Below are positions 1 through 64,000 of a stretch of 64,000 nucleotides of DNA, one piece after another. Each line of letters begins with the position of its first letter. Position 1 is the stretch's first letter. Under the pieces are notes generated by a model. That model ran no database searches. It worked only from the letters and a program-made list of their open reading frames with translations, and was not told the DNA's origin. This DNA comes from Christensenella intestinihominis. GTDB lineage: Bacteria > Bacillota > Clostridia > Christensenellales > Christensenellaceae. The stretch is from assembly GCF_001678845.1 (NCBI RefSeq), contig NZ_MAIQ01000002.1, positions 186,001 to 250,000 on the forward strand, given 5' to 3'. A program made the translations under genes and the position numbers.

Positions 1-243
1 CATTGCTTCCAGCCAGTAATCCACCCATGCTTCCAGCGTTCCGTTGCGATAGGCCTCAAGCACAGGCGCGGGATTTTTAGCGGCTTTCGCCTTGAGAATC
101 GTCAGGGTTCGCTTTACCTCGATATACTGCCTGCCATATACATATCCGAACCTTGGCTTTCCATTTTGTTTCCGGCCGATGATGTACCGGCCCTCCCACC
201 TTCCGTCTTTCCGGTGATAGATGTTTTCTCCTCTTCTTGCCAT
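1..243 (-). CDS. Tyrosine-type site-specific integrase, N-terminal fragment
   Basis: The first 81 codons run off the left edge of the window. The protein opens MARRGENIYHRKDGRWEGRYI and continues with a GYVYG stretch, the typical start of Tn916/phage-type tyrosine integrases, whose N-terminal arm-binding domain comes before the core-binding and catalytic domains. The ATG at 243 follows a GAGAGG ribosome site. Catalytic residues lie outside the window, so activity cannot be judged. The gene points to the left, so the element it belongs to probably extends leftwards or has its attachment site near here. Confidence 0.85.
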   Translation of the reverse strand, partial: MARRGENIYHRKDGRWEGRYIIGRKQNGKPRFGYVYGRQYIEVKRTLTILKAKAAKNPAPVLEAYRNGTLEAWVDYWLEAM

Positions 244-300
244 TGCAATTATCCTCTCATTTCGTAAGATCGTTGCTGACGGCTCGTTTGACGGCTTACC

Positions 301-344
301 GGGTAAACCGTTTAAATTCAATTGAATTTTTACTGAATTTACCC
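301..344. repeat. Nested inverted repeats upstream of the integrase
   Basis: GGGTAAA at 301-307 is matched by TTTACCC at 338-344. Between them sits a perfect 16-base palindrome, AAATTCAATTGAATTT, at 313-328. The position, 60 to 100 bases upstream of the integrase start, suits an operator, an excisionase site or an integrase arm site. No function can be assigned from sequence alone. Confidence 0.5.
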
Positions 345-476
345 ATTTTCCCTGCCTGAAATCACCCGCAATGCTTAAAAATGGCTTTGGAACCGCATAT
401 ATGTATTGACAGGTCAGGATTATTTTGTTATTCTTTATTAAAGAATATATCGTTTTAGTGCTTTTGACCGCCTTAT

Positions 477-528
477 CGTAAAACTGTTTGTTTTACGAAT
501 TATGCGTCCCGGAATCCGGGGCTTTTTT
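477..528 (+). terminator. Hairpin followed by rho-independent terminator
   Basis: The first hairpin is CGTAAAAC (477-484) with GTTTTACG (490-497). The second is the palindrome CCCGGAATCCGGG (508-520), followed by GCTTTTTTATTT. No gene on the plus strand ends just upstream, so this may close a short transcript or a truncated element. Confidence 0.55.
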
Positions 529-932
529 ATTTCATGGAACCGCCATCAAACTGCCAGCTTCATGAGAGCTCTCGATCTATATTTAGCTTTTTTGACGTCA
601 GGAAATACACCCGGAAACAAATTTGCGTTTCCGAGGCTGTTTTGTTTGTGATACTTTTTTAAACACGTTAACGGTTTGGGGGGGCGCCGCCGAATTTTGC
701 GGCCAATATATTTTATTTTATCATCTTTTGCAATTCACCTTATTCAACTTATATCATACCTTACAAGTCATATTATATGCATTGCAGAGCCAATTTCAAG
801 CGTTTTTCACCAATGACCAGTCTCGTTGTGTGAATGACCATTTTTCCCGGAATTTAATGCAGGATTCGCCGGATTTTAATCCGGGAAACACGCCCGCATG
901 ATACAATAAAGGCAATCGAGTAAAAAGAAAAA

Positions 933-1766
933 ATGGCGATGTATAAAACTCAAACAAAAAGCTGGTGGAAAAATGCCGCATTGTGGACCCGTCAAATTAT
1001 GGAGGACCATTATGCGCGCAATCTCAATGCCGTTATGGAATGGATGGCCGACCATGTCATGTGGATCGGCCCGGTCCACAGCCAATTTGTTTTTGGAAAA
1101 AACGAAGTGCGGCGAATCCTTGGAAAAGAGCAGGACGTCGTTTGTATGATTCCGGATTCTTCCTATGAAATTATTTACGGCGACGAAAATATCTGTATTA
1201 CAGTAGGCCGGCTGGTTCCCCATACGGCGGATAACTCCGAAATTCTGCTGAGCGCCGTCCAGCGTGTTACCTTTGTATTCACGCGAATCGAAGGCCGTCC
1301 GCAGGTTATCCATATGCATGTATCCAATGACTGGGAAGGCATAGAGGAAGATGAAACCTTTCCATATAAAGCGGGCCGCGAAGCATTTTTGCACATGCAA
1401 AAACGGCTCGCCCAGCAGAACGACAAAGCCCCCAAATTTTCGGCCCGCGATATCTACCGCAAATGGCATTATATTGCAAACCGCGATATCATATATATTT
1501 CTGCCGATAATTACCGTTCCGTCATCCATACGGTCCACGGCAGCATAACCGTGCCTCTTCAATTATCCCAGGTCGAAAAAAAACTTCCGGAGCAATTTGT
1601 GCGCGTGCACCGGTCTTATATCGTCAATACGGACTATGTCATCCAAATCAAACGCTATTCCGTATATCTTTATAACGGCATCAAAATTCCGATTCCCCAA
1701 AAAAAATATGAAAAAGTAAAACGCCTGCTCCTGGCCGGTACAAACGGCCTGGTCTATATTTACTGA
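933..1766 (+). CDS. NTF2/SnoaL-like domain fused to LytTR DNA-binding domain, transcriptional regulator
   Basis: The 277-residue protein has two parts. Residues about 10-145 look like a SnoaL/NTF2-like fold, with the early motif WWKNAALWTRQIMEDHYARN and an aromatic-rich core. Residues about 170-270 form a LytTR DNA-binding domain, recognisable by DIIYISADNY, then FVRVHRSYIVN and a basic C-terminus. LytTR proteins bind direct repeats in promoters and usually sit behind a receiver domain. Here the sensory half has no phospho-acceptor pattern and may bind a small molecule (inference). No histidine kinase is adjacent. The ribosome site before 933 is weak, so an ATG at 939 or 999 remains possible. 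Confidence 0.8.
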   Translation: MAMYKTQTKSWWKNAALWTRQIMEDHYARNLNAVMEWMADHVMWIGPVHSQFVFGKNEVRRILGKEQDVVCMIPDSSYEIIYGDENICITVGRLVPHTADNSEILLSAVQRVTFVFTRIEGRPQVIHMHVSNDWEGIEEDETFPYKAGREAFLHMQKRLAQQNDKAPKFSARDIYRKWHYIANRDIIYISADNYRSVIHTVHGSITVPLQLSQVEKKLPEQFVRVHRSYIVNTDYVIQIKRYSVYLYNGIKIPIPQKKYEKVKRLLLAGTNGLVYIY

Positions 1767-1840
1767 CCCTCCTTGCGCGGCAGCCCTTCCCTCCGCCATA
1801 CGCCGGGCCCGGAATATTTTCATTTGCTTCTGCAGATTGC

Positions 1841-1870
1841 TTGCATAAAAAGAGTGTTCCGGGGTATTAT
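1841..1870 (+). promoter_or_regulatory. Sigma-A type promoter for the 88-residue membrane protein gene
   Basis: TTGCAT (1841-1846) and TATTAT (1865-1870) are separated by 18 bases, about 30 bases upstream of the AAGGAGA ribosome site of the gene starting at 1903. Confidence 0.5.
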
Positions 1871-1902
1871 TAAGTTAAATCATACATTTTAAGGAGACAG
1901 GT

Positions 1903-2169
1903 ATGGCGATTGCTTCCATTATCGTAAGCCTCATCGGCTTTGTCCTGAGTTTCATCCTAGGCTTTCCGCTCAGTTATTTTATCGGCCCGTTTATCGGCCT
2001 TGCCATTGGCGTCGTGGGGCTGGTGCTCGGGATCGTCGCGCGTGCCAAGCAACGGACGAACGCCTCAACCGCCGCGCTGATTATCGGCGTCATCGTTGTT
2101 GCCGTCAGTATCCTCCGCATGGTTTCGCTGATGACATGCGTAACCGGGGTAATCGGGCTGTTTGCCTGA
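1903..2169 (+). CDS. Small DUF4190-like membrane protein
   Basis: The 88-residue protein is almost entirely hydrophobic. It has a segment at residues 3-25, a Gly-rich segment at about 30-45 and a third at about 58-88, with a short basic loop (ARAKQRTN) between the last two. The loop and glycine pattern match DUF4190-like small membrane proteins, and the 94-residue protein at 24139 is of the same type. The start is fixed by AAGGAGACAGG just upstream. Function is unknown. It appears to be transcribed alone. Confidence 0.7.
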   Translation: MAIASIIVSLIGFVLSFILGFPLSYFIGPFIGLAIGVVGLVLGIVARAKQRTNASTAALIIGVIVVAVSILRMVSLMTCVTGVIGLFA

Positions 2170-2263
2170 TCCCGCTTTTTCCCGCGGCCGGGGCCGCAAA
2201 ATATTGTATTTATAATAAACCGCATTCTATGCGGAAAAGGAACAATAAAGGAGGGAAACTACC

Positions 2264-2518
2264 ATGTCTTGCTACTATATTATCGGAATCAGGCTCAACC
2301 ACCGCACCGCCAATGCGGCAAAGCTCCAGGAGGCGCTCACCGCGCACGGCTGCAATATCAAAATGCGCGTGGGCATGCACGAAACAAGTGACGACTATTG
2401 CGCGGACGACGGCGTCATCATGCTTCAGGCATGCGGCGAAAAAACGGCTGTCGATAAAATGATCGCCGACTTCAGCGCTGTCGAGGGCGTCACCGCAAAG
2501 CTTATCGACCTCAACTAA
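2264..2518 (+). CDS. Small ACT-like protein resembling the iron-only hydrogenase system regulator family
   Basis: The protein has 84 residues and no signal or membrane segment. YYIIGIRLNHR, the central RVGMHE motif and the final EGVTAKLIDLN suggest the beta-alpha-beta ferredoxin fold of ACT-like regulators such as Thermotoga TM1266, in which a strand with an RMGI-type motif is typical. The protein could sense a small ligand, but the family role is not settled. AAAGGAGGGAAACTACC precedes the ATG, a strong ribosome site. A perfect 10-bp terminator follows 20 bases after the stop, so it is a monocistronic gene. Confidence 0.6.
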   Translation: MSCYYIIGIRLNHRTANAAKLQEALTAHGCNIKMRVGMHETSDDYCADDGVIMLQACGEKTAVDKMIADFSAVEGVTAKLIDLN

Positions 2519-2537
2519 ATTCCGCTCCCCCAAAAAA

Positions 2538-2566
2538 GGCGCATATCTAGGGATATGCGCCTTTTT
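2538..2566 (+). terminator. Rho-independent terminator
   Basis: GGCGCATATC (2538-2547), loop TAGG and GATATGCGCC (2552-2561) are followed by five T. It ends transcription of the ACT-like gene. Confidence 0.9.
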
Positions 2567-2609
2567 GTCGCTTCCATGTGGTATAATCGAATCCGAAAGG
2601 ACGGATATT

Positions 2610-3254
2610 ATGAAACGACTGAAACCAAGAATTACAGGCAGCCCGGAAGAACGTACGGATTTTGAACCGCTTGTGCGGGAAGCGCAGGAGGAAGAAACGG
2701 CAATCGAGGGCAAAACCTTCCGCGGCCTTATTTTCGAGGAGGCGGATTTCTCCCGGACCGTTTTTAAGGGGTGCGTGTTTGAAAGCTGCCGCTTTACGGG
2801 GTGCAGCCTGAAAAAAATAGAATTTACGGACAGCATTTTCCGCACCTGTGATTTTTCGGGCAGCCTGCTCGAGGGCGGATACCTTTCCCGGTGCGAGTTT
2901 TATTCCTGTAAAAATGTGGGGGGCAGTTTGTACCGCGCATTTTTGCAGGACGTTTTATTTTCCGGGTGTAATTTCGGATACGCAAACTGCAACTGTTCCA
3001 AGTGGAAAAATGTATCGGTTGCGGATTCCTCCTTTTCCAATGCGGATTTTGGGGAATGCACGCTGAAAAACCTCGAGCTCGTAAACGCCGAACTTGTGCG
3101 GGTGAACTTTTCACAGACGCCGCTTAAAGGAATCGATTTTACTGCGAGCGAAATTACGGGCATCCTCGCATCCGCGGGGGAGCTCCGGGGCGCGGTCGTT
3201 TCCACCGCGCAGGCGGCGGAACTCGCAAAGCTTCTCGGGGTTATTGTGGTTTAA
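2610..3254 (+). CDS. Pentapeptide-repeat protein
   Basis: The 214-residue protein is built mostly of pentapeptide repeats of the A(D/N)Lxx type from about residue 35 to 195. Examples are FRGLIFEEADFSRTVF and CDFSGSLLEGGYLSRCEF, with F or L at the central position. Such repeats form a right-handed square beta helix. Some members (Qnr, MfpA) mimic DNA and protect gyrase, but most have no known role, and nothing here identifies a target. The repeats are unusually Cys-rich. The ATG at 2610 is chosen because GAAAGGACGG precedes it; an earlier in-frame ATG at 2565 lies on the terminator tail. Confidence 0.85.
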   Translation: MKRLKPRITGSPEERTDFEPLVREAQEEETAIEGKTFRGLIFEEADFSRTVFKGCVFESCRFTGCSLKKIEFTDSIFRTCDFSGSLLEGGYLSRCEFYSCKNVGGSLYRAFLQDVLFSGCNFGYANCNCSKWKNVSVADSSFSNADFGECTLKNLELVNAELVRVNFSQTPLKGIDFTASEITGILASAGELRGAVVSTAQAAELAKLLGVIVV

Positions 3255-3258
3255 TCAT

Positions 3259-3287
3259 TTGACACGGAAATATGGGAATGGTATAGT
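3259..3287 (+). promoter_or_regulatory. Sigma-A promoter of the zinc-ribbon/MarR/DUF2148 operon
   Basis: TTGACA (3259-3264), a 17-base spacer and TATAGT (3282-3287) lie about 45 bases upstream of the first gene. Confidence 0.75.
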
Positions 3288-3331
3288 ATATCCATCATTA
3301 TGTTGTATGTACACGAATGGAGGCGCGGACT

Positions 3332-3535
3332 ATGAGATGTGAATGCGCACAGTGCGGCACCTATATGGTGCACGCGGAAGACCTTACGCTCGGGTGCATC
3401 TGCCCCGAATGCAAATCGCGGTGCACGGCGTGCCTGGGGACGAACAGCGTCCTCTCGCGGGAGGAGCTGCGGGCGCTCGAGGACAGCCCCGATTTTGAAG
3501 CAGCTTATTTAAAAAAGGAGGACCGGGATGGCTAA
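3332..3535 (+). CDS. Small zinc-ribbon protein
   Basis: The 67-residue protein has three CxxC-type cysteine pairs: CECAQC near the N-terminus, CICPEC around residue 27 and CTAC just after. This suggests one zinc ribbon with extra cysteines. A charged tail (LSREELRALEDSPDFEAA) follows. The start at 3332 is preferred because GGAGGCGCGGACT is correctly spaced; the ATG at 3317 lies on top of that site. It is the first gene of a three-gene operon and its end overlaps the MarR gene by 8 bases. It may act as a protein-protein or metal-binding accessory (inference). Confidence 0.7.
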   Translation: MRCECAQCGTYMVHAEDLTLGCICPECKSRCTACLGTNSVLSREELRALEDSPDFEAAYLKKEDRDG

Positions 3536-3938
3536 GGAAAAATGCGTATGCATCCACCTGCGGCGAGCGGGGAGGACGCTTACCTCGCACTATGACCGGA
3601 TGCTTGCCCCTTCGGGCATTACGGTGAACCAGTATTCCCTGCTCCAGCATCTGGACCAGCTTGGGACGGCCAGCACGAGCGCGCTGGCGGCAAGCGTGAA
3701 GCTTGACCGCAGCACGCTGGTCCGTAATTTGAAGCCGCTTTTCGGCGCCGGGCTTGTTGCCGATACATCCAAAAAAGACGCCCGCGACCGCTGTCTCGCG
3801 CTCACCGAGACGGGCGGGCAAACCCTTTTATATGCAGAAAAGCTATGGAAAAAAGCACAGCGCGAGGTGAAGAACCAGATCGGTGAAAAGAAGCTGAAAT
3901 CGCTGATGAAAACGCTCGCAAAGCTCGAAACGCTTTAA
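3528..3938 (+). CDS. MarR-family transcriptional regulator
   Basis: The 136-residue winged-helix protein has the classical MarR layout: an N-terminal helix (LRRAGRTLTSHYDRML), then ITVNQYSLLQHL, then the recognition helix LDRSTLVRNLKPL, and the wing with DARDRCLALTE. Cys at residues 6 and 8 and later in the wing may serve as redox or ligand sensors, which is inference. The gene sits between a zinc-ribbon gene and DUF2148, 13 bases before the latter, and probably autoregulates the operon. A GGAGG ribosome site lies within the end of the preceding gene. Confidence 0.85.
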   Translation: MAKEKCVCIHLRRAGRTLTSHYDRMLAPSGITVNQYSLLQHLDQLGTASTSALAASVKLDRSTLVRNLKPLFGAGLVADTSKKDARDRCLALTETGGQTLLYAEKLWKKAQREVKNQIGEKKLKSLMKTLAKLETL

Positions 3939-3951
3939 AGGAGGAAACGGT

Positions 3952-4485
3952 ATGAGGTATGATTCAAAGGAACTGGAAGAAAGGGCCGTCATGGATACGG
4001 CGGCGAGGATGTGCGCGGCGGCGCGCACGGCGCCCAAAACACGCGGGATCGATTTTATCCGCACCTGTGTTTTGACGGGGGAGGAAAAGGAAGCGCTTGC
4101 GGCGGAGATGGACCGTTTGGCCCCGGTGCTCGATTATCCGTTTTTCACGCGGGACGCGGGGAATATCCGCGCCAGCCAGGCTGTGGTCTTGATTGGAACG
4201 ACATACCAGCAGCGCGGCCTCAACGAGGGCTGCAAGTACTGCAACCATACCAACTGTGAAGAGTGCGCGCAGCAGAACGGCGTGTGCGCCTACGACAATA
4301 TGGACCTTGGAATCGCGGTGGGTTCCGCGGCGGCGGTAGCGGCGGACTGCCGCATCGATAACCGCGTGATGTTTTCCGCCGGACGGGCGGCCCTGTCCCT
4401 CGGGACGATGGGCGGGGACGTTAAGGTAATCCTTGCAATTCCCCTTTCCGCGGGCGGCAAATCCCCTTATTTTGACCGGAAATAA
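3952..4485 (+). CDS. DUF2148 ferredoxin-domain protein
   Basis: The 177-residue protein matches the DUF2148 family. It has an N-terminal AARTAPKTRG motif (residues about 20-30), which resembles the start of nitroreductase-like folds, and a central cysteine cluster, GCKYCNHTNCEECAQQNGVC, expected to bind an iron-sulfur centre. It ends with a Gly/Ala-rich region (GIAVGSAAAVAADCRIDNRVMFSAG). The family is common in strict anaerobes and its reaction is unknown. It closes the operon with the zinc-ribbon and MarR genes and is followed by a bidirectional terminator. Confidence 0.85.
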   Translation: MRYDSKELEERAVMDTAARMCAAARTAPKTRGIDFIRTCVLTGEEKEALAAEMDRLAPVLDYPFFTRDAGNIRASQAVVLIGTTYQQRGLNEGCKYCNHTNCEECAQQNGVCAYDNMDLGIAVGSAAAVAADCRIDNRVMFSAGRAALSLGTMGGDVKVILAIPLSAGGKSPYFDRK

Positions 4486-4500
4486 AAAGCAAATTTTAAA

Positions 4501-4538
4501 AATCCTGCCGGAAGCAGTTCCCGGCAGGATTTTTTTGT
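4501..4538. terminator. Bidirectional rho-independent terminator
   Basis: AATCCTGCCGG (4501-4511) pairs with CCGGCAGGATT (4521-4531). A T run lies on the plus side and an A run on the other side. It lies between the convergent DUF2148 and MATE genes. Confidence 0.85.
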
Positions 4539-4549
4539 CAGGATTCCCC

Positions 4550-5893
4550 TCAGACCAACCGCCGCCTTTTCCATTTGCCGCGTTTGAAATACACCACGCC
4601 CGCAACAGCGGGAAGCACAGGCGCAAACATTTCCGCGAAATAGATTCCCACAAAACCATACCCAAGCGCGATCCCCAGCAGCCAGCTTCCAAAAATGCGG
4701 ACGAGCACACAGTCGAGTATGGAATTCCAGAAAGCAAAGGACGCGTCTCCAAGGCCTATGGCAAACGAGTTGAAGGCATACATCACGGCATAGGCGACGC
4801 AGTTCAGCGAACAGCAGATGCGCAGGTATAAAATTCCCTCGCGCACGACAGCGGGGTCGCCGTTGAAAAGCATGACGACCTGGGCGGCGAACAACTGGAA
4901 AAACGCAATCATCACAACCGACGCGGCCGCGCCGACCGCAACGCCCGCCCGGGCCACCCCCGCCGTGCGCGGAATATTGCCCGCTCCCATGTTCTGCCCC
5001 GCCATCGCGCTGACCGCCTGCCCCACCGCCCATATGGGCATGGCCGCAAAGGTGTTCACTTTGAGGCCGATTCCCGAGGCTGCCGCAACCGCCACGCCAT
5101 ATACGTTCAGCATTCCGGTTGCAACCAAATAGGAAAAATTGAGCACAGCCATCTGCCCCGCCGACGGAATTCCCACCCGCAGGATGGCCGCCGCCTTTTT
5201 TTTGCTGAATTTCCACTCCCCACGCGAACCCGCCAGCCCGCTGCGCCAAAGGTACAGCGCCGCGACAAGGAATGAAACGCCCTGCGACGTGACCGTAGCG
5301 ACGGCCGCGCCCCTCGTTCCCTTATGGAAACCGCCCACCAAAAGCAGGTCGAGCGCTATATTCACCGCCGTCGCCGCAAGCACAAAATACAGGGGGTGCT
5401 TTGAATCCCCCAGGCCGCGCAGGATGGCGCAGGCCACATTGTATCCGAAAACAAACGCCGTTCCGCCGCAAATGACGGCCATATAATCGTCCGCATAGGA
5501 AAGCGCGCCCTGCGGCACACGCATAAGCAGGAAAGCCGGATGGAAGCAAAGAAGCCCCGCCGCCGTTACCACAGCGGCAAAAAGGGCGGCCAGCGCAAAC
5601 AGTGTGGATATGGCCTCCACCTGCTCCTTTTTTTGGCGAGCGCCTTCATATTGGGCCACAAGCACCGTGCCGCCCTGGGCAAGCCCCGTGCACACCGACG
5701 TGATGAGAAAGACAAGCATAGACGCATTGCTGACGGCGGCGAGCCCTTCGCTCCCCACGAACCGGCCGACCACAACCATATCCACGAGGCTGTAGAGGGA
5801 TTGCAGGAGGTTTGCGAGGAACATGGGCCATGCAAACCGGAGAAGCGCCTGCGCGACGTTCCCCGACGTTAAATTTTGTATCTTCGTATTCAT
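4550..5893 (-). CDS. MATE-family multidrug/Na+ antiporter
   Basis: The 447-residue polytopic protein has about 12 membrane segments and the MATE pattern: an N-terminal RFAWPMFLANLLQSLYSLVD helix, VGRFVGSEGLAA after it, and the repeated second half beginning with RVGIPSAGQMAVLN. MATE proteins export cationic drugs or metabolites against Na+ or H+. The start at 5893 follows AGGGAGAA. The gene is preceded by a 230-base structured leader ending in a terminator just before the ribosome site, so expression is probably controlled by attenuation. The substrate cannot be inferred. It is unlike the second MATE gene at 32583. Confidence 0.88.
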   Translation of the reverse strand: MNTKIQNLTSGNVAQALLRFAWPMFLANLLQSLYSLVDMVVVGRFVGSEGLAAVSNASMLVFLITSVCTGLAQGGTVLVAQYEGARQKKEQVEAISTLFALAALFAAVVTAAGLLCFHPAFLLMRVPQGALSYADDYMAVICGGTAFVFGYNVACAILRGLGDSKHPLYFVLAATAVNIALDLLLVGGFHKGTRGAAVATVTSQGVSFLVAALYLWRSGLAGSRGEWKFSKKKAAAILRVGIPSAGQMAVLNFSYLVATGMLNVYGVAVAAASGIGLKVNTFAAMPIWAVGQAVSAMAGQNMGAGNIPRTAGVARAGVAVGAAASVVMIAFFQLFAAQVVMLFNGDPAVVREGILYLRICCSLNCVAYAVMYAFNSFAIGLGDASFAFWNSILDCVLVRIFGSWLLGIALGYGFVGIYFAEMFAPVLPAVAGVVYFKRGKWKRRRLV

Positions 5894-5927
5894 GATAATT
5901 CTCCCTGAAATAAGCGTTTTGCGGCAC

Positions 5928-6118
5928 AAAAAAAGAGCCGCGCGACATTGCCCGCGGCCCCCCATTTCCGGGAAAATCATCCGTCTTTTCGTATCACAAC
6001 AAGGCGGGCACCCCCGCGGCCTGCTGGTACGATTGACTGATGAACCGGCCTTTCGCCGTTTTAGGCTCCGTACAATGTCTCATCTTGTCCATTTGTGCGG
6101 AGCTTCCTATGATACAAA
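5928..6118 (-). promoter_or_regulatory. Structured leader with terminator: candidate riboswitch of the MATE gene
   Basis: Read on the minus strand, a 9-bp outer stem forms between 6118-6110 (TTTGTATCA) and 5996-5988 (TGATACGAA). Inside it lie three hairpins: GCTCCG/CGGAGC (6103-6098 with 6070-6065, further extended), CGGC-GAAAG-GCCG (6058-6046) and GCGGG/CCCGC (6017-6004). After the junction comes GCCGCG/CGCGGC (5958-5937) followed by seven T, ending 34 bases before the ATG. The layout of closed multi-hairpin domain plus expression platform is typical of a riboswitch. I could not match the consensus of a known class from memory. Confidence 0.55.
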
Positions 6119-6216
6119 GCCTGCCGTAATACATGACTCGATTCCTTTGCTTGATTTGTCCTTATGATACCGTGATATTCCCATCCTGTCAACAGCCCCG
6201 GGCACGGCGGCGTTTA

Positions 6217-6465
6217 TCACTCGTGGGGCTTAATTCCCCTGAAAAACTCGGCAAAATCAACATGGTAAACCTGCTGGAGCGCGACCAGGTCCGTTACCTT
6301 GATGTTGCGCGTTCCCGCTTCAATTTTTGAATAAGCGGTATGCTCTATGATGCTCCCCAACAAATTCATCCTTGCAACCAGGGCTTTTTGCGTCAGACCC
6401 GCTTCTGTCCGCAACCTTCGCAAATTTCCAGACAATGAAATGTTTTGAAGAAGCATATTCCCCAT
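6217..6465 (-). CDS. XRE-family repressor-like HTH protein
   Basis: The 82-residue protein consists of one Cro/C1-type helix-turn-helix. NLRRLRTEAGLTQKALVARM starts the domain and HTAYSKIEAGTRNIKVTDLVALQ contains the recognition region and the conserved ExG turn. There is no sensor domain. The ATG at 6465 follows AAGGAG with correct spacing; a TTG six bases upstream is too close to it. It is divergent from the gene at 6581, and the spacer holds two identical-arm palindromes, so autoregulation and control of the neighbour are likely. Confidence 0.8.
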   Translation of the reverse strand: MGNMLLQNISLSGNLRRLRTEAGLTQKALVARMNLLGSIIEHTAYSKIEAGTRNIKVTDLVALQQVYHVDFAEFFRGIKPHE

Positions 6466-6489
6466 TTTCAATATCTCCTTTCAAATTTA

Positions 6490-6505
6490 TTGACCTATTA
6501 GTCAA
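6490..6505. promoter_or_regulatory. Palindromic operator A (TTGAC-N6-GTCAA)
   Basis: TTGACCTATTAGTCAA. It lies between a possible minus-strand -10 (TACAAT, 6522-6517) and the XRE gene start, placing it just downstream of that gene's transcription start. Confidence 0.65.
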
Positions 6506-6513
6506 ACTTTTTC

Positions 6514-6542
6514 TTGATTGTACAGCAGGCTTGCATTATAAT
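6514..6542 (+). promoter_or_regulatory. Sigma-A promoter of the 118-residue protein gene
   Basis: TTGATT (6514-6519) and TATAAT (6537-6542) are 17 bases apart. Operator B starts two bases after the -10 and would cover the transcription start. Confidence 0.75.
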
Positions 6543-6543
6543 G

Positions 6544-6559
6544 TTGACTAGATAGTCAA
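6544..6559. promoter_or_regulatory. Palindromic operator B (TTGAC-N6-GTCAA)
   Basis: TTGACTAGATAGTCAA has the same arms and spacing as operator A, 54 bases away. Its position on the +1 region of the plus-strand promoter indicates repression. Confidence 0.65.
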
Positions 6560-6580
6560 TATTCAAAGGAAGTGAGTAAA

Positions 6581-6937
6581 ATGCCAAATAAAAAAGTATT
6601 GAAATGCCTGGAGCAGAACACCGAGGGCCTGGACAAAATCCAGTCGCTCATGAAATATCCGGACGAATTGATGTACAGCGATTTGATGCGCGAAATCAAC
6701 CTCGACCATTTCAGGGGTTACGAATGCCTCCTCCCCGTGATGCTTTTATCCTCCGAGGACCCGGTGATCGAGCGGACGGGCAAACGGCTTTTGCTGCAAT
6801 TGTACAGCGAGAAGCTGCAGGAAACCGGCGGGCGGAAAATGGTGGACCGCGTGACGGATATTTTGACCGATGAGAAGCATAAATGGGATAAAAGAATCCG
6901 GCGGCTGCGCAAATTGAACGAGGAAGGCAGATTATAG
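6581..6937 (+). CDS. Uncharacterised 118-residue protein under XRE control
   Basis: I do not recognise the family. The product is soluble, charged and probably mostly helical. It has hydrophobic patches (GYECLLPVMLLSSED), then a helical RTGKRLLLQLYSEKLQ and a basic end (KRIRRLRKLNEEGR). The ATG at 6581 is preferred because AAGGAAG lies nine bases upstream; a GTG at 6572 would overlap that site. It is transcribed divergently from the XRE gene, from a promoter overlapped by a matching operator. The pair could be a small regulatory or toxin-antitoxin-like unit, but nothing in the protein proves it. Confidence 0.6.
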   Translation: MPNKKVLKCLEQNTEGLDKIQSLMKYPDELMYSDLMREINLDHFRGYECLLPVMLLSSEDPVIERTGKRLLLQLYSEKLQETGGRKMVDRVTDILTDEKHKWDKRIRRLRKLNEEGRL

Positions 6938-7020
6938 GGCATGGAAAACGGCATAGGTTTTCGACTATGCCGTTCCTAAAATTCCCGCAACAACCTCAAA
7001 TTACCGTATGGGGCCGGACC

Positions 7021-7452
7021 TCAGGCGGATGCCAGCGCCTGCCCCAGCTTTCTGCATTCCCCAAGCGCGAATTCATCGGGTTCATTGTTTACGATCAGTC
7101 CTTCGCCGCTTATGAGCACTGCACCCGCCGTTGTGACGCGCTTTTCCCATTCGCGCATCCATTCGCCGTCGCCCCAGTCATACGAGCCGAACAACGCGAT
7201 TTTTTTACCCTTCATTTTTCCTTCCATTTCGGTAAAAAACGGCTCTACCTCGCCTTCTTCAAGCACTTCGTTGCCCATTGCCGGGCATCCGAGGGCAACC
7301 GCGTCAAAGGCAAGCGCGTCGTCTGCGCTGATATCCGAAAATCTCAGCAGCGATACATCCGCCCCCGCTTCCTTCGCGCCCTCTAAAACCGCATTTGCCA
7401 TTTGCTCCGTATTGCCTGTAAGGCTCCAATAAATCACTGCTTTTTTACTCAT
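7021..7452 (-). CDS. Flavodoxin
   Basis: The 143-residue protein is a short-chain flavodoxin. The FMN phosphate loop is SLTGNTEQMA near the N-terminus, and the flavin-flanking loops are GCPAMGNE (about 55-62) and GSYDWGDGEWM (about 88-98). It carries electrons at low potential and commonly replaces ferredoxin when iron is short. AGGAGG precedes the ATG. It lies 23 bases downstream of the DUF3793 gene in an operon with twin palindromic operators upstream, which fits iron-responsive control (inference). Confidence 0.93.
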   Translation of the reverse strand: MSKKAVIYWSLTGNTEQMANAVLEGAKEAGADVSLLRFSDISADDALAFDAVALGCPAMGNEVLEEGEVEPFFTEMEGKMKGKKIALFGSYDWGDGEWMREWEKRVTTAGAVLISGEGLIVNNEPDEFALGECRKLGQALASA

Positions 7453-7475
7453 GGTATTTCCTCCTCAAACTATTT

Positions 7476-8036
7476 TCACGCAGCCGCGAACAGCCGCGAG
7501 ATTGATATTCCCATGCCCAGCCGGGCGCATACCGCTTTCCTGCATTTCGTATACCGCCGGAACAGCTCCCTTGCCTTTTGCTCGTCGGAATAAACCTTCC
7601 AATAGCCGTTTAATTTATAGTCCCGGCCGCCGCTCCTGACAAAACCATGCACATCCTCGAGCGGATATCCCAGGAACAGCCCTACTTCATGTGGGAAACC
7701 GCCGCCGCCTGAAATCCGTTCCTTCAAATAGCCGATGACCGCTCCAAGCCCTTCCCCAACGGGATATCCGGCTTTTTCCAATTCCGCAGCCACTTCTTTT
7801 CCAGCCAGCAGAGCTTCCATCTTTTCCCGGCGGTAAACAAGGACAAGAATCCTTTTTTTGCATTTGCATATTTTCTCAAAACAGATACCGCTCGGGTTAA
7901 GATGCGCGTTCCACGCGGCAATGCGCGCGTCGAGATCGGGGTGCTTCCCGCCGCAAAAAGAAACCAGGTTGGAGGGCTTGATGCCCGCGAGCGCGGGCGC
8001 GCAATGATACGCGACCGTCATTTCCATTTCATCCAT
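7476..8036 (-). CDS. DUF3793 family protein
   Basis: The 186-residue protein matches DUF3793: an N-terminal AYHCAPALAGIKPSNLVS, a central RILVLVYRRE, and the C-terminal half with FLGYPLEDVHGFV and GYWKVYSDEQKARELFRRYTKC. The family is typical of anaerobic Firmicutes and is often next to flavodoxin and ferrous iron transport genes. Its activity is unknown. It is the first gene of the operon. The conserved CxP near the start and the KC near the end may be functional. Confidence 0.85.
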   Translation of the reverse strand: MDEMEMTVAYHCAPALAGIKPSNLVSFCGGKHPDLDARIAAWNAHLNPSGICFEKICKCKKRILVLVYRREKMEALLAGKEVAAELEKAGYPVGEGLGAVIGYLKERISGGGGFPHEVGLFLGYPLEDVHGFVRSGGRDYKLNGYWKVYSDEQKARELFRRYTKCRKAVCARLGMGISISRLFAAA

Positions 8037-8055
8037 GCGATTGTCCTTCCATTCG

Positions 8056-8071
8056 GTTAGTTTATGCTAAC
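8056..8071. promoter_or_regulatory. Operator-like palindrome 1
   Basis: GTTAGTTTATGCTAAC. The arms GTTAG/CTAAC are shared with the site at 8115, 59 bases away. It lies in the leader between promoter and start codon of the DUF3793 operon. Confidence 0.65.
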
Positions 8072-8114
8072 TATTTGTCAAAAATGATGCGCGCTTTCGT
8101 GCGCGCTTTCCGTC

Positions 8115-8130
8115 GTTAGCTTATGCTAAC
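8115..8130. promoter_or_regulatory. Operator-like palindrome 2
   Basis: GTTAGCTTATGCTAAC. It is located just downstream of the predicted -10, over the transcription start. TTAG...CTAA arms are characteristic of DtxR-family metal regulators, which supports but does not prove iron or manganese control. Confidence 0.65.
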
Positions 8131-8137
8131 TATTAAT

Positions 8138-8166
8138 AATTTACCATATTTTCCAGCCCTTGTCAA
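8138..8166 (-). promoter_or_regulatory. Sigma-A promoter of the DUF3793-flavodoxin operon
   Basis: On the minus strand TTGACA (8166-8161), a 17-base spacer and TAAATT (8143-8138). Operator 2 follows within ten bases. Confidence 0.7.
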
Positions 8167-8218
8167 ACCTTTTCCCGGCGAGCAAATCCCGGCCACGTTT
8201 GCGCCGGGACGGAAAAAA

Positions 8219-8239
8219 GCACGGGAGACCCTCCCGTGC
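8219..8239 (-). terminator. Rho-independent terminator of the Asp23 gene
   Basis: GCACGGGAG (8219-8227) pairs with CTCCCGTGC (8231-8239). On the minus strand the hairpin is followed by six T. Confidence 0.88.
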
Positions 8240-8265
8240 TTTTCCCTATCCTATGTAAAAAGGGT

Positions 8266-8694
8266 CTATTTTACCCTTGCAAGCACCGGCTCTGCAATGT
8301 CCTGTGTCTGCGTTTCAAGCTTCAGGCCCTGCACGCGGACGTTCACTTCCGTAACCTTGAGCCCCGTCATGCTTTCGATTGCCTGTTTTACACCCGATTG
8401 AATCATCCCGGCAATCTCCGGGATGGATTTCCCATATTCCACGATAATCGACGCGTCAACGGCGACCTCTTCCTGCCCGAGCTCTATTTTAATGCCCCTG
8501 GAAAGGTTTTTCCGGCCCAGAAGTTCCACAAGGCCGTCCACAAAGCCGCCGCTCATTCCCGCAACGCCCGGAACGTCTACCGCGGCCAGCCCGGCAAGGA
8601 TGGCGATTACCTCGCTTGCAAACGCAACCGTTCCATAGCTTTCCCGTTTTACCGTTGTAATATCCTGCTTCATTGCAAGTTCGTTTCCCGTCAT
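8266..8694 (-). CDS. Asp23/Gls24 family envelope stress response protein
   Basis: The 142-residue protein belongs to the Asp23/Gls24 family: YGTVAFASEVIAILAGLAA, then VPGVAGMSGGFVDGLVELLGRK, then DASIIVEYGKSIPEIA and KVTEVNVRVQGL. These proteins associate with the membrane or envelope. Paralogues in Clostridia are often housekeeping genes near accC and nusB, but this copy stands alone between its own terminator and an AAAGGAG start. The last 15 residues are less conserved. Confidence 0.92.
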   Translation of the reverse strand: MTGNELAMKQDITTVKRESYGTVAFASEVIAILAGLAAVDVPGVAGMSGGFVDGLVELLGRKNLSRGIKIELGQEEVAVDASIIVEYGKSIPEIAGMIQSGVKQAIESMTGLKVTEVNVRVQGLKLETQTQDIAEPVLARVK

Positions 8695-8921
8695 TTTTTA
8701 TGCTCCTTTCGCTTAACCGGTTATTTATCCGTTATGCCCTGTATTGTTTTTTCCTGTGCTTCCAGCATAACATAGTCTTCCGGGAAACAGGCGCTTTATT
8801 TACAATATTTTCATATTTATGTAATATATTTGTAAATATTTAAGAATGCCTTAAGGAAATCTTCAAAAATGCGGGAAAGGCCCCGGTGTGTGCTTTTGCC
8901 TGCGCCATTCCTATAAAACAA

Positions 8922-8952
8922 AAACCGCGGGCGGTTGATCCGCGCGCGGTTT
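8922..8952 (-). terminator. Rho-independent terminator of the 44-residue protein gene
   Basis: AAACCGCG...CGCGGTTT arms at 8922-8929 and 8945-8952, extended inward by GCGG/CCGC with one mismatch. On the minus strand TTTTTGTTTTA follows. Confidence 0.75.
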
Positions 8953-9085
8953 ATTTGTCGTATCCGTATTTGAATACTTTTCCGTCTTTTACCATCACAG
9001 CTTTTCTGATATTCTTGCTCTCCACGAGTTTACGAAAATCGGAATCCGTGACGGCTTTGGACATCTTCCTGTCCTTCATATCCAT
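8951..9085 (-). CDS. Small 44-residue basic protein
   Basis: The reading frame encodes MDMKDRKMSKAVTDSDFRKL and then a short stretch ending GKVFKYGYDK. It starts at 9085 behind AAGGAG and ends inside the arm of a strong minus-strand terminator. The good ribosome site and the terminator overlapping the stop codon support a real gene. The product is basic with no membrane segment. I recognise no family. Confidence 0.5.
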   Translation of the reverse strand: MDMKDRKMSKAVTDSDFRKLVESKNIRKAVMVKDGKVFKYGYDK

Positions 9086-9192
9086 CACTCTCCTTATTAG
9101 AAATATCAGCCATAACCCACGGCCACAGCTGATTGTCTCGTATTGTACAATAAATTATAAACAAAAGCAAGGGGGATTAAACAAAATTTTTG

Positions 9193-10362
9193 TTACCCAA
9201 GCGCAGTTTTTAACCTCGCAAGCGCTTCTTCCAGCACGCGCGGGGGACAGGCGATGTTGATGCGCTCGAAGCCCTCGCCCGTTTTCCCGAAAATATAGCC
9301 CTCGTCAAAGAAGAGGTGCGCCCCGATCATTTTCTGCTCCAGTTCCTTTTCCGAAAAACCATAAGCCCGCAGGTCCACCCACTGGAGATACGTTCCTTCG
9401 AGCCTTGTTACCTTTGCGTCCGGGAGGTTTTGCGCAGCAAATTCCTCCGTAAGCCTGCGGTTTTTGTCAAGCACCACAAGGAGCTCGTCGAGCCAGCCGC
9501 CGCAGCGCGTATACGCAAGCTCGCACGCGCGGTAGGAAAGCGCGCCAAGCTCCATGATGCCGCTCATCAATTTATATTCCCGGAACCGTTTGCGCAGGGC
9601 TTCATTGGCAATGATGATATTCGACGCCTGCATTCCCGCAAGGTTAAAGGTTTTACTGGGCGCGGTGCACACGACGGCATTCCCGGCAAAATCACCCGCC
9701 TGCGTGAAAACCGTATGGGAATAGCCGGGCATGACGAGGTCGTTATGGATTTCATCCGCAACGACGAGCACGCCGTTCCCGGCGCAGATTTCGCCTATGC
9801 GGGCAAGTTCTTCCTTTGTCCACACGCGCCCCGCCGGGTTATGCGGACTGCACAGCAGCAGCATTTTATTGTTCGGGTCCTTTGCCTTACGCTCGAGGTC
9901 GCCGAAATCAATTTCATAACGGCCTTCCCGGTTTTGAAGCACGTTTTCCGCAAGTTTCCTGCCCTGCCTTTGCACCACCATATAGAAAGGATAATAGACG
10001 GGCGTCATGATGATAACGCCCTCGCCCGGCTGGGTAAACGCGCGTACCGCAAGGCCGAGCGCAAGCACGATTCCCGGGGTGGTGACAATCCATTCGCGTT
10101 TCACGTCAAAGCCGTGCCGCGTTTTCATCCATCCGACGACCGCGTCGTAATAGGCGTCCGTCGCCCCGGTATAGCCGAGGGCCTGCGTATCGAGGTATTC
10201 TTTCAGGCCCGCCACGATTTCGGGGGCCGTTTTAAATTCCATATCCGCAACCGAAAGCGGCACCACGCCTTTCGGCACGTCCGGCTGCTTTTCCAGCATC
10301 TCCCGCCATTTTACGGAACCGCTGCCCCGCTTATCCATGCATGTTTCAAAATCGTATTTCAT
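9193..10362 (-). CDS. MalY/PatB-type PLP-dependent C-S lyase (cystathionine beta-lyase-like)
   Basis: The 389-residue fold-type I aminotransferase-like enzyme has the MalY/PatB opening, with PLSVADMEFKTAPEI at about 36-50 and ALGYTGA at 61-67. The substrate/PLP contacts are SPHNPAGRVW at about 172-181 and VVADEIHNDLV at about 200-210, and the PLP lysine is in APSKTFNLAG. The family cleaves cystathionine or cysteine S-conjugates to pyruvate, ammonia and a thiol. The context (Nudix and an ABC exporter upstream, same strand, 3-base gap) suggests cotranscription but no shared pathway. Confidence 0.9.
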   Translation of the reverse strand: MKYDFETCMDKRGSGSVKWREMLEKQPDVPKGVVPLSVADMEFKTAPEIVAGLKEYLDTQALGYTGATDAYYDAVVGWMKTRHGFDVKREWIVTTPGIVLALGLAVRAFTQPGEGVIIMTPVYYPFYMVVQRQGRKLAENVLQNREGRYEIDFGDLERKAKDPNNKMLLLCSPHNPAGRVWTKEELARIGEICAGNGVLVVADEIHNDLVMPGYSHTVFTQAGDFAGNAVVCTAPSKTFNLAGMQASNIIIANEALRKRFREYKLMSGIMELGALSYRACELAYTRCGGWLDELLVVLDKNRRLTEEFAAQNLPDAKVTRLEGTYLQWVDLRAYGFSEKELEQKMIGAHLFFDEGYIFGKTGEGFERINIACPPRVLEEALARLKTALG

Positions 10363-10365
10363 TGC

Positions 10366-10746
10366 TTATTCTCCTGCCAGCTGTTTCACAAATTCCACAT
10401 CCGCCTCCAGAAAATCATAGGAAGGAAGCGCCTCTTTTTCCGCCCACGCGACGTCCGCATGCACCATCAGGCGCATGGTTCCGCTTAAAACCCGCGCGCG
10501 GTAAAACGCGACCTCCACGGAAAAACCTCCGTAGTCATGGCGGACCGTTTCCAGTTTTTCCCCCGGACGCACCGTAAGGCACAGCTCTTCCCGGAGCTCC
10601 CGCACGAGGCATTCCCGCTCTGTTTCGCCCGGTTCCTGTTTGCCGCCGGGAAATTCCCACTTACCCGGACTGCCGTCCTTATTTTTACGCCGACAGGCGA
10701 GTATTTTCCCATCCTGTTCGATTACCGCCGCGACAACCTTTACCAT
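10366..10746 (-). CDS. Nudix hydrolase, MutT-like (8-oxo-dGTP diphosphatase type)
   Basis: The 126-residue protein carries a complete Nudix box: GGKQEPGETERECLVRELREEL fits GX5EX7REUXEEXGU apart from the last position. The preceding RRKNKDGSPGKWEFPGG is the MutT-type substrate loop. It would hydrolyse oxidised nucleotides. The ATG at 10746 overlaps the last base of the upstream ABC exporter stop (TGATG), so translation is probably coupled; a TTG three bases earlier is less likely. Confidence 0.88.
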   Translation of the reverse strand: MVKVVAAVIEQDGKILACRRKNKDGSPGKWEFPGGKQEPGETERECLVRELREELCLTVRPGEKLETVRHDYGGFSVEVAFYRARVLSGTMRLMVHADVAWAEKEALPSYDFLEADVEFVKQLAGE

Positions 10747-12494
10747 CAATCCTCCAGCCCTTCAAACTGCATATTATAGTAGCTTGCATACAGCCCGTTT
10801 TTCTCCAGCAGCTCCCCGTGCGTACCGCGCTCCATGATGCCGTCCGCGCCTATGACAATAATTTCATCCGCATTCCTGATGGTGGAAAGCCTGTGCGCGA
10901 TTACAATGGTCGTCCTGTCCTGCGACAACTTTTCCAGCGAAAGCTGGATATGCCGCTCGCTTTCATTGTCGAGCGCCGAGGTCGCCTCGTCGAGGATCAG
11001 TATCTGCGGGTTTTTCAGGAACACGCGCGCAATGGCAATGCGCTGCTTCTGCCCGCCCGAAAGGCGCACCCCGCGCTCGCCCACGCTGGTGCCATAGCCG
11101 TCCTCGAGGCTCATGATAAAATCGTGGATGTTCGCGTCCTTTGCCGCGCGCACGACCTCTTCGTCCGTCGCCCCCGGTTTTCCATAGGCAATATTATCGC
11201 GGATGGTGCCGCCGAACATATACACATCCTGCTGGACAATGCCGATGGCGCTCCGCAGGGATTTTAAGGTTACGTCCCGTACGTCCTGCCCGTCAATGGT
11301 AACAGAGCCCGCCGTTACGTCGTAAAACCGCGGGAGCAGGGAACAAAAGGTGGTTTTGCCGCCGCCCGACGGCCCCACGAGCGCCACTGTTTTCCCGGCC
11401 TCGATTTCCACGTCGATATGGCTCAGGACATGCGTGCCTTCGTCGTACGCAAAGGATACGCCGTTGTATTTGATATTGCCCCTGACATCCTTTAAGGGCT
11501 GCGCGCCGGGTTTATCCTTGATCTCCGGGTCGGTATGCACGATTTCAAGGAAGCGTTTGAAGCCCGCGAAGCCCTTCTGGAACTGCTCGGTGAAATTTAC
11601 CAGCACATCGATGGGCGCGACAAAAATTCCGATATAGAGGGCGTAGATTGCAAGGTCAGTCACGCGCAGGGTTCCGTTCGCAATGAAAAATCCGCCGGAC
11701 ACCAGCACTGCCGTATACAAAAGCCCGGTGAAAAAATTGTTGCCCGCCTGGAACGTCCCCATAATTTTATAGCTGCTCTTTTTTGAATCGAGGAACTCGA
11801 GGTTGCTGTGCTCGAATTTTTTGCGCTCGATATCCTCGTTGGCAAAGGACTTTACGACGCGGATACCCGCAAGGCTGTCCTGCACCTGCTTGTTGACATT
11901 CGAGATTTTCTTGCGGTTATCCATGAACACGGCGCGCATTTTCCTGTTTTTGCTGAGGCTGAACAGGATCATGACGATTGTGACCGCAAGCAGGATCAGC
12001 GTCATGGGCACGTTAATCATCATCAGCAGCACGAACGAGCCCACAATTTTTAACGCGGAAATAAAGATGTTTTCCGGGCCGTGGTGCGCGAGCTCTGAAA
12101 TATCGAACAGGTCGGAAACAAGGCGCGACATCATATCGCCCGTGTTGTTTTTATCGTAATAGGAAAAGGACAAGCGCTGCATCTGGTCGAACAAATCCTG
12201 CCGCATATCGCTTTCCATGCGCGCGCCCATCACATGCCCCCATGTGGTGATGAAATACTGGCAGCCGTAGCGGACCACGTACATCACAACCAGCGAAACG
12301 GCGACAATCCACAGGGAACGGAGGATTACATCCGCATTTTGCGTATACAGGCCGTCCGTGAGGAAATTAAGAATCTGCGGGAACGCAAGGTCTACCACAG
12401 ACACCACAAGCGCGCAAAACATATCAAAATAAAAAAGACCGCGATACGGTTTATAATAGCTGACAAAGCTTTTCATGACCGACAATTTTTTCAC
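10746..12494 (-). CDS. ABC exporter, fused membrane and ATPase domains (multidrug/lipid type)
   Basis: The 582-residue half-transporter has six membrane helices in residues about 15-315 and an ATPase domain at about 340-575. Visible motifs are the coupling-region YYDKNNTGDMMSR, Walker A GPSGGGKTT, signature LSGGQKQR, Walker B ILILDEATSALD and the switch IAHRLST. The layout is that of BmrA/MsbA-type exporters that work as homodimers, or as heterodimers when two genes adjoin. Only one gene is present, so a homodimer is likely. All catalytic residues are intact. Substrate unknown. Confidence 0.92.
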   Translation of the reverse strand: MKKLSVMKSFVSYYKPYRGLFYFDMFCALVVSVVDLAFPQILNFLTDGLYTQNADVILRSLWIVAVSLVVMYVVRYGCQYFITTWGHVMGARMESDMRQDLFDQMQRLSFSYYDKNNTGDMMSRLVSDLFDISELAHHGPENIFISALKIVGSFVLLMMINVPMTLILLAVTIVMILFSLSKNRKMRAVFMDNRKKISNVNKQVQDSLAGIRVVKSFANEDIERKKFEHSNLEFLDSKKSSYKIMGTFQAGNNFFTGLLYTAVLVSGGFFIANGTLRVTDLAIYALYIGIFVAPIDVLVNFTEQFQKGFAGFKRFLEIVHTDPEIKDKPGAQPLKDVRGNIKYNGVSFAYDEGTHVLSHIDVEIEAGKTVALVGPSGGGKTTFCSLLPRFYDVTAGSVTIDGQDVRDVTLKSLRSAIGIVQQDVYMFGGTIRDNIAYGKPGATDEEVVRAAKDANIHDFIMSLEDGYGTSVGERGVRLSGGQKQRIAIARVFLKNPQILILDEATSALDNESERHIQLSLEKLSQDRTTIVIAHRLSTIRNADEIIVIGADGIMERGTHGELLEKNGLYASYYNMQFEGLED

Positions 12495-12596
12495 CTCAAC
12501 ACAGAATTATACTCCAGTATGATTGATACCGCAAATAAAGTAGAATGAATCATTTATCCGGGATATATGATATAATGATTATAGAGGTATAGGATA

Positions 12597-13292
12597 ATGG
12601 AATACTGGAAAATATATGACCGCCTTAAATTTCTTTACCGGTCTTTTTGGGCTTTATTTATTTTTTCTATTCTTGCATTGGTAATCTCCCTGGTTCGTCT
12701 GGCCTTCGCGGTCATATCGCTCGTGATCTATCCGCAGGAAATTTCCGCCCTGGCCCTGCTCTCCGCCATTCTGCCCGTCCTGGCATACTTTTTCTACTTC
12801 AGGACGCTTTCCTGTTTCATTTTTAATACAGGAAGCATGCGTGCAATTTCTTTTGCCCGGTTCCTGACGCTTTTCCAGTCTTGTTCCGTTGCGCTTCTTA
12901 TTCTTCAATATCTTCCTGCTTTATATATGCCGGTTTCTTTTCTTTCAGCGATAATTGTAATAGATTTTATATCCGCCGTTTTGCTCCTGCTGTTTACCTG
13001 TGATTTGCTCTTTAAGGTCCTTGGGAAAAAACGAATTTTCAAGAAAGCATTTAAACTGTTTTTTGCCGTTGATATGATTCTTATTTGTTTTTGCTTTTTT
13101 ATTTCAAACCTGTTTTCCACCCCGGATATTCCCACTTTAATTTTTAATATTATTGGTCTTCTTTTGCGTTTTTTGCTTTACTTCACTCTGTACAAAGCCC
13201 TCACAAACGATTGGTTTTACCGTCGTTTTATCGTATTGCATCCGAACCGCTTCTTTACATCCAGCCCTTTGCGCCCTTCCGTCGGCCAGTGA
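12597..13292 (+). CDS. Uncharacterised integral membrane protein
   Basis: The 231-residue protein has six predicted membrane helices separated by short basic loops (KVLGKKRIFKKAFK) and is rich in Phe and Leu. A cytoplasmic amphipathic N-terminus (MEYWKIYDRLKFLYR) precedes the first helix. It starts behind a modest GAGGTATAGGATA. I recognise no family. It is transcribed divergently from the ABC exporter. Confidence 0.65.
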   Translation: MEYWKIYDRLKFLYRSFWALFIFSILALVISLVRLAFAVISLVIYPQEISALALLSAILPVLAYFFYFRTLSCFIFNTGSMRAISFARFLTLFQSCSVALLILQYLPALYMPVSFLSAIIVIDFISAVLLLLFTCDLLFKVLGKKRIFKKAFKLFFAVDMILICFCFFISNLFSTPDIPTLIFNIIGLLLRFLLYFTLYKALTNDWFYRRFIVLHPNRFFTSSPLRPSVGQ

Positions 13293-13346
13293 AAAGCGCT
13301 TTCCTGAGCCGCAGTTTGCCTGCGCCGGGGGTCAATAAACCCGGCC

Positions 13347-13886
13347 TTACAGGTTATGTGTATACAGCGGCCTGTAAACAAGGCGGCCGTTTTCCCGCGT
13401 GCTGAGGAAAAGCGTAATTTTGGAAACGGTTCCTTCCGCCCGTACGGTGAAAAGCCCTCCCTGCGCAATTTCCGACAGGTCCGCGCGGCGGGCAAGGGTG
13501 ATATGCGGACGCATAGGCTTCCGGTCAAAGCGGATTCCGGCTTTTTCGAGACCCGCACGGATGCGTTCCGCCAGCATACAAAGCGGCTGCGCGCCCGAAA
13601 GGCCGCACCACAAAATCGCGTCGGCCGGTTTTCCAAAGAAGCCGGGCTCCGCAAGAGAAACGCGGACCGGCCCGAGGCCGTTTGCGGCCCGGGAAATAAC
13701 ACGGCCGATCTGCCCTGCGAGGGCAAGCTCCGTTTCCCCGAGGAACGCCAGCGTGATATGGTAATTTTCCATACGCGACAGGCGCGCATCGATTTTTCCC
13801 TGCAATTTTTTTGCTGCCGACGCAAGCGCTTCCATCAGGCTTCCGGGCAGTTCCGCCGCAATAAAAAGCCGGCCTGTTTTTTGCAT
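13347..13886 (-). CDS. thpR: RNA 2',3'-cyclic phosphodiesterase (2H family)
   Basis: The 179-residue 2H phosphoesterase has both HxTx catalytic motifs, HITLAFLG at about 43-50 and HITLARR at about 128-134, which form the twofold active site. The family hydrolyses 2',3'-cyclic phosphates or joins tRNA halves through 2'-5' bonds in vitro. The start at 13886 is behind GGGGAGG; earlier in-frame starts lack a ribosome site. Confidence 0.9.
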   Translation of the reverse strand: MQKTGRLFIAAELPGSLMEALASAAKKLQGKIDARLSRMENYHITLAFLGETELALAGQIGRVISRAANGLGPVRVSLAEPGFFGKPADAILWCGLSGAQPLCMLAERIRAGLEKAGIRFDRKPMRPHITLARRADLSEIAQGGLFTVRAEGTVSKITLFLSTRENGRLVYRPLYTHNL

Positions 13887-13997
13887 TGAAAGTCCTCCCC
13901 TGTGAATAATTCCATGATACAGCAAACAATTCCGTTTAGCCATCCCCGCTTTCGTTTATACAAAGAATAACCTAAGCGAGACAGGATGGTAACGGCA

Positions 13998-14540
13998 ATG
14001 ATAAGCTGTACAAAAATCGGACGTGACGAAATTGGATTGCTTTCCGAATGGATGGCGGGCGAAAGCGCCCGGGAGTTTATCGCATGCGATACCCGGATGT
14101 CCCTTGCCGGGCAGTTCCGCTGGATCGGCGAACGTTCGGGGGACCCGTTTTCCACGCACTGGCTTGTGCGGCGGGACGGAACGCCCATCGGCGTGCTGGC
14201 AATTGTGGATATCAACCTCGAGAACAAACGCTGCGGCTGGAGCTATTACATGCACGACCCGGCAGACGATACGGACGAGCTTTCGGCGCTTCTTGAGCGG
14301 AGCATTTACCACCACGTATTTATGGAGCTTGGGTTCAACAAGGTAACATTTTCCGCGTTTTCGGACAATCACTGCGCGATTAACCGCCGCTCCGAAAGCG
14401 GATGCGTGCAGGAGGGCGTGCTCGTCGACCACGTGCTTGCCGATGGAAAATATTACGACGTGTCTTTGCAGTGCATGACCGCCAAAATGTGGCGGAGGGC
14501 GTGCCCGGACAATAACTGTGAATTTATCGAACTGAGATAG
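13998..14540 (+). CDS. GNAT-family N-acetyltransferase
   Basis: A protein of about 180 residues with a GNAT fold. The first half has MSLAGQFRWIGERSGDP, then a beta strand (GTPIGVLAIVDIN) followed by NKRCGWSYYM, and the acetyl-CoA region is near ALLERSIYHHVFMELGFNKVTFSAFSDN. It resembles acetyltransferases of the PseH/RimJ type. The typical Q/RxxGxG/A loop is not clear, so substrate and activity are uncertain. The ATG at 13998 is preferred because AGGATGG is well spaced; the ATG at 13986 lies directly on it. Confidence 0.7.
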   Translation: MISCTKIGRDEIGLLSEWMAGESAREFIACDTRMSLAGQFRWIGERSGDPFSTHWLVRRDGTPIGVLAIVDINLENKRCGWSYYMHDPADDTDELSALLERSIYHHVFMELGFNKVTFSAFSDNHCAINRRSESGCVQEGVLVDHVLADGKYYDVSLQCMTAKMWRRACPDNNCEFIELR

Positions 14541-14582
14541 GCCAAGGCCAATCTCGTTGCAATTTTCTCTCCTCTTCTATTC

Positions 14583-14619
14583 AAAAAAGCGTTCCCTTTC
14601 GCACGGGGGACGCTTTTTT
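14583..14619. terminator. Bidirectional rho-independent terminator
   Basis: AAAAAAGCGTTCCC (14583-14596) pairs with GGGGACGCTTTTTT (about 14606-14618). It separates the convergent GNAT and acyl-CoA ligase genes, although the latter ends about 105 bases further on. Confidence 0.8.
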
Positions 14620-14724
14620 GACAGCCGTTCGGCACGTTCGCCGCACAAGAGCAAAACAAGGCACGTTCACGGGCCGCATACTATGCGGCCCCTACGGGTT
14701 ATAAATCCCCCGCATACACAGCCA

Positions 14725-16380
14725 TTATTGATCCGCATCCTCGTTGCGGATTTGGATGCGGCGGATTTTTCCGCTGACGGTTTTGGGGAGTTCGCCTACA
14801 AATTCCACCACGCGCGGGTATTTGTACGGCGCGGTCACATTTTTCACATGTGTCTGGAGCTCTTTTTTGAGCTCGTCCGAGGCTTCAAACCCGCGCGCGA
14901 GCACCACCGTCGCTTTCACGACCTGCCCGCGGACAGGGTCGGGCACGGCCGTTACCGCGCATTCAAGCACGGACGGGTGCGTTAAAAGCGCGCTTTCAAC
15001 CTCAAACGGCCCAATACGGTAGCCCGAGCATTTGATGACGTCGTCGTTCCTGCCCACAAACCAGAAATACCCTTCCGCGTCCCGCCATGCCGTATCCCCG
15101 GTGTTATACACGCCGTTTTTCCAGCAGCGGTTCGTCGCTTCCTCATCCCTGTAATATTTTTTAAACAGCCCTGTCGGGTGTTTTTTATCCGTATTTTTGA
15201 CGACAATGGAACCGACCACGCCGTCTTCGCACGAATTCCCGTCCTCGTCCACGATATCGACGTCATAGAGCGGGGAGGGTTTTCCCGTGGAGCCGGGTTT
15301 GATCGGGTCCCAGCCGAAATTTGCGATCAGCACGCTCGTTTCGGACTGGCCGAAGCCTTCCGTCACCGGCAGCCCGGTAGTTTCCAGGAAACGGTTGTAT
15401 ACCTCCGGATTCAGCGGTTCGCCCGCAATTCCCGCGTGCTTGATGGTGGAAAAATCACAGCCCGACATGTCTTCCTTAATCAGGAAACGGTAAATGGTGG
15501 GCGGCGCGCAGAAGGTCGTCAGCTTCAGGCGGTCAATTGTCCTGAGCAGCTTATGGGGATTGAATTTTTCCGTATCGTAGGCGACGATGACCGCGCCGCA
15601 AATCCACTGGCCGTAAATCTTGCCCCAGCCGAACTTCGCCCAGCCGGAATCGGACACCGTGAGGTGCAGGCCGCCGTCCTCCACCTTCTGCCAGTATTTT
15701 GCCGTCACAATATGCCCGAGGGGGTATGTGAAATCGTGCAGGATCATCTTGGGCATGCCCGTCGTGCCCGATGAAAAATAGATCAGCATGGGGTCGTCGG
15801 TTTCGTTTATATATTCGCGCGTCCAGTTTTCGTCCGCCTGTGCAAGCCCCGCCCGCAGGTCGAACGCCCAGCCGGGAACATTTTCCCCGACCACGCCCAC
15901 GTTTTCAACCGTTTTGCACTCGGGGAGCGACGCCTCGATATGCCGGAGCATCTCTTCGTCATCCACCGCGCAAATCATTTTGACATCCGCCGCGTTGCAG
16001 CGGTAGACGATATCCTTGGGCGTCAGCTGGAAGGTTGCGGGAATGCAGATGGCGCCGAGCTTATGCAAGCCCACCATCATGAACCATACCTCCGGCCGCT
16101 GCTTAAGCATCAGCATCACCGGCTCGCCCCGTTTGATTCCCTTGCTTTTCAGCATATTGGCGGCTTTATCGCTCATCCGCCTGATATCGCCGAACGAAAA
16201 GCGTTTTTCGTTGCCCTCGTCGTCGCACCATACAAGCGCGGGTTTATTTTCATCCAGCCGCGCCCATTCGTCCACAATATCGTAGCCAAAATTAAAGTGT
16301 TCCGGGATATTCAGCCTGTAATTTTGCTTAAAATCGTCATAATCCGTAAATTCTGTCCTGTCTAAAAACTTTTCTAACAT
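14725..16380 (-). CDS. AMP-dependent acyl-CoA synthetase (acetyl/medium-chain type)
   Basis: The 551-residue adenylate-forming enzyme contains the nucleotide loop YFSSGTTGMPK at about 205-215, the second motif GFGQSET, the hinge region YNTGDTAWRDAEGYFWFVGR and the catalytic C-terminal lysine in PKTVSGKIRR. It activates a carboxylic acid to an acyl-adenylate and transfers it to CoA. The sequence is closer to ACSM-like medium-chain or aryl ligases than to Acs. It lies 10 bases downstream of an XRE-cupin regulator that probably senses the same acid or its product (inference). Confidence 0.9.
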   Translation of the reverse strand: MLEKFLDRTEFTDYDDFKQNYRLNIPEHFNFGYDIVDEWARLDENKPALVWCDDEGNEKRFSFGDIRRMSDKAANMLKSKGIKRGEPVMLMLKQRPEVWFMMVGLHKLGAICIPATFQLTPKDIVYRCNAADVKMICAVDDEEMLRHIEASLPECKTVENVGVVGENVPGWAFDLRAGLAQADENWTREYINETDDPMLIYFSSGTTGMPKMILHDFTYPLGHIVTAKYWQKVEDGGLHLTVSDSGWAKFGWGKIYGQWICGAVIVAYDTEKFNPHKLLRTIDRLKLTTFCAPPTIYRFLIKEDMSGCDFSTIKHAGIAGEPLNPEVYNRFLETTGLPVTEGFGQSETSVLIANFGWDPIKPGSTGKPSPLYDVDIVDEDGNSCEDGVVGSIVVKNTDKKHPTGLFKKYYRDEEATNRCWKNGVYNTGDTAWRDAEGYFWFVGRNDDVIKCSGYRIGPFEVESALLTHPSVLECAVTAVPDPVRGQVVKATVVLARGFEASDELKKELQTHVKNVTAPYKYPRVVEFVGELPKTVSGKIRRIQIRNEDADQ

Positions 16381-16390
16381 CCGTCCGCCC

Positions 16391-16936
16391 TCATTCGTTG
16401 ATAATCGTCAGGAATTTCGCCACATCCGTCACCGCACGCTGCCCATGCGGGAGCCCGGGGTTGAAATAGATACTGTCGCCCGCGTTCAGGATAAACTCAC
16501 GCCCGCGTATTACGACCTTGATCGTCCCCTCGAGGACATAGTTGAACTCCTGCCCGCTGTGCGTCACAAGCTCGGCCTCGTCATTCGGCGAAATTGTCAC
16601 GATCATCGGCTCCATATCGCGTTTTTTATAGTTATAGGCAAGGGATGTGAACGCGTAGCCCGGATAGCGTTCCACGCTCACGCCGTTTCCCCCGCGCACG
16701 ATGGTATATTCATCCATGCGCGGCGCTTCGCCGGTGAGGAGCTCCGTCGGGTCCACGCCGAGCTCCGCCGCCACGCCGTACAGCACGCCGATCGGGATAT
16801 CGTCCTCGGCCTGCTCGTATTTTTGGTATTCCCCAAGGCTTACCCCGACTTTTTTTGCAACCTCGTCCTGTGGGATATCGAGAATTTCGCGCAATTCACG
16901 AATCCGCGCTGCGATCTGTTTTACCTGTTCGTTCAT
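16391..16936 (-). CDS. XRE HTH-cupin transcriptional regulator
   Basis: The 181-residue protein combines a helix-turn-helix (residues about 5-65: IRELREILDIPQDEVAKKVG, GEYQKYEQAEDDIP) with a C-terminal cupin barrel (about 105-180: HSGQEFNYVLEGTIKVVI, then GDSIYFNPGLPHG). Cupin metal ligands are visible as His in HSGQEF and His in GLPHG. Such regulators bind small molecules in the cupin and control adjacent metabolic genes, here the acyl-CoA ligase with which it shares an operon. Confidence 0.9.
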   Translation of the reverse strand: MNEQVKQIAARIRELREILDIPQDEVAKKVGVSLGEYQKYEQAEDDIPIGVLYGVAAELGVDPTELLTGEAPRMDEYTIVRGGNGVSVERYPGYAFTSLAYNYKKRDMEPMIVTISPNDEAELVTHSGQEFNYVLEGTIKVVIRGREFILNAGDSIYFNPGLPHGQRAVTDVAKFLTIINE

Positions 16937-17069
16937 TTGAATTTCCCCATTCCTGCGTTTTTGAAAGGCGCCGCGATGGCGTCCATTTTTTACTTTGCTT
17001 TATGCGTTACATTTCACTAATTTGCCGGAAAAATGTTCCTTTTTATTGTACCCGCCCCCCGGTGCGCTG

Positions 17070-17708
17070 TCAATGCGGCTTCCCTTCACACCGCCTCTTT
17101 TTCTTTGCCAGCCGTTTTTTGTAGAAAAGGAACGCCGCTGTCAGGAACGCCGCGGCAATGGCCACCAGCACAACGCTTGCATAGACGCCGATTGCATCCG
17201 CTATTTTTTCCCAGGAAGCGCCCATAAACGCGCCAAGGTTCACCAGCACAAGGTTCCACAAAAAGGTGCCTGCCGCGGAAAGCGCAAGAAATTTGGGTAC
17301 GTTCATCCGCGTCATTCCCGCCGGGATTGAGATCAGGCTGCGTACGATAGGGATAAAGCGGCACAGGAATACCGCCTTTCCGCCGCGCTTTTCAAACCAC
17401 ACACACGCCTTTTCCACGTCATCCGGGCGAAGGTGCAGTATCCGGCCCAGCTTTCCGCCCAGCCATTTTTCAAGCCGCTCCGCATTCAGCAGGCGGCCCA
17501 CCCAGTAGAGGACGAGCGCGCCCGCAACCGACCCGGCCGTCGCCGCCAGCACAACGCCCCATACGCCGAGGCTCGAGTATGTGGTCATAAAGCCGCCGAA
17601 CGTAAGGACGACCTCCGAGGGGATGGGCGGAAAAATATTCTCCACCGCAATGAGCGCCGCGATTCCGAGATATCCGAACCGATCCATCAGGGTAACAATC
17701 CAATCCAT
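17070..17708 (-). CDS. DedA-family membrane protein
   Basis: The 212-residue protein has the DedA/VTT layout: ENIFPPIPSEVVLTFGGF with the conserved acidic residue near the first re-entrant loop, then GALVLYWVGR, and the arginine motif FLCRFIPIVRSLISIPAGMTRM. The family flips undecaprenyl phosphate or phospholipids and affects proton-motive force. Length and motifs are canonical. The basic tail AKKKRRCEGKPH is cytoplasmic. It is monocistronic. Confidence 0.92.
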   Translation of the reverse strand: MDWIVTLMDRFGYLGIAALIAVENIFPPIPSEVVLTFGGFMTTYSSLGVWGVVLAATAGSVAGALVLYWVGRLLNAERLEKWLGGKLGRILHLRPDDVEKACVWFEKRGGKAVFLCRFIPIVRSLISIPAGMTRMNVPKFLALSAAGTFLWNLVLVNLGAFMGASWEKIADAIGVYASVVLVAIAAAFLTAAFLFYKKRLAKKKRRCEGKPH

Positions 17709-17845
17709 GCCTGAAACCTGCCTTTCTATTGCCTTACTTTCTTGATACCCTGCAATTCTAAAGAATCCCTAAACGGGGGATAAACGTTTCCTTTCCGGAA
17801 AATAAATGTTATGATAAATGCATTCCCATGAAGGAGGAACCGTTA

Positions 17846-18142
17846 ATGGAAGAAGTTATCAGCTGCTGCGGAGCCGTGTGTTCTCAGTGTAAGGATTACC
17901 CGCGGGAATGCGGGGGCTGCCCGGCAATCCAGGGCAAGGTGTTCTGGCTTCAATACGTGCCGGAGGACGTGTGCCCGATTTATGCCTGCTGTGTGGAGGA
18001 AAAGGGTCTTGCACACTGCGGCGGGTGCGAAGAGCTGCCCTGCGAGCGGTACAGCCGCTACAGCGACCCGAATATGAGCGAAGAGGAAGGGGCGAAGCTC
18101 CAGGAAGAGGCGTTCGCGCGTTTGAGGTCCCTCCCTCGGTGA
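17846..18142 (+). CDS. DUF3795 cysteine-rich protein
   Basis: The 98-residue protein contains about ten cysteines in a DUF3795 pattern: CCGAVCSQCKDYPRECGGCPA, CPIYACC and CGGCEELPCERY. It probably binds zinc or an iron-sulfur centre. The ATG at 17846 follows AAGGAGG; an ATG at 17828 lies upstream of that site. The stop overlaps the RlmA start (GTGA), so the two are translationally coupled, perhaps reflecting joint rRNA-related function (inference). Confidence 0.85.
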   Translation: MEEVISCCGAVCSQCKDYPRECGGCPAIQGKVFWLQYVPEDVCPIYACCVEEKGLAHCGGCEELPCERYSRYSDPNMSEEEGAKLQEEAFARLRSLPR

Positions 18143-18993
18143 AAATCAAAACCGTCGTACAAAAATTCAGGGGCAGCGAGGATTTTTTCAGGTGCCCGAT
18201 CTGTAAAAAGCCGTTTTCCCTGGAAGAGACGGGCAGTTTTTTGTGTACAAACGGGCACTGCTTCGACCTTTCCGCCAAGGGATATGTGAATTTCCTTTCC
18301 GGAAGCGGCGGCGACGAGCGCTATGGCAGGGATTTGTTTGAAAGCAGGAAAACCGTTTTTGAAGAAGGCTTTTACGCCCCTGTTTTGGAAGCGGTGAGGG
18401 CCGTTTTCGGGGAATATATGCCGGCCGGGCCGCGCGCGGTCCTCGACGCGGGGTGCGGGGAAGGATATTACGCGCGCATGCTTGCGGATACGGGCGCGGA
18501 CATATACGCGATGGACAACGCACGCGAAGCGATCCTTTCCGCATGCCGGGAATCCGGCGATGTGCGTTGTGCGGTGGCCGACCTTGCGAACATCCCGGCC
18601 GGGAACGGCAGCGCAGGGGCGATCCTCAATATCCTCTCGCCCGCCAATTACGGGGAATTCGCACGCGTGCTCGCACCCGGCGGCGTGCTCATTAAGGCGG
18701 TTCCCGGCAAGCATTACCTGCGCGAGCTGCGGCAGTGTGTGGCGGAGCGCCTTTCCCACGCGGAGTATTCCAATGAAAAAATAATCGGCCATATGGCGGA
18801 AAACGCCGATATCGCCGATCATAGGTCGATTGAATATACGCTGCCCGTTTCGGAAAGGCAGCTTCGGGCTTTTTACCGGATGACGCCCCTTACCTCGCGC
18901 ATACCCATGAAAGAAGCGGACCTTTCCCGCATCCGCGGAATTACGGTCCACATGGAAATTTTTGCCGCCTTTTTCCCGGGCGGCGTCCTGTAA
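18139..18993 (+). CDS. rlmA: 23S rRNA (guanine) N1-methyltransferase, RlmA type
   Basis: The 284-residue protein begins with a zinc ribbon (CPICKKPF and CTNGHCFDL) followed by the typical AKGYVNFL, then a Rossmann methyltransferase with motif I VLDAGCGEGYYA and the late motif ILSPANYGEFARVLAPGGV. RlmA proteins methylate G745 or G748 of 23S rRNA. The start is GTG at 18139, overlapping the DUF3795 stop by four bases. Both cysteine pairs are intact. Confidence 0.9.
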   Translation: MKIKTVVQKFRGSEDFFRCPICKKPFSLEETGSFLCTNGHCFDLSAKGYVNFLSGSGGDERYGRDLFESRKTVFEEGFYAPVLEAVRAVFGEYMPAGPRAVLDAGCGEGYYARMLADTGADIYAMDNAREAILSACRESGDVRCAVADLANIPAGNGSAGAILNILSPANYGEFARVLAPGGVLIKAVPGKHYLRELRQCVAERLSHAEYSNEKIIGHMAENADIADHRSIEYTLPVSERQLRAFYRMTPLTSRIPMKEADLSRIRGITVHMEIFAAFFPGGVL

Positions 18994-18995
18994 AA

Positions 18996-19666
<671 letters not shown>

Positions 19667-19670
<4 letters not shown>

Positions 19671-21163
19671 ACGTCTCCTTCCGCTTTCGGCAGGGCGATA
19701 GTCATCCGCAGGCCGCCGCCTTCCCGCGCGTGTGCGCTGACGCGGCCGCCCATGCGTTCTACAATCCGCCGCACAATGGCAAGGCCAAGGCCGCTTCCCC
19801 CGGCGGCATTCCCGCGCGCAGGGTCCGTGCGGTAAAAGCTCTCGAATATCTTTTCCGTTTCCCCTTCGGCAATCCCGATTCCGTCATCCTGGAAATCGAG
19901 CGCAACCGTATTCCCGGTACAGCGAAGGGAAATTTCGATTTTCCCGGAATCTCCTTTCCGGTATTTAATACTGTTATCAAGCAGGTTTGCCACCACCCGG
20001 TCGAACTGGAGGCGGTCGACCAGGACAGGGGCGCTTGCGCACGGCCCGGGATGGAACGCAATCTCCATACCGGGGAGTTTTTCCCGCGCCTCTTTGCACC
20101 AGTCCTTAAAATACGCCGCAAGGTCCACCCGTTCCATGTGGAACGGCTCCTGGTCGAGGTCGAGCTTGGAAAACAGGAACAAACTGTCCACCATTTTGTC
20201 CATATCGCACGCCCGGTCGTAAATCGTGCGCAAATAATGCTCCCGCTTTTCCGGCGTATCCGCAATCCCGTCAAGGATTCCGCTTACATAGCCCTTAATT
20301 GCGGTAAGCGGAGTGGAAAGGTCGTGGGAGATGCCCGCAATCATTTGCTTTCTTTGCTGCTCGTAACGCTTTTCCGCCTGCTTGGACTCCTTCAGGCGCA
20401 GGCGCATTTCGTCAAATTCCTCGCATACCTGCCCGAGCTCGTCGCCGGACGCGTAGCCCACCGGATGGTCGAGGTTCCCGCTGCGCACCGCAAACGTCGC
20501 CTCCCCGAGCTTGCGCACCGGCGCGAGGATGCTGCGCGACAAACGTTTGGAAAGGTCGATCCCGGTAAGGATAATGATGACAATTGCGGCCGTCCCCACG
20601 ATTACAAGGACTGCCTTCAGGTGGGCTTTCAGCGAATCGTAAGCATAATATTCCCCCGCCGGGTAGGCGAGGCCGGGCGCGGCGGCAACGATGGAGAAGG
20701 TTCCGTTTCCGCTTTCCGTAACCGTACGGCTGGCGAACCCTTCCTGCGTCCGTACAAAGGAAGGCGTCTGTGACGCGTGGAGCGCGTCCGCCTGCCTTTC
20801 CAGCTGTCCGGGCGCAGCGCCGGGCGACACATAGCGGACGCCTGTCTCGTCCGAAACTGCAATATTCACGCCGATTTTCTCGAGCTCCAGGCAAATTTCC
20901 AGGAAAGGCGAGCCTTCCCGGAACGCGTTTTTATTCTCTACAAGGTCTTCGCTCAGGGAATCGATCATCAGCTGCAGCTGGTAGTTGGTCGTTTCCCCCG
21001 CCCATTTTCCGGCAGCGGCAATCGTCACGCTGGAACCCGCGCCCGTAAGGATTCCAATGAGGATTCCCACGGTTACCAGTAATATGATGAGGACGGGAAT
21101 CACAATCATCATAAAATTTGTGAGCATTATCTTCTTTCGTACGTCGATATCCCTGAGCTTCAC
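19667..21163 (-). CDS. Sensor histidine kinase, membrane-bound
   Basis: The 498-residue kinase has a membrane helix at about 14-37, an extracytoplasmic sensing region of about 140 residues, a second helix (AVLVIVGTAAIVIIILTGI), a HAMP domain, the dimerisation/phospho-acceptor box ISHDLSTPLTAIKGY, and the ATPase boxes NLLDNSIKY, DDGIGIAEGE and GGSGLGLAIV. A GTG at 21163 behind GCGGAGG is the best start; the frame is open 15 codons further upstream without a ribosome site. The kinase gene precedes the regulator, the less common order. Confidence 0.92.
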
Positions 21164-21299
21164 GCGCGCCTCCGCAAATTCTTCAATACAGCTCAAAATA
21201 TAGCACAAAAAGCCGCTTTGGTAAAGGCCGTGTCCATTGAACTGCCGGGAATTTTGTTATATGATAAAATGGTAAAAATTTTACAGGGGAGTGACAGGA

Positions 21300-21938
21300 A
21301 TGAAAACAATTGTTTGCTTTGGGGATTCCAATACGTGGGGCTACCATCCCGGGAGCGGACAGCGCATACCATACCATATGCGCTGGACAGGGATGCTCCA
21401 GGGGCTTCTTGGGGATGATTACCTCGTTTGCGAGGAGGGCATGAATGCCCGGACCACGGGCTTCGATGACCCGGCCGAGCCCGGCCGTAACGGCCTTTCT
21501 TATCTTGAAGCATGCCTGCTGACCAAGATGCCGGCAGACCTGCTGATTATCATGCTCGGCACCAACGACACCAAAATACATCTTGGGCAAACCGCATTTT
21601 CTATTTCAAAATGCATCGGGCAGCTGATTGCAAAAGCGCAGAACCCGATGTATGGCAGCGATGGCAGGCCGCCTGAAATCCTGGTTGTTTCCCCCATTAA
21701 AATCGGGGACAGGATTGGGGAGAGCTGTTTTGGAGATTGCTTTGACGAACGCTCCGTCCGGATCGCAAAAGAGCTTGCCCCGCGTTACCGGGAAATGGCG
21801 GAGCTGTACGGCTGCCATTACATGGACGCCGCACAGGCCGCGGAACCGTCCCCCATCGACCAGCTTCATATGGATGAGGCCGGTCACGCCATGCTTGCGC
21901 ACGCGTTTTACAAGCGTGTGAAGGAGATCATTGGCTAG
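21300..21938 (+). CDS. SGNH-family esterase/lipase
   Basis: The 212-residue hydrolase shows all four SGNH blocks: GDSNTWGY (catalytic Ser) at about 8-15, the block II glycine in GMNARTTG, GTNDTK (block III) at about 86-91, and DQLHMDEAGHAML near the C-terminus with catalytic Asp and His. It has no signal peptide, so it acts in the cytoplasm, probably as a deacetylase or esterase on small substrates (inference). The ATG at 21300 follows GGGGAGTGACAGG. Confidence 0.9.
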   Translation: MKTIVCFGDSNTWGYHPGSGQRIPYHMRWTGMLQGLLGDDYLVCEEGMNARTTGFDDPAEPGRNGLSYLEACLLTKMPADLLIIMLGTNDTKIHLGQTAFSISKCIGQLIAKAQNPMYGSDGRPPEILVVSPIKIGDRIGESCFGDCFDERSVRIAKELAPRYREMAELYGCHYMDAAQAAEPSPIDQLHMDEAGHAMLAHAFYKRVKEIIG

Positions 21939-21967
21939 GGGAAAACAATAAATTGCTCACGAAAAAA

Positions 21968-21997
21968 GCGGATATCCATCCCGGATATCCGCTTTGC
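21968..21997. terminator. Bidirectional terminator between SGNH and rho
   Basis: GCGGATATCC (21968-21977) pairs with GGATATCCGC (21983-21992). There is an A run before it (21962-21967) and TTT after it. Confidence 0.75.
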
Positions 21998-22037
21998 CGT
22001 TTTTCTAACCGATTGGTTATAATACCTTTCGCCAAAA

Positions 22038-23663
22038 TTACATCCTTCTTCCGCCGCTTCCGGAATTATAGCCTTCCTTTTCCCAGATGCGGAACCACTC
22101 ATGCAGCCGCGCAAGGAATTCCTCGTTGGTCTGCGTACGCACCAGCATACCGATCAGCTGTTCCGTGACCTCCGTCGTATTCCCGGAAGACAATGCCTTT
22201 CGCAGCGCCCACGTTCCTTCCAGCTCCTTCTGCGAAAGCAGCAGGTCTTCGCGGCGGGTTCCCGATTTTGCAAGGTCCACAGCCGGGAAGATACGTTTCT
22301 CGGACAGCTTGCGGTCAAGATGGATTTCCATGTTACCCGTGCCCTTGAACTCTTCATAGATAATTTCATCCATTCGCGAGCCTGTCTCTACGAGGGCCGT
22401 TGCGATAATGGTGAGGGAGCCGCCTCCCTCGATGTTCCGGGCCGCGCCGAAGAAACGCTTCGGCTTATACAGCGAAGCCGGGTCAAGGCCGCCCGAGAGC
22501 GTCCGCCCGGACGGCGGGACGATCAGGTTGTACGCGCGCCCAAGGCGCGTCAGGCTGTCAAGCAGGATAACCACGTCGCGTCCGTGCTCTACGAGGCGCT
22601 TTGCACGCTCGATCACCATATCCGACACGCGCGCATGGTTCTCCGGTTTTTCGTCAAAGGTGGAATACACCACCTCTCCGGCAATCGAACGCTGCATATC
22701 CGTAACTTCCTCCGGGCGTTCGTCGATCAGCAGCACCAGGAGCTCTACCTTCGGATAGTTGGTGGTGATGCTGTTGGCAATCTTTTTCAGCAGGATTGTT
22801 TTACCTGCCTTCGGCGGCGCAACGATAAGGCCACGCTGGCCCTTGCCGATCGGCGAGATCAGGTCGATCATACGAATCGCCAGGTCGCGCGACGCACGGA
22901 TATTTTCCAGCGTAAAACGTTCGTCCGGATAGATCGGCGTCAGCGTCTCAAACGCCGGGCGCGTCTGGCAGTTCTCTACCGGCTCGCCGTTCACCGTTTC
23001 AATATACAGGAGGGCGAGCAGGCGCTCCCCGTCCTTGGAGGGGCGGGTCTTCCCGCACACCTTGTCTCCCGTTTTCAGGTTAAACTTGCGAATTTGCGCT
23101 TGTGATACGTATACATCTTTAGAACCGGGCAGGTAATTTTCACTGCGCAGGAACCCATAGCCCTCCGAGTGTACCTCAAGGATACCGTTGGCATCCTTGC
23201 ATTCCCCGGTGTTGAGTATTTCGTTTACCGCATCGTTATTCGGTACGTATTCGATAATCCTGCGCCTGCGGGAATCATGCTGTTCTTCCCCTTCCCCGGC
23301 AGGCTCCTCGTCGCCGAAATCCTGCATCGGCTCCGCATCCGCCGGGGCCTGTGCTTCCGGCTGGGCCTGCGCTTCGGGCTGCGGGTCTGCCTCGGGCTGC
23401 ACTTCCGGCCGGGCTTTTGCCTTCGGTCGTCCACGCCGCGGCGCGGGCGTTTTTTCCGGAACGGGCTCCACGAAAACCTCCGGCTGCGGTTCCGGCGCAG
23501 CCTCTTGCAGCGGCGCGGCGCTTTGCTCTTCCGCCTGGTCGAGCTCGAGAAGCTTCGCGAGGAGATCGGCTTTCTTATACTTGGTTGGAGACTTTACACC
23601 TGCTAATTTTGCGATCTCGCGCAGGTCGGCGAGACTCTTGGATTCGAGTAAACTGGTATCCAC
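22038..23663 (-). CDS. rho: Transcription termination factor Rho
   Basis: The 541-residue hexameric helicase starts with a Rho_N helical domain (residues about 1-40, [21 protein letters not shown]). A Pro/Glu/Ala/Gln-rich linker follows to about 135, then the RNA-binding cold-shock domain ([15 protein letters not shown]) and the RecA-like motor with Walker A APPKAGKT, Walker [12 protein letters not shown] and the catalytic VETGSRMDE region. E. coli Rho has about 420 residues, so most of the excess is the linker. Such insertions occur in Actinobacteria and some Clostridia and can change RNA binding or phase behaviour. It is monocistronic. Confidence 0.97.
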
Positions 23664-24138
23664 GACAATGATTACTCCTTTTTGGTATGATAAAAAATTA
23701 TTAAAATTTTAAACACAATAGTAACAAAACAGCGTCAATCAAAACCCTTTAACGTTCATGGAAGTGATAAAATTATATATAATATACACTAAAATATACA
23801 GGAAAAAACGGTTGTGAACTCCATCTTTATAAATTTCCACTTCTGTCCCTTTTATTATGCGCAAAAATGGCGCTCTTGTCAATGAAATTTATCTATATTT
23901 TATACAAAAATATTACGTTTATTACACGAAAAAACTATTTTTTCCAAAAAAATGACACCTCGCATTAAATTGTCACGATTTTACTGCTTTTTTACCTTCA
24001 TTGTTTGACTTGGAACATGCTTTCATTATATAATAAAAACTGTGGTAAACAGCGGAAAACCCGGCTTCCCGGGTAATGTTTTATGCCTGTTTCCACAATT
24101 GCAAGTATCATATATTTTATTTATGGAGGTATCATATT
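23664..24138. other. AT-rich intergenic region between rho and the DUF4190 gene
   Basis: No gene is apparent in 475 bases. The stretch is very AT-rich from 23700 to 24040, as expected of divergent promoters. TTGACG at 23738-23733 on the minus strand may be the -35 of rho. A better promoter for the plus-strand gene is listed separately. Confidence 0.6.
24005..24034 (+). promoter_or_regulatory. Sigma-A promoter of the 94-residue membrane protein
   Basis: TTGACT (24005-24010), an 18-base spacer and TATAAT (24029-24034). About 105 bases separate it from the start codon. Confidence 0.7.
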
Positions 24139-24423
24139 ATGGAAAACAAAAACACTTTTGCTGTCGTATCGCTGGTGTTGGGTATCATTGCGGTCGTATT
24201 CGCATTTATCACTCCTCTCCAGATCGTCGGCCTCATCTGCGGCATCGTCGGCCTCGTACTCGGCGTGAAGGCAAGAAAGATGCAGCCTAGCGGTATGGCG
24301 ACGGCGGGCTTTGTCCTGTCGATTATCGGCATCATTCTGTCGCTGATCTTGCTGATTGTAATCGTTGCTTGCGCAGGTATGTTCGTGGCAGGAAGCCTTG
24401 CGATGGCAAACATGTTGGGCTGA
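24139..24423 (+). CDS. DUF4190-like membrane protein
   Basis: The 94-residue protein has two or three membrane helices: residues about 8-40 with VLGIIAVVFAFITPL and GLICGIVGLVLGVKARK, and 50-90. The Gly-rich pattern with a basic KARK loop is typical of DUF4190. Start at 24139 is behind TTATGGAGG. It resembles the 88-residue protein at 1903. Function unknown. A terminator follows 14 bases after the stop. Confidence 0.75.
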   Translation: MENKNTFAVVSLVLGIIAVVFAFITPLQIVGLICGIVGLVLGVKARKMQPSGMATAGFVLSIIGIILSLILLIVIVACAGMFVAGSLAMANMLG

Positions 24424-24436
24424 TTGAATCAACTTC

Positions 24437-24470
24437 AAAAACAGGCAAGCCAAAGGGTTTGCCTGTTTTT
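24437..24470 (+). terminator. Rho-independent terminator
   Basis: AAAACAGGCAA (24437-24447) pairs with TTGCCTGTTTT, about 24459-24469, followed by TTTCTCTTTT. It lies immediately before the lgt start region. Confidence 0.85.
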
Positions 24471-24489
24471 TCTCTTTTGAAAGGACGCT

Positions 24490-25266
24490 ATGTTTCCCGT
24501 AACGCAGATTTTCAGTGTTTCCGTCTCTACCTATGCCATTTTTATTGTCATTGGCTTTGCAGTTGGGCTTTTGTGCGCATTTTTGCGCCGCCGGATAAAC
24601 GGTGTACGCGCTGATGATCTTGTCGCCTGCCTGTTTATCGCCGCGGCGGGTGCCCTCATCGGCGGCAAACTGTTTTTTATGGTCCAAGGTTTTCCCGTCT
24701 TCCTCGCACATGCGCGGGAGGAGGGCTACACCTTTCTCGAATACTTTATGGATGCCGGGCTCGTTTATTACGGTGGCTTCATCGGAGGAATAGTGTTCCT
24801 GATCCTTGCAGCGAAACTGATCAAAACGCCGGTATGGGCGATGGTCGACACCATACTGCCTTCCATTCCGCTCATGCACGCCGTCGGGCGGGTGGGCTGC
24901 TTTTCCGCCGGTTGCTGCTATGGCATCCCCTGCGATTTCGGCGTCGTTTTTGACGCGTCGCCCATTGCGCCGCACGGCGTACGGCTTTTGCCGGTGCAGC
25001 TGATTGAATCGGCATGCCTGCTGGTTCTTTTTTTTCTCATGCTGCATTATGGGAAACAAAAAAGGCCGCCCGGAAAAGTCCTTGCGTTTTACCTGGTTGG
25101 CTACGGGATTATCCGCTTCATACTCGAATTTTTCCGCTACGACGCAATTCGAGGGATTTACGGCGCACTTTCCATTTCCCAATGGATCAGCCTCGGGCTC
25201 ATCGCCCTCGGCGCGTTTTTCTGGTTCCTGTTTCCGCAAATCAAAAGGAAAAAGACCCCGGCTTAA
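24490..25266 (+). CDS. lgt: Prolipoprotein diacylglyceryl transferase
   Basis: The 258-residue protein has about seven membrane helices and the Lgt signature region HAVGRVGCFSAGCCYGIPC with the conserved arginine. Also present are YYGGFIGG in the third helix region and the late RFILEFFRYD with its essential-looking Arg/Glu. Lgt attaches diacylglycerol to the lipobox cysteine of prelipoproteins at the outer face of the membrane. In this window it would serve the two sugar-binding lipoproteins. AAAGGA precedes the ATG. Confidence 0.92.
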   Translation: MFPVTQIFSVSVSTYAIFIVIGFAVGLLCAFLRRRINGVRADDLVACLFIAAAGALIGGKLFFMVQGFPVFLAHAREEGYTFLEYFMDAGLVYYGGFIGGIVFLILAAKLIKTPVWAMVDTILPSIPLMHAVGRVGCFSAGCCYGIPCDFGVVFDASPIAPHGVRLLPVQLIESACLLVLFFLMLHYGKQKRPPGKVLAFYLVGYGIIRFILEFFRYDAIRGIYGALSISQWISLGLIALGAFFWFLFPQIKRKKTPA

Positions 25267-25630
25267 GCTTATTTAGAAATGCGCGCCCGCCGGTAAGGCC
25301 GGTTGCACATTTATGGTTTTTGCCTAAACTGTACGCAAATAAAATTCTATTCAAAAAAAGTGTGTGTCCGGCCTTTGGGTGGGAGATACACGATGCAGAT
25401 CAGCATAGAAATTTTTCTGCGCTCCACCTCAGTAGGAAATGTTCTTTTTTGGTATCGCCAAAAAAGAACCAAAAAAGCTCCGACGGCTCGATGCCGTCGA
25501 CTCATTCCGCTGGCGGCCGCCGCCAGCGGTTACAAACCGGAAACCGGGACGTATCATTTCTACATTTTTTATATTACGGGAACAAATAGACAGAATTCAT
25601 GCCCGGAAAGCCATTTCTGGTTCACTGTGT
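25267..25630. other. Intergenic region with a three-hairpin cluster
   Basis: No convincing gene in 364 bases. Open frames here lack ribosome sites. The main content is three consecutive perfect hairpins at 25441-25529 (see that entry). Confidence 0.6.
25441..25529. repeat. Cluster of three perfect hairpins
   Basis: Hairpin one: GTTCTTTTTTGG (25441-25452) with CCAAAAAAGAAC (25458-25469). Hairpin two: CGACGGC (25481-25487) with GCCGTCG (25493-25499). Hairpin three: CCGCTGGCGG (25507-25516) with CCGCCAGCGG (25520-25529). The first resembles the repeated TTTTTTGG/CCAAAAAA palindromes found between genes in many bacteria. The stack may be a dispersed repeat element or an RNA. Confidence 0.6.
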
Positions 25631-27115
25631 TCACACGTAATATAAATCCTTGGACGGATACGCTGGCTCGCACGTGAGGTTGACATTAAGCTTTTTCAGC
25701 GCCGATTCATCCGTTTGCGTCAGCATGCAGGTGGAATGCACCTCACAACCCGCAAGGTCTTTGAGCTTTTCCATTGCGACCTCGGCCATGGGGTTCATCG
25801 CCGCGCTGATGGAAAGCGCAATCAGGACGTCTTCAATATTAAGGATCGGGTCGAGCTCTTTGAGCGCGCCCTCCTTTAATTTCAAAATAGGTTCCAGCAC
25901 CATCGGGGAAATAAGCCTGATTTCATCGGCAATATTGCCAAGGTGCTTGATGGCGTTCAGCAGCATGCTCGACACATTGTTCATCAACTCCGTTGTCTTT
26001 CCGGTGATGATCGTGCCGTCGGGCATCTCGATCGCGGCGGCGGGAACGCCTTCCTTCTCGGATTTTGCGATTGCCGGTCCAACCACCACGCGGTCGGCCG
26101 GTTCAAGCTCCAGCTGCTTCATGACCATCAGGTTCTTTTGCAGGGCTTCCTGTTGGATCAGCCCTTTTTTGAAGTCACACTGCGCGTTGTAATAACGGCG
26201 GATCACTTCCTGCTGCGCCGCCTGCCGACACACCTCGTCGTCGGTAATGGCATAGCCCGCCATATTGACGCCCATATCCGTGGGCGACTGGTAATAATCC
26301 TTATTTCCCGTAATTTTTGCCAGGATCGTTTTTACAATCGGAAACGCTTCGATATCACGGTTATAGTTGACCGCCGTCTTCCCGTAGGCTTCAAGATGGA
26401 ACGGATCGATCATATTCACGTCGTTGAGGTCGGACGTCGCCGCCTCGTACGCCATATTGACCGGATGCTTCAGCGGTAAATTCCAGATAGGGAAGGTTTC
26501 AAATTTTGCATAACCGGCGCGCGCGCCCCGCTTGTTTTCATGGTAAAGCTGGGAAAGGCAGGTCGCAAGCTTGCCGCTGCCTGGGCCGGGGGCGGTCACC
26601 ACCACCAGCGGACGGGTCGTTTCGATATACGGGTTCATCCCGTAGCCTTCGTCGCTTACGATCAGTTCGATTTCATTCGGGTATCCCTTGGTGTGCTTGT
26701 GGATATAGGTTTTTACCCCCCTGCGCTCAAGCTTCTGGCGGAAAACATCCGCCGCATGCTGCTCCGTATACTGCGTGATGACGACGCTGCCGATATAAAG
26801 GCCCATGCCGCGCAGGTTGTCGATCAGGCGGAGCACATCAAGGTCATAAGTGATGCCAAGGTCTGCACGGACCTTATTTTTTTCAATATCCCCGGCGTTG
26901 ATGCAGAAGATAATTTCCGCCTGGTCCTGCAGGCTTTGCAAAAGCTTGGCTTTTCCGTTTACGTCAAACCCGGGCAGCACCCGCGAGGCATGGTAATCGT
27001 CAAACAGCTTGCCCCCGAATTCAAGGTAGAGCTTCCCTTTAAAGAGCTCGATCCGCTCGCGTATTTTCTCTGTTTGCTTTTCAATATACAGTTCGTTGTC
27101 AAACCCGGTTTTCAT
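25631..27115 (-). CDS. DUF1846 family protein
   Basis: The 494-residue soluble protein matches DUF1846 over its full length. The start is MKTGFDNELYIEKQTEKI, and it has a nucleotide-binding-like GPGSGKLATCLSQLYH at about 185-200 and KFETFPIWNLPLKHPVN around 215-232. Families of this kind are common in anaerobic Firmicutes. The reaction is unknown, though the GSGK loop suggests phosphate or nucleotide binding (inference). The ATG at 27115 has GGGAGG upstream; a longer frame begins 30 codons earlier without a clear ribosome site. Confidence 0.88.
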   Translation of the reverse strand: MKTGFDNELYIEKQTEKIRERIELFKGKLYLEFGGKLFDDYHASRVLPGFDVNGKAKLLQSLQDQAEIIFCINAGDIEKNKVRADLGITYDLDVLRLIDNLRGMGLYIGSVVITQYTEQHAADVFRQKLERRGVKTYIHKHTKGYPNEIELIVSDEGYGMNPYIETTRPLVVVTAPGPGSGKLATCLSQLYHENKRGARAGYAKFETFPIWNLPLKHPVNMAYEAATSDLNDVNMIDPFHLEAYGKTAVNYNRDIEAFPIVKTILAKITGNKDYYQSPTDMGVNMAGYAITDDEVCRQAAQQEVIRRYYNAQCDFKKGLIQQEALQKNLMVMKQLELEPADRVVVGPAIAKSEKEGVPAAAIEMPDGTIITGKTTELMNNVSSMLLNAIKHLGNIADEIRLISPMVLEPILKLKEGALKELDPILNIEDVLIALSISAAMNPMAEVAMEKLKDLAGCEVHSTCMLTQTDESALKKLNVNLTCEPAYPSKDLYYV

Positions 27116-27565
27116 AAATACATAAGCCTCCCAAAATGATCGCCCAATTCTTTTCCTTTGAAAAAGAACCCAAAACAAACCCCGCCAGTTTTTATACAAA
27201 TTCACAAGAAACGGAACGCATAAAATGCGTTCCTGATTTCATTTCCTTATATGATACAGGTACCCCCGCCGCGCGGCGGTCATACAAAACGCCTCCATGT
27301 GAGCCAAGGGCGCGTATTGCCCTCTGCTTTCCGGGCCCCCGCAAAACTCGAACGACGTGAGTTTTGTGGGGAAAAGGAGCAATCGCGCGAAAGCGGCGTT
27401 TTCCCCGAAGGGGGAAACAAGCCATGAGGCGCGTATTGCCCTCTGCTTCCCGGGCCCCCGCAAAACTCGAACGACGTGAGTTTTGTGGGGAAAAGGAGCA
27501 ATCGCGCGAAAGCGGCGTTTTCCCCGAAGGGGGAAACAAGCCATGAGGCGCGTATTGCGACGCCG
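27116..27565. other. Intergenic region with hairpin and tandem repeat
   Basis: No gene is supported in 450 bases. GGAACGCA/TGCGTTCC (27213-27233) forms a short hairpin. The stretch 27310-27558 is a tandem duplication (see that entry). Open frames across it exist on both strands but repeat with the DNA. Confidence 0.65.
27310..27558. repeat. 119-bp tandem direct repeat, two full copies plus 11 bases
   Basis: Copies begin at 27310 and 27429, and a third begins at 27548 and stops after GCGCGTATTGC. Between full copies I see only one or two differences in the body (CTTTCC versus CTTCCC) and a change at the entry. Each unit holds the inverted repeat ACTCGAACGACGTGAGT region and a GGGGAAAA...TTTTCCCC pair. 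The near identity indicates recent duplication or continuing homogenisation. Confidence 0.9.
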
Positions 27566-28234
27566 TCAGCAGTGCGAGCATTCCATAACAACGATCCTGT
27601 TGCGCTTTTTCAGGTTATCCTTGGTGATCTCGAACACTCCGCCGCCGAGGCGCGAAACGTCATATTCCCGGCTTGCCGCACGCGCAAGGAAATCATGCGG
27701 GCTTGCAAGTTCTGTCAGCGTAAGGCCGTTCACAAGATAATGCATGGGGATTGTAATATTCGGATGAATCTGGTCCATAATATTAAGCGCTCCCTTTGCA
27801 TCCACGGTGTAATAGCCGCCCACCGGAATCATAAGGATATCAATCTTCCCGATCTGTTCAAAATACGGAGCTTCGGGCATCGCGCCCACGTCGCCCATAT
27901 GGAGGAGACGCATTCCATCCGCCTCAATCAGGTAGGTGATTACCTCGCCGCGCTCCTTGCCCTGCTGTTCGTCGTGCCATACGGGAATCCCCGTAATTTT
28001 AATTCCATCCGCTTCGTGCGGGCCCGCTTCCGTAACCAATATATCCCCGTTCCTCATGCCGTCGATATACGCCTGGTTCCGGTGGTCAAAATGATCGTGC
28101 GTAACAAGGACGATATCCGCCTGTTTTTCGGGCACACGAAGCCCGATTGTATCATCATAAGGGTCTATGAGGATCGTTTTCCCTGTCTCCGTCGTTATAT
28201 AAAAACAGGAATGCCCAATCCATTCAATCAACAT
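27566..28234 (-). CDS. UPF0173-type metallo-beta-lactamase-fold hydrolase
   Basis: The 222-residue protein begins MLIEWIGHSCFYI, typical of the UPF0173/UlaG-like branch, and has the metal motif THDHFDH at about 45-51, then PVWHDEQQGKERG and the later metal ligands in HMGDVG and PMHY. It should bind two metal ions in the cytoplasm. The natural substrate is not known; UlaG itself is an ascorbate-6-phosphate lactonase. Its stop lies right beside the third partial copy of the tandem repeat. Confidence 0.85.
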   Translation of the reverse strand: MLIEWIGHSCFYITTETGKTILIDPYDDTIGLRVPEKQADIVLVTHDHFDHRNQAYIDGMRNGDILVTEAGPHEADGIKITGIPVWHDEQQGKERGEVITYLIEADGMRLLHMGDVGAMPEAPYFEQIGKIDILMIPVGGYYTVDAKGALNIMDQIHPNITIPMHYLVNGLTLTELASPHDFLARAASREYDVSRLGGGVFEITKDNLKKRNRIVVMECSHC

Positions 28235-28281
28235 AATTCATCAATCCTCCTCCGGAAAACATTTAAAACATATTGAAAAGC

Positions 28282-28716
28282 TTACGCTTTCGGTATCTTC
28301 TTGTAATCGATCTTCAGCTTGTTCACGGCTTGCTGGTCGCCGATGCGGATGACATATTCAAGGTTGATTTTTCCCTTGTCCTCCGAAAGCTCGCTCAAAA
28401 TCTGCGTGGGCAGCACCGACATCTGCATCATGCCGAACGGCGTTTCATAGGCGGCTTCAAAAACACGGCTTTTGAGGAACACAAACTCCGTTTCCACCGC
28501 CCCCGTCCGCTTCAGCTGGACGCGGTCTCCTTCTACGGTAAGCGACGTTCTCGTGTTTTCCATGCCCGAGATTTCGCTTTCGTCATACTCGATGATATAT
28601 TTCCCGCCGTCGTGCGTCAGCATGCCTTCCGTATAGAGCTCCATCGTGCTGTCGTCATACTCGTCCGCCTGGCTGCCGCGTATATTGACCATAATATTTT
28701 GTGTTGTTTTTGTCAT
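28282..28716 (-). CDS. DUF1934 beta-barrel protein
   Basis: The 144-residue protein matches DUF1934, a calycin-like barrel in Firmicutes: IMVNIRGSQ near the start, then ELYTEGMLTHDGGKYIIEYDESEISGM, then AYETPFGMMQMSVLPTQI and a final GKINLEYVI. Function unknown. Starts at 28722 and 28716 are both possible; 28716 has better spacing from GGAAAG. It shares the strand with the metallo-hydrolase and is probably cotranscribed. Confidence 0.85.
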   Translation of the reverse strand: MTKTTQNIMVNIRGSQADEYDDSTMELYTEGMLTHDGGKYIIEYDESEISGMENTRTSLTVEGDRVQLKRTGAVETEFVFLKSRVFEAAYETPFGMMQMSVLPTQILSELSEDKGKINLEYVIRIGDQQAVNKLKIDYKKIPKA

Positions 28717-28996
28717 ATCCATTTCTTTCCACCACGGAAAGGTTTTGGACAAAATCGAACACCTTTCCCATGATATATTGTATTGATTATATCACAAAAC
28801 CGGACATCAGAAAAATAATTTTCTGTAAATTTTGATTTTCCCTTACGAAAAAAACGTTGTAAAGCCAAAAAAGCCATGTTAAAATGAACCCAGGAAACGA
28901 ATTCCGATTTAAAACCCACTTCCAGAAAATTCCATTTGCAGGGAATTTTAACCAATATCTCTCTTTTTAAATTATGGTTCAGGAGGATGCACAAAC

Positions 28997-29167
28997 ATGG
29001 CTGACAAGACCCTTATCTGCAAGGATTGCGGAAACGAATTCGTATTTACGGAGGGCGAGCAGGATTTTTTCAGGGAAAAAGGCTTTGATAACGACCCGGT
29101 CAGGTGCCCGGCTTGCAGGAAGGCGAGAAAGCAGCAGCGGAACAATTCCAGAAGAGACTATGAATAA
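28997..29167 (+). CDS. Small zinc-ribbon protein (56 residues)
   Basis: The frame encodes a short protein beginning MADKTLICKDCGNEFVFTEG, with a second CxxC in VRCPACRKARK and an Arg/Gln/Asn-rich tail. It matches the family of tiny zinc-ribbon proteins common in Clostridia, where ICKDCGxEFVFTxGEQ is a recurring start. AGGAGG precedes the ATG at 28997 and a strong terminator follows the stop. It may bind nucleic acid or a protein partner. Confidence 0.85.
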   Translation: MADKTLICKDCGNEFVFTEGEQDFFREKGFDNDPVRCPACRKARKQQRNNSRRDYE

Positions 29168-29169
29168 AC

Positions 29170-29204
29170 AACAGCGGCTGCCTTCCGGCAGCCGCTGTTT
29201 GTTT
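29170..29204 (+). terminator. Rho-independent terminator
   Basis: AACAGCGGCTGCC (29170-29182) and GGCAGCCGCTGTT (29187-29199) form a perfect 13-bp stem followed by TGTTTTT. It could also serve the convergent methyltransferase gene. Confidence 0.92.
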
Positions 29205-29208
29205 TTCC

Positions 29209-29916
29209 CTATTTAACGCATACGAACGCCCCCATACGAAACTCTTGCTCCGTCAGGCGTGATACGATGCGGAAGCCTGCGCTTTCAAGCGCGCCGCGGT
29301 ATTCCTTTTCGGAAAAGAGCGTAATTTCCTGTGTCTGGAAAAATTCACGGATTTCCCCGTTCCGGCCCACCAAATGCTTCATTACAACTTCGGCATGCCG
29401 CGGGCCATCCCGCCGCACAGCCTCCATCCGGCAGAAAAAGAGTCCGTCCCTTTCCCCGCTGTCCGCAAGCATCCCTTCCGCAAAGGTTTCCCGCGTGCTC
29501 CACGGCGTAAGGATAAACAGCCCCCGCTTTTTGAGGCACCGGGCGGCTTCCCGGCACGCCGCCGCAAGCTCTTCCCGGTCTTTCGCGAACCCGATGCTTC
29601 CATACAGGTTCACCGCAATGTCAAAGGTCTCTTCCAGCGGAAGCGCGAACATGTCTCCCTCCATAAAGCGCACCCCGGGGACATTTTTCTGCGCAATTTC
29701 CAGCATCCCCCTGGAAAGGTCGACCCCCGTCACACTGAAATAGCGCGACAGGTATTTTGCTTCGAGCCCGGTACCGCAGGCAATATCGAGCAGTTTCCCG
29801 CACGCGCCGTATTCTTGCGCCAGGGCGTACACTTGCCCCGCTTCCCTGCGGTACGCGTCTTCTTCCCCATACATGGCGTCATAATATTCCGCCGTTCGTT
29901 CAAAATCAACTGGCAT
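29209..29916 (-). CDS. Class I SAM-dependent methyltransferase
   Basis: The 235-residue protein has the UbiE/methyltransferase-25 layout: YYDAMYGEED near the start, SAM motif I LLDIACGTGLEAKYL, acidic motif II TGVDLSRGML, and motif IV FDIAVNLYGSIG. It ends with FRIVSRLTEQEFRMGAFVCVK. Substrate unknown. It is monocistronic. Confidence 0.85.
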   Translation of the reverse strand: MPVDFERTAEYYDAMYGEEDAYRREAGQVYALAQEYGACGKLLDIACGTGLEAKYLSRYFSVTGVDLSRGMLEIAQKNVPGVRFMEGDMFALPLEETFDIAVNLYGSIGFAKDREELAAACREAARCLKKRGLFILTPWSTRETFAEGMLADSGERDGLFFCRMEAVRRDGPRHAEVVMKHLVGRNGEIREFFQTQEITLFSEKEYRGALESAGFRIVSRLTEQEFRMGAFVCVK

Positions 29917-30016
29917 ATCATTCCTCCTTTTGGTTAAACCCGGCCGGTGATTTCAGCTTAACAGAAATGGGAAAAAAGTATAGACTATTTCTTTCCGATA
30001 TGATATTGTATGAGAT

Positions 30017-30047
30017 GCCCCGTATCTAAAAACGGGGCGCTTTTTTT
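30017..30047 (+). terminator. Orphan rho-independent terminator
   Basis: GCCCCGT (30017-30023) pairs with ACGGGGC (30032-30038), followed by GC and seven T. No plus-strand gene ends upstream, so it may close a small RNA or serve transcription from an unseen source. Confidence 0.65.
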
Positions 30048-30106
30048 ACCCGGTTACAGATAAATCAAATATTGCCGCGGCCCTGCGGTTTCATTCCGGC
30101 AAAATA

Positions 30107-30142
30107 AAAAACAGGCCGCATGGATGAATACGGGCCCGTTTT
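30107..30142 (-). terminator. Rho-independent terminator of the aldo/keto reductase gene
   Basis: On the minus strand AACGGGCC pairs with GGCCTGTT (one G-T pair) around a 15-base loop, followed by TTTTATTTT. It lies just after the stop at 30145. Confidence 0.7.
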
Positions 30143-30144
30143 TT

Positions 30145-31002
30145 TTACTGGATGTCAAGCGGCACTTTATGCGCAGGCGCGGGAAAAGCCGTTTCGATTC
30201 TTTCCCACTCCGCATCCGCCAGCCGGATTTCACCGGCCTTTGCATTTTCCCGCGTATGCTGCGGCGTTCCCGCTTTTGGAATTGCCGCCACATCCTGCCG
30301 CCGAAGCGCAAAGGCCAGCAAAAGCTGGATTACGGTAATGCCGTGGGCGCCTGCAATTTCATTCAGCGTCTTATCCATGAGAAGCTGCCGCCCCAGGATT
30401 CCGCCCTGTGCGACCGGGCAATAAGCCATCATGGCGACCCCATGCCCGCGCAGCCACGGAAGCAGGCCGTATTCCACGCCGCGCGAACCAAGATGGTAGA
30501 GCACCTGGTTTACAGCGCATTTTTCGCCCCCCGGCACGGAAAATAGTTTTTCCATATCGTCCGTATCAAAATTGGAAACGCCCCAGCGCGCTATTTTCCC
30601 GTCTACAACGAGCCGCTCCATGCACTCCACCGTTTCCCCGAGCGGGACACTGCCCGGCCAGTGCAGCAGGTAAAGGTCGAGATAATCCGTCCCCAGCCGC
30701 TTAAGGCTGTTTTCACAGCTTTTAAAAATATTATCCCGGCCTGCGTTCCACGGATAAACCTTGGAAACAAGGAACAGTTCCTCCCGCCGGAGCGGCGCGA
30801 TGGCCTTGCCGAGCATCCGCTCGGACGCGCCTTCGCCGTACATTTCCGCCGTATCGAGAAGCGTCATGCCCAGGGATATCCCGAGGCGGATGCTCTCTAT
30901 TTCCTGTCCCTCCGTATTTTTATGGTCGCCCATATGCCACGTGCCCTGCCCGAGGGCAGGCATCAGGCCGCCGTCCTTCAGGCGGACCGTCCGTTCATTC
31001 AT
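30145..31002 (-). CDS. Aldo/keto reductase
   Basis: The 285-residue TIM-barrel oxidoreductase has the AKR tetrad: Asp and Tyr in DTAEMYGEG, Lys in LVSKVYP and His in LYLLHWPG. GVSNFD and the C-terminal AAIPKAGTPQHTREN cofactor loop, typical of NADPH binding, are present. It reduces aldehydes or ketones. The gene lies 13 bases downstream of the alpha-amylase gene and may be cotranscribed. Confidence 0.92.
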   Translation of the reverse strand: MNERTVRLKDGGLMPALGQGTWHMGDHKNTEGQEIESIRLGISLGMTLLDTAEMYGEGASERMLGKAIAPLRREELFLVSKVYPWNAGRDNIFKSCENSLKRLGTDYLDLYLLHWPGSVPLGETVECMERLVVDGKIARWGVSNFDTDDMEKLFSVPGGEKCAVNQVLYHLGSRGVEYGLLPWLRGHGVAMMAYCPVAQGGILGRQLLMDKTLNEIAGAHGITVIQLLLAFALRRQDVAAIPKAGTPQHTRENAKAGEIRLADAEWERIETAFPAPAHKVPLDIQ

Positions 31003-31015
31003 GCCGGAATTCCCT

Positions 31016-32458
31016 TCATTTCTTTTTAATCCATACGGATACCGAGCCGCCGTTGACGGAAAAATCCCCGTTTCCGTCTTCGCCGACGGTCACTTCCTCC
31101 GTCCGGTTGCCCGTGCAGTCGTAGAACGTTTCGCCCGCGTGCGCCTGCCCGACATACATATGCTTTGTGCCGCCTTCGCCGTTTGTGACAAGAGCGGCAA
31201 GCCCGTCCGGGTGCTCTTCGTCGCCCTCGCGCGTCCAGCCGATTATATCCGGGTGGTCGAAATAATCGTTCTGCCTTCCGTAGGCATTCTCCTTGCGGGC
31301 CGCAAGCAGGCAGTCAATCTCCCGCTTTTTATCCGCAATATTGCTATGCCCGATGCCGTAATAATCGCCGTAAAATATGCAGGGATATCCGTCCTGCCGC
31401 AGCAGGATCAACGCATAGGCAATGGGCTTGAACCAATCCGGCACCCATGACTCGAGCGATTGCTCCGGCTGCGTATCGTGGTTGTCCACAAAGGTAACCG
31501 AACGCGTCGGGTTATCCTGTGTGAGCGTGCCGTCAAAAATCGTGCGCATATCAAATTCTCCGCCCGAATTGGCCGCATCCATAAAACGGTAGTGCAGGGG
31601 CACGTCGAACAGCGAGAGCGCGCCCTTTGTCGTGTCGATATAATTTTTCAGCGCATTAAGGTCGGCATTCCAGTATTCTCCCACGGAAAAGAGCTCTTCC
31701 TTTGCGTCACGCCGCATGGAGTCAAGCCAGTTCTGGTAAAATGAGAATTTCATGTGCTTGACCGCATCGAAACGGAAACCGTCGATATCCGTCGTTTCGA
31801 TAAACCATTTTCCCCATTGGGTCAGTTCCGTGATTACGTCGAAATGGTCAAGGTCGAGGTCCGCCCCCATCAGGTAATCAAAGTTGCCGTTTTCGCCGTC
31901 AACTTCCTCGTCCCATTCCTTGCCTTCAAACTTAAAGACCGCGGTTTCCTTCGCCTTCTGATCCCAGTCGATCCCCGTAAAATGATACCAATGCCATTCA
32001 AAATCCGAATACATTTTGTTCCGGCCGGGAAAATAGAAATGGGTCCACGCTGCAATTTGCTGCGGGCCGCTTTCCTCTTCGTTGCGGTTTTCCGGGTTGA
32101 CCTCGGAGGCGTTCACAAGCTCTATGCCGTCCGCGCCCATCATATGGTCGAGCACCACGTCTGCATAGACTGCAATTCCGGCTTCATGCAGGGCGTGGAT
32201 CGCCGCGAGGAGCTCGTCCTTCGTCCCGTATTTGGTTGCGACCGTGCCTTTTTGGCCGAATTCGCCGAGGTCGTAAATGTCGTATACAGCGTATCCCACG
32301 TCGTTAACGCCGCCGCTGCCCTTGTAGGCAGGCGGAATCCACAGTGCGGTGATTCCGCTTTGCGCAAGCGCGCTCGCCTCATCCTTCATCTTATTCCACA
32401 GCATTCCCGGGGGAAGATACCACTCGAAATACTGCATCATCGTTCCATTTTGCGCCAT
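31016..32458 (-). CDS. Cytoplasmic alpha-amylase (GH13)
   Basis: The 480-residue enzyme begins MAQNGTMMQYFEWY, as in liquefying amylases of the AmyS/GH13_5 type, and has the four conserved regions: DVVLDHM, GFRFDAVKH (nucleophile Asp), GEYW (acid/base Glu) and FVDNHDT (transition-state Asp). There is no signal peptide, so it probably degrades internal glycogen or imported maltodextrins. The final beta-sandwich domain C ends with GSVSVWIKKK. All catalytic residues are intact. Confidence 0.95.
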   Translation of the reverse strand: MAQNGTMMQYFEWYLPPGMLWNKMKDEASALAQSGITALWIPPAYKGSGGVNDVGYAVYDIYDLGEFGQKGTVATKYGTKDELLAAIHALHEAGIAVYADVVLDHMMGADGIELVNASEVNPENRNEEESGPQQIAAWTHFYFPGRNKMYSDFEWHWYHFTGIDWDQKAKETAVFKFEGKEWDEEVDGENGNFDYLMGADLDLDHFDVITELTQWGKWFIETTDIDGFRFDAVKHMKFSFYQNWLDSMRRDAKEELFSVGEYWNADLNALKNYIDTTKGALSLFDVPLHYRFMDAANSGGEFDMRTIFDGTLTQDNPTRSVTFVDNHDTQPEQSLESWVPDWFKPIAYALILLRQDGYPCIFYGDYYGIGHSNIADKKREIDCLLAARKENAYGRQNDYFDHPDIIGWTREGDEEHPDGLAALVTNGEGGTKHMYVGQAHAGETFYDCTGNRTEEVTVGEDGNGDFSVNGGSVSVWIKKK

Positions 32459-32582
32459 TGCTTATCCACCTTTCCATGAATAAAGATTCCCGCATTTTAT
32501 AAACAACCGGTCTGCAAAATACACAATTTTTTTCAATATGAATCAATTTTATTGCGGCCGCGCAAAGGAATGCGCAGGACCG

Positions 32583-34046
32583 TTATTCCAAAACCTGACC
32601 CGATTCCGGCGGCATGGGCCCGGCGTCATCCGTGCCGTCCGTATTTCGTGTAACGACGCGAAGCCATTTTCCGCTTTTCATGCGCGCCAGGCACACGAAG
32701 GCCTTGACAACTTCGTCCGAGCGCAGCAGGAAATAAACCACCGGTATGGAAAGCCCCCACGCAAACGCCCCCAGCGCACCGAGCGGCACGGCAACGCCCC
32801 ACATGGCAATGATATCGAGCAGCATGGCAAAGATCGTATCCCCGCCGCCGCGGAACACCCCCACGATGCAGGCCATGTTGACCGCATAAAAAAGAATAAT
32901 TACCGCAGCCACGATCATCGTCATATCGAGCGCGTCGCGCGTTTCGGGGGTAATCGTGTAAAAGCCCATGAAGGTATCCTTCAAAAGCAGGAATACGGCG
33001 GCGGTTGCCGCTGCAATTACGATGTTGGCGACGACCAGCCAATTTGCGCTTTTACGCGCGACCGTGAATTTCCGTTCCCCGATGTATTTACCTACGAGGA
33101 CAAGCGTCGCGGAGGCGGCGCCGTAGATAAACACCGTTACAATCTGGAAGGCGGTGGAAACGATGCTGACCGTCGCGACCGCCGAAACGCTCATGCGCCC
33201 GAGGATCGCCGTGGTGGCCGACGAACCGACCGCCCACATCATCTCGTTCACCAAAACAGGCATGGAAAATTTTACATAGTCGTGCAATATCCACTTTTCA
33301 TTTTTTACAATGTAACCCCATTTCAGGGTGACGCGCGTTTCTTTCCTGAGCGCGTACACCAGTACGATGACAAATTCGGTTGCGCGGGCGATGATCGTCC
33401 CTACGGCCGCGCCCGCAACGCCGAGGGCCGGCGCGCCGAATTTACCGAAAATGAACATATAATTAAAAAACACGTTTACGCAAAAGGAAATACTGTAGGT
33501 GACGACCGCAATCTTTACGCGCTCCACGCTGCGCACACAGGTAAGGTAACCGTTTGTGAACGCAAAGGGAATATAGGAAAAGACAGCGACGCGCAAATAC
33601 TGCACGCCGTATTCAATTACCGGCTGTTCGGTGGTATAAAGCGCCATCACCTGCCGCGGGAAAAGGAGGACCACCGCCGTAACGCCGATGCCCACCAGCA
33701 CCGCAATCCGCAAAACAATGCCGAATATCCGCGAAATTGTGTCCTTATCCTTTTTGCCCCAATATTGGGAAATCAACACGCAGGCGCCGGACGAAAGCCC
33801 GAACATGCACATCATGAAGAGGAAAAAAGGCTGGTTGGCCACCGTAACCGCGGAAAGCTGTACCTCGCCGAGCGAGCCAACCATGATGGAATCCATCAGG
33901 CCGACGGCATAGGTAAGCAGGTTTTGCAGCGCTACGGGCAGCGCGATCGTAAGAAACAGCTTTAGCATTTGCTTGTGGTTAATTGCCTGTTCGCCATCGG
34001 GGCGAAGCCCGGCCCGGCCTGTTTTATCTGTTCCGCTGCGTTTCAT
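32583..34046 (-). CDS. MATE-family efflux transporter
   Basis: A protein of about 487 residues with 12 membrane helices: ALPVALQNLLTYAVGLMDSIMVG near the start, then QPFFLFMMCMFGLSSGACVLISQYWG, and the second half at FSMPVLVNEMMWAVG. This is the NorM/MATE layout. The ATG at 34046 is chosen, though the ribosome site (GGAG) is 15 bases away; a TTG at 34091 is another possibility. A TATAAT sits about 75 bases upstream. The C-terminal 25 residues are hydrophilic. It is a different branch from the MATE gene at 4550. Confidence 0.88.
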   Translation of the reverse strand: MKRSGTDKTGRAGLRPDGEQAINHKQMLKLFLTIALPVALQNLLTYAVGLMDSIMVGSLGEVQLSAVTVANQPFFLFMMCMFGLSSGACVLISQYWGKKDKDTISRIFGIVLRIAVLVGIGVTAVVLLFPRQVMALYTTEQPVIEYGVQYLRVAVFSYIPFAFTNGYLTCVRSVERVKIAVVTYSISFCVNVFFNYMFIFGKFGAPALGVAGAAVGTIIARATEFVIVLVYALRKETRVTLKWGYIVKNEKWILHDYVKFSMPVLVNEMMWAVGSSATTAILGRMSVSAVATVSIVSTAFQIVTVFIYGAASATLVLVGKYIGERKFTVARKSANWLVVANIVIAAATAAVFLLLKDTFMGFYTITPETRDALDMTMIVAAVIILFYAVNMACIVGVFRGGGDTIFAMLLDIIAMWGVAVPLGALGAFAWGLSIPVVYFLLRSDEVVKAFVCLARMKSGKWLRVVTRNTDGTDDAGPMPPESGQVLE

Positions 34047-34198
34047 TGGTTCCCACGGAGGCTCCTGTTTTCCAGCGCTGATCCGCGCCAAAAAGCATGC
34101 CTTTTCCTTTCATTATAGTATGGTCAGTAAGCACTATCTTAGCATAATCGCGGTGCGGCAACAAGGGATTCCGGATAAAATTCCCGTATCAAAAAAAA

Positions 34199-34218
34199 GA
34201 AAAGCACTCCTGCTTTTC
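34199..34218 (-). terminator. Rho-independent terminator of the rhamnose operon
   Basis: GAAAAGCA (34199-34206) pairs with TGCTTTTC (34211-34218). On the minus strand eight T follow at 34198-34191. Confidence 0.8.
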
Positions 34219-34248
34219 CCTGGAAGTAATTTACCTGGAGCCAAAGGG

Positions 34249-35166
34249 TCAATCCATATGGTATTTTGCTTTGAACAGCCGAAGGCTCGCGCGCATGAGC
34301 GGATTTTTGGCGAGCTTCCACAGCGCCCGCTTCTTTTCGCCCTCCGCACTGACCGCCTCGTAAAATTCCTGCACATACGCCGGGTTTTGCAGGATCGTCC
34401 GGTTGGCAATTTCTCCTTTTTGCACGGCACGGTAGAATTCCAGCCACACGACCCGGTTTTCCCGCACCCCCTCCTCGTGCAGGGACAGGAACGAATTTTC
34501 CCCGTGCAAACGGTAAAGATAGGATGTTTCTATTGAAAAAGCGGGCTCGTCGTACAGGCATGCCCGCAGGAAAAAGTCGTAGTCGTGCACATACTTATAA
34601 TTTTTGAATCCGCCGATTCCATCGAAAAGCTGGCGGGAAAAAAGCAAATTACCCGTGGAAATCCCTACGTTTTCAGCCACCGCCGCAAGCGCGGCATGCC
34701 GCTTGCCGGAGAGCTTCTCCTGAATCCGTTCAAACGAACGCGCCTCTTCCGTTTCAAGGGGCTCGCCTTCCGGGCCGATGCACCGCACGCGCGAAAATCC
34801 CCACATGGCCCCCTTGCGCCGCATCCCTTCCATCATCGCGGAAAACCGGTTCACCTCGAAAAGGTCATCCGCGTTAAGGATGGCGAGATATTCGCCGTTT
34901 GCCGCCGCAATGCCCTCGTTGATGGTTTCATGCGCCCCCAGGTTCCGTTCGTTTTCACGCACCGTAATCCGTCCGGAAAAACGTTCCCGCAGGAGCTCGT
35001 TCCGGGCAAGATCGTTCACCCTTTCAAAGCTGGCGTCCTGCGAGCAGTCGTCAATCACGACCAGCTCGAGGTTGCGGTAGCTCTGCGCGGCCACGGATTC
35101 AATGGCATGGCCGATATAGGCTTCGTAATTATAGGATGGAATGACAACCGAAATCAGGGGTTCCAT
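34249..35166 (-). CDS. Family 2 glycosyltransferase
   Basis: The 305-residue GT-A enzyme opens with SVVIPSYNYEAYIGHAIESV and VVIDDCSQDAS. It has the DxD-like motif in LAILNADDLFE at about 95-105 and the acceptor-side region VHDYDFFLRACL. It should transfer a sugar from a nucleotide donor at the cytoplasmic face. It is the last gene of the rhamnose operon, three bases after rfbD, so a cell-wall or capsular polysaccharide role is likely. Confidence 0.9.
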   Translation of the reverse strand: MEPLISVVIPSYNYEAYIGHAIESVAAQSYRNLELVVIDDCSQDASFERVNDLARNELLRERFSGRITVRENERNLGAHETINEGIAAANGEYLAILNADDLFEVNRFSAMMEGMRRKGAMWGFSRVRCIGPEGEPLETEEARSFERIQEKLSGKRHAALAAVAENVGISTGNLLFSRQLFDGIGGFKNYKYVHDYDFFLRACLYDEPAFSIETSYLYRLHGENSFLSLHEEGVRENRVVWLEFYRAVQKGEIANRTILQNPAYVQEFYEAVSAEGEKKRALWKLAKNPLMRASLRLFKAKYHMD

Positions 35167-35169
35167 AGT

Positions 35170-36024
35170 TTATATTTCTTTCAGGTACCTTGCGAGCGCG
35201 TCCTTGTAATCGGGCAGGCGTGAAAAGCCCGCGTCGATCAGCGTTTTCCTCGACAGCCGCGAATTTTTGGGACGTGCCGCCGCCGTCGGATTCATTTTGG
35301 CATATTCTTTCGTGGAAACCGGGTTCACCTTTGTACCCTTTCCCGCCTGCCGGAAAATTTCCACCGCAAAATCGTACCATGTGGTGTCTCCCTCGTTGGG
35401 CGCCTGGTAAACCCCGTATTTATGGGATTCGATGATATCGCATAGGAGCCTTGCCACATCGTAGGTATAGGTGGGGACGCCGTGCTGGTCGTTTACCACG
35501 GAAATTTCATCGTGCGTTTCCGCAAGCCGCAGCATGGTCTTTACAAAATTGTTCCCATTTTTGCCGAATACCCAGCAAATCCGCACGATATAGTAATCGT
35601 CAAGAAGCTTTTGCACCGCGAGCTCGCCTTCGTATTTGGTTTTGCCGTATACGTTCTGCGGGTTTTTGGGGTCGTCCGCCTCCCACGGCGTTTCCTTGGA
35701 AAAGCCGTCGAACACGTAGTCCGTACTGATATACATCATTTCGGCGCCTACATCCTTCGCGGCAAGCGCCACGTTTTTCGTGCCCGTCACATTGACCGCA
35801 AAAGCCGTTTCCCGTTCGCTTTCCGCACGGTCCACCGCCGTATAGGCGGCGCAATGGACGATACACGTAGGTTTATAGTCCCCGATATACCCGCGCACGG
35901 CCGCTTCGTCCGTGAGGTCGAAATCCTCGATATCGACGCCCTTGTTTTCAATGCCCCGCGCGTCAAGATGCCGCACCACGTCATATCCAAGCTGTCCTTT
36001 TACACCTGTTACAAGTACTTTCAT
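35170..36024 (-). CDS. rfbD: dTDP-4-dehydrorhamnose reductase
   Basis: The 284-residue short-chain reductase has the NADPH loop VTGVKGQLGYDV, HCAAYTAVDRAE, the STDYVFDG motif and the catalytic YGKTKYEGE. It performs the last step to dTDP-L-rhamnose. Length and motifs are canonical. The partner genes rfbA, rfbC and rfbB lie upstream on the same strand. Confidence 0.95.
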   Translation of the reverse strand: MKVLVTGVKGQLGYDVVRHLDARGIENKGVDIEDFDLTDEAAVRGYIGDYKPTCIVHCAAYTAVDRAESERETAFAVNVTGTKNVALAAKDVGAEMMYISTDYVFDGFSKETPWEADDPKNPQNVYGKTKYEGELAVQKLLDDYYIVRICWVFGKNGNNFVKTMLRLAETHDEISVVNDQHGVPTYTYDVARLLCDIIESHKYGVYQAPNEGDTTWYDFAVEIFRQAGKGTKVNPVSTKEYAKMNPTAAARPKNSRLSRKTLIDAGFSRLPDYKDALARYLKEI

Positions 36025-36040
36025 TATTAAAACCTCTTGC

Positions 36041-36118
36041 GGCTTGCGTCGGCGACCATCATTCGCGCGGCGCCGCCGCGCTCCACATTTATTCCTTATT
36101 CATTATTACTTATTCATT
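36041..36118. repeat. Repeat element between rfbB and rfbD (copy 1)
   Basis: A GC-rich core with a 7-bp hairpin GCGCGGC/GCCGCGC (36065-36081) is followed by an AT-rich arm, TATTCCTTATTCATTATTAC and further T/A repeats. The same GTCGGC...ACCAT core and TATTC-TTATTCATT arm recur between rfbC and rfbB. Confidence 0.55.
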
Positions 36119-36120
36119 TT

Positions 36121-37140
36121 CTACCTGTCCGCGTACATCTTCTCGTAATATTCCTGGTAATCCCCGCTGATAATATTCTTCCACCAGTCCTCGTTCTCGA
36201 GATACCATTTCACCGTCTTTTTGATGCCCTCGTCAAACGTCGTGGTGGGCTTCCAGCCGAATTCGTTCATCATTTTGGTCGGGTCGATCGCGTAGCGCAT
36301 GTCGTGCCCCGCGCGGTCCTTAACATACGTAATCAGGCTTTCCGGTTTTTTAAGCTCCCTCAGGACCGTTTTCACGACCTCAAGGTTCGTGCGTTCGTTG
36401 TGCCCGCCGATATTATAGACCTCGCCCACGCGCCCGTCATGGATGATACGGTCAATGGCCGCGCAGTGGTCGCGCACATACAGCCAGTCGCGCACGTTTT
36501 CGCCCGTGCCGTACACCGGCAGGCTTTCGTCCGCAAGCGCCCGCGCAATAATCAGCGGAATCAGCTTTTCCGGGAAATGATACGGCCCGTAGTTGTTCGA
36601 GCACCGGGAAATGGTCGCGGGCAGGCCATACGTCCTGTGGTACGCCTGCACCAGCAGGTCCGCGCCGGCCTTGGAGGCCGAATAGGGCGATGAGGTATGC
36701 AGGGGCGTTTCCTCCGTGAAAAACAAATCCGGGCGGTCAAGCGGCAGGTCGCCGTATACCTCGTCCGTGGATACCTGGTGATGCCGCGTGATTCCATACT
36801 TGCGGCACGCGTCCATCAGCGTTTGCGTGCCGATGATGTTGGACTTTAAGAAAATGCCCGGGTCTTCGATGGAGCGGTCCACGTGCGATTCCGCCGCAAA
36901 GTTCACGACGATATCGGGATGCTCTTCATGGAACACGCCGAAAACCGCCTCCCTGTCGGCAATATCCGCACGCACAAAACGTACGTTTGGTTTGTCCAGG
37001 ACGTCCTTGAGGGTCTCGAGGTTGCCCGCATACGTCAGCAGGTCGAGGACCACAAGGTCGTAATCCGGGTGGTTCTCCAGCATGTGGAACACAAAATTGC
37101 TTCCGATGAATCCGGCTCCGCCGGTGATGAGTATTTTCAT
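36121..37140 (-). CDS. rfbB: dTDP-glucose 4,6-dehydratase
   Basis: The 339-residue extended SDR shows NAD loop GGAGFIGSN, NFAAESHVDRSI, the catalytic STDEVYGDL (Thr/Asp/Glu) and YSASKAGAD (Tyr/Lys). Also present is the substrate region NNYGPYHFPEKLIP. It converts dTDP-glucose to the 4-keto-6-deoxy intermediate. All active-site residues are visible. AAAGAAGGAGC precedes the start. Confidence 0.96.
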   Translation of the reverse strand: MKILITGGAGFIGSNFVFHMLENHPDYDLVVLDLLTYAGNLETLKDVLDKPNVRFVRADIADREAVFGVFHEEHPDIVVNFAAESHVDRSIEDPGIFLKSNIIGTQTLMDACRKYGITRHHQVSTDEVYGDLPLDRPDLFFTEETPLHTSSPYSASKAGADLLVQAYHRTYGLPATISRCSNNYGPYHFPEKLIPLIIARALADESLPVYGTGENVRDWLYVRDHCAAIDRIIHDGRVGEVYNIGGHNERTNLEVVKTVLRELKKPESLITYVKDRAGHDMRYAIDPTKMMNEFGWKPTTTFDEGIKKTVKWYLENEDWWKNIISGDYQEYYEKMYADR

Positions 37141-37175
37141 AGTTTTTATATTTGCTCCTTCTTTTGTCTGTCACC

Positions 37176-37280
37176 AAAAAAATAATAGTGAATAGGTAAT
37201 AAGGAATAAATAAGGAGCGCTACGCGCGTCGGCAAAGCCGACACCATTATTATTCCCTATTACTTATTCCTTATTCATTG
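37176..37280. repeat. Repeat element between rfbC and rfbB (copy 2)
   Basis: Two AT-rich arms in approximately inverted orientation (37180-37215 and 37245-37278) flank a GC core with the perfect hairpin GTCGGC/GCCGAC (37228-37242). Each arm is built of TAATAAGGAATAA-like units. The element interrupts an otherwise tightly packed operon. Confidence 0.55.
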
Positions 37281-37283
37281 CAT

Positions 37284-37829
37284 TTAAAAGTCCGCGTCGC
37301 TGTCGCAAAGCAACGGCGCCCTCAGGTCCTTTTCCGAAAGGACAGGGTCGCTGACGCCCCAGTCTACCCCGAGGTCCGGGTCGTCGAAACGAATGGAGCG
37401 GTCGCATTCGGGCGCGTATACCGCGTCCACCTTATACTGCACCTCCACATCGTCCGTAAGCGTCACAAAGCCATGCGCCATTCCCTTGGGCATAAAAAAC
37501 TGCTTTTTGTTCTCTGCCGAAAGCTCGACCGCAAACCATTTCTTATAGGTTGGGGAATTTTTGCGGATATCCACCGCCACATCGAGTATTTTCCCGCGCG
37601 TACACCGCAGAAGTTTCGACTGCGCCATCGGGTTTTTTTGGAAATGCAGGCCGCGCAGCGTTCCCTTCTGCGCCGAATAGGACTGGTTGTCCTGCACGAA
37701 TTCGCAGGTGATCCCGAGCGCTTCAAATTTCGGCTTGCTGTACGTTTCCATAAACCAGCCGCGATGGTCGCCGTGGCAATCCGGCTCAATGACCACAAGG
37801 CCTTTGATTCCCGTCTCTACCGCTTTCAT
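37284..37829 (-). CDS. rfbC: dTDP-4-dehydrorhamnose 3,5-epimerase
   Basis: The 181-residue cupin-fold enzyme has [11 protein letters not shown] near the start, [21 protein letters not shown] with the catalytic His, and the [19 protein letters not shown] region with the active-site Asp/Tyr. The start overlaps the rfbA stop (ATGA), so the two are coupled. The size is the normal family length. Confidence 0.95.
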
Positions 37830-38707
37830 ATATCGAGTACCCTTCCTTTCGCAACAGCATGCAGGTGCTGTCCATAAGATGACTTTCCATACCGGTTTGC
37901 GCTCTCAACAAGCGTTTCCACGTCGATCCAGCCCTTACGGTAGGCAATTTCCTCCGGGGCCGACATCACGATGCCCTGCCGTTTTTGCAGCATGCGCACG
38001 AACTCCGCCGCCTCGATCAGGGAATCAAACGTGCCCGTATCGAGCCATGCATAACCGCGCCCCATCAGCTTTACGTCGAGGTCTCCCTTTTCAAGGTAGA
38101 CGCGGTTGAGGTCCGTGATCTCAAGCTCGCCCCGCGCGCTCGGCTTCAATGCCTTCGCATATTCCACCACGCGGTGATCGTAAAAATAAAGCCCGGTGAT
38201 CGCGTAATTGGATTTCGGCTCCTCCGGTTTTTCCTCGACCGAAAGCGCCCTGCCGTTTTTATCAAACTCCACAATTCCGAAGCGTTCCGGGTCGTCCACA
38301 TAATATCCAAACACAGTCGCGCGGTTTTGGTTCGCCACCGCTTCCGCCATCAGCTGGGAAAGCCCGTTTCCGTAAAAAATATTATCGCCAAGGATCATCG
38401 CGCACGAATCCCCCCCGATAAATTCCTCTCCCAGGATAAAGGCCTGCGCGAGGCCGTCCGGCGAGGGCTGCTCTTTGTAGGAAAGCGAAATGCCGAACTG
38501 CTGCCCGTCCCCGAGCAGGTTCCTGAACCGCGGCAGGTCCACAGGCGTTGAAATAATCAGGATATCCTTGATACCCGCCAGCATCAGCGTGGAAAGCGGA
38601 TAATAGATCATTGGTTTATCATAAACCGGCAAAAGCTGCTTGCTGGTCATGATCGTCAGCGGATACAGGCGCGTCCCGCTGCCGCCCGCAAGTATAATTC
38701 CCTTCAT
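37826..38707 (-). CDS. rfbA: Glucose-1-phosphate thymidylyltransferase
   Basis: The 293-residue nucleotidyltransferase begins [17 protein letters not shown] and has [16 protein letters not shown], the metal Asp in [11 protein letters not shown] and [21 protein letters not shown]. It makes dTDP-glucose for the pathway. It is the first of the rfb enzymes, 23 bases after a glycosyltransferase gene. Confidence 0.96.
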
Positions 38708-38730
38708 CGTTACCGTACCTCTTTTACAAA

Positions 38731-39537
38731 TTATTTGATTTCCGAACCGGCCATATCATTGGGAGCGGAAACATCGCCCTGCCCCCTCCATTTCCAGAAA
38801 TATTTGAACATGGATGCAATATGAATCAGCAGGTACCGCGCGCTGTGCGCGCTGGCCCGCGAATAATCGTGATAAACATAGGCATGCGGATAATAGACCA
38901 CCCGCGTATTTTTGCGCAGGGTGCGCGTAAGGTCCGCATCCTCGAAATACATAAAATACCGTTCGTCAAACCCGCCCACGAATTTCAAAAGCGGGGTGCG
39001 TACAAAAAGGAAGCACCCGGACGCAAATTCCACATCCGTAACATCCGAAAGGTCCTCGTCCAGCATCTTGTAGTAGCGGCGGAGGGGCTCCCACCGTTTT
39101 CCCGGCGTACGGTTCGCGATCAGGTATTTCAGGCGCGGGTTCCGTTTCGGGAGCTGCTGGGGCGTATCGTCCATATAGCGGATCGCGGGGGTGCACATCC
39201 CCACGTCCTGGTGGCTTCGCATATAATCCGTAAGTTCCGCGAGGATATCCCCCTTGAGGATAATATCGGGGTTCACAATGGCGTGGAAATCGGAATCGAT
39301 GAGCGGCAGCACAAGGTTGTGCCCGGCGCCGAACCCAAGGTTTTTATCGCTGAAAATCACGCTGATGGACGGAAACTGGTCCGCGAGCCTGGTGGCGCTC
39401 CCATCCTTGGAGGCGTTGTCGACCAAATATATTTTCACACGGACCCCGTGCGTATATTGCAGGACGGACGCGATTGCTTCCTTTGCCCGTTCATAGTCAT
39501 TGTAATTGACAATGCTGAGCGTTACGTCATACTTCAA
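38731..39537 (-). CDS. Family 2 glycosyltransferase, rhamnosyltransferase-like
   Basis: The 268-residue enzyme starts [17 protein letters not shown], with VDNASKDGS, the metal-binding HAIVNPDI, and the late [21 protein letters not shown], typical of rhamnosyltransferases of the WbbL/RfbF group. A TTG at 39537 behind GGAGG (seven-base gap) is the likely start, because the frame upstream has no ribosome site. As the first gene of the operon it probably adds rhamnose to a lipid-linked or wall polysaccharide (inference). Confidence 0.88.
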
Positions 39538-39705
39538 ACAAATATCCTCCGGGAGCTTCGGCGGGCCGGCTCCATATGATTCATTATTATAACAAAAAAA
39601 CGTATGGGTTTCCATTCCTTTTTCGGGAAAGCCCGCCGGGGCGGCCGTCCTGCTTATATATTACGTATCGCGGCACATGGGGAAATATTTTTCCCCACGA
39701 AAAAA

Positions 39706-39721
39706 GCGGGCTGCCGCCCGC
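39706..39721 (-). terminator. Terminator of sugar operon 1
   Basis: GCGGGC (39706-39711) pairs with GCCCGC (39716-39721), and six T follow on the minus strand. A second hairpin, CTCCCCGCCG/CGGCGGGGAG (39753-39780), lies between it and the stop codon. Confidence 0.7.
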
Positions 39722-39797
39722 CTTTCCCTTTGCCTGTTCAGATTTGCGCATCCTCCCCGCCGCTTCACTGCGGCGGGGAGCGAAGGAAACAACAAAT

Positions 39798-40826
39798 TTA
39801 TACGGTTTCGCAGGCCACGATCCTGCCGGTCTCCGCCGATTCCATAATCGCAAGGAGCGCAAGCACCACCCGTGCCGAATCCTCGAGCGAAACAAAGAAT
39901 TCTTCGCCGCTTTCAAGCTTCGTAAGAAAGCTGCGGATGCTCTCGTAGGCAAACCCCTTATGGTAACCGAAAATTTGATTGGCCACGATGCAGTCGCCGG
40001 TATCCAGGCGGTCGTCGCCCGTCACCTGGAGCAGGTTGTTGCTGGACGCATCGATATCCATCTTGCCGCGCTCGCATACAATATTGAATTTGATATCGTT
40101 GACGCACGGATTTCCATTGGGCGTAATCCATCCGTTTTCCATCTGGGCGATCACGCCGTTTTCATACTTGATTGACGTCTGGTATACATCCACCGTATCC
40201 ACGCCGAGGCCGTCGAGCACGCCGCGGGAGGAAAGCGCATACACCTCGCGCGGGCGGCTTTCAAGGAGCCAGTTGAGCGTATCCAGCGAGTGGCTCCCGA
40301 GGAACCACAGGATCGAGGATTTTGACGCCCACGACAGCATATCCGTGGCAACCGATTTCACGTCGTTCAGCCGGAAATAGGCGTTGACGGGGTCTCCGTA
40401 CCGCTTGCTGTCGAGGATTGCCTTCACATTATTAAACGGCGGGCTCCAGCGGTTGTGCATGTCCACCATCACCCGCACCTTGTTTTTCGCCGCCGCATCA
40501 AGGATACGAAACACGTCGTCCCGCCGCGTGGCAAGCGGTTTTTCAATCAGCATATGCTTTCCCGCGGCGGCACAGTCGCACGCGACCTCCGTATGCAGGA
40601 AGTCCGGCGTTACGATCGATACCGCGTCGCAGCCGGATTTGGCGAGCATTTCCTTGTGGTCGGTATAAACCTGGTCGTCCCCGATGCCGAACATGGCCGC
40701 GAATTCCTCCGCGCGCGAACGGTTGAGGTCGCAGATCGCAACGGGTGCGACGCCGGCCATTTCGGTGAAAATCCTCCCGTGCTCCCGCGCCCACAGCCCC
40801 GCGCCTATAACAGCCATTTTAATCAT
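39798..40826 (-). CDS. Gfo/Idh/MocA-family oxidoreductase
   Basis: The 342-residue enzyme has a Rossmann domain with VIGAGLWAREHGRIF and the signature IEKPLA at about 93-98. The C-terminal alpha/beta domain follows, with SHSLDTLNWLL giving the catalytic His/Asp pattern. The family oxidises or reduces sugars and cyclitols with NAD(P). The ATG at 40826 follows GGGGGA. It is the last gene of operon 1; its probable role is interconversion of the imported sugar or a side group. Confidence 0.85.
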   Translation of the reverse strand: MIKMAVIGAGLWAREHGRIFTEMAGVAPVAICDLNRSRAEEFAAMFGIGDDQVYTDHKEMLAKSGCDAVSIVTPDFLHTEVACDCAAAGKHMLIEKPLATRRDDVFRILDAAAKNKVRVMVDMHNRWSPPFNNVKAILDSKRYGDPVNAYFRLNDVKSVATDMLSWASKSSILWFLGSHSLDTLNWLLESRPREVYALSSRGVLDGLGVDTVDVYQTSIKYENGVIAQMENGWITPNGNPCVNDIKFNIVCERGKMDIDASSNNLLQVTGDDRLDTGDCIVANQIFGYHKGFAYESIRSFLTKLESGEEFFVSLEDSARVVLALLAIMESAETGRIVACETV

Positions 40827-40851
40827 GATAAAATCCCCCTCTGGTTTTGTT

Positions 40852-41607
40852 TTATTTGTAGATAACTTCCACGCCGCGGTCCGGCGTGATCTGCCGCGCA
40901 AGCGCATGGTCAAGGAAAATTGTACAGTCGCGGTGCAGCTTCAGGACGGTGCCCTGCACCCGCGGCGTAATATTGCCCTCTTCGAGGATCGCTTTCATCG
41001 CCCGCAGTTTTTCGTCGCCCGTCGCAAGGAAGGCAATCTTTTTCGCGCGCATGATCCCCCCGATTCCCATGGTAATGGCGGCTTTCGGCACTTCGTCAAT
41101 ATGGTTGAACAGCCGGGAATTGCTCCTGCGCGTTTCCTCCGTCAGTTCGACGGCGTGGTATTTGTCATAAAACACGTCCCCGGGTTCGTTAAAGCCGATG
41201 TGCCCGTTCGTCCCCGCGCTCAGCAGCTGTATTTCCATTTCGTGGCTGTCGAGGTAATCGTTCAGGCGCGCAAGCTCGCCTTCCACCGGCTTTGTCCCGT
41301 CCGGTATCCACACGCGTTCCGGGGATATCCCCACGTGGTCAAACAGGTTCGTGCGCATAAAATAAAGATAGGAATTGGGGTCGCTTCCCGCAAGGCCGAT
41401 GTATTCGTCGAGGTTGATGGAACGCGCGCGGGAATAGTCCACCCTTCCCGCTTTGTGCGCCTCCACCATTTTTTCATATACGGGAACGGGCGTGCTGCCC
41501 GTTGCAAGGCCCATCAGCGCCTCCGGCTTCTCCCGGAATACCCCGTTCATCATTTCGGCGCACAGGGCCGCGCTCTCTTCATAGCTGTGCGTGATTACCA
41601 GTTTCAT
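40852..41607 (-). CDS. nagB: Glucosamine-6-phosphate deaminase
   Basis: The 251-residue enzyme has GLATGSTPVPVYE, the NLDEYIGL motif with the catalytic Asp, GTNGHIGFNEPG with the acid/base His, and a C-terminal deaminase region (GIGGIMRAKKIAFLATG). It turns glucosamine-6-phosphate into fructose-6-phosphate and ammonia. The start overlaps the PIG-L stop (ATGA), linking deacetylation and deamination. No nagA is present in the operon. Confidence 0.93.
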   Translation of the reverse strand: MKLVITHSYEESAALCAEMMNGVFREKPEALMGLATGSTPVPVYEKMVEAHKAGRVDYSRARSINLDEYIGLAGSDPNSYLYFMRTNLFDHVGISPERVWIPDGTKPVEGELARLNDYLDSHEMEIQLLSAGTNGHIGFNEPGDVFYDKYHAVELTEETRRSNSRLFNHIDEVPKAAITMGIGGIMRAKKIAFLATGDEKLRAMKAILEEGNITPRVQGTVLKLHRDCTIFLDHALARQITPDRGVEVIYK

Positions 41608-42464
41608 TTGTTTCCTCCCCCAAGCTGCCGGAGCAGCCCGTCTACATCGTCATAAAAATGCTTCACGTATTCGAGTGTAAATTCCCGAATGTCGATCGTA
41701 TCGTCTTCAACCAGCGGCGTGAGGTCCATGCCGAGGTTGCACGAATCGCTTTCGTCAACCTCGCGAGGCTCCTGGAACGTCGCGTTGCCGAGCCGCCGCC
41801 CGAGCGCCGCAAGGTCAAAACGCTTTTTGGGTGTACACTGTGAATCGAACGCCTGGATTACCTCTTTTGCAAGCTCCGGATACCGCGAGGTATCGAACAC
41901 CAGCCGCTCCCTTGCGCTCAGCCAGTCGAGCGAACGCCATACCTCCATTCCGTATACATGCTGCGGCCGCGCCTCCTTCGGCAGCTTGCGCAGCGCCTTG
42001 AGCGCGCGCAGGCAGGCCCCGAGGTGGGTTTCGTGGCGGTCCGCAGTATTATGGATAAACATGGTGTGCGGGCGCGCCGCGAGCAGGAGGGAAACCAGTT
42101 CGTCCTCTATGATGCCGCACTTATCGCTGCGCACGTCGGCGCTGGAATAGGCCAGCTGCACCATGGCGCCGTATTTGCCGATATCCGCGGCCGCGCGCTG
42201 TTCCTGCGAACGTTTCACATGGATTTCGTGGTTGGTATAATTTGCGTATTCGCCCGAGCGCGGGGAACCGCCCCCGTCGGTCAGCACAACGGCGGTATAC
42301 CACTCGCTGTCTTCTTCGTAGCATTTTGCGATTGCGTGGTATGCCATGATCTCGCAGTCGTCCTGGTGGGCGGCAATGCTCATGATGGTTGTCCGCGCCA
42401 GCGCCTCCTTTTCACCGAGCCCGTCGGGTATGTGGATATCCGCTTCCCTGTTATAAAAGTCCAT
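41604..42464 (-). CDS. PIG-L/LmbE-family N-deacetylase
   Basis: The 286-residue zinc enzyme has the metal motif AAHQDDCEIMAY (AHxDDxE type), VVLTDGGGSPRSGEYAN and the later His pair in NTADRHETHLGACLRAL. PIG-L enzymes remove acetyl groups from N-acetylglucosaminyl compounds; archaeal diacetylchitobiose deacetylase belongs to the same superfamily. Next to nagB it is the obvious candidate for the deacetylation step normally done by NagA. Its substrate may be the free or conjugated sugar before phosphorylation (inference). Confidence 0.88.
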   Translation of the reverse strand: MDFYNREADIHIPDGLGEKEALARTTIMSIAAHQDDCEIMAYHAIAKCYEEDSEWYTAVVLTDGGGSPRSGEYANYTNHEIHVKRSQEQRAAADIGKYGAMVQLAYSSADVRSDKCGIIEDELVSLLLAARPHTMFIHNTADRHETHLGACLRALKALRKLPKEARPQHVYGMEVWRSLDWLSARERLVFDTSRYPELAKEVIQAFDSQCTPKKRFDLAALGRRLGNATFQEPREVDESDSCNLGMDLTPLVEDDTIDIREFTLEYVKHFYDDVDGLLRQLGGGNK

Positions 42465-42482
42465 CTCCTGTGCTCCTTTTCC

Positions 42483-43421
42483 TTAAATTTCGTCCTTATG
42501 CCTGGAAAACCATTCGTCGGTTTCCTGCCGGTACGGCATATTTGCAATAACGCCGGGGCGCATCACCTGGAGGCCGGAGGCCACGGCCGCGTATTTTGCG
42601 GACCCCAGGATGTCGCGCGTTTCCATATAATGCACCGCCAATGCGGCATTGTAGGAATCGCCCGCGCCGGTCGTGCTCACCACGTCCACCTTCATGCTCC
42701 TGATCCGGTGCGTCTGTCCGTTTTCAAGCGACACGGCGGAACCCTTTTCGCCGAGCGTTATGATAACGTTTTTCGCGCCCAGCCCATGCAGCCTGTGAAG
42801 CGCCCGCCCGACGTCGAGCGGCGCGTCCGGGTCCGCCCCTGTGAGGAGGGCCGCCTCCGTTTCGTTCGGCGTGATGCAGGTGATATGCGGGAAAGCCTCC
42901 GCGGGCAGCTCCCTTGCGGGGGCGGGATTGTAAATAATTTCCACGCCCGCCTCCCGCGCGATATCGACCGCCGCCGCAAGCGCTTCCGCCGTGATTTCAT
43001 TTTGCAGGAGCAGCAGGCCGCTCTGCGCGATCACATCCGCATATTTTTGGATATGCGCGCCCGTCACCTTGCGGATCGCCCCCGGATATACATATACCTC
43101 GCTGCACTTATCCGCCGAATTGATGACAAAGGCGCACGCCGTCCGCTGTCCTTCAAAGGGGATGATATACCGCCCCTTTACCTGTTCGGAAACGAGGTCC
43201 TTATCGCACAGCGCCCCGAACTCGTCGTCCCCTACGGCGGTGATGAAATTCACTTCCGCGCCGAGGCGGCTGGCGGCAATGGCCTGGTTATATCCTTTTC
43301 CGCCGGGCTCGGTCACGAGGCCGAGCCCCTCCACCGTTTCGCCCACGACCGGAAAGCGCTCCACATCCATCAGCAGGGACATTCCATAGTGCCCGATGAC
43401 GGTGATCCGTTTTTTGTCCAC
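42483..43421 (-). CDS. PfkB-family carbohydrate kinase (ribokinase-like)
   Basis: The 312-residue kinase has GGKGYNQAIAASRLGAEV, an ATP-site NETEAALLTG, and the anion-hole/catalytic STTGAGDSYNAALA, where the last residue of GAGDxF is Tyr. It would phosphorylate the sugar after uptake. The start is a GTG behind a G-run; 14 bases separate it from the permease stop. In operon 1 it sits between permease and deacetylase. Confidence 0.9.
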   Translation of the reverse strand: MDKKRITVIGHYGMSLLMDVERFPVVGETVEGLGLVTEPGGKGYNQAIAASRLGAEVNFITAVGDDEFGALCDKDLVSEQVKGRYIIPFEGQRTACAFVINSADKCSEVYVYPGAIRKVTGAHIQKYADVIAQSGLLLLQNEITAEALAAAVDIAREAGVEIIYNPAPARELPAEAFPHITCITPNETEAALLTGADPDAPLDVGRALHRLHGLGAKNVIITLGEKGSAVSLENGQTHRIRSMKVDVVSTTGAGDSYNAALAVHYMETRDILGSAKYAAVASGLQVMRPGVIANMPYRQETDEWFSRHKDEI

Positions 43422-43435
43422 GTCCGCGCCCCCCC

Positions 43436-44371
43436 TTACTTACTCTTGATTCCCTGCAGCAGCACCGCAGCGACGATCAGGCAGCCCTGGACGACATCCT
43501 GCGCATACGCGCCGACGCCCTTGAGGTTCATGATGTTGCCGATAAAGGCAAGGATCAGCGCCCCAAGCAGGGTTTTGAATACGCTCCCGCGCCCCCCTGT
43601 GAGGCTTGCGCCGCCCAGCACGCAGGCCGCGATGGCGTCGAGCTCCGCGCCGTCGCCGACCGTCGCGCTGCCGGTGGACGTCCTTGCCGAATAGAAAATT
43701 CCGGCAATTGCCGCAAGCACGCCGCTGATCATATAGGTAGAGAGCATATAGCGCTTGACGCGGATACCCGCGAGCTCTACCGCGTTTTTATTGCTTCCGA
43801 CCGCGATGACAATACGCCCGTAGGTCGTATAATTCTGGATCAGGCAGAACGCCACAATCACGAGCGCCGCGATAATGATGACCGGATAGCCGTTTCCCGG
43901 CGCGACCAGCGTGGAAAGCGTTGTCCCTTCCACCTTGATGGGCGAGCCGTTGGTGATGATGTACGCGACGCCCCGCACCGCCGTCATGACGGAAAGGGAG
44001 GCCACGAACGCCTGCATGTTGCAGTATGCCACCAGCGCGCCTGTAATCATGCCGCAGATCAGCCCGATGCATACCGCCGCGAGGATGCCGCCCGCAAGGC
44101 CAAAGCCCGCGTCGCGCATCAGGAGGCAGGCAACGGACGACGAGATCGCCATAATCGAGCCGACCGAAAGGTCGATGCCGCCCGTCATGATGACAAAGAG
44201 CATGCCGACCGCAACGAGCAACGGCGCGGACTGCTGCAAACCGATGTTAATCAGGTTAATGGGCAGCAGGAACGTTTCCGATATAAAGATACACGCGATG
44301 AGCATGGCAAAAAATATGATATACGTGTTGTTTTTTACCAGAAATGATTTCAGATTGATTGACTTTTGCAT
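43436..44371 (-). CDS. Sugar ABC transporter permease, RbsC-like
   Basis: The 311-residue protein has about eight to ten membrane helices and the RbsC/AraH signature segments: MTGGIDLSVGSIMAISS, GSNKNAVELAGIRV (the cytoplasmic EAA-like loop) and GGASLTGGRGSVFKTLLGAL. It forms a homodimer with the RbsA-type ATPase encoded just upstream, two bases away. Confidence 0.93.
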   Translation of the reverse strand: MQKSINLKSFLVKNNTYIIFFAMLIACIFISETFLLPINLINIGLQQSAPLLVAVGMLFVIMTGGIDLSVGSIMAISSSVACLLMRDAGFGLAGGILAAVCIGLICGMITGALVAYCNMQAFVASLSVMTAVRGVAYIITNGSPIKVEGTTLSTLVAPGNGYPVIIIAALVIVAFCLIQNYTTYGRIVIAVGSNKNAVELAGIRVKRYMLSTYMISGVLAAIAGIFYSARTSTGSATVGDGAELDAIAACVLGGASLTGGRGSVFKTLLGALILAFIGNIMNLKGVGAYAQDVVQGCLIVAAVLLQGIKSK

Positions 44372-44372
44372 A

Positions 44373-45869
44373 CTATACCTCCATCGCCAAGCTGATCAGC
44401 TGATCTTCGCTCAGTTCTTCCCTTTCAAGTTCCCCGGAAACCCTGCCGTTCCGCATGACATACACCCTGTCGCACATGCCGATGATTTCAGGCATCTCAG
44501 ACGATATCATGACCACGGCGATGCCGTTTTCCGCAAAACTGTTGATTACTTTGTAAATTTCTACCTTCGCACCGATATCGACGCCGCGTGTCGGCTCGTC
44601 GAACACGATGCACTTGCAGTCCGCCGCGATCCATTTCGCCAGCGCGATTTTCTGCTGGTTGCCGCCCGACAGGCTGTCCACATCGTTTTCAATGGATGCA
44701 TATTTGGTCTGGATACTTTTCAGGATATCCTCCACGAACTTTTTCTCCGCCTTGCGCTTGATGATGAAGCCCGTCCTGTCCGTCACTTTATCGAGCGCGG
44801 CAATGGTAACGTTCATGCGGATGCTCTGCTCGAGCAGCACGCCTTCGTTCTTCCGGTCCTCGGAAAGCATTCCGAATTTGTGCCTGACCGCGTCTTTCGG
44901 GTCTTTGAAATGCGTGTCTTTCCCGCAATACAGGATTTTGCCGGAATCCATTTTATCGGCCCCGAAAATGGCTCGCATGGTTTCCGTCCGGCCCACGCCC
45001 ACAAGGCCGCTGAACCCGACGACCTCCCCGGCCCGTACGGAAAAGCTGACGCCGTTTACGCGGGGCACGGCCCGGATGTTTTCCGCTGACAGGACAACCT
45101 CGCCGATGGACGCGCTGCGCGGAGGGAACAGGTCTTTGAGTTCCCGGCCCACCATCAGGTTCACAAGCCGATGCTTATCGATCTCGCCTGTGGGCACGGT
45201 TGTTACATACTGCCCGTCCTTCAGTACCGTAATGTTGTCGCTCAGTTCAAAAATTTCTTCCAGGCGGTGGGATATATAGATGATACTTACGCCGTCGTCC
45301 CGCAGCTTGTTCAGCACGTCGAAAAGCTTGCGGATTTCCTTGAAGGTAAGCACCGCCGTCGGTTCGTCGAGCACCAGGATACGCGCCTTGCGCGTCAAGC
45401 ATTTGCATATTTCGATGACCTGCTGGTATGCAATGCTGAGGTCGCCGCATTTTGCGTTGGGATCGATGTCGCCAAAGCCAAGGTCGTCAAGCTGTTTCCT
45501 CGTATCCGCGCGCAGTTTTTTCCAGTTGATGTATCCCCGCCCGTTTGACAGCTTGTCAATAAAGATGTTTTCCGCCACGGTAAGGTCCGGCGCCAGCACC
45601 AGCTCCTGGTAGATAACCGCGATTCCAAGCGTTTTTGCATCGCGTGGCGTATGGATTTTTACCTGTTTTCCATCGATATAAATTTCACCGGAATCCTTCT
45701 GGTAGGCGCCCGACAGAATTTTCATCAGTGTGGATTTTCCCGCTCCGTTTTCACCCAGCAGCGCGTGTATTTCCCCCTGTTTCACATTCAGGCTGACATC
45801 GCGGAGCGCATGAACCCCCGCAAAGCTTTTTGAAATGTCCTTCATTTGTAGTTTATAGTTGCCGTCCAT
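44373..45869 (-). CDS. Sugar ABC transporter ATPase, RbsA-like (two nucleotide-binding domains)
   Basis: The 498-residue protein carries two ATPase domains. In the first, Walker A is GENGAGKST (39-47) and Walker B VLDEPTAVL. In the second, the Walker A lysine is replaced by Arg (GLVGVGRTE) while LSGGNQQK and DEPTRGVD remain. This asymmetry is normal for RbsA/MglA. It energises uptake with the permease and binding protein of operon 1. Confidence 0.95.
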   Translation of the reverse strand: MDGNYKLQMKDISKSFAGVHALRDVSLNVKQGEIHALLGENGAGKSTLMKILSGAYQKDSGEIYIDGKQVKIHTPRDAKTLGIAVIYQELVLAPDLTVAENIFIDKLSNGRGYINWKKLRADTRKQLDDLGFGDIDPNAKCGDLSIAYQQVIEICKCLTRKARILVLDEPTAVLTFKEIRKLFDVLNKLRDDGVSIIYISHRLEEIFELSDNITVLKDGQYVTTVPTGEIDKHRLVNLMVGRELKDLFPPRSASIGEVVLSAENIRAVPRVNGVSFSVRAGEVVGFSGLVGVGRTETMRAIFGADKMDSGKILYCGKDTHFKDPKDAVRHKFGMLSEDRKNEGVLLEQSIRMNVTIAALDKVTDRTGFIIKRKAEKKFVEDILKSIQTKYASIENDVDSLSGGNQQKIALAKWIAADCKCIVFDEPTRGVDIGAKVEIYKVINSFAENGIAVVMISSEMPEIIGMCDRVYVMRNGRVSGELEREELSEDQLISLAMEV

Positions 45870-45928
45870 GCATGAATCCTTCCTGCCCGAACGCCCTTTT
45901 TCCCGGGCAACGGGCGCTCTTTATTGCG

Positions 45929-45979
45929 CCGGGCCCGCCCGCAGGGGCGGACCCGGCCACAACGGCCGGTCATCCGGCC
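45929..45979 (-). repeat. Two stable hairpins between binding-protein and ATPase genes
   Basis: CCGGGCCCGCCC (45929-45940) pairs with GGGCGGACCCGG (45945-45956) over 12 positions with one G-T. GGCCGG/CCGGCC (45964-45979) forms a second hairpin. There is no T run. Hairpins here typically protect the upstream mRNA and raise binding-protein yield relative to the downstream genes. Confidence 0.65.
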
Positions 45980-45998
45980 CCTTCCTGCCTACCGCAAA

Positions 45999-47150
45999 TC
46001 AGAAGCAGTTTTCGTATTCTTCATCCACGTTTTCCTTCGTGACCGCAACCGCGTCCGTGGTAACCGTATCCGGGTAGCCCGTCGGGTCGTTTCCGTCCAC
46101 GAGCACTTCTCTTGCCACCTGCGCCGCGAGCTTTGCAATCTGCACCGGGGAATTCTCGCCAACGGCTACAACCTTGCCTTCCTTGATGTAATCGCAGGTT
46201 TTCTTTTCGCCGTCGGCTGCCGCCGCATAATAAATGCCTTCCTTGAGGCCCGCGTCTTCGGCCGCCTGCATGCCGCCAAAGAGCATCTGGTCGTTCTCAG
46301 CGAAAATCGTATTCAGTTTGCCGTACGTCTTTACGATCAGGTCGTTCGCATCCGCCATGATGTCCTGGATATTCCAGTTGCCCCAGCCCTGTCCGGCGAT
46401 GACGAATTTCGCGTCCGTATTTTCGGTATAGCTGTTTGAAATCAGCTCGTCGTTCATTTTGTAAGCGAGGTCCCACGCTTCGTCCTCGGTGATCCCAAGC
46501 CGCGCTTCGAGCACGCCGCACATGATACCGACCCGGCGTTCTTCACCCGCAACGTTGCCTTTAACGCCGGACAGCATGATGGAATAAATTTCCTGGTCGC
46601 CCATTTCCTCCGCAAACGCGAGGCCGACCTTCCTGCCGTTCTGCTTATTGTCCGAATAAACGACCGTAACTTTATCCCCGCCGTTCACATAGGAGTCGAT
46701 GCAGATAACCTGCGCGCCCGCCGCGTTCGCCTGGTTAATCAGGGGAACAATGTCGTCGGGGTTGGTGCTGTCCACAAAGATCATGTCGTAGCCCTGGGCG
46801 ATAAACGTATCCATGTTTGCGATTTCATCCGCCGTGTTGCTGTTTGCATTGAGCACAAGCACGTCTTCCGGGGATGCGACCAGGCCCTCGTCATAGCAGG
46901 CCTGCTGCAATTCGGACGCCATTGTCGTAAAGAAATCGCCGTTCAGCGTGATTGCTGAAAAACCCACCTTGAATGTGTCTTTTGTTTCCGTCTCCCCGGC
47001 CGCCTCCGTGCTTGCCGCCGCGGAGCTGCTTTCCGTGCTTTCAGCGGAAGCTTCGCCGGACGGTTCCGCGCTTCCGCCGCCCGCCGCACAGCCTGCAAAT
47101 ACGCAGCATGTCATCAGCAGGGCGAGAAAAAGAGCCAACATTTTTTTCAT
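45999..47150 (-). CDS. Sugar-binding lipoprotein, RbsB-like
   Basis: The 383-residue protein starts with a lipoprotein signal (MKKMLALFLALLMTCCVFAGC, lipobox FAGC), then a low-complexity Ser/Glu/Ala linker to about residue 60. The periplasmic-binding-protein type 1 fold follows (KVGFSAITLNGDFFTTMASELQ, DMIFVDSTNPDDIVPLINQA). It should deliver a sugar to the permease of operon 1 at the outer membrane face. The start at 47150 is fixed by GGAGGAAAG. It is the first gene of the operon. Confidence 0.93.
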   Translation of the reverse strand: MKKMLALFLALLMTCCVFAGCAAGGGSAEPSGEASAESTESSSAAASTEAAGETETKDTFKVGFSAITLNGDFFTTMASELQQACYDEGLVASPEDVLVLNANSNTADEIANMDTFIAQGYDMIFVDSTNPDDIVPLINQANAAGAQVICIDSYVNGGDKVTVVYSDNKQNGRKVGLAFAEEMGDQEIYSIMLSGVKGNVAGEERRVGIMCGVLEARLGITEDEAWDLAYKMNDELISNSYTENTDAKFVIAGQGWGNWNIQDIMADANDLIVKTYGKLNTIFAENDQMLFGGMQAAEDAGLKEGIYYAAAADGEKKTCDYIKEGKVVAVGENSPVQIAKLAAQVAREVLVDGNDPTGYPDTVTTDAVAVTKENVDEEYENCF

Positions 47151-47299
47151 TTTTCTTTCCTCCATCGGATATTTTTTATTTGCCCGCTTCCGCGGACAAA
47201 ATTAGAATGCATAAAGGAAGCATGACCGTTTCCGGCTTTTAACATCGGATATATTCTGTTTCAATTCGTTTTGGAAAACACGTTTGATATTTTGTATTG

Positions 47300-47501
47300 T
47301 TTCGTTTAGTTTTGTTTATGTTTTGATTATAATTATCTATGTTTCGTTTGTCAACACAAATTTGAATTTTTTTTGCTTTTTCCGCAATCGCCTTCCGTCA
47401 GCGATTTTTTGCTTCTTTTGTCGGGATGCGCTGGCACGTTTAAAAATTCCCCCGTAAATTTCTTTTTACAGTTTTATTTGATTCAGGTCCCGAAAACGAA
47501 A
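47300..47501. promoter_or_regulatory. Three AAACGAAA boxes, candidate DeoR operators
   Basis: TTTCGTTT at 47300-47307 and 47342-47349 and the inverse AAACGAAA at 47494-47501. The second lies in the spacer of the operon 1 promoter next to the -35; the first lies 42 bases downstream. They fall between the operon and its divergent DeoR-type gene. The rest of this 525-base intergenic region (47151-47675) shows no gene. Confidence 0.5.
47326..47354 (-). promoter_or_regulatory. Sigma-A promoter of sugar operon 1
   Basis: On the minus strand TTGACA (47354-47349), a 17-base spacer and TATAAT (47331-47326). It is a full consensus match, about 180 bases upstream of the first start codon. Confidence 0.85.
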
Positions 47502-47610
47502 CTAATCGTAACATCAAAGGCCACAAATCAAAAGCCCGGTACCGCGCCCCGTATTTCTTCCTTTTACCCGGCGCGCCGCCTCTTTTCCCGCGCCGCATTT
47601 ATCAAATTGC

Positions 47611-47639
47611 TTGATTAAAAAGGCGGATCAGTATATAAT
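47611..47639 (+). promoter_or_regulatory. Sigma-A promoter of the DeoR-type regulator gene
   Basis: TTGATT (47611-47616), a 17-base spacer and TATAAT (47634-47639), 36 bases before the ATG. Confidence 0.75.
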
Positions 47640-47675
47640 TTGATTTAAAGAACTTATGCTTCAAATGGAGTTGCT

Positions 47676-48473
47676 ATGTTTGCCAGCGAGCGGAGAAAAA
47701 AAATCTGTCAAATGCTGATGGATTACAAAAGCGTTGATGTATCGAGATTAAGTAAATTATTCAACATTTCGACCGTAACGATCCGAAAGGATTTGGAATT
47801 GCTGGAATCTGAAGGCATCCTGACCCGTACGCATGGTGGGGCGATTCTAAATGATTCTTTCCAGCAGCAGGGCCAGGCGCCGGACGCCATAGAAGATATG
47901 TGCAATCCGGAGGAATCGCAGATTGCCACGATTGCTTCCCACTTTATCCAGGATAATGAATTTATTTTTCTCGGGACGGGCTCTATTTGCACACAAATTT
48001 CTAAAATCCTGACGGAAAAGAAAAACCTGACGATCGTAACCAACAATATTTCGGCCGCCATCCACCTCAAAAAAAATCCGGAATTCAACGTGATTATCGC
48101 AAGCGGGACTTTCGGCGTATACAATGGCTATTACGGTGTTATGGATGCTTTTTACACGGGATTCCTCGATAATATGTATTTCGACAAGGTATTTATTGCC
48201 GTGGACGGGATTTCGCTCAACACCGGCTATTCCGTTGACAACAGCAACCTTTGCCTTACCTACCAGAGTGTGTGCGCGAAAACGGGCGAGGTCATTGTCT
48301 GTGCCGAAAGCTCCAAGTTTTCCAGGAATTCCTTTGCCCGGATCGGCGCGCCCGACATGGCGACAAAAATTATTACGGCCGAGGCCATTCCCGAGGAATT
48401 TTCCGACTATTTCTACAATCACAACATTCCGGTATATCATTCATACCGTTTGGACGATATTCAAGCCGACTGA
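47676..48473 (+). CDS. DeoR/GlpR-family transcriptional regulator
   Basis: The 265-residue protein has an N-terminal winged helix (RRKKICQMLMDYKSVDVSRL, FNISTVTIRKDLELLESEG, THGG) and a sugar-phosphate sensor domain with FLGTGSICTQISK, IVTNNI and FIAVDGIS. It is transcribed divergently from operon 1 and probably represses it until a phosphorylated intermediate accumulates. It is cotranscribed with an orphan RbsA-like ATPase 14 bases downstream. Confidence 0.92.
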   Translation: MFASERRKKICQMLMDYKSVDVSRLSKLFNISTVTIRKDLELLESEGILTRTHGGAILNDSFQQQGQAPDAIEDMCNPEESQIATIASHFIQDNEFIFLGTGSICTQISKILTEKKNLTIVTNNISAAIHLKKNPEFNVIIASGTFGVYNGYYGVMDAFYTGFLDNMYFDKVFIAVDGISLNTGYSVDNSNLCLTYQSVCAKTGEVIVCAESSKFSRNSFARIGAPDMATKIITAEAIPEEFSDYFYNHNIPVYHSYRLDDIQAD

Positions 48474-48487
48474 TTGCGAGGAATATT

Positions 48488-49969
48488 ATGCATAGCCATA
48501 TTACGCTTGAGGTATCTCATTTAAGCAAAGCTTACGACAGCCTCCGTTTGCTGTCGGATGTTTCTTTTTGCATTCATTCCGGCGAGATGCTCAGCATTGT
48601 CGGGCAAAACAGTTCCTTTAAAACGACGCTTGCCAAAATCCTGTGCGGCCTCGAGCCGTACGACAGCGGCGCGGTTTTGATCGACGGCGGGCCCGCGAAT
48701 ATTTCGTCCCCGCACAGCGCCCGCAGCCTTGGAATTGTTTCCCTTGGCGAAATCGCCAGGCTGTGCGAAGACCTTACCATTGCGGAAAATATATTTCTGT
48801 TTGGAAAACGGGGGATTTCCCCGGCGAAAATAAAACATAACTGGAACAGCAAAAAAGCGGTGGTTGAATCCGCCCGGTCTTTCCTTGCAAAATATGGATT
48901 CGGCTGGCTTGACCCGTGCGCCGCAGTGGATACGCTCGGGCTGGCGGAAAAGCAAATCCTTGCGTTTTTGTGCGCGCTCACGCAGGACGCAAAAATTATG
49001 ATTATCGACGACGCGTTTTCCGCGCTCAATCCGGAGGAGCTGAGCCAGATTTTCCGGGTGCTGGAGCAAATTAAGGACGACGGGATGTCGATCCTGTACC
49101 TTTCCTCCTGTGCAAAGGTTCCCGAACCCGCGGATTCCCTGCTGTTGATCCAGGACGGGAAAATCATATTTACCGCTTCGGGCGAGGCGCTTCGCAGGAT
49201 CGACCTCGCTTCGATTCCGTTCAGCGATCCGCCGCGCGCCTATCCCAAGCTTCCGGTAAAGCTGGGGGAAGAGGTTTTCCGTTGCGAACACCTGTCTTAC
49301 CGGGACCTTTTAAAAGACGTTTCCTTTTGCCTGCGCGAGGGAGAAATCCTCGGCATTGTAGGGGGCGCGGGCGTCGGGAAAACCACCCTTGCCCGGCTGA
49401 TTTCCGGGCATCTTCCCAAAAGCGGCGGCGACCTGTACGTCAACAGGAAGCCGGTCCGGATTTCTTCCGTCCACGACGCCTATGAAAACGGTCTGCGGTT
49501 AATCCTGGACGACAGGGAATTCGGTATTATCCGGCATCTTTCCCTGGCGGAAAACCTGATTTTTCCCTGCTATAATTCCCGCAAATTTGCGCTTTCCCCT
49601 ATCTCTTCGCGGAAATACACCGAAACGTCTTACTGCCTTGCAAGCAGGCTTGACATCAATTACTTCGACATCAACCAGCCGCCCGAGCTCCTGAGCGCGG
49701 GAAACCAGCAAAAGATGGTGCTGTCGCGCGGCATAGTGGCAGGCGCGAACATTTTTATATTGGACGAACCCACCCGCGGGGTGGACAACATCGGCCGGGT
49801 GCAAATCTATAACATGTTCAACAACCTGCTGCGCGAGGGAAAGAGCATTGTAATCCTTACGTCGGACCTCGGCGAGGCCGCCGGAATGTGCGACAGGATT
49901 CTGCTTTTGGAGGACGGCGTCTTATCGGAGACGCCCGGTGCCGCGGCACAAAAAAGAAACGCCGTCTAA
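48488..49969 (+). CDS. Orphan RbsA-like ABC ATPase with a degenerate first nucleotide-binding domain
   Basis: The 493-residue protein has the two-domain RbsA/MglA layout but no permease or binding protein beside it. In the first domain Walker A reads GQNSSFKTT (39-47, glycines lost, Lys45 kept), the signature is LGLAEKQ instead of LSGGQ, Walker B ends DD rather than DE at 174-175, and the switch His is missing (YLSSC). In the second domain Walker A is a full GGAGVGKTT (292-300), the signature LSAGNQQK, and Walker B LDEPTRGVD. Ordinary relatives have the reverse pattern. It may pair with a permease elsewhere or act as a non-transport regulator. Confidence 0.85.
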   Translation: MHSHITLEVSHLSKAYDSLRLLSDVSFCIHSGEMLSIVGQNSSFKTTLAKILCGLEPYDSGAVLIDGGPANISSPHSARSLGIVSLGEIARLCEDLTIAENIFLFGKRGISPAKIKHNWNSKKAVVESARSFLAKYGFGWLDPCAAVDTLGLAEKQILAFLCALTQDAKIMIIDDAFSALNPEELSQIFRVLEQIKDDGMSILYLSSCAKVPEPADSLLLIQDGKIIFTASGEALRRIDLASIPFSDPPRAYPKLPVKLGEEVFRCEHLSYRDLLKDVSFCLREGEILGIVGGAGVGKTTLARLISGHLPKSGGDLYVNRKPVRISSVHDAYENGLRLILDDREFGIIRHLSLAENLIFPCYNSRKFALSPISSRKYTETSYCLASRLDINYFDINQPPELLSAGNQQKMVLSRGIVAGANIFILDEPTRGVDNIGRVQIYNMFNNLLREGKSIVILTSDLGEAAGMCDRILLLEDGVLSETPGAAAQKRNAV

Positions 49970-49979
49970 ACGGCGTTTC
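49956..49979 (-). terminator. Terminator of sugar operon 2 within convergent gene ends
   Basis: GAAACGCCGT (49956-49965) pairs with ACGGCGTTTC (49970-49979); on the minus strand six T follow. The stem includes the stop codon of the orphan ATPase gene on the other strand. Confidence 0.8.
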
Positions 49980-50020
49980 CCGGTATCGCTTTCGCGCAAA
50001 CCATTTTTCTTTTAAGCTGT

Positions 50021-50794
50021 TTATTCAGCGTCCTTATCCTGCCTCGGCTGCCCGTTCCATGCGGTAAGGCCGCCGTCCACTGGGAGGTTATGCCCGCAGA
50101 TGTGGGCGGCTTCCGGCGAGGCCAGGAACGCAACCGCGTCCGCGACCTGCCCGGGCAGGCCGATTTTATGATCCGGAAGCGCGTCCTTGAAGGCCCGCAT
50201 CACTTCGTCCCCCGTACCTGACAGGAACATCGGCGTGGCTGTCGCGGAGGGCGACACGCAGTTGATCCGTATCCCCTTTTCCATATAATCGAGCGCCGCC
50301 GCCCGTGTAAGGCTTATTACCGCGCCCTTGCTGGCACAATAGAGCGGGGCGTTATAATCCCCCCGGATTCCGGAAACCGAGGCGACATTCACAATGCTTC
50401 CGCCGCCCGCCTCCAGCATCAGGGGAATCACCGCCTTCATCATCAGGCAGGTTCCCTTCACATTCACATCGAACAGCAGGTCGTAATCCTCCTCCGCCGC
50501 TTCGTGCAGCAAGCCGCCGCGGAAAACGCCCGCACAGTTCGCGAGCACATACGAATCCGCCTTTTCGCGCCGGGCCAGCGCGGCCAGCGCGCCGATGCTT
50601 CCGGCGTCCGTCACATCGGTTTCAAGGCAGGAAAAGCGGCCCTTCCATGCGCTAAGCTCTTCTGCCGTTTTCCGCAGCCCGTCCGCGTCCCGGTCGGCAA
50701 GGACGGCGGTGCAGCCGAGCCGCAAAAATTTTTCCGCAACGGCTTTTCCAATCCCGCTGCCCGTTCCTGTCACAATTGCCAATTGGTTCTCCAT
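50021..50794 (-). CDS. Short-chain dehydrogenase/reductase
   Basis: The 257-residue classical SDR has NAD(P) loop TGTGSGIGKAVAE, ANCAG at about 88-92, catalytic Ser in NVASVSGIRG, Tyr/Lys in YCASKGA and the C-terminal HICGHNLPVDGGLTAWNG. Asp at the end of the second strand (LADRDADG) favours NAD. It is the last gene of operon 2 and likely oxidises or reduces a sugar intermediate. Confidence 0.93.
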   Translation of the reverse strand: MENQLAIVTGTGSGIGKAVAEKFLRLGCTAVLADRDADGLRKTAEELSAWKGRFSCLETDVTDAGSIGALAALARREKADSYVLANCAGVFRGGLLHEAAEEDYDLLFDVNVKGTCLMMKAVIPLMLEAGGGSIVNVASVSGIRGDYNAPLYCASKGAVISLTRAAALDYMEKGIRINCVSPSATATPMFLSGTGDEVMRAFKDALPDHKIGLPGQVADAVAFLASPEAAHICGHNLPVDGGLTAWNGQPRQDKDAE

Positions 50795-50807
50795 GCCGGC
50801 TCCTTCC

Positions 50808-51704
50808 TCAAATCAGGCCATACTGCGCCGCTTTGTCCTTCAGGAATTCCAGGGCTCCTGCTTCCAGCTTTTCAAATTCCTCTCCGCGGACGCCCCTGGA
50901 AATATCCCGCCATACGCCTATAATTGCACTCATATCCCCTTCGGGCAGCATAAACACCTCAAGGTCCATATAGCCGTCGAAGCCAATCTGCTTCAGGGCG
51001 GAAAAGAATTCGTCCCAGCAGAAATCCCCCATACCCGGGAAACGCCTGTTCCGTTCCGCAACGTGCAGCGCGGCAAGCCGCGGCCCGGCTGTTTTGACTG
51101 CCCCCGGGATGCTGTCTTCCTCAATATTCATATGGAAGGTATCGAAATGGACCTTCACATTCGGATTCCCTACCCTGTCCACAAAGTCCGACGTTTCCTC
51201 GCTTGTGTTGAGCAGGAACGCTTCAAACCGGTTCAGCGTCTCAATGGCGCAGGTTACGCCGCATTCCTCCGCCGGCTGCGCCGCAAGCCGGTACGCTTCC
51301 GCTGTCCGTTCCATCAGTTCTTCTTTATAGGCCAGCGAAAGCGCCTGCGTCCTGCGTACCGGCCACTTTGTATAGTGGCACCCCACGAGCAGGTCCGCGT
51401 CCATTTTTTGCATCAGCAGGAGGAGTTTGTGCATATACCGAATACCATTTTCGCGGATGGCTGCATCGTCACTGAGCATATCGCATTCTTCCGGGAATCC
51501 CCCGCAAAAAGCCAGCTTGATTCCTTTTTTGTTCGCGTAATCGGCAATCCTGAGGCCCTTTTCTTCCCCGCCGGTTTCCTCCATGAGGTCCCCGAAAGGG
51601 ATTTCCAGCGCGTCAAAGCCCAGCCGTGCCGCGCGGTCTACGGCCTTATAGGGATCGTATGAGAATGAGTTGATTCCAATTAAATAGTGAGTTCCGAATT
51701 TCAT
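50808..51704 (-). CDS. Sugar epimerase/isomerase-like TIM barrel (D-psicose 3-epimerase type)
   Basis: The 298-residue AP-endonuclease-2-type barrel resembles D-tagatose/D-psicose 3-epimerases. It has the start MKFGTHYLIGINSFS, catalytic Glu in CAIETLNRFEAF, metal ligands in VKVHFDTFHMNIEE, LHVAERNRRFPG and the final Glu in MDLEVFML. The metal set (Glu, Asp, His, Glu) looks complete. It would epimerise a ketose at C3 before or after phosphorylation. Confidence 0.9.
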   Translation of the reverse strand: MKFGTHYLIGINSFSYDPYKAVDRAARLGFDALEIPFGDLMEETGGEEKGLRIADYANKKGIKLAFCGGFPEECDMLSDDAAIRENGIRYMHKLLLLMQKMDADLLVGCHYTKWPVRRTQALSLAYKEELMERTAEAYRLAAQPAEECGVTCAIETLNRFEAFLLNTSEETSDFVDRVGNPNVKVHFDTFHMNIEEDSIPGAVKTAGPRLAALHVAERNRRFPGMGDFCWDEFFSALKQIGFDGYMDLEVFMLPEGDMSAIIGVWRDISRGVRGEEFEKLEAGALEFLKDKAAQYGLI

Positions 51705-51743
51705 TTCGTTTTTCCCGTCCTTTCGGGTTCCGGCGTTTCCCCC

Positions 51744-52133
51744 TCAAAGGGATTCGCAGAGTTCCACAACCACGCCGTCCGGATCGGAAACCAGGAGGGC
51801 GCGCTTGCCGATTTCCGGCATTTCCGAGATTTCCTGCACGAAGGGCACTCCCTTTTCCCTGAGGAACGCGTCCCACGCGCGCACGTCGTCCACATCAAAG
51901 GCAATATGGCGCAGGCCGCGGCGGTTTTCCGCATTTTTTCCATCCTCCGTGCCGCCGCGCAGGTCGAATAATTCCATATACGTATCGCCGGAAATCTTCA
52001 TATAGACAAGCGTACACGGCCCCATATCCGCCCGCGACACCTCTTTGAAGCCCAAAATATCCCGGTAAAATTCTACAGCCTGCTCAATTTCCATCGTGTT
52101 GACGGCAATATGATGCGTATGGTTTACCTTCAT
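51744..52133 (-). CDS. VOC-family (glyoxalase-like) protein
   Basis: The 129-residue protein shows the two beta-alpha-beta-beta-beta modules of the vicinal oxygen chelate fold: HTHHIAVNTMEIEQAVEFYRD, YMELFDLRGG, GLRHIAFDVDDV and DPDGVVVELCE. Metal ligands His (first module), Glu, His and Glu are in the right positions. A lactoylglutathione lyase- or epimerase-like role is possible. In operon 2 it may handle a reactive carbonyl product (inference). Confidence 0.88.
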   Translation of the reverse strand: MKVNHTHHIAVNTMEIEQAVEFYRDILGFKEVSRADMGPCTLVYMKISGDTYMELFDLRGGTEDGKNAENRRGLRHIAFDVDDVRAWDAFLREKGVPFVQEISEMPEIGKRALLVSDPDGVVVELCESL

Positions 52134-52166
52134 TGTCCTTATCCTCCCTTTGGGGCAAGGTCCCGT

Positions 52167-52895
52167 TTATTCCGCTTCCTGGTATTCCCCGTATTTGGTT
52201 TCCTTGGTTTCAAAATCGAACTGGATATCCTGCCCGATTCCGCTGAGCCGCCGCCAGCTTCCCATATGGAAGAACTGCGCGCCTTCTTCCACCATCTTTT
52301 CCGCGATCTCCCGCGAACGCACTTTCCCGGCGACCTCGATTTCCAGCTTGTCTCCCCAATTGTGGTACAGCCATTCGATATGCTCTACCTGCATCCGTCC
52401 AAAATGGATGCCCGCGCTTGTTTTTACGGAGGTAATGCCGAGGTCGACATATATCCTGCACAGCTCGTCCACGATTTCAAAGGGAAACTTGACCATCCAC
52501 AGCATGGGAATCACCTTGACCTCGCCGCCCGCGGCCTCGACAATCAGCTTCATTTCTTCCCGCACCTTGTCAAAATCCTTTGAGGCGGCCGCCGTTACGT
52601 TGAACCCCACGTCAATTTCGTCGAGGTGTTTTTCCCTCGCGTATTTGGTCAGGTACACCTTCATGTTCGTGGACATTCCGCCATAAGGGTATCCGACGAC
52701 CATTCCCGTCCTTGAATACCCGTTCCCGTATTCCACCTTCACCTCATTGATGAGGTCGCACTGCCCGGGGGCAATAATCGCCGAGCGCACGCTGTTTTTA
52801 TAGCCGTCCACCAGCTCCTGCCTTACAATATCTTCCGATAGGTATGAAATAAACGGCGAAGTAATCGCCCGTTTAACAAAATCTCTGTCGTACAT
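52167..52895 (-). CDS. DeoC-family aldolase homologue 3 (Schiff-base Lys kept, relay Lys lost)
   Basis: The 242-residue protein has the DeoC barrel layout: IDVGFN with Asp95, SVKTSAG with the Schiff-base Lys158, and LEIEVAGKVRS where the second catalytic lysine of DeoC is replaced by Glu187. Gly in this loop is replaced by Lys191. It could be an aldolase with altered chemistry or specificity. The start at 52895 follows GGGAGG, 13 bases after the second homologue. A long charged C-terminus extends the fold. Confidence 0.8.
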   Translation of the reverse strand: MYDRDFVKRAITSPFISYLSEDIVRQELVDGYKNSVRSAIIAPGQCDLINEVKVEYGNGYSRTGMVVGYPYGGMSTNMKVYLTKYAREKHLDEIDVGFNVTAAASKDFDKVREEMKLIVEAAGGEVKVIPMLWMVKFPFEIVDELCRIYVDLGITSVKTSAGIHFGRMQVEHIEWLYHNWGDKLEIEVAGKVRSREIAEKMVEEGAQFFHMGSWRRLSGIGQDIQFDFETKETKYGEYQEAE

Positions 52896-52908
52896 AATTT
52901 CCTCCCGT

Positions 52909-53595
52909 TTATTCCCAGTTCCGCAGAATATCCGCCGCATATTCCGAACTGATGTAATCCGCGCCCGCTTCAAGCAGCTCCCTGCACTTGGAAACGCTGT
53001 CGATATTACCCTGCGCAACCACTTTAACCTTTCCCCGCACTGCCGCTTTCACCTTCCGGACGTCCTCCGGCTCCACGCCGATCAGCATATCGTTCTTGTT
53101 TTCATCGGGGCGTGTATATACACCAATCGACGTACACACGCGGTCTATGCCTTCTTCGGCCGCAAGTCCGCACACTGTTTCAATCATCTCATCCGTCAGC
53201 CACTCGCATTCGAGGATCGCCTTTAAAACATGGCCGCCCGCGGCCTTCCGGCACGTCCTGAACTCGTCGCGCACAAGCTCCCAGTTTCCGGAGCGCACAT
53301 TGATATTGTGGACCACGAATTCAACCTGCGTTGCCCCCGCTTCGATGGCGTCCCCGATTTCAAACGCTTTCTGCTCGGGCAGGAAAATCCCGTGGGGATA
53401 GGAAATCACCGCGCAGATTTCAAGACTGCGCCCATTCAGGACTTCCCGTACCTTGGGAAGCATATTGGGAAATACCTGGATGCACTCGAAACCGAGATCG
53501 AGCGCCTCATACACCAGGTTGGATACGTGCGCATAATCATAATAACTTTCGAGGATGCGTCCCCCCATGATCCCGCCTAATTCTTTTGCTGTCAT
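52909..53595 (-). CDS. DeoC-family homologue 2 (both catalytic lysines absent)
   Basis: The 228-residue protein aligns with DeoC but its motifs have changed: VEFVVHN has Glu92 in place of the catalytic Asp, RVCTSIG has Cys154 where the Schiff-base Lys should be, and VKVVAQGN has Val193 in place of the relay Lys. It cannot be a class I aldolase by the usual mechanism; it may be a regulatory or structural partner or have another activity. The start at 53595 follows AAGGAG. It overlaps neither neighbour, but the gaps are only 13 bases. Confidence 0.78.
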   Translation of the reverse strand: MTAKELGGIMGGRILESYYDYAHVSNLVYEALDLGFECIQVFPNMLPKVREVLNGRSLEICAVISYPHGIFLPEQKAFEIGDAIEAGATQVEFVVHNINVRSGNWELVRDEFRTCRKAAGGHVLKAILECEWLTDEMIETVCGLAAEEGIDRVCTSIGVYTRPDENKNDMLIGVEPEDVRKVKAAVRGKVKVVAQGNIDSVSKCRELLEAGADYISSEYAADILRNWE

Positions 53596-53608
53596 CTCCG
53601 CTTCTCCT

Positions 53609-54289
53609 TTATCCAAACGATTTTACAATCTCGATTGCGGACTGTGTGTTGATGCCGAAACGCTCCACTCCCATCGCCAGCAGCTCGTCGAATTCCGCGC
53701 GCGTGCGGATGCCGCCCGCCGCCTTCACCTTCACTCCCGTCCCCGCCAGCTTCTTCTTGATCCTGCGGATTCGTTCGATGTTCGCGTCTCCCGGCACCCA
53801 GCCCGTGCCTGTCTTGAGGAAGTCCGCTCCGCTTTCCACAACGATCCCGCACGCCTTGTCCGCTTCCTCTTCCGTTAAACAATTCAGCTCGATCAGCACC
53901 TTTGTGAGGATCGGCCGTCCCGCGTTCCGCGCCAGCGCGATGATCTGCTTGAGTTCGTTCAGGACGTAATCGTATTCCCGATTCTTAAAACGCCCTACGT
54001 TCATCACGATGTCCATTTCCTCGATGCCGTCCTCGATCAGCCCCGCCGCCTCGAGGATTTTCGTCTGTGTTTTATGCGCCCCCGACGGAAAACCCACCGG
54101 GCCGCCCGCGTACACCCCGTCCACGTCCTTCAGCATTTCCGAAAGCTGCTTCATCCAGTTCGGAAGCACATGCACGTTGATGAACTTAAATTCCTTTGCG
54201 TAGCCCACGATTTCTTCAATATCCGCCATCGTATGGTGCGTCCTCACCGCGCTGATGTCGATCAGGTGCGCCGCTTCTTTTGCATTCAT
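53609..54289 (-). CDS. deoC: Deoxyribose-phosphate aldolase
   Basis: The 226-residue enzyme has all three DERA residues: Asp93 in MDIVMN, Schiff-base Lys159 in FLKTGTG and relay Lys189 in VKAAGGIRT. It should cleave a deoxy-sugar phosphate to an aldehyde and glyceraldehyde-phosphate, though its true substrate in this operon may be another sugar phosphate. The start at 54289 follows AGGAGG. It is the first of three DeoC-family genes in a row. Confidence 0.9.
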   Translation of the reverse strand: MNAKEAAHLIDISAVRTHHTMADIEEIVGYAKEFKFINVHVLPNWMKQLSEMLKDVDGVYAGGPVGFPSGAHKTQTKILEAAGLIEDGIEEMDIVMNVGRFKNREYDYVLNELKQIIALARNAGRPILTKVLIELNCLTEEEADKACGIVVESGADFLKTGTGWVPGDANIERIRRIKKKLAGTGVKVKAAGGIRTRAEFDELLAMGVERFGINTQSAIEIVKSFG

Positions 54290-54388
54290 GATAAAATTCC
54301 TCCTGACTGATTCGTTTAAATTTATTTCACAGGCAAAGCCCGTCGTATACAAATTTGGTTCCGCCCTGTCCGGCGGTTTGCCCACTTC

Positions 54389-54421
54389 CATTCCGCGGGA
54401 CGAAAGCCGTCCCGCGGAATG
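54389..54421 (-). repeat. Perfect 14-bp hairpin after the binding-protein gene
   Basis: CATTCCGCGGGACG (54389-54402) and CGTCCCGCGGAATG (54408-54421) form a perfect stem with a 5-base loop between the binding-protein gene and deoC. No T run follows, so an mRNA-stabilising role is more likely than full termination. Confidence 0.7.
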
Positions 54422-54456
54422 CCCTTACTTACAGTGGGCCAGACTTCAGCAATTTA

Positions 54457-55566
54457 TTATTCTGGGAATAACTCGTTTACATTGTCCTTATCGATAATCA
54501 TGGAATGGGAAGCAAGCACCGCTTCTTCCGGGTCTTGGTCCGCCACTACCTTGTTGTACAGATACATAAACCCGTCAAACGATACGCCTGTGGGGTTCTG
54601 GCCGATGACCGTCATTTCCCCTGTGCGCACATAGTCAAGATTTTCCGCAGTTTCGTCATGGCCAATCACGAACACTTCGCCCGTTTTGCCCATGTCGGCG
54701 ATTGCCTTCGGCGCGCCGTAAGGGCCTCCTGCCACGCAGTAGATCGCTTTCACATCCGGGTTTGCCGTCAGGATGTCTTTGGTAAGCGTATAGGTCTGGT
54801 CCGCACTGTCGTTCGCTTCAAAATCGCCTACGCTGACATAGCCTTTGGACTCAAGGTAATCTTTTACGGTGTTCCGCTTGATTTCCAGGTTTTCCATCGT
54901 GAAGGAAGCCGTGATGATCGCAAATTTCGCGCCCTGCTCTCCGCCGAGGGCCTTGTCCATCGCTTCCGCAACCGTCTGGCCTGCTTCCTTGTTGTCCTGG
55001 CCGATAAACACGAACCGCTTGCTCGGCTTTTCGCTTTCCCCATAAAGGGTCACAACCGGGATGCCCGCGTCAACCGCCGCGTCGATATAGTTCTCCACAC
55101 CGGTTACGAAGGGCGTGGTAACGATGCCGTCGTACTGCTGGGCAACCGCCGCTTCAAGGCCGTTGTTGATAACCGTCGCGTCGATGCTTTCACCGAGGTT
55201 GATGTTGTCGATCGTCACATTATGCCCGGCAAGGTATTCCGTCGCCTCTGCAACGCCGTCCTGCACGAGGTTCCAGAACGGATTGTTCTGGAAGCCGAGG
55301 AAGGCAAAGCGCAGCGGCTTTTCCGGCTCCTGCTCGACAATTTTCACGTTTTCGACCTCGCCGACCTGCTTCCACTCGTAAGAGCCGGCGGCTCCGGCGT
55401 CCGCGGATGCTTCCGTCCCGGCGGATTCTTCCGGCGCAGCGGACTGGGAAACCTCCGCAGACTGGGAAGGCTCTTCGCTGGCGGCGGGCGCCTGCTGTGC
55501 GCAGCCGACGAACGCGACTGTTGCCAGCAGGACCGCTACTACAATCAGACTGATAACCTTTTTCAT
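54457..55566 (-). CDS. Sugar-binding lipoprotein of operon 2
   Basis: The 369-residue protein has a lipoprotein signal (MKKVISLIVVAVLLATVAFVG then Cys22), a Ser/Glu/Ala-rich linker to about 60, and a periplasmic-binding-protein type 1 domain: FLGFQNNPFWNLVQDGV, DGIVTTPFVTGVENYIDAAVDAG, IGHDETAENLDYV. It belongs with the ATPase and permease upstream. The linker resembles that of the operon 1 protein, though the binding domains differ. Confidence 0.92.
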   Translation of the reverse strand: MKKVISLIVVAVLLATVAFVGCAQQAPAASEEPSQSAEVSQSAAPEESAGTEASADAGAAGSYEWKQVGEVENVKIVEQEPEKPLRFAFLGFQNNPFWNLVQDGVAEATEYLAGHNVTIDNINLGESIDATVINNGLEAAVAQQYDGIVTTPFVTGVENYIDAAVDAGIPVVTLYGESEKPSKRFVFIGQDNKEAGQTVAEAMDKALGGEQGAKFAIITASFTMENLEIKRNTVKDYLESKGYVSVGDFEANDSADQTYTLTKDILTANPDVKAIYCVAGGPYGAPKAIADMGKTGEVFVIGHDETAENLDYVRTGEMTVIGQNPTGVSFDGFMYLYNKVVADQDPEEAVLASHSMIIDKDNVNELFPE

Positions 55567-55603
55567 TTTTTCCTCCTATAAATAGATATTATTTTTTTAA
55601 GCG

Positions 55604-57127
55604 TCAGCTTAAATTGGATTTCTTTTGCCCGGTCGCGTGCATCATGATGTTTTCCTCGGAATAATCCTGCGGTTCCACGATGCCGCTTACCCTGCCCATG
55701 CTCATGACGACAACCCGGTCGCTGAGCATCAGCAATTCCGGGAGCTCTGACGAAATCAGCAGGATGGTAATCCCCTGGTCCGCCAGGTCGCGGATGATCC
55801 CGTATATTTCAGCCTTGGCCCCCACGTCGATGCCGTGTGTCGGTTCGTCGAGGATCAGGATTTCGGGCTCTGTTTGCAGCCACCTTGAAAGCACCGCCTT
55901 CTGCTGGTTGCCGCCCGAAAGGTCGCCGATCCTTTTTTTGATGTTTGTCGTTTTGATATTCAGCTTTTCCACATATTTCTGGGCCGCTGCCGTTTCAAGC
56001 TTTTTATCGATCAGCTTCCCCTTTTTCAGTTTTTTGTAACTGGCAATATTGATGTTGTCGCCCACGCTGAGGTCCGGAAACAGGCCCTTCACCTTGCGCT
56101 CCTCGGGCACCAGCGCCAGCTTGTACCGGGCCGCGTCATACGGGCTGCGGATACGGACGGGCGAGCCCTTAATCAGCACCTCGCCGCTGTCGATCTTGTC
56201 AAAGCCGAATATGGATTCCATCAGCTCGCTCCGTCCCGCGCCCACAAGGCCGCCGAAGCCGAGGATTTCGCCCTTGCGGGCGGCAAAGCTGATGTCCTCA
56301 AACTTATTTTTTCGGCTCAGGCCGCGCACCTCGAGGATCACCTCGCTGCTGATGCTTGCCGGATCGCGCTTTTCCATGCTGCTCATCTGGTTTTCAAGGT
56401 CGCGCCCCACCATCAGGCGTACGGCCTCGTCGATGCTGATCGCCGTTTTATCGACCGTTTTAATCATGACCCCGTCGCGCAGGACGGTGATTTTATCTGC
56501 GACCTCGAACACTTCCTCCATCCGGTGCGATACATAGACAATCGAGGTCCCTTCCCTGCGCAGCTTGCCGATAATGTTCATCAGCGTATGCGTTTCCTTG
56601 GCCGTCAGGGCCGCGGTCGGCTCGTCCATCATCAGCAGCTTGGGCCTTAAAGACAGCGCCTTCACAATTTCCACAAGCTGTTTTTGGGCTACGCTCAGTT
56701 TTTCCACCGGGGTATCCGGCCCGATATCCGGCACCTCGAGCTCCCGGAGCAGGGCGACGGCGTTCTCGCGCAGCTTGCGCTTGTCGATAAACGCCCCGCT
56801 TTTCGGGTAATGCCCGAGATAAATGTTATCCATTACGCTGAGGTAAGGGATCAGGGAATTCTCCTGGTGAATCATGGAGATGCCGATGTGCTGCGCCTCG
56901 ATGGGGGAAGGCAGCTCTACCTTTTGTCCTTCCCAGATGAGGCTGCCCTCTTCCGCCCGGTAATAGCCGAAGAGGATATTCATGAGCGTCGATTTCCCGG
57001 CGCCGTTTTCCCCAAGTATCGCATGGACTTCCCCTTTGCGGAAATCGATGTTGATATCGTTCAATACTTTGACGCCCGGGAACGATTTGGAAATATGTTC
57101 TACACGGAGCAGTTCCGAAGTTTCCAT
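55604..57127 (-). CDS. Sugar ABC transporter ATPase of operon 2, RbsA-like
   Basis: The 507-residue protein has two ATPase domains. The first has Walker A GENGAGKST (39-47) and Walker B MMDEPTAAL. The second has Arg in place of the Walker A lysine (GLVGAGRSE), LSGGNQQK and LILDEPTHGID. The start at 57127 follows AAGGAGG; the frame continues 21 codons upstream into the permease gene. It lies 10 bases after the permease stop. Confidence 0.95.
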   Translation of the reverse strand: METSELLRVEHISKSFPGVKVLNDINIDFRKGEVHAILGENGAGKSTLMNILFGYYRAEEGSLIWEGQKVELPSPIEAQHIGISMIHQENSLIPYLSVMDNIYLGHYPKSGAFIDKRKLRENAVALLRELEVPDIGPDTPVEKLSVAQKQLVEIVKALSLRPKLLMMDEPTAALTAKETHTLMNIIGKLRREGTSIVYVSHRMEEVFEVADKITVLRDGVMIKTVDKTAISIDEAVRLMVGRDLENQMSSMEKRDPASISSEVILEVRGLSRKNKFEDISFAARKGEILGFGGLVGAGRSELMESIFGFDKIDSGEVLIKGSPVRIRSPYDAARYKLALVPEERKVKGLFPDLSVGDNINIASYKKLKKGKLIDKKLETAAAQKYVEKLNIKTTNIKKRIGDLSGGNQQKAVLSRWLQTEPEILILDEPTHGIDVGAKAEIYGIIRDLADQGITILLISSELPELLMLSDRVVVMSMGRVSGIVEPQDYSEENIMMHATGQKKSNLS

Positions 57128-57137
57128 ACGCGCCTCC

Positions 57138-58112
57138 TTACTGCTTGCTGCGGCGGAACATATCGAATGCGCAGGCCGCGATGATAACAAGGCCGATCGT
57201 AATCATCTGCCAATAGTTGGAAACCATCAGCAGCACGAAGCCGTTGCGGATAACGCCGAGGATGCCCGCGCCGATCAGCACGCCGATAATGGAGCCCTGG
57301 CCGCCCGAAAGGCTGCAGCCGCCGATGACCGCCGCGGCGATTACGTCTAGTTCCATTCCCGAACCGGCCGCCGTATCCGCGGAATTCAGGTTGCCCGCCG
57401 TGATGATCCCGGCGAAGGCCGCGAGTACGCCGGTAATGGCATATACCGCGAATTTAACACGGTCTACCCGGATACCCGAAAGCTTTGCGGCTTTTTCATT
57501 TCCGCCCACGGCGAATATGTTGCGGCCGAATTCCGTTTTGGTAAGGACGATATGCCCGACCACGATGATAATGAACATCAGGATAACGGGAACGGGAATC
57601 GGTCCGACCGTTCCGCCCAGGACAGCGACGGGATTATCGAAATTAATCGGAAGGCCGCCGGAAATCAGGTAGGAAATTCCCTTTACGATGTTAAGCATTG
57701 CCAGCGTTGTGATGAACGGGTTAAGCTTCAACTTGACCACGCACAGCCCGGATGCAAAGCCGAGGCCCGCGCCCAGCGCAAGCGCAAGGACAAGCCCAAG
57801 CCACGGGTTGATGCCCGCAACGACGAGCGCCGCACAGCTTACGCCGCCGAGCGAGATGAAACTGCCCACGGAAAGGTCGATGCCGCTCGTGATAATGACG
57901 AACGCCTCCCCCACGGCGATGATGCCCATGACGGATATCTGCCGCAGTACGTTGATCGCGTTCGTCGCGGTGAAAAATACCGGGTTGAACAGGCCGATAA
58001 ACACACACAGCGCGGCCAGCACGATCAGTATTCCAAGCTCGTTAAATGTTTTTTTGTTCGCCTTCCTGATGTTGTTTGGAGCGGCGTCCGCTCCTGTCGT
58101 AAAATTCCACAT
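57138..58112 (-). CDS. Sugar ABC transporter permease of operon 2, RbsC-like
   Basis: The 324-residue protein has a cytoplasmic N-terminus of about 25 residues and about ten membrane helices: ITSGIDLSVGSFISLGG, GGNEKAAKLSGIRVDRVK (ATPase contact loop) and GGCSLSGGQGSIIGVLIGAG. It follows the kinase gene by 14 bases. The order kinase-permease-ATPase-binding protein differs from operon 1. Confidence 0.93.
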   Translation of the reverse strand: MWNFTTGADAAPNNIRKANKKTFNELGILIVLAALCVFIGLFNPVFFTATNAINVLRQISVMGIIAVGEAFVIITSGIDLSVGSFISLGGVSCAALVVAGINPWLGLVLALALGAGLGFASGLCVVKLKLNPFITTLAMLNIVKGISYLISGGLPINFDNPVAVLGGTVGPIPVPVILMFIIIVVGHIVLTKTEFGRNIFAVGGNEKAAKLSGIRVDRVKFAVYAITGVLAAFAGIITAGNLNSADTAAGSGMELDVIAAAVIGGCSLSGGQGSIIGVLIGAGILGVIRNGFVLLMVSNYWQMITIGLVIIAACAFDMFRRSKQ

Positions 58113-58126
58113 ACACGTTATCCCCC

Positions 58127-59659
58127 TTAAAATGTGAATTGGCTGAGTTCTTTATATGCAGGCATCAAGCTTTCGTAGAAACGCTTAAATACCGGTAGAA
58201 GCTGCCTGTATTTTTCCATATCCCGGGCATTGGGCTCCGCGCTGTCGCTCAGCTGCACCACGTCGCTTACCACGTCGAGGCTTTTAATCAGCCCCGCGCC
58301 CACACCCGCAATGAGCGCCGCCCCAAGCGCCCCGATGTACTGGAGGTTTTTCGGGCGGATCATTTTCACGCCGAACATGTCGGCCAGAATCTGCATCCAC
58401 AGCCTGTTGTTCGCTCCCCCGCCAATGAGGCGCGCTTCGTCCGTCATAACGCCCATCATTTTATAGAAATCCACGCCCATCATCAGGTCAAAAGCCGGGC
58501 CTTCCATCGCCGCCCTGAGGATATCCGCCTTAGTATGGTGCATTTTCAGGCCGACAAGGCTGCCCGCGAGGCTCGCGTCGGAATAAAATGTATTGCCGCT
58601 GAACATGGAGGGCAGGAAAAACACCCCGTTTGCCCCGGCGCCCGCCTGTGCCGCAAGCTCTGTCGCCGCTTCGTGAACCTGTTTTCCATATTTTTCAGAG
58701 AGGTCCGCGCACAGGTTCCGGACCACCCATTCATAGGCCGCGCAGGCGGAATGGGAATGCACGCTTGTAAAATAGGTATCATTGCCCACATAAACCACGT
58801 TTGACATAAAGCCGTCGGCCATCAGGGGCTTGTCATTGTTCACGCCCACCCAGCCGGCGGTTCCGAGGCAGGCCACAAAGGTGTTTTTCTTGCGTACCCC
58901 GCCGCCAAGCGCGCAGGCGTAATTATCCCACGAGCCGAGGACGACCAGCGTATCTGTGGTGAGGCCCATCTCTTCGGCAGCCTGTTTTGTAAGGTTGCCG
59001 ACCGGCGTTGTGTTTTCGGCGGGAACCAGGAGCTTTTCTTCCTCCACGCCGGAAATGCGCATCAGCTCTTCATCCCACTTATGCGTGTTCATATTATAGA
59101 GCCCGCTCATTCCAGCGTCGCCGTAATCGGTATTTTGGTAAATTCCCGTCATCCGGTATGCAAGGTACTCCTTCGGGTTCAGGAATTTAACAGCCTTTTC
59201 ATATATTTCCGGCATATTGCGCTTCATCCACAGCAGCTTGGAAGAGGGGTACAGCGCAACGTCAAAGCTGTTGCCCGTCTTTTCATAGCGCTCGCGCGCC
59301 CCGATCTGCGTAAGGATATATTCCGCTTCCTTCGTGCTGCGGGCGTCCATCCACGTCATAACCTGCTGGAGCAGGAGGTTCCCGTCTTTATCGATTGGAA
59401 TCGCCGTCATTCCATGCGAACTGAAGGAAATCGCTTTGACGTCCCTGGGCGCAACCCCGGAATTTGCCACGACCTCATGCGTCGCGTCTTTTACGGCCTG
59501 CCACCATTCCTCCGGGCGCTGCTCGGCCCAATCCGGCTGGGGGTAATATGTTTTAATCGGATAATATGCCTCCGCCAGGAAATTACCGTCGGTATCGAAA
59601 ATGCACGCTTTATCGCCGCTGGTTCCAAAATCGTGTGCCAAAACATATTGACTGCTCAT
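58127..59659 (-). CDS. FGGY-family carbohydrate kinase (xylulokinase-like)
   Basis: The 510-residue kinase has the phosphate loop LAHDFGTSGDKACIFD, PQPDWAEQRPEEWW, the catalytic Asp in MTWMDARS and the C-terminal ATP loop RLIGGGANNRLWMQI. It should phosphorylate an imported ketose or polyol. The start at 59659 follows AAAGGAAAA. A candidate operator lies 55 bases upstream. It is the first structural gene of operon 2. Confidence 0.9.
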   Translation of the reverse strand: MSSQYVLAHDFGTSGDKACIFDTDGNFLAEAYYPIKTYYPQPDWAEQRPEEWWQAVKDATHEVVANSGVAPRDVKAISFSSHGMTAIPIDKDGNLLLQQVMTWMDARSTKEAEYILTQIGARERYEKTGNSFDVALYPSSKLLWMKRNMPEIYEKAVKFLNPKEYLAYRMTGIYQNTDYGDAGMSGLYNMNTHKWDEELMRISGVEEEKLLVPAENTTPVGNLTKQAAEEMGLTTDTLVVLGSWDNYACALGGGVRKKNTFVACLGTAGWVGVNNDKPLMADGFMSNVVYVGNDTYFTSVHSHSACAAYEWVVRNLCADLSEKYGKQVHEAATELAAQAGAGANGVFFLPSMFSGNTFYSDASLAGSLVGLKMHHTKADILRAAMEGPAFDLMMGVDFYKMMGVMTDEARLIGGGANNRLWMQILADMFGVKMIRPKNLQYIGALGAALIAGVGAGLIKSLDVVSDVVQLSDSAEPNARDMEKYRQLLPVFKRFYESLMPAYKELSQFTF

Positions 59660-59713
59660 CTTTTTTTCCTTTCCTGTGATTCCTGTTGTTTTCGTGACCA
59701 ATATTTTTCATTC

Positions 59714-59741
59714 TGGTTAAATTATTTCACATTTTGGTAAA
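59714..59741. promoter_or_regulatory. Candidate operator upstream of the FGGY kinase
   Basis: On the minus strand TTTACCAAAATGTGAAATAA and then TTTAACCA. It resembles the site upstream of the regulator (TATTCCAAATGTGGAAAATT and then TTTTCCA), which suggests shared control by the DeoR-type protein. Confidence 0.4.
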
Positions 59742-59785
59742 AAAAAGGTATACTAAAGAAGCTATTCGCCTAAAACTTTAAAATT

Positions 59786-60559
59786 TCAAATTTGTATGAC
59801 GTTTACGCCATGGGCTGCAATTTTTTGGAGTTCTTCTTCATTCTCCGCATAAGCATCGGTGATAAGAGTGTGCACCCGGTCAATGCTGCAAACTTTATAA
59901 GCACTTACCTTGCCAATTTTTGTATGGTCGCACAGCAGGATCAATTCCTTGCTGTTCTCCACAATCATCGACTTCAACTCGCTGAGGTTGAGCCGCGGGA
60001 TCGAATAGCCGTTTTTGGCGTTGATCGCCTGCGAGCCTACAAACGCTTTTGTAAAATTATACCGGCTCAGCATATCGATCGTCATTTTCGACGCCATGCT
60101 TTCGTCTTCCGCTTCCAGCTCGCCGCCCGGTATCAATATTTTAAATTGTTTATTTGCCACAAAGCACCTGGCAATATTCATCGCGGAGCAAACGATCGTT
60201 ACCCCGCTGAGGTCAAACCTTCTTCCCAGGAGGGCGGCAAATTCAAAGGTGGTCGATCCGCCGCCGACATAAATAAAATCGTTATCCTCGACCATCTCCA
60301 CAGCAGCCTCGGCAATTTTTTTCTTATCCCCGCTGTTTTTCGATGTGCGTTCGATAAAGGAGCCGTAGCCCGTCTGAACCGACACCCCGCCGTGAAACGA
60401 CTGAATCCGCTTTTCCTTTTCAAGCACCTTTAAATCCCTGCGGATTGTGGAGGGTGAAAATTTCAGCGCATCGCTGATTTCCTGGATTGTCGTTACATTT
60501 GCGTTTGCTATGAAGTCATAGATTTCTTGTTGTCTTTGGGTAATCAAGTTATAATCCAT
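59786..60559 (-). CDS. DeoR/GlpR-family transcriptional regulator of operon 2
   Basis: The 257-residue protein has a winged helix (QRQQEIYDFIANANVTTIQE, LKFSPSTIRRDLKVLEKE, SFHGG) and a sugar-phosphate sensor with YVGGGSTTFEFAALLG, IVCSAMNIAR and AFVGSQAINAKNGYSI. It is only distantly similar to the regulator at 47676. It is the promoter-proximal gene of the catabolic cluster. The start at 60559 follows GGGAGAGAG. Confidence 0.92.
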   Translation of the reverse strand: MDYNLITQRQQEIYDFIANANVTTIQEISDALKFSPSTIRRDLKVLEKEKRIQSFHGGVSVQTGYGSFIERTSKNSGDKKKIAEAAVEMVEDNDFIYVGGGSTTFEFAALLGRRFDLSGVTIVCSAMNIARCFVANKQFKILIPGGELEAEDESMASKMTIDMLSRYNFTKAFVGSQAINAKNGYSIPRLNLSELKSMIVENSKELILLCDHTKIGKVSAYKVCSIDRVHTLITDAYAENEEELQKIAAHGVNVIQI

Positions 60560-60582
60560 GCCAATCTCTCTCCCTTGACGTA

Positions 60583-60611
60583 ATTGTATCAAAGTGAAAA
60601 AATTTTGTCAA
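60583..60611 (-). promoter_or_regulatory. Sigma-A promoter of the operon 2 regulator
   Basis: On the minus strand TTGACA (60611-60606), a 17-base spacer and TACAAT (60588-60583). Confidence 0.8.
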
Positions 60612-60619
60612 CAGCCTTT

Positions 60620-60655
60620 TGGAAAAAATTTTCCACATTTGGAATATTTTTTCCA
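60620..60655. promoter_or_regulatory. Two palindromes upstream of the -35, 20 bases apart
   Basis: GGAAAAAATTTTCC (60621-60634) and GGAATATTTTTTCC (60641-60654) lie on the same face of the helix. Their centres are about 51 and 71 bases upstream of the likely transcription start, a position more typical of activation than of repression. Confidence 0.55.
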
Positions 60656-60858
60656 TCCGCCTGATTTCCTTTTTTCCCTACCGAAACCGGCGCTTGCGCC
60701 GTCCCGGACACGGAATAAAGTGTTTTAATGTATTATAACATGTTTCCGCCTTCTTTTCATGAAAAGCCAAACCAGCCGTCCTTTCGCGCAAAGGCCGCGC
60801 CGTTCACGTTTTTTATTCCATGCCTTCGCGCGCGCCCGTGCATATCGCCGCAGGGATA

Positions 60859-60888
60859 TTGACACCGATGCATTTGGGTCCTTATAAT
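60859..60888 (+). promoter_or_regulatory. Sigma-A promoter of the 176-residue protein
   Basis: TTGACA (60859-60864), an 18-base spacer and TATAAT (60883-60888). Confidence 0.7.
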
Positions 60889-61010
60889 AAATTTATGTAT
60901 GACAATCAGTGCCGCCCGATTCTTATGCGGTTCGGTATGCGGCGCTGCTTCCAACGTCGATTTTCCTTTGGCAACAACAGAATGAAACTATGTATTTATG
61001 GGGTGTGGAT

Positions 61011-61541
61011 ATGGCTATATCAGAAAAAAGGATTTCTAAGATTATTACCAAAATAAATTCCGGCAATGCTTTGGGTTGGGGTGATGTCTTGTATTATGAA
61101 CAGTATATTTTCCAGCAAAATAATTTCAAACATACCAATATGTTCAGCACCAGCTATAGCGCCGCTAAATTATATGTCGATGCAGGCAGCGGCCGGTTTT
61201 ACGCGACTCCTTTGAACACATCGGAGTACGCATTCCGGATTTATAACAAATCGGAGATTGAGGATATTCGCAGGGAAGTAAATTCCAATACACCGGCCGA
61301 TCCAAGGACCGCCCGGACGACAGGCGCTCTCCTCGGCGGTATAATCGGAAGTACCATTGCGGAAAACATCGCAAAATCGCAGAACCTGGTAACCTTCGTA
61401 GGTCTTGCGATCAGGTTCCGCGACGGTTCCCAAAGATTCATAAATTTCATTTCCCCGCAGGCTCCCGTAAAGTTTGATTCGTGGAAATATAAAAGTGTTA
61501 TGCAGGTCGTGACAGCGGCTTATGATTTACTGAAGCCCTGA
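61011..61541 (+). CDS. Uncharacterised 176-residue protein with a glycine-zipper-like segment
   Basis: I recognise no family. The start at 61011 (MAISEKRISKIITKINSGNA) is tentative because the ribosome site is weak; a longer frame begins at 60909. The central part has DVLYYEQYIFQQNN and AKLYVDAGSGRFY. Residues about 98-120 (ARTTGALLGGIIGSTIAENI) look like a short glycine-zipper or membrane-insertion segment. The end overlaps the recombinase tail on the other strand by 44 bases. It has a consensus promoter. Confidence 0.6.
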   Translation: MAISEKRISKIITKINSGNALGWGDVLYYEQYIFQQNNFKHTNMFSTSYSAAKLYVDAGSGRFYATPLNTSEYAFRIYNKSEIEDIRREVNSNTPADPRTARTTGALLGGIIGSTIAENIAKSQNLVTFVGLAIRFRDGSQRFINFISPQAPVKFDSWKYKSVMQVVTAAYDLLKP

Positions 61542-63444
61542 CTCCGCGCTGCTTCCGGCATATTGGGAAATTTCTAAAACTTATAGTCCTGAAAAAATGC
61601 GGAGTTGGCTCCGACGCAGTATGCCAGAAGGGATAGCGCGCGCGTCGCCTACGGCTCGCGCTTGCTTGAACCCCCGCCCGGGGGTCCGAATTCCCTGAAC
61701 ATACAAAAAAGCCATTTCGTACCTTCGCGTACAAAATAGATGCAGGTAAAAAGGGGCCCCGCGCGAGCCCAGCGTAGCGGGTCGCGTGGGGAAAGGAGCG
61801 GCAGTGGAGCATGAAAAAGCCCTCGCATATGCGAGGGCTTTGAAATCGCGGAACTTGTCGCGACGTGGTGTGCCAGAAGGGATAGCGCGCGCGTCGCCCT
61901 CGGCTCGCGCTTGCTTGAACCCCCGGGGGCCCGAATCCCCCGAACATACAAAAAAGCCATTTCGTACGCTTCGCGTACAAAATGACTTTTGGTGTAGCCT
62001 CTTTCAATAAATCCGAACCCTCTATATCCCGAAGGGAAATGGTCTTTGCACCTTCCGTATAATTTAATGTGATGACGACCTTATCGTCATATAAATAAAT
62101 CGCGTTGACGAAGCTGTCTATCAGCCTCTGTCTCTGCTCCCGTTTCGTGATATCGCTGTCCCGGAAACGATAGATGAAAAAGGATATCTGCTCCCTCGTC
62201 AATAAAGGATGCCGTATCTTCTCCTGCAGGATACTCGTTTGCAGTTTGCTTTTCGTTTCCTCCAGTTCCCGCAGCCTTTCCTTTGTCGATTCTGTCAAAA
62301 GTCCCTGCTGGATCGCGTCCAGCAAATTTCGTATCCCATTTTCCGTTTCCGCAAGCTGCCGTTCCAGCAAAGGAAGCTCCCTGCTCTCCTTGGATTGCAG
62401 ATTCAACAGCGCGTCGATCAGCCGTTCCAGTTCGTCGTCATGCATCAATTCCTGCATAATGCGGCTGACTACAAAGTTCTCGATCCAGTCCTTTTGCACA
62501 GCTTTTTTATCACAGGTCTTTCTTTGCTTGGTATTCGTGCATTTGTAGTAGCGATAGATCTTCGCCGTATGGCTCGTACCGCTTTCCCCCACCATAAAGG
62601 CTCCGCACTTTCCGCAATACAGCTTTGTCGTCAGCAGATAATCGTCCTCCGCCTTGTGTCTTGCCGGAGCCTTCTTGTTCTGCTTCATCCGCTCCTGCGC
62701 ACGTTCAAACAATTCTTCTGAAATGATCACAGGCATCCCGCCCGGCGTTACGATATCCCCATAGCGGTATTCGCCAAGATACCGCCTGTTTTTCAGCATG
62801 TGGGAAATGATATTCAAAGAAATCGGTCCGCCTCTTGAAGAACGGATCCCCTTAGCGTTCAGCCCGTCCGCGATCTCTTTCATTGTTGCACCTTCCGCAT
62901 ATTGGTTGAAAACTTCCTGCACAATGGGGGCAGCAACTGGATCGATCTGAAAATGCCGTTCGCTGTCGACCACATATCCCATCGGTATACTGCACCCGTT
63001 AGATTTGCATTTCAGCGCATTTTCTTTCATGCCGCGCCTGACCTTTTCGGAAAGCTCTGCCGAAAAGAATTCTGCATATCCCTCTAAAACCGATTCCAAC
63101 AGGATACCTGTCGAGTCCTCTGCGATACTCTCCCGTGCTGAAACGACTTTCACGCCGTTTTTCCGCAGGATCATCTTATAATGGGCGGAGTCGTAGCGGT
63201 TGCGCGCGAAGCGGTCGAGCCGCCATACGATCGCCACATCAAACAGCCCCTTTGTGCTGTCCTTTATCATTCGCTGGAAATCCGGCCGGTTATCCGTTTT
63301 AGCCGAAAGTGCCCGGTCAATATATGTTCCAAGAATATTGATATCCTGTTTTTCTGCAAACTCCATACATTCGCGAATCTGTCCTTCAATGGATTCCTCG
63401 CGCTGGTTGTCCGAGGAATACCGCGCATAGATCACTCCGTTCAT
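61498..63444 (-). CDS. Large serine recombinase with extended C-terminal read-through tail
   Basis: The 648-residue protein has a resolvase domain (residues 1-145, MNGVIYARYSSDNQREESIE with the catalytic Ser, WRLDRFARNRYD), a recombinase domain (about 155-260), a zinc ribbon (LYCGKCGAFMVGESG ... KTCDKK) and a coiled coil at about 340-420. The family usually ends shortly after the domain ending TISLRDIEGSD at about 475. Here the frame continues about 165 residues into diverged repeats (WLFCMFGGFGPPGVQASASR and GRRARYPFWHTTSR twice). The catalytic part looks intact, so it may still integrate or excise an element. The start is ATGA-coupled to the gene at 63441. Confidence 0.9.
   Translation of the reverse strand: MNGVIYARYSSDNQREESIEGQIRECMEFAEKQDINILGTYIDRALSAKTDNRPDFQRMIKDSTKGLFDVAIVWRLDRFARNRYDSAHYKMILRKNGVKVVSARESIAEDSTGILLESVLEGYAEFFSAELSEKVRRGMKENALKCKSNGCSIPMGYVVDSERHFQIDPVAAPIVQEVFNQYAEGATMKEIADGLNAKGIRSSRGGPISLNIISHMLKNRRYLGEYRYGDIVTPGGMPVIISEELFERAQERMKQNKKAPARHKAEDDYLLTTKLYCGKCGAFMVGESGTSHTAKIYRYYKCTNTKQRKTCDKKAVQKDWIENFVVSRIMQELMHDDELERLIDALLNLQSKESRELPLLERQLAETENGIRNLLDAIQQGLLTESTKERLRELEETKSKLQTSILQEKIRHPLLTREQISFFIYRFRDSDITKREQRQRLIDSFVNAIYLYDDKVVITLNYTEGAKTISLRDIEGSDLLKEATPKVILYAKRTKWLFCMFGGFGPPGVQASASRGRRARYPFWHTTSRQVPRFQSPRICEGFFMLHCRSFPHATRYAGLARGPFLPASILYAKVRNGFFVCSGNSDPRAGVQASASRRRRARYPFWHTASEPTPHFFRTISFRNFPICRKQRGVRASVNHKPLSRPA
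61611..61738. repeat. Diverged direct repeat, copy A, in the recombinase tail
   Basis: About 127 bases starting CCGACGCAGTATGCCAGAAG. It is similar to copy B at 61860-61984, with changes and a different number of C/G in the GGGGG stretch, so the repeats are old. Confidence 0.75.
61816..61841. terminator. Perfect 26-base palindrome between the repeats, terminator-like
   Basis: AAAGCCCTCGCATATGCGAGGGCTTT. It is symmetric, so it can act on both strands, but the flanking T runs are short (three to five). Confidence 0.6.
61860..61984. repeat. Diverged direct repeat, copy B, containing a terminator-like hairpin
   Basis: The copy begins GCGACGTGGTGTGCCAGAAG. Near its right end lies GTACGCTTCGCGTAC (61964-61978), and on the minus strand the enclosing stem is followed by GGCTTTTTTG. 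The hairpin sits at the point where the normal recombinase would end. Confidence 0.7.
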
Positions 63445-63737
63445 TGCTTCGATTCCTCCGGATTCGATTTCGCCAATTCGCCCATATCCTTTACCAGATT
63501 TCGGAAAGTTTCCTCGCCGTCCAAATAAACGTCATTGTAATAAATCGGCTTGCCGAATAAAATTTTTACCGCTCGTTTTATTCGTTCCCACACGGTATTA
63601 TAATTGTGATCATATCTGGAATCCTGAATCGAAATATTATAACCGATGTCTCCTTCTTCCCACACCGTCTTCTCGATCACAAACGTACAGCATTTGCAAT
63701 CGCAGGGCAAAGTGATCCTTTTGCTGATTGAGTTCAT
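63441..63737 (-). CDS. Hypothetical protein coupled to the serine recombinase
   Basis: The 98-residue protein begins MNSISKRITLPCDCKCCTFV with a CxCxxC motif, followed by EKTVWEEGDIGYNISIQDSR and a helical, acidic C-terminus (FRNLVKDMGELAKSNPEESKQ). The start is behind GGAGG. It ends with an ATGA overlap with the recombinase, so both are translated together. Small cysteine-containing proteins in this position often act as accessory or directionality factors, but that is inference. Confidence 0.7.
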   Translation of the reverse strand: MNSISKRITLPCDCKCCTFVIEKTVWEEGDIGYNISIQDSRYDHNYNTVWERIKRAVKILFGKPIYYNDVYLDGEETFRNLVKDMGELAKSNPEESKQ

Positions 63738-63790
63738 GATTTTCCTCCCGCTTTTGTCCTTTAGAAATCATCTGGCTGTGCAATCGCCTT

Positions 63791-64000
63791 TCAACCCATA
63801 TAGCCAATGCCAATGCGGAAATAATCGAGATACTGTTTGAATGTATCCTGCGCCGCAAGACAGGTATCGGTCAAATATCCCTCTGTATGATGCCATTCGG
63901 CCAATCCCCGATAGTAAAACATTTTTAATTTATCATCGATGATAAAGGGAACGATATTATGCTTCAAACACTCTTTGAACAGGATAAGCCGCCCCACACG
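63791..64000 (-). CDS. Fic-family protein, C-terminal fragment
   Basis: The last 70 codons of a gene continue beyond the right window edge. The residues GRVGRLILFKECLKHNIVPF match the end of the Fic motif (HxFxxGNGRxxR), and the tail FYYRGLAEWHHTEGYLTD is typical of the family's C-terminus. Fic proteins transfer AMP or other nucleotide groups to target proteins. The catalytic His lies outside the window, so function and completeness cannot be judged. It stands upstream of the recombinase genes on the same strand. Confidence 0.85.
   Translation of the reverse strand, partial: RVGRLILFKECLKHNIVPFIIDDKLKMFYYRGLAEWHHTEGYLTDTCLAAQDTFKQYLDYFRIGIGYMG

Follow-up and report, generated by a model that had tools for sequence, protein, structure and literature searches.

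Deoxyribose-phosphate aldolase (DERA) has been engineered extensively as a biocatalyst, and three of its residues, Lys167, Lys201 and Asp102 in the Escherichia coli numbering, are treated as its defining machinery. Its relatives in the DeoC/LacD family (PF01791), LsrF among them, include aldolases that occur beside FGGY kinases. In plants, the PDX1.2/PDX1.1-1.3 heteromer offers a case in which a lysine-less barrel paralogue is kept beside an active one. For DERA itself, the roles of the Schiff-base lysine (Lys167), the relay lysine (Lys201) and Asp102 are described in two papers (PMC6016325, PMC8403123); the second gives characterised DERAs as dimers or tetramers.

The window analysed here, a stretch of 64,000 nucleotides from Christensenella intestinihominis, carries three consecutive DeoC-family genes. 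A sequence-only reading had noted that just one of them keeps the full catalytic set and that the operon also holds sugar enzymes. It took the retention of two altered paralogues to suggest a hetero-oligomer, a new aldolase reaction or a regulatory subunit. Here we follow the three genes through their residues, conservation, recurrence, gene sets and predicted folds. We tentatively favour a reading in which the third protein (P3) would work through a Schiff base with a new set of acid-base residues, the second (P2) would be its lysine-less partner, and the first (P1) would be responsible for a separate step.

Three DeoC-family genes in a sugar operon

Transcription runs in the order DeoR-type regulator, FGGY kinase, permease, ATPase, sugar-binding protein (SBP), P1, P2, P3, VOC protein, psicose-epimerase-like protein and short-chain dehydrogenase/reductase (SDR):

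59786..60592, minus strand: DeoR/GlpR-type regulator (NCBIfam DeoR-family matches, all below cut-off)
58127..59701, minus strand: FGGY-family sugar kinase (PF00370/PF02782; XylB model 306.4 bits, below the cut-off of 380.25)
57138..58112, minus strand: ABC transporter permease (PF02653)
55604..57190, minus strand: ABC transporter ATPase (PF00005, two stretches)
54457..55566, minus strand: sugar-binding protein of a ribose-type ABC transporter (PF13407)
53609..54289, minus strand: P1, canonical DERA-type aldolase, D93/K159/K189 (TIGR00126, 162.6 bits)
52909..53595, minus strand: P2, DeoC-family protein without the Schiff-base lysine, E92/C154/V193, Y66 (TIGR00126, 122.9 bits)
53074..53115, minus strand: P2-specific hairpin after strand 6, residues 161-174, containing PDENKND
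52167..52895, minus strand: P3, DeoC-family protein with D95 and the Schiff lysine K158, E187 for the relay lysine, Y69
51744..52133, minus strand: VOC (glyoxalase-fold) protein (PF00903)
50808..51704, minus strand: sugar epimerase, D-psicose 3-epimerase-like (NF051856, 251.1 bits, below the cut-off of 300)
50021..50794, minus strand: SDR (PF13561, PF00106)

The real start of the ATPase gene is probably later than that of the open reading frame (ORF) listed. The gene set supports the sugar-operon setting claimed for the altered genes. The kinase and the epimerase score below the cut-offs of the nearest named NCBIfam families, so their names do not give the substrate; with the autoinducer-2 kinase model, the kinase reaches 179.7 bits (cut-off 528). 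Between the SBP gene and P1 lies a perfect G+C-rich hairpin with 13-base arms (54390-54420), perhaps an mRNA stabiliser or attenuator; G003, another genome of the genus, has a counterpart with slight imperfections in the same gap. An ORF at 61498-63444, directly upstream of the operon, by eye resembles a large serine recombinase and has a repetitive tail.

Every catalytic residue that had been named for the three proteins proved correct, and the residue columns confirm that only P1 keeps the full set. The closest matches of all three are DERAs. P1 has equivalents of Asp102, Lys167 and Lys201 and scores above the curated cut-off of TIGR00126, the DERA equivalog (117.3 bits; the gathering score of the DeoC/LacD superfamily model PF01791 is 23.8 bits). 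P2 also scores above it, with Cys154 in the strand-6 Schiff-base column, and by this score alone would be named a DERA. P3 reaches 71.0 bits, below the cut-off; it has the Schiff lysine, Lys158, invariant in a 58-row alignment, and Glu187 in the place of the relay lysine. It is predicted to adopt the DERA fold and ends in an extension of about 25 residues.

No lysine stands in the strand-6 column of P2, as had been claimed, and an alternative Schiff lysine there was rejected. The only lysines on its strands are Lys125 (strand 5) and Lys191 (strand 7). The first aligns with E. coli Lys137, a column that holds lysine in all 106 intact ORFs of the survey given below; the second lies two residues before the relay column. 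A Schiff base on one or the other of these is conceivable. Cys154 was rejected as a conserved nucleophile, being Thr in the metagenome-assembled genome GPF-1; Glu92 is kept in all three P2 orthologues, and the strand-5 residues Lys125 and Glu129 of intact DERAs are retained. The predicted model keeps the fold despite the loss of all three catalytic residues. In it the P2 hairpin forms two short strands; this element is missing from the canonical rows compared (E. coli, P1-type, T2_1 and G918), and its PDENKND is identical in GPF-1.

P1 has a stand-alone copy in the source genome (L011 7513-8193, contig C23), with neither P2 nor P3 alongside. The two share 98.97% DNA identity (7 differences in 681), and the match extends one base beyond the coding sequence on each side, into flanks that are unlike. 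In G003 P1 and its solo copy are identical (0 differences in 681). Between species P1 is 86.3% identical in DNA, against 99% and 100% within species. On this sequence pattern, the copies would best be explained as evolving in concert, through gene conversion confined to the homologous stretch; that P1 was repeatedly duplicated afresh into one site is less likely. Homogenisation with a copy that stands without P2 and P3 makes P1 an improbable dedicated subunit of either, and its position apart from the P2-P3 pair in GPF-1 counts against such a role too. A dedicated P1-P2-P3 complex, as the simplest reading, was rejected on the ground of this homogenisation. P1 looks like a shared ordinary aldolase.

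The same evidence bears on the possibility that P2, by analogy with PDX1.2, acts as a pseudoenzyme subunit that regulates or stabilises P3 or P1. Such a role would fit a protein that has lost all three catalytic residues with its predicted fold kept, and known DERAs are dimers or tetramers (PMC8403123). The homogenisation of P1 with a solo copy that lacks P2 beside it speaks against P1 as the dedicated partner, and we regard this reading as unlikely.

Recurrence of the altered genes

We use alpha for a putative DeoC subfamily that has the Schiff lysine, Glu, Met or His for the relay lysine and Tyr for Phe76, and beta for P2-type proteins; residues at E. coli 102/167/201 are given in that order. 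The source genome (G000) has 11 PF01791 matches. Three of the 11 form a second, unlinked triplet on contig C25, with D/K/K, D/K/M and C/L/E. Its neighbours are an ABC transporter, a ribokinase-like kinase (267.7 bits against a cut-off of 299.65) and a small protein, with no NCBIfam match, that we take to be akin to rhamnose mutarotase. The SBP of this locus is 48% identical to that of the window. Both triplets are found in G000 and G003 among the six genomes of the genus, and the G003 operon has the gene order of the window plus a second VOC gene. P2 is missing from four of the six genomes, which counts against the reading we favour.

Genome G002 has an altered pair, C/K/H and Y/V/I, whose genes overlap by 4 bases between ABC genes and an FGGY kinase, with no canonical DeoC gene adjoining. 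A species-level contig scan with exact P2 peptides, which reaches close relatives only, gave one more P2 carrier, GPF-1, which is more distant than the congeners. There P2 and P3 adjoin, with 9 bases between them. On the same contig, about 11 kb from the pair, lie the ABC genes (SBP, ATPase, permease), a VOC gene, a P1 homologue and an FGGY kinase, the last and the VOC gene both adjoining the P1 homologue. Identity between the window and GPF-1 is 76% for P3, 72% for P2 and 69% for P1; among the neighbours it is 57% for the permease, 53% for the ATPase, 51% for the SBP, 48% for the kinase and 35% for the VOC protein. The triplet, whose absence in relatives would have told against the sequence-only reading, is present in G003 and rearranged in GPF-1, though not in the four genus genomes without P2. 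What is conserved as a unit is the P2-P3 pair, not all three genes.

Searches at wider range brought in a single further alpha among the loci read. The phylum search for P3 gave 4 of 398 genomes at E 1e-19: its own genome, two with canonical proteins and G918, of another class. In G918 an alpha-type gene (D/K/E) lies 49 bases before a canonical DERA whose start codon we chose. Upstream are ABC genes, a gene that by eye is aldehyde ferredoxin oxidoreductase-like, an FGGY kinase and a GntR-like regulator. This alpha has no beta gene with it, in a genome with two TIGR00126 matches, and we count that against the favoured reading. Class searches with mixed alignments retrieved 168 and 216 of 391 genomes at E 1e-25, with at most 134 bits (A2) and 170 bits (A1) outside the genus and 332-477 bits inside it; the ORFs read from class-level loci were D/K/K, with no altered protein among them. 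The order search for P2 gave 7 of 396 genomes at E 1e-22. G000 and G003 held the orthologues, and the other five three D/K/K proteins and two broken or cut frames. For the second-triplet alpha, 45 of 396 genomes matched at E 1e-30, again with orthologues in G000 and G003, and the 18 other loci read were all D/K/K. When plasmids were searched by tblastn (P0002, P0003, second-triplet alpha, G918 alpha), identity was below 39% among the matches listed, which were mostly annotated deoC or unannotated; the DeoC proteins of the two regions inspected were D/K/K. Altered DeoC pairs were not found among the matches listed in a literature search, and a search for DERA in Christensenella gave no match.

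DeoC-family genes are numerous in the genus. In G000 two intact D/K/K genes stand in tandem (L010 8497-10042, contig C24) near another FGGY-type kinase and ABC genes, and such pairs are present in G002 and G003 too. Elsewhere in G000 (L014 6480-9616, contig C9) a canonical DERA, a PfkB-like kinase (by eye), an FGGY-type kinase and ABC genes stand in a row. Genome G004 encodes a DeoC-family protein without the catalytic residues, L/T/R/V/A (L185 8512-9231; contig C1, about 1800512-1801231), at a locus that by eye resembles a bacterial microcompartment.

Relationships and selection

Our residue survey covered 123 distinct DeoC-family ORFs from 185 loci, a non-random sample. D/K/K is found in 106 of them, every one of which carries Phe76 and Lys137. 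The altered proteins make up 14 rows (13 proteins and one duplicate fragment), and all 13 have Tyr at E. coli 76. The rest are the L/T/R/V/A protein of the microcompartment-like locus and two short or gapped ORFs. The alpha set comprises P3 and two orthologues, the G918 protein, the second triplet's two and the G002 protein. The betas have no residue in common at the three catalytic columns (E/C/V, E/T/V, C/L/E, Y/V/I). The strand-5 lysine column (E. coli 137) is lost in five of seven alphas and kept in five of six betas, and all six betas have the strand-5 Glu, which is missing from the alphas; the strand-5 losses of the two classes are roughly complementary.

A first tree of 90 rows left the altered proteins, with their long branches, unplaced. 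With the catalytic columns removed and the G002 beta omitted as a long branch, a 35-row tree gives the alphas as one clade (97/94). With the G002 beta included (43 rows) the alpha clade has 97/96 and that beta falls inside it, a position flagged by the program as a meeting of two long branches. The betas scatter, and a single clade of five, when tested, was not rejected (p-AU 0.293). When hold-out profiles were compared between the two altered classes, each altered protein scored better with its own. A profile of 78 canonical DERAs gives yet higher scores to the proteins of the window and of the second triplet, and the G918 protein scores 151.7 with the canonical profile and 101.1 with that of P3; only the G002 pair scores highest with its own class. 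The profiles thus lend no support, over plain DERA kinship, to orthology by class for the proteins of the window and of the second triplet. The canonical profile's higher scores, the lack of a demonstrated beta clade and the absence of a common beta residue at the catalytic columns count against the favoured reading. Taken as sequences, the altered genes point to an undescribed branch of the DeoC/DERA family.

Purifying selection on P2 and P3 is strong. Between two sister species, dN/dS is 0.087 for P1, 0.052 for P2 and 0.036 for P3; for the second triplet the values are 0.050, 0.027 and 0.141, and in each triplet the most constrained member is the relay-less alpha protein. Decay of P2 and P3 is rejected by these ratios. 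The loss of catalytic residues might otherwise suggest decaying duplicates or sequencing artefacts, which is hardly credible for genes that are full-length in G000, G003 and GPF-1, strongly constrained between two species and recurrent in unlinked operons. Purifying selection and recurrence in other operons support the proposal that retention of the altered paralogues serves a purpose.

Constraint was also followed at 19 pocket positions, of which D16, T18, C47, D102, K167 and K201 come from PMC6016325 and PMC8403123 and the others are further positions of the DERA pocket. Compared with GPF-1, P3 is identical at 19/19 of them and at 166/223 elsewhere (p 0.005), and P1 at 18/19 and 137/206 (p 0.006). 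Compared with G918, P3 is identical at 14/19 and 52/193 (p 8e-5). For P2 against GPF-1 the figures are 17/19 and 147/209, a marginal result (p 0.058) that counts against the favoured reading. P3, with Asp95 and Lys158 retained and a predicted DERA fold, might simply be a DERA for another aldehyde donor, Glu187 and Tyr69 replacing Lys201, with no heteromer and P2 on its way out. We find this improbable: a dN/dS of 0.052 and 72% identity to GPF-1, above the kinase and the transporter, indicate that P2 is not decaying.

Another possible reading, nearly as likely as a P2-P3 pair, is that P2 and P3 are independent homomeric enzymes for two steps. P3 would then be an aldolase or lyase that uses a Schiff base and another donor, and P2 a sugar-phosphate isomerase or epimerase that works without a Schiff base and puts the barrel to new use. 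In its favour, purifying selection on both is strong, P2 keeps Lys125 and Glu129 as well as the Glu92 of its orthologues, and the G918 alpha does without a beta. Yet the betas share nothing at the catalytic columns, which is odd for a single conserved reaction, and every beta found (6/6) adjoins an alpha. The two genes do not keep one order: beta precedes alpha in the window and GPF-1, and alpha precedes beta in the second triplet and G002; this counts against the P2-P3 partnership that we favour.

A proposed division of labour and its parallels

Under the favoured reading, the operon would import a sugar, the FGGY kinase would phosphorylate it and the three DeoC-family barrels would degrade it. 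We infer the catalysis of P3, its complex with P2, the order of steps and the substrate as follows. P3 most likely binds the phosphorylated sugar as an imine through Lys158, with Glu187 and Tyr69 replacing Lys201 and Phe76, for a retro-aldol reaction or an imine-based isomerisation or elimination ahead of P1. P2, forming no imine at the usual site, would most likely be a partner subunit of P3, perhaps contributing its hairpin. P1, an ordinary DERA-type class I aldolase, would carry out a later retro-aldol cleavage as a step of its own, and the VOC protein, epimerase and SDR would prepare or clear intermediates. A bolder and doubtful extension is that alpha and beta form an obligate two-subunit family, in which the lysine-less beta completes or gates the alpha site for a non-DERA reaction on a phosphorylated sugar, in at least three sugar operons of the genus.

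If the favoured reading holds, a natural, conserved branch without the relay lysine, together with a partner without the Schiff lysine, would represent another way to run or gate the barrel, and the alpha/beta branch would supply enzymes with new acid-base sets. Databases probably mislabel some of these proteins: two that lack the Schiff lysine, P2 and the beta of the second triplet (L009:9817-10449, 145.7 bits), score above the TIGR00126 cut-off, so annotation pipelines that apply it likely call both deoxyribose-phosphate aldolase.

The closest described system is DERA, which the window proteins resemble in predicted fold, sugar-catabolic context and many barrel motifs, P1 with all three catalytic residues. 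P2 differs in lacking the equivalents of D102, K167 and K201, and P3 that of K201; both have Tyr for Phe76, and the two are paired. A barrel without the relay lysine, like P3, exists in the engineered Bacillus halodurans DERA K184L (PDB 6msw), for whose activity a literature search found no report. That protein is a laboratory point mutant with Leu, whereas proteins of the P3 type occur in nature with Glu, Met or His at that position and carry further changes on strand 5. LsrF-type aldolases share the DeoC/LacD fold and the context of an FGGY kinase and ABC transporter, but the window proteins match DERAs best and the window kinase scores below the autoinducer-2 kinase cut-off. PDX1.2 resembles P2 as a lysine-less barrel paralogue beside an active one; it belongs to another family and pathway, and for P2 the case for a complex comes from gene adjacency.
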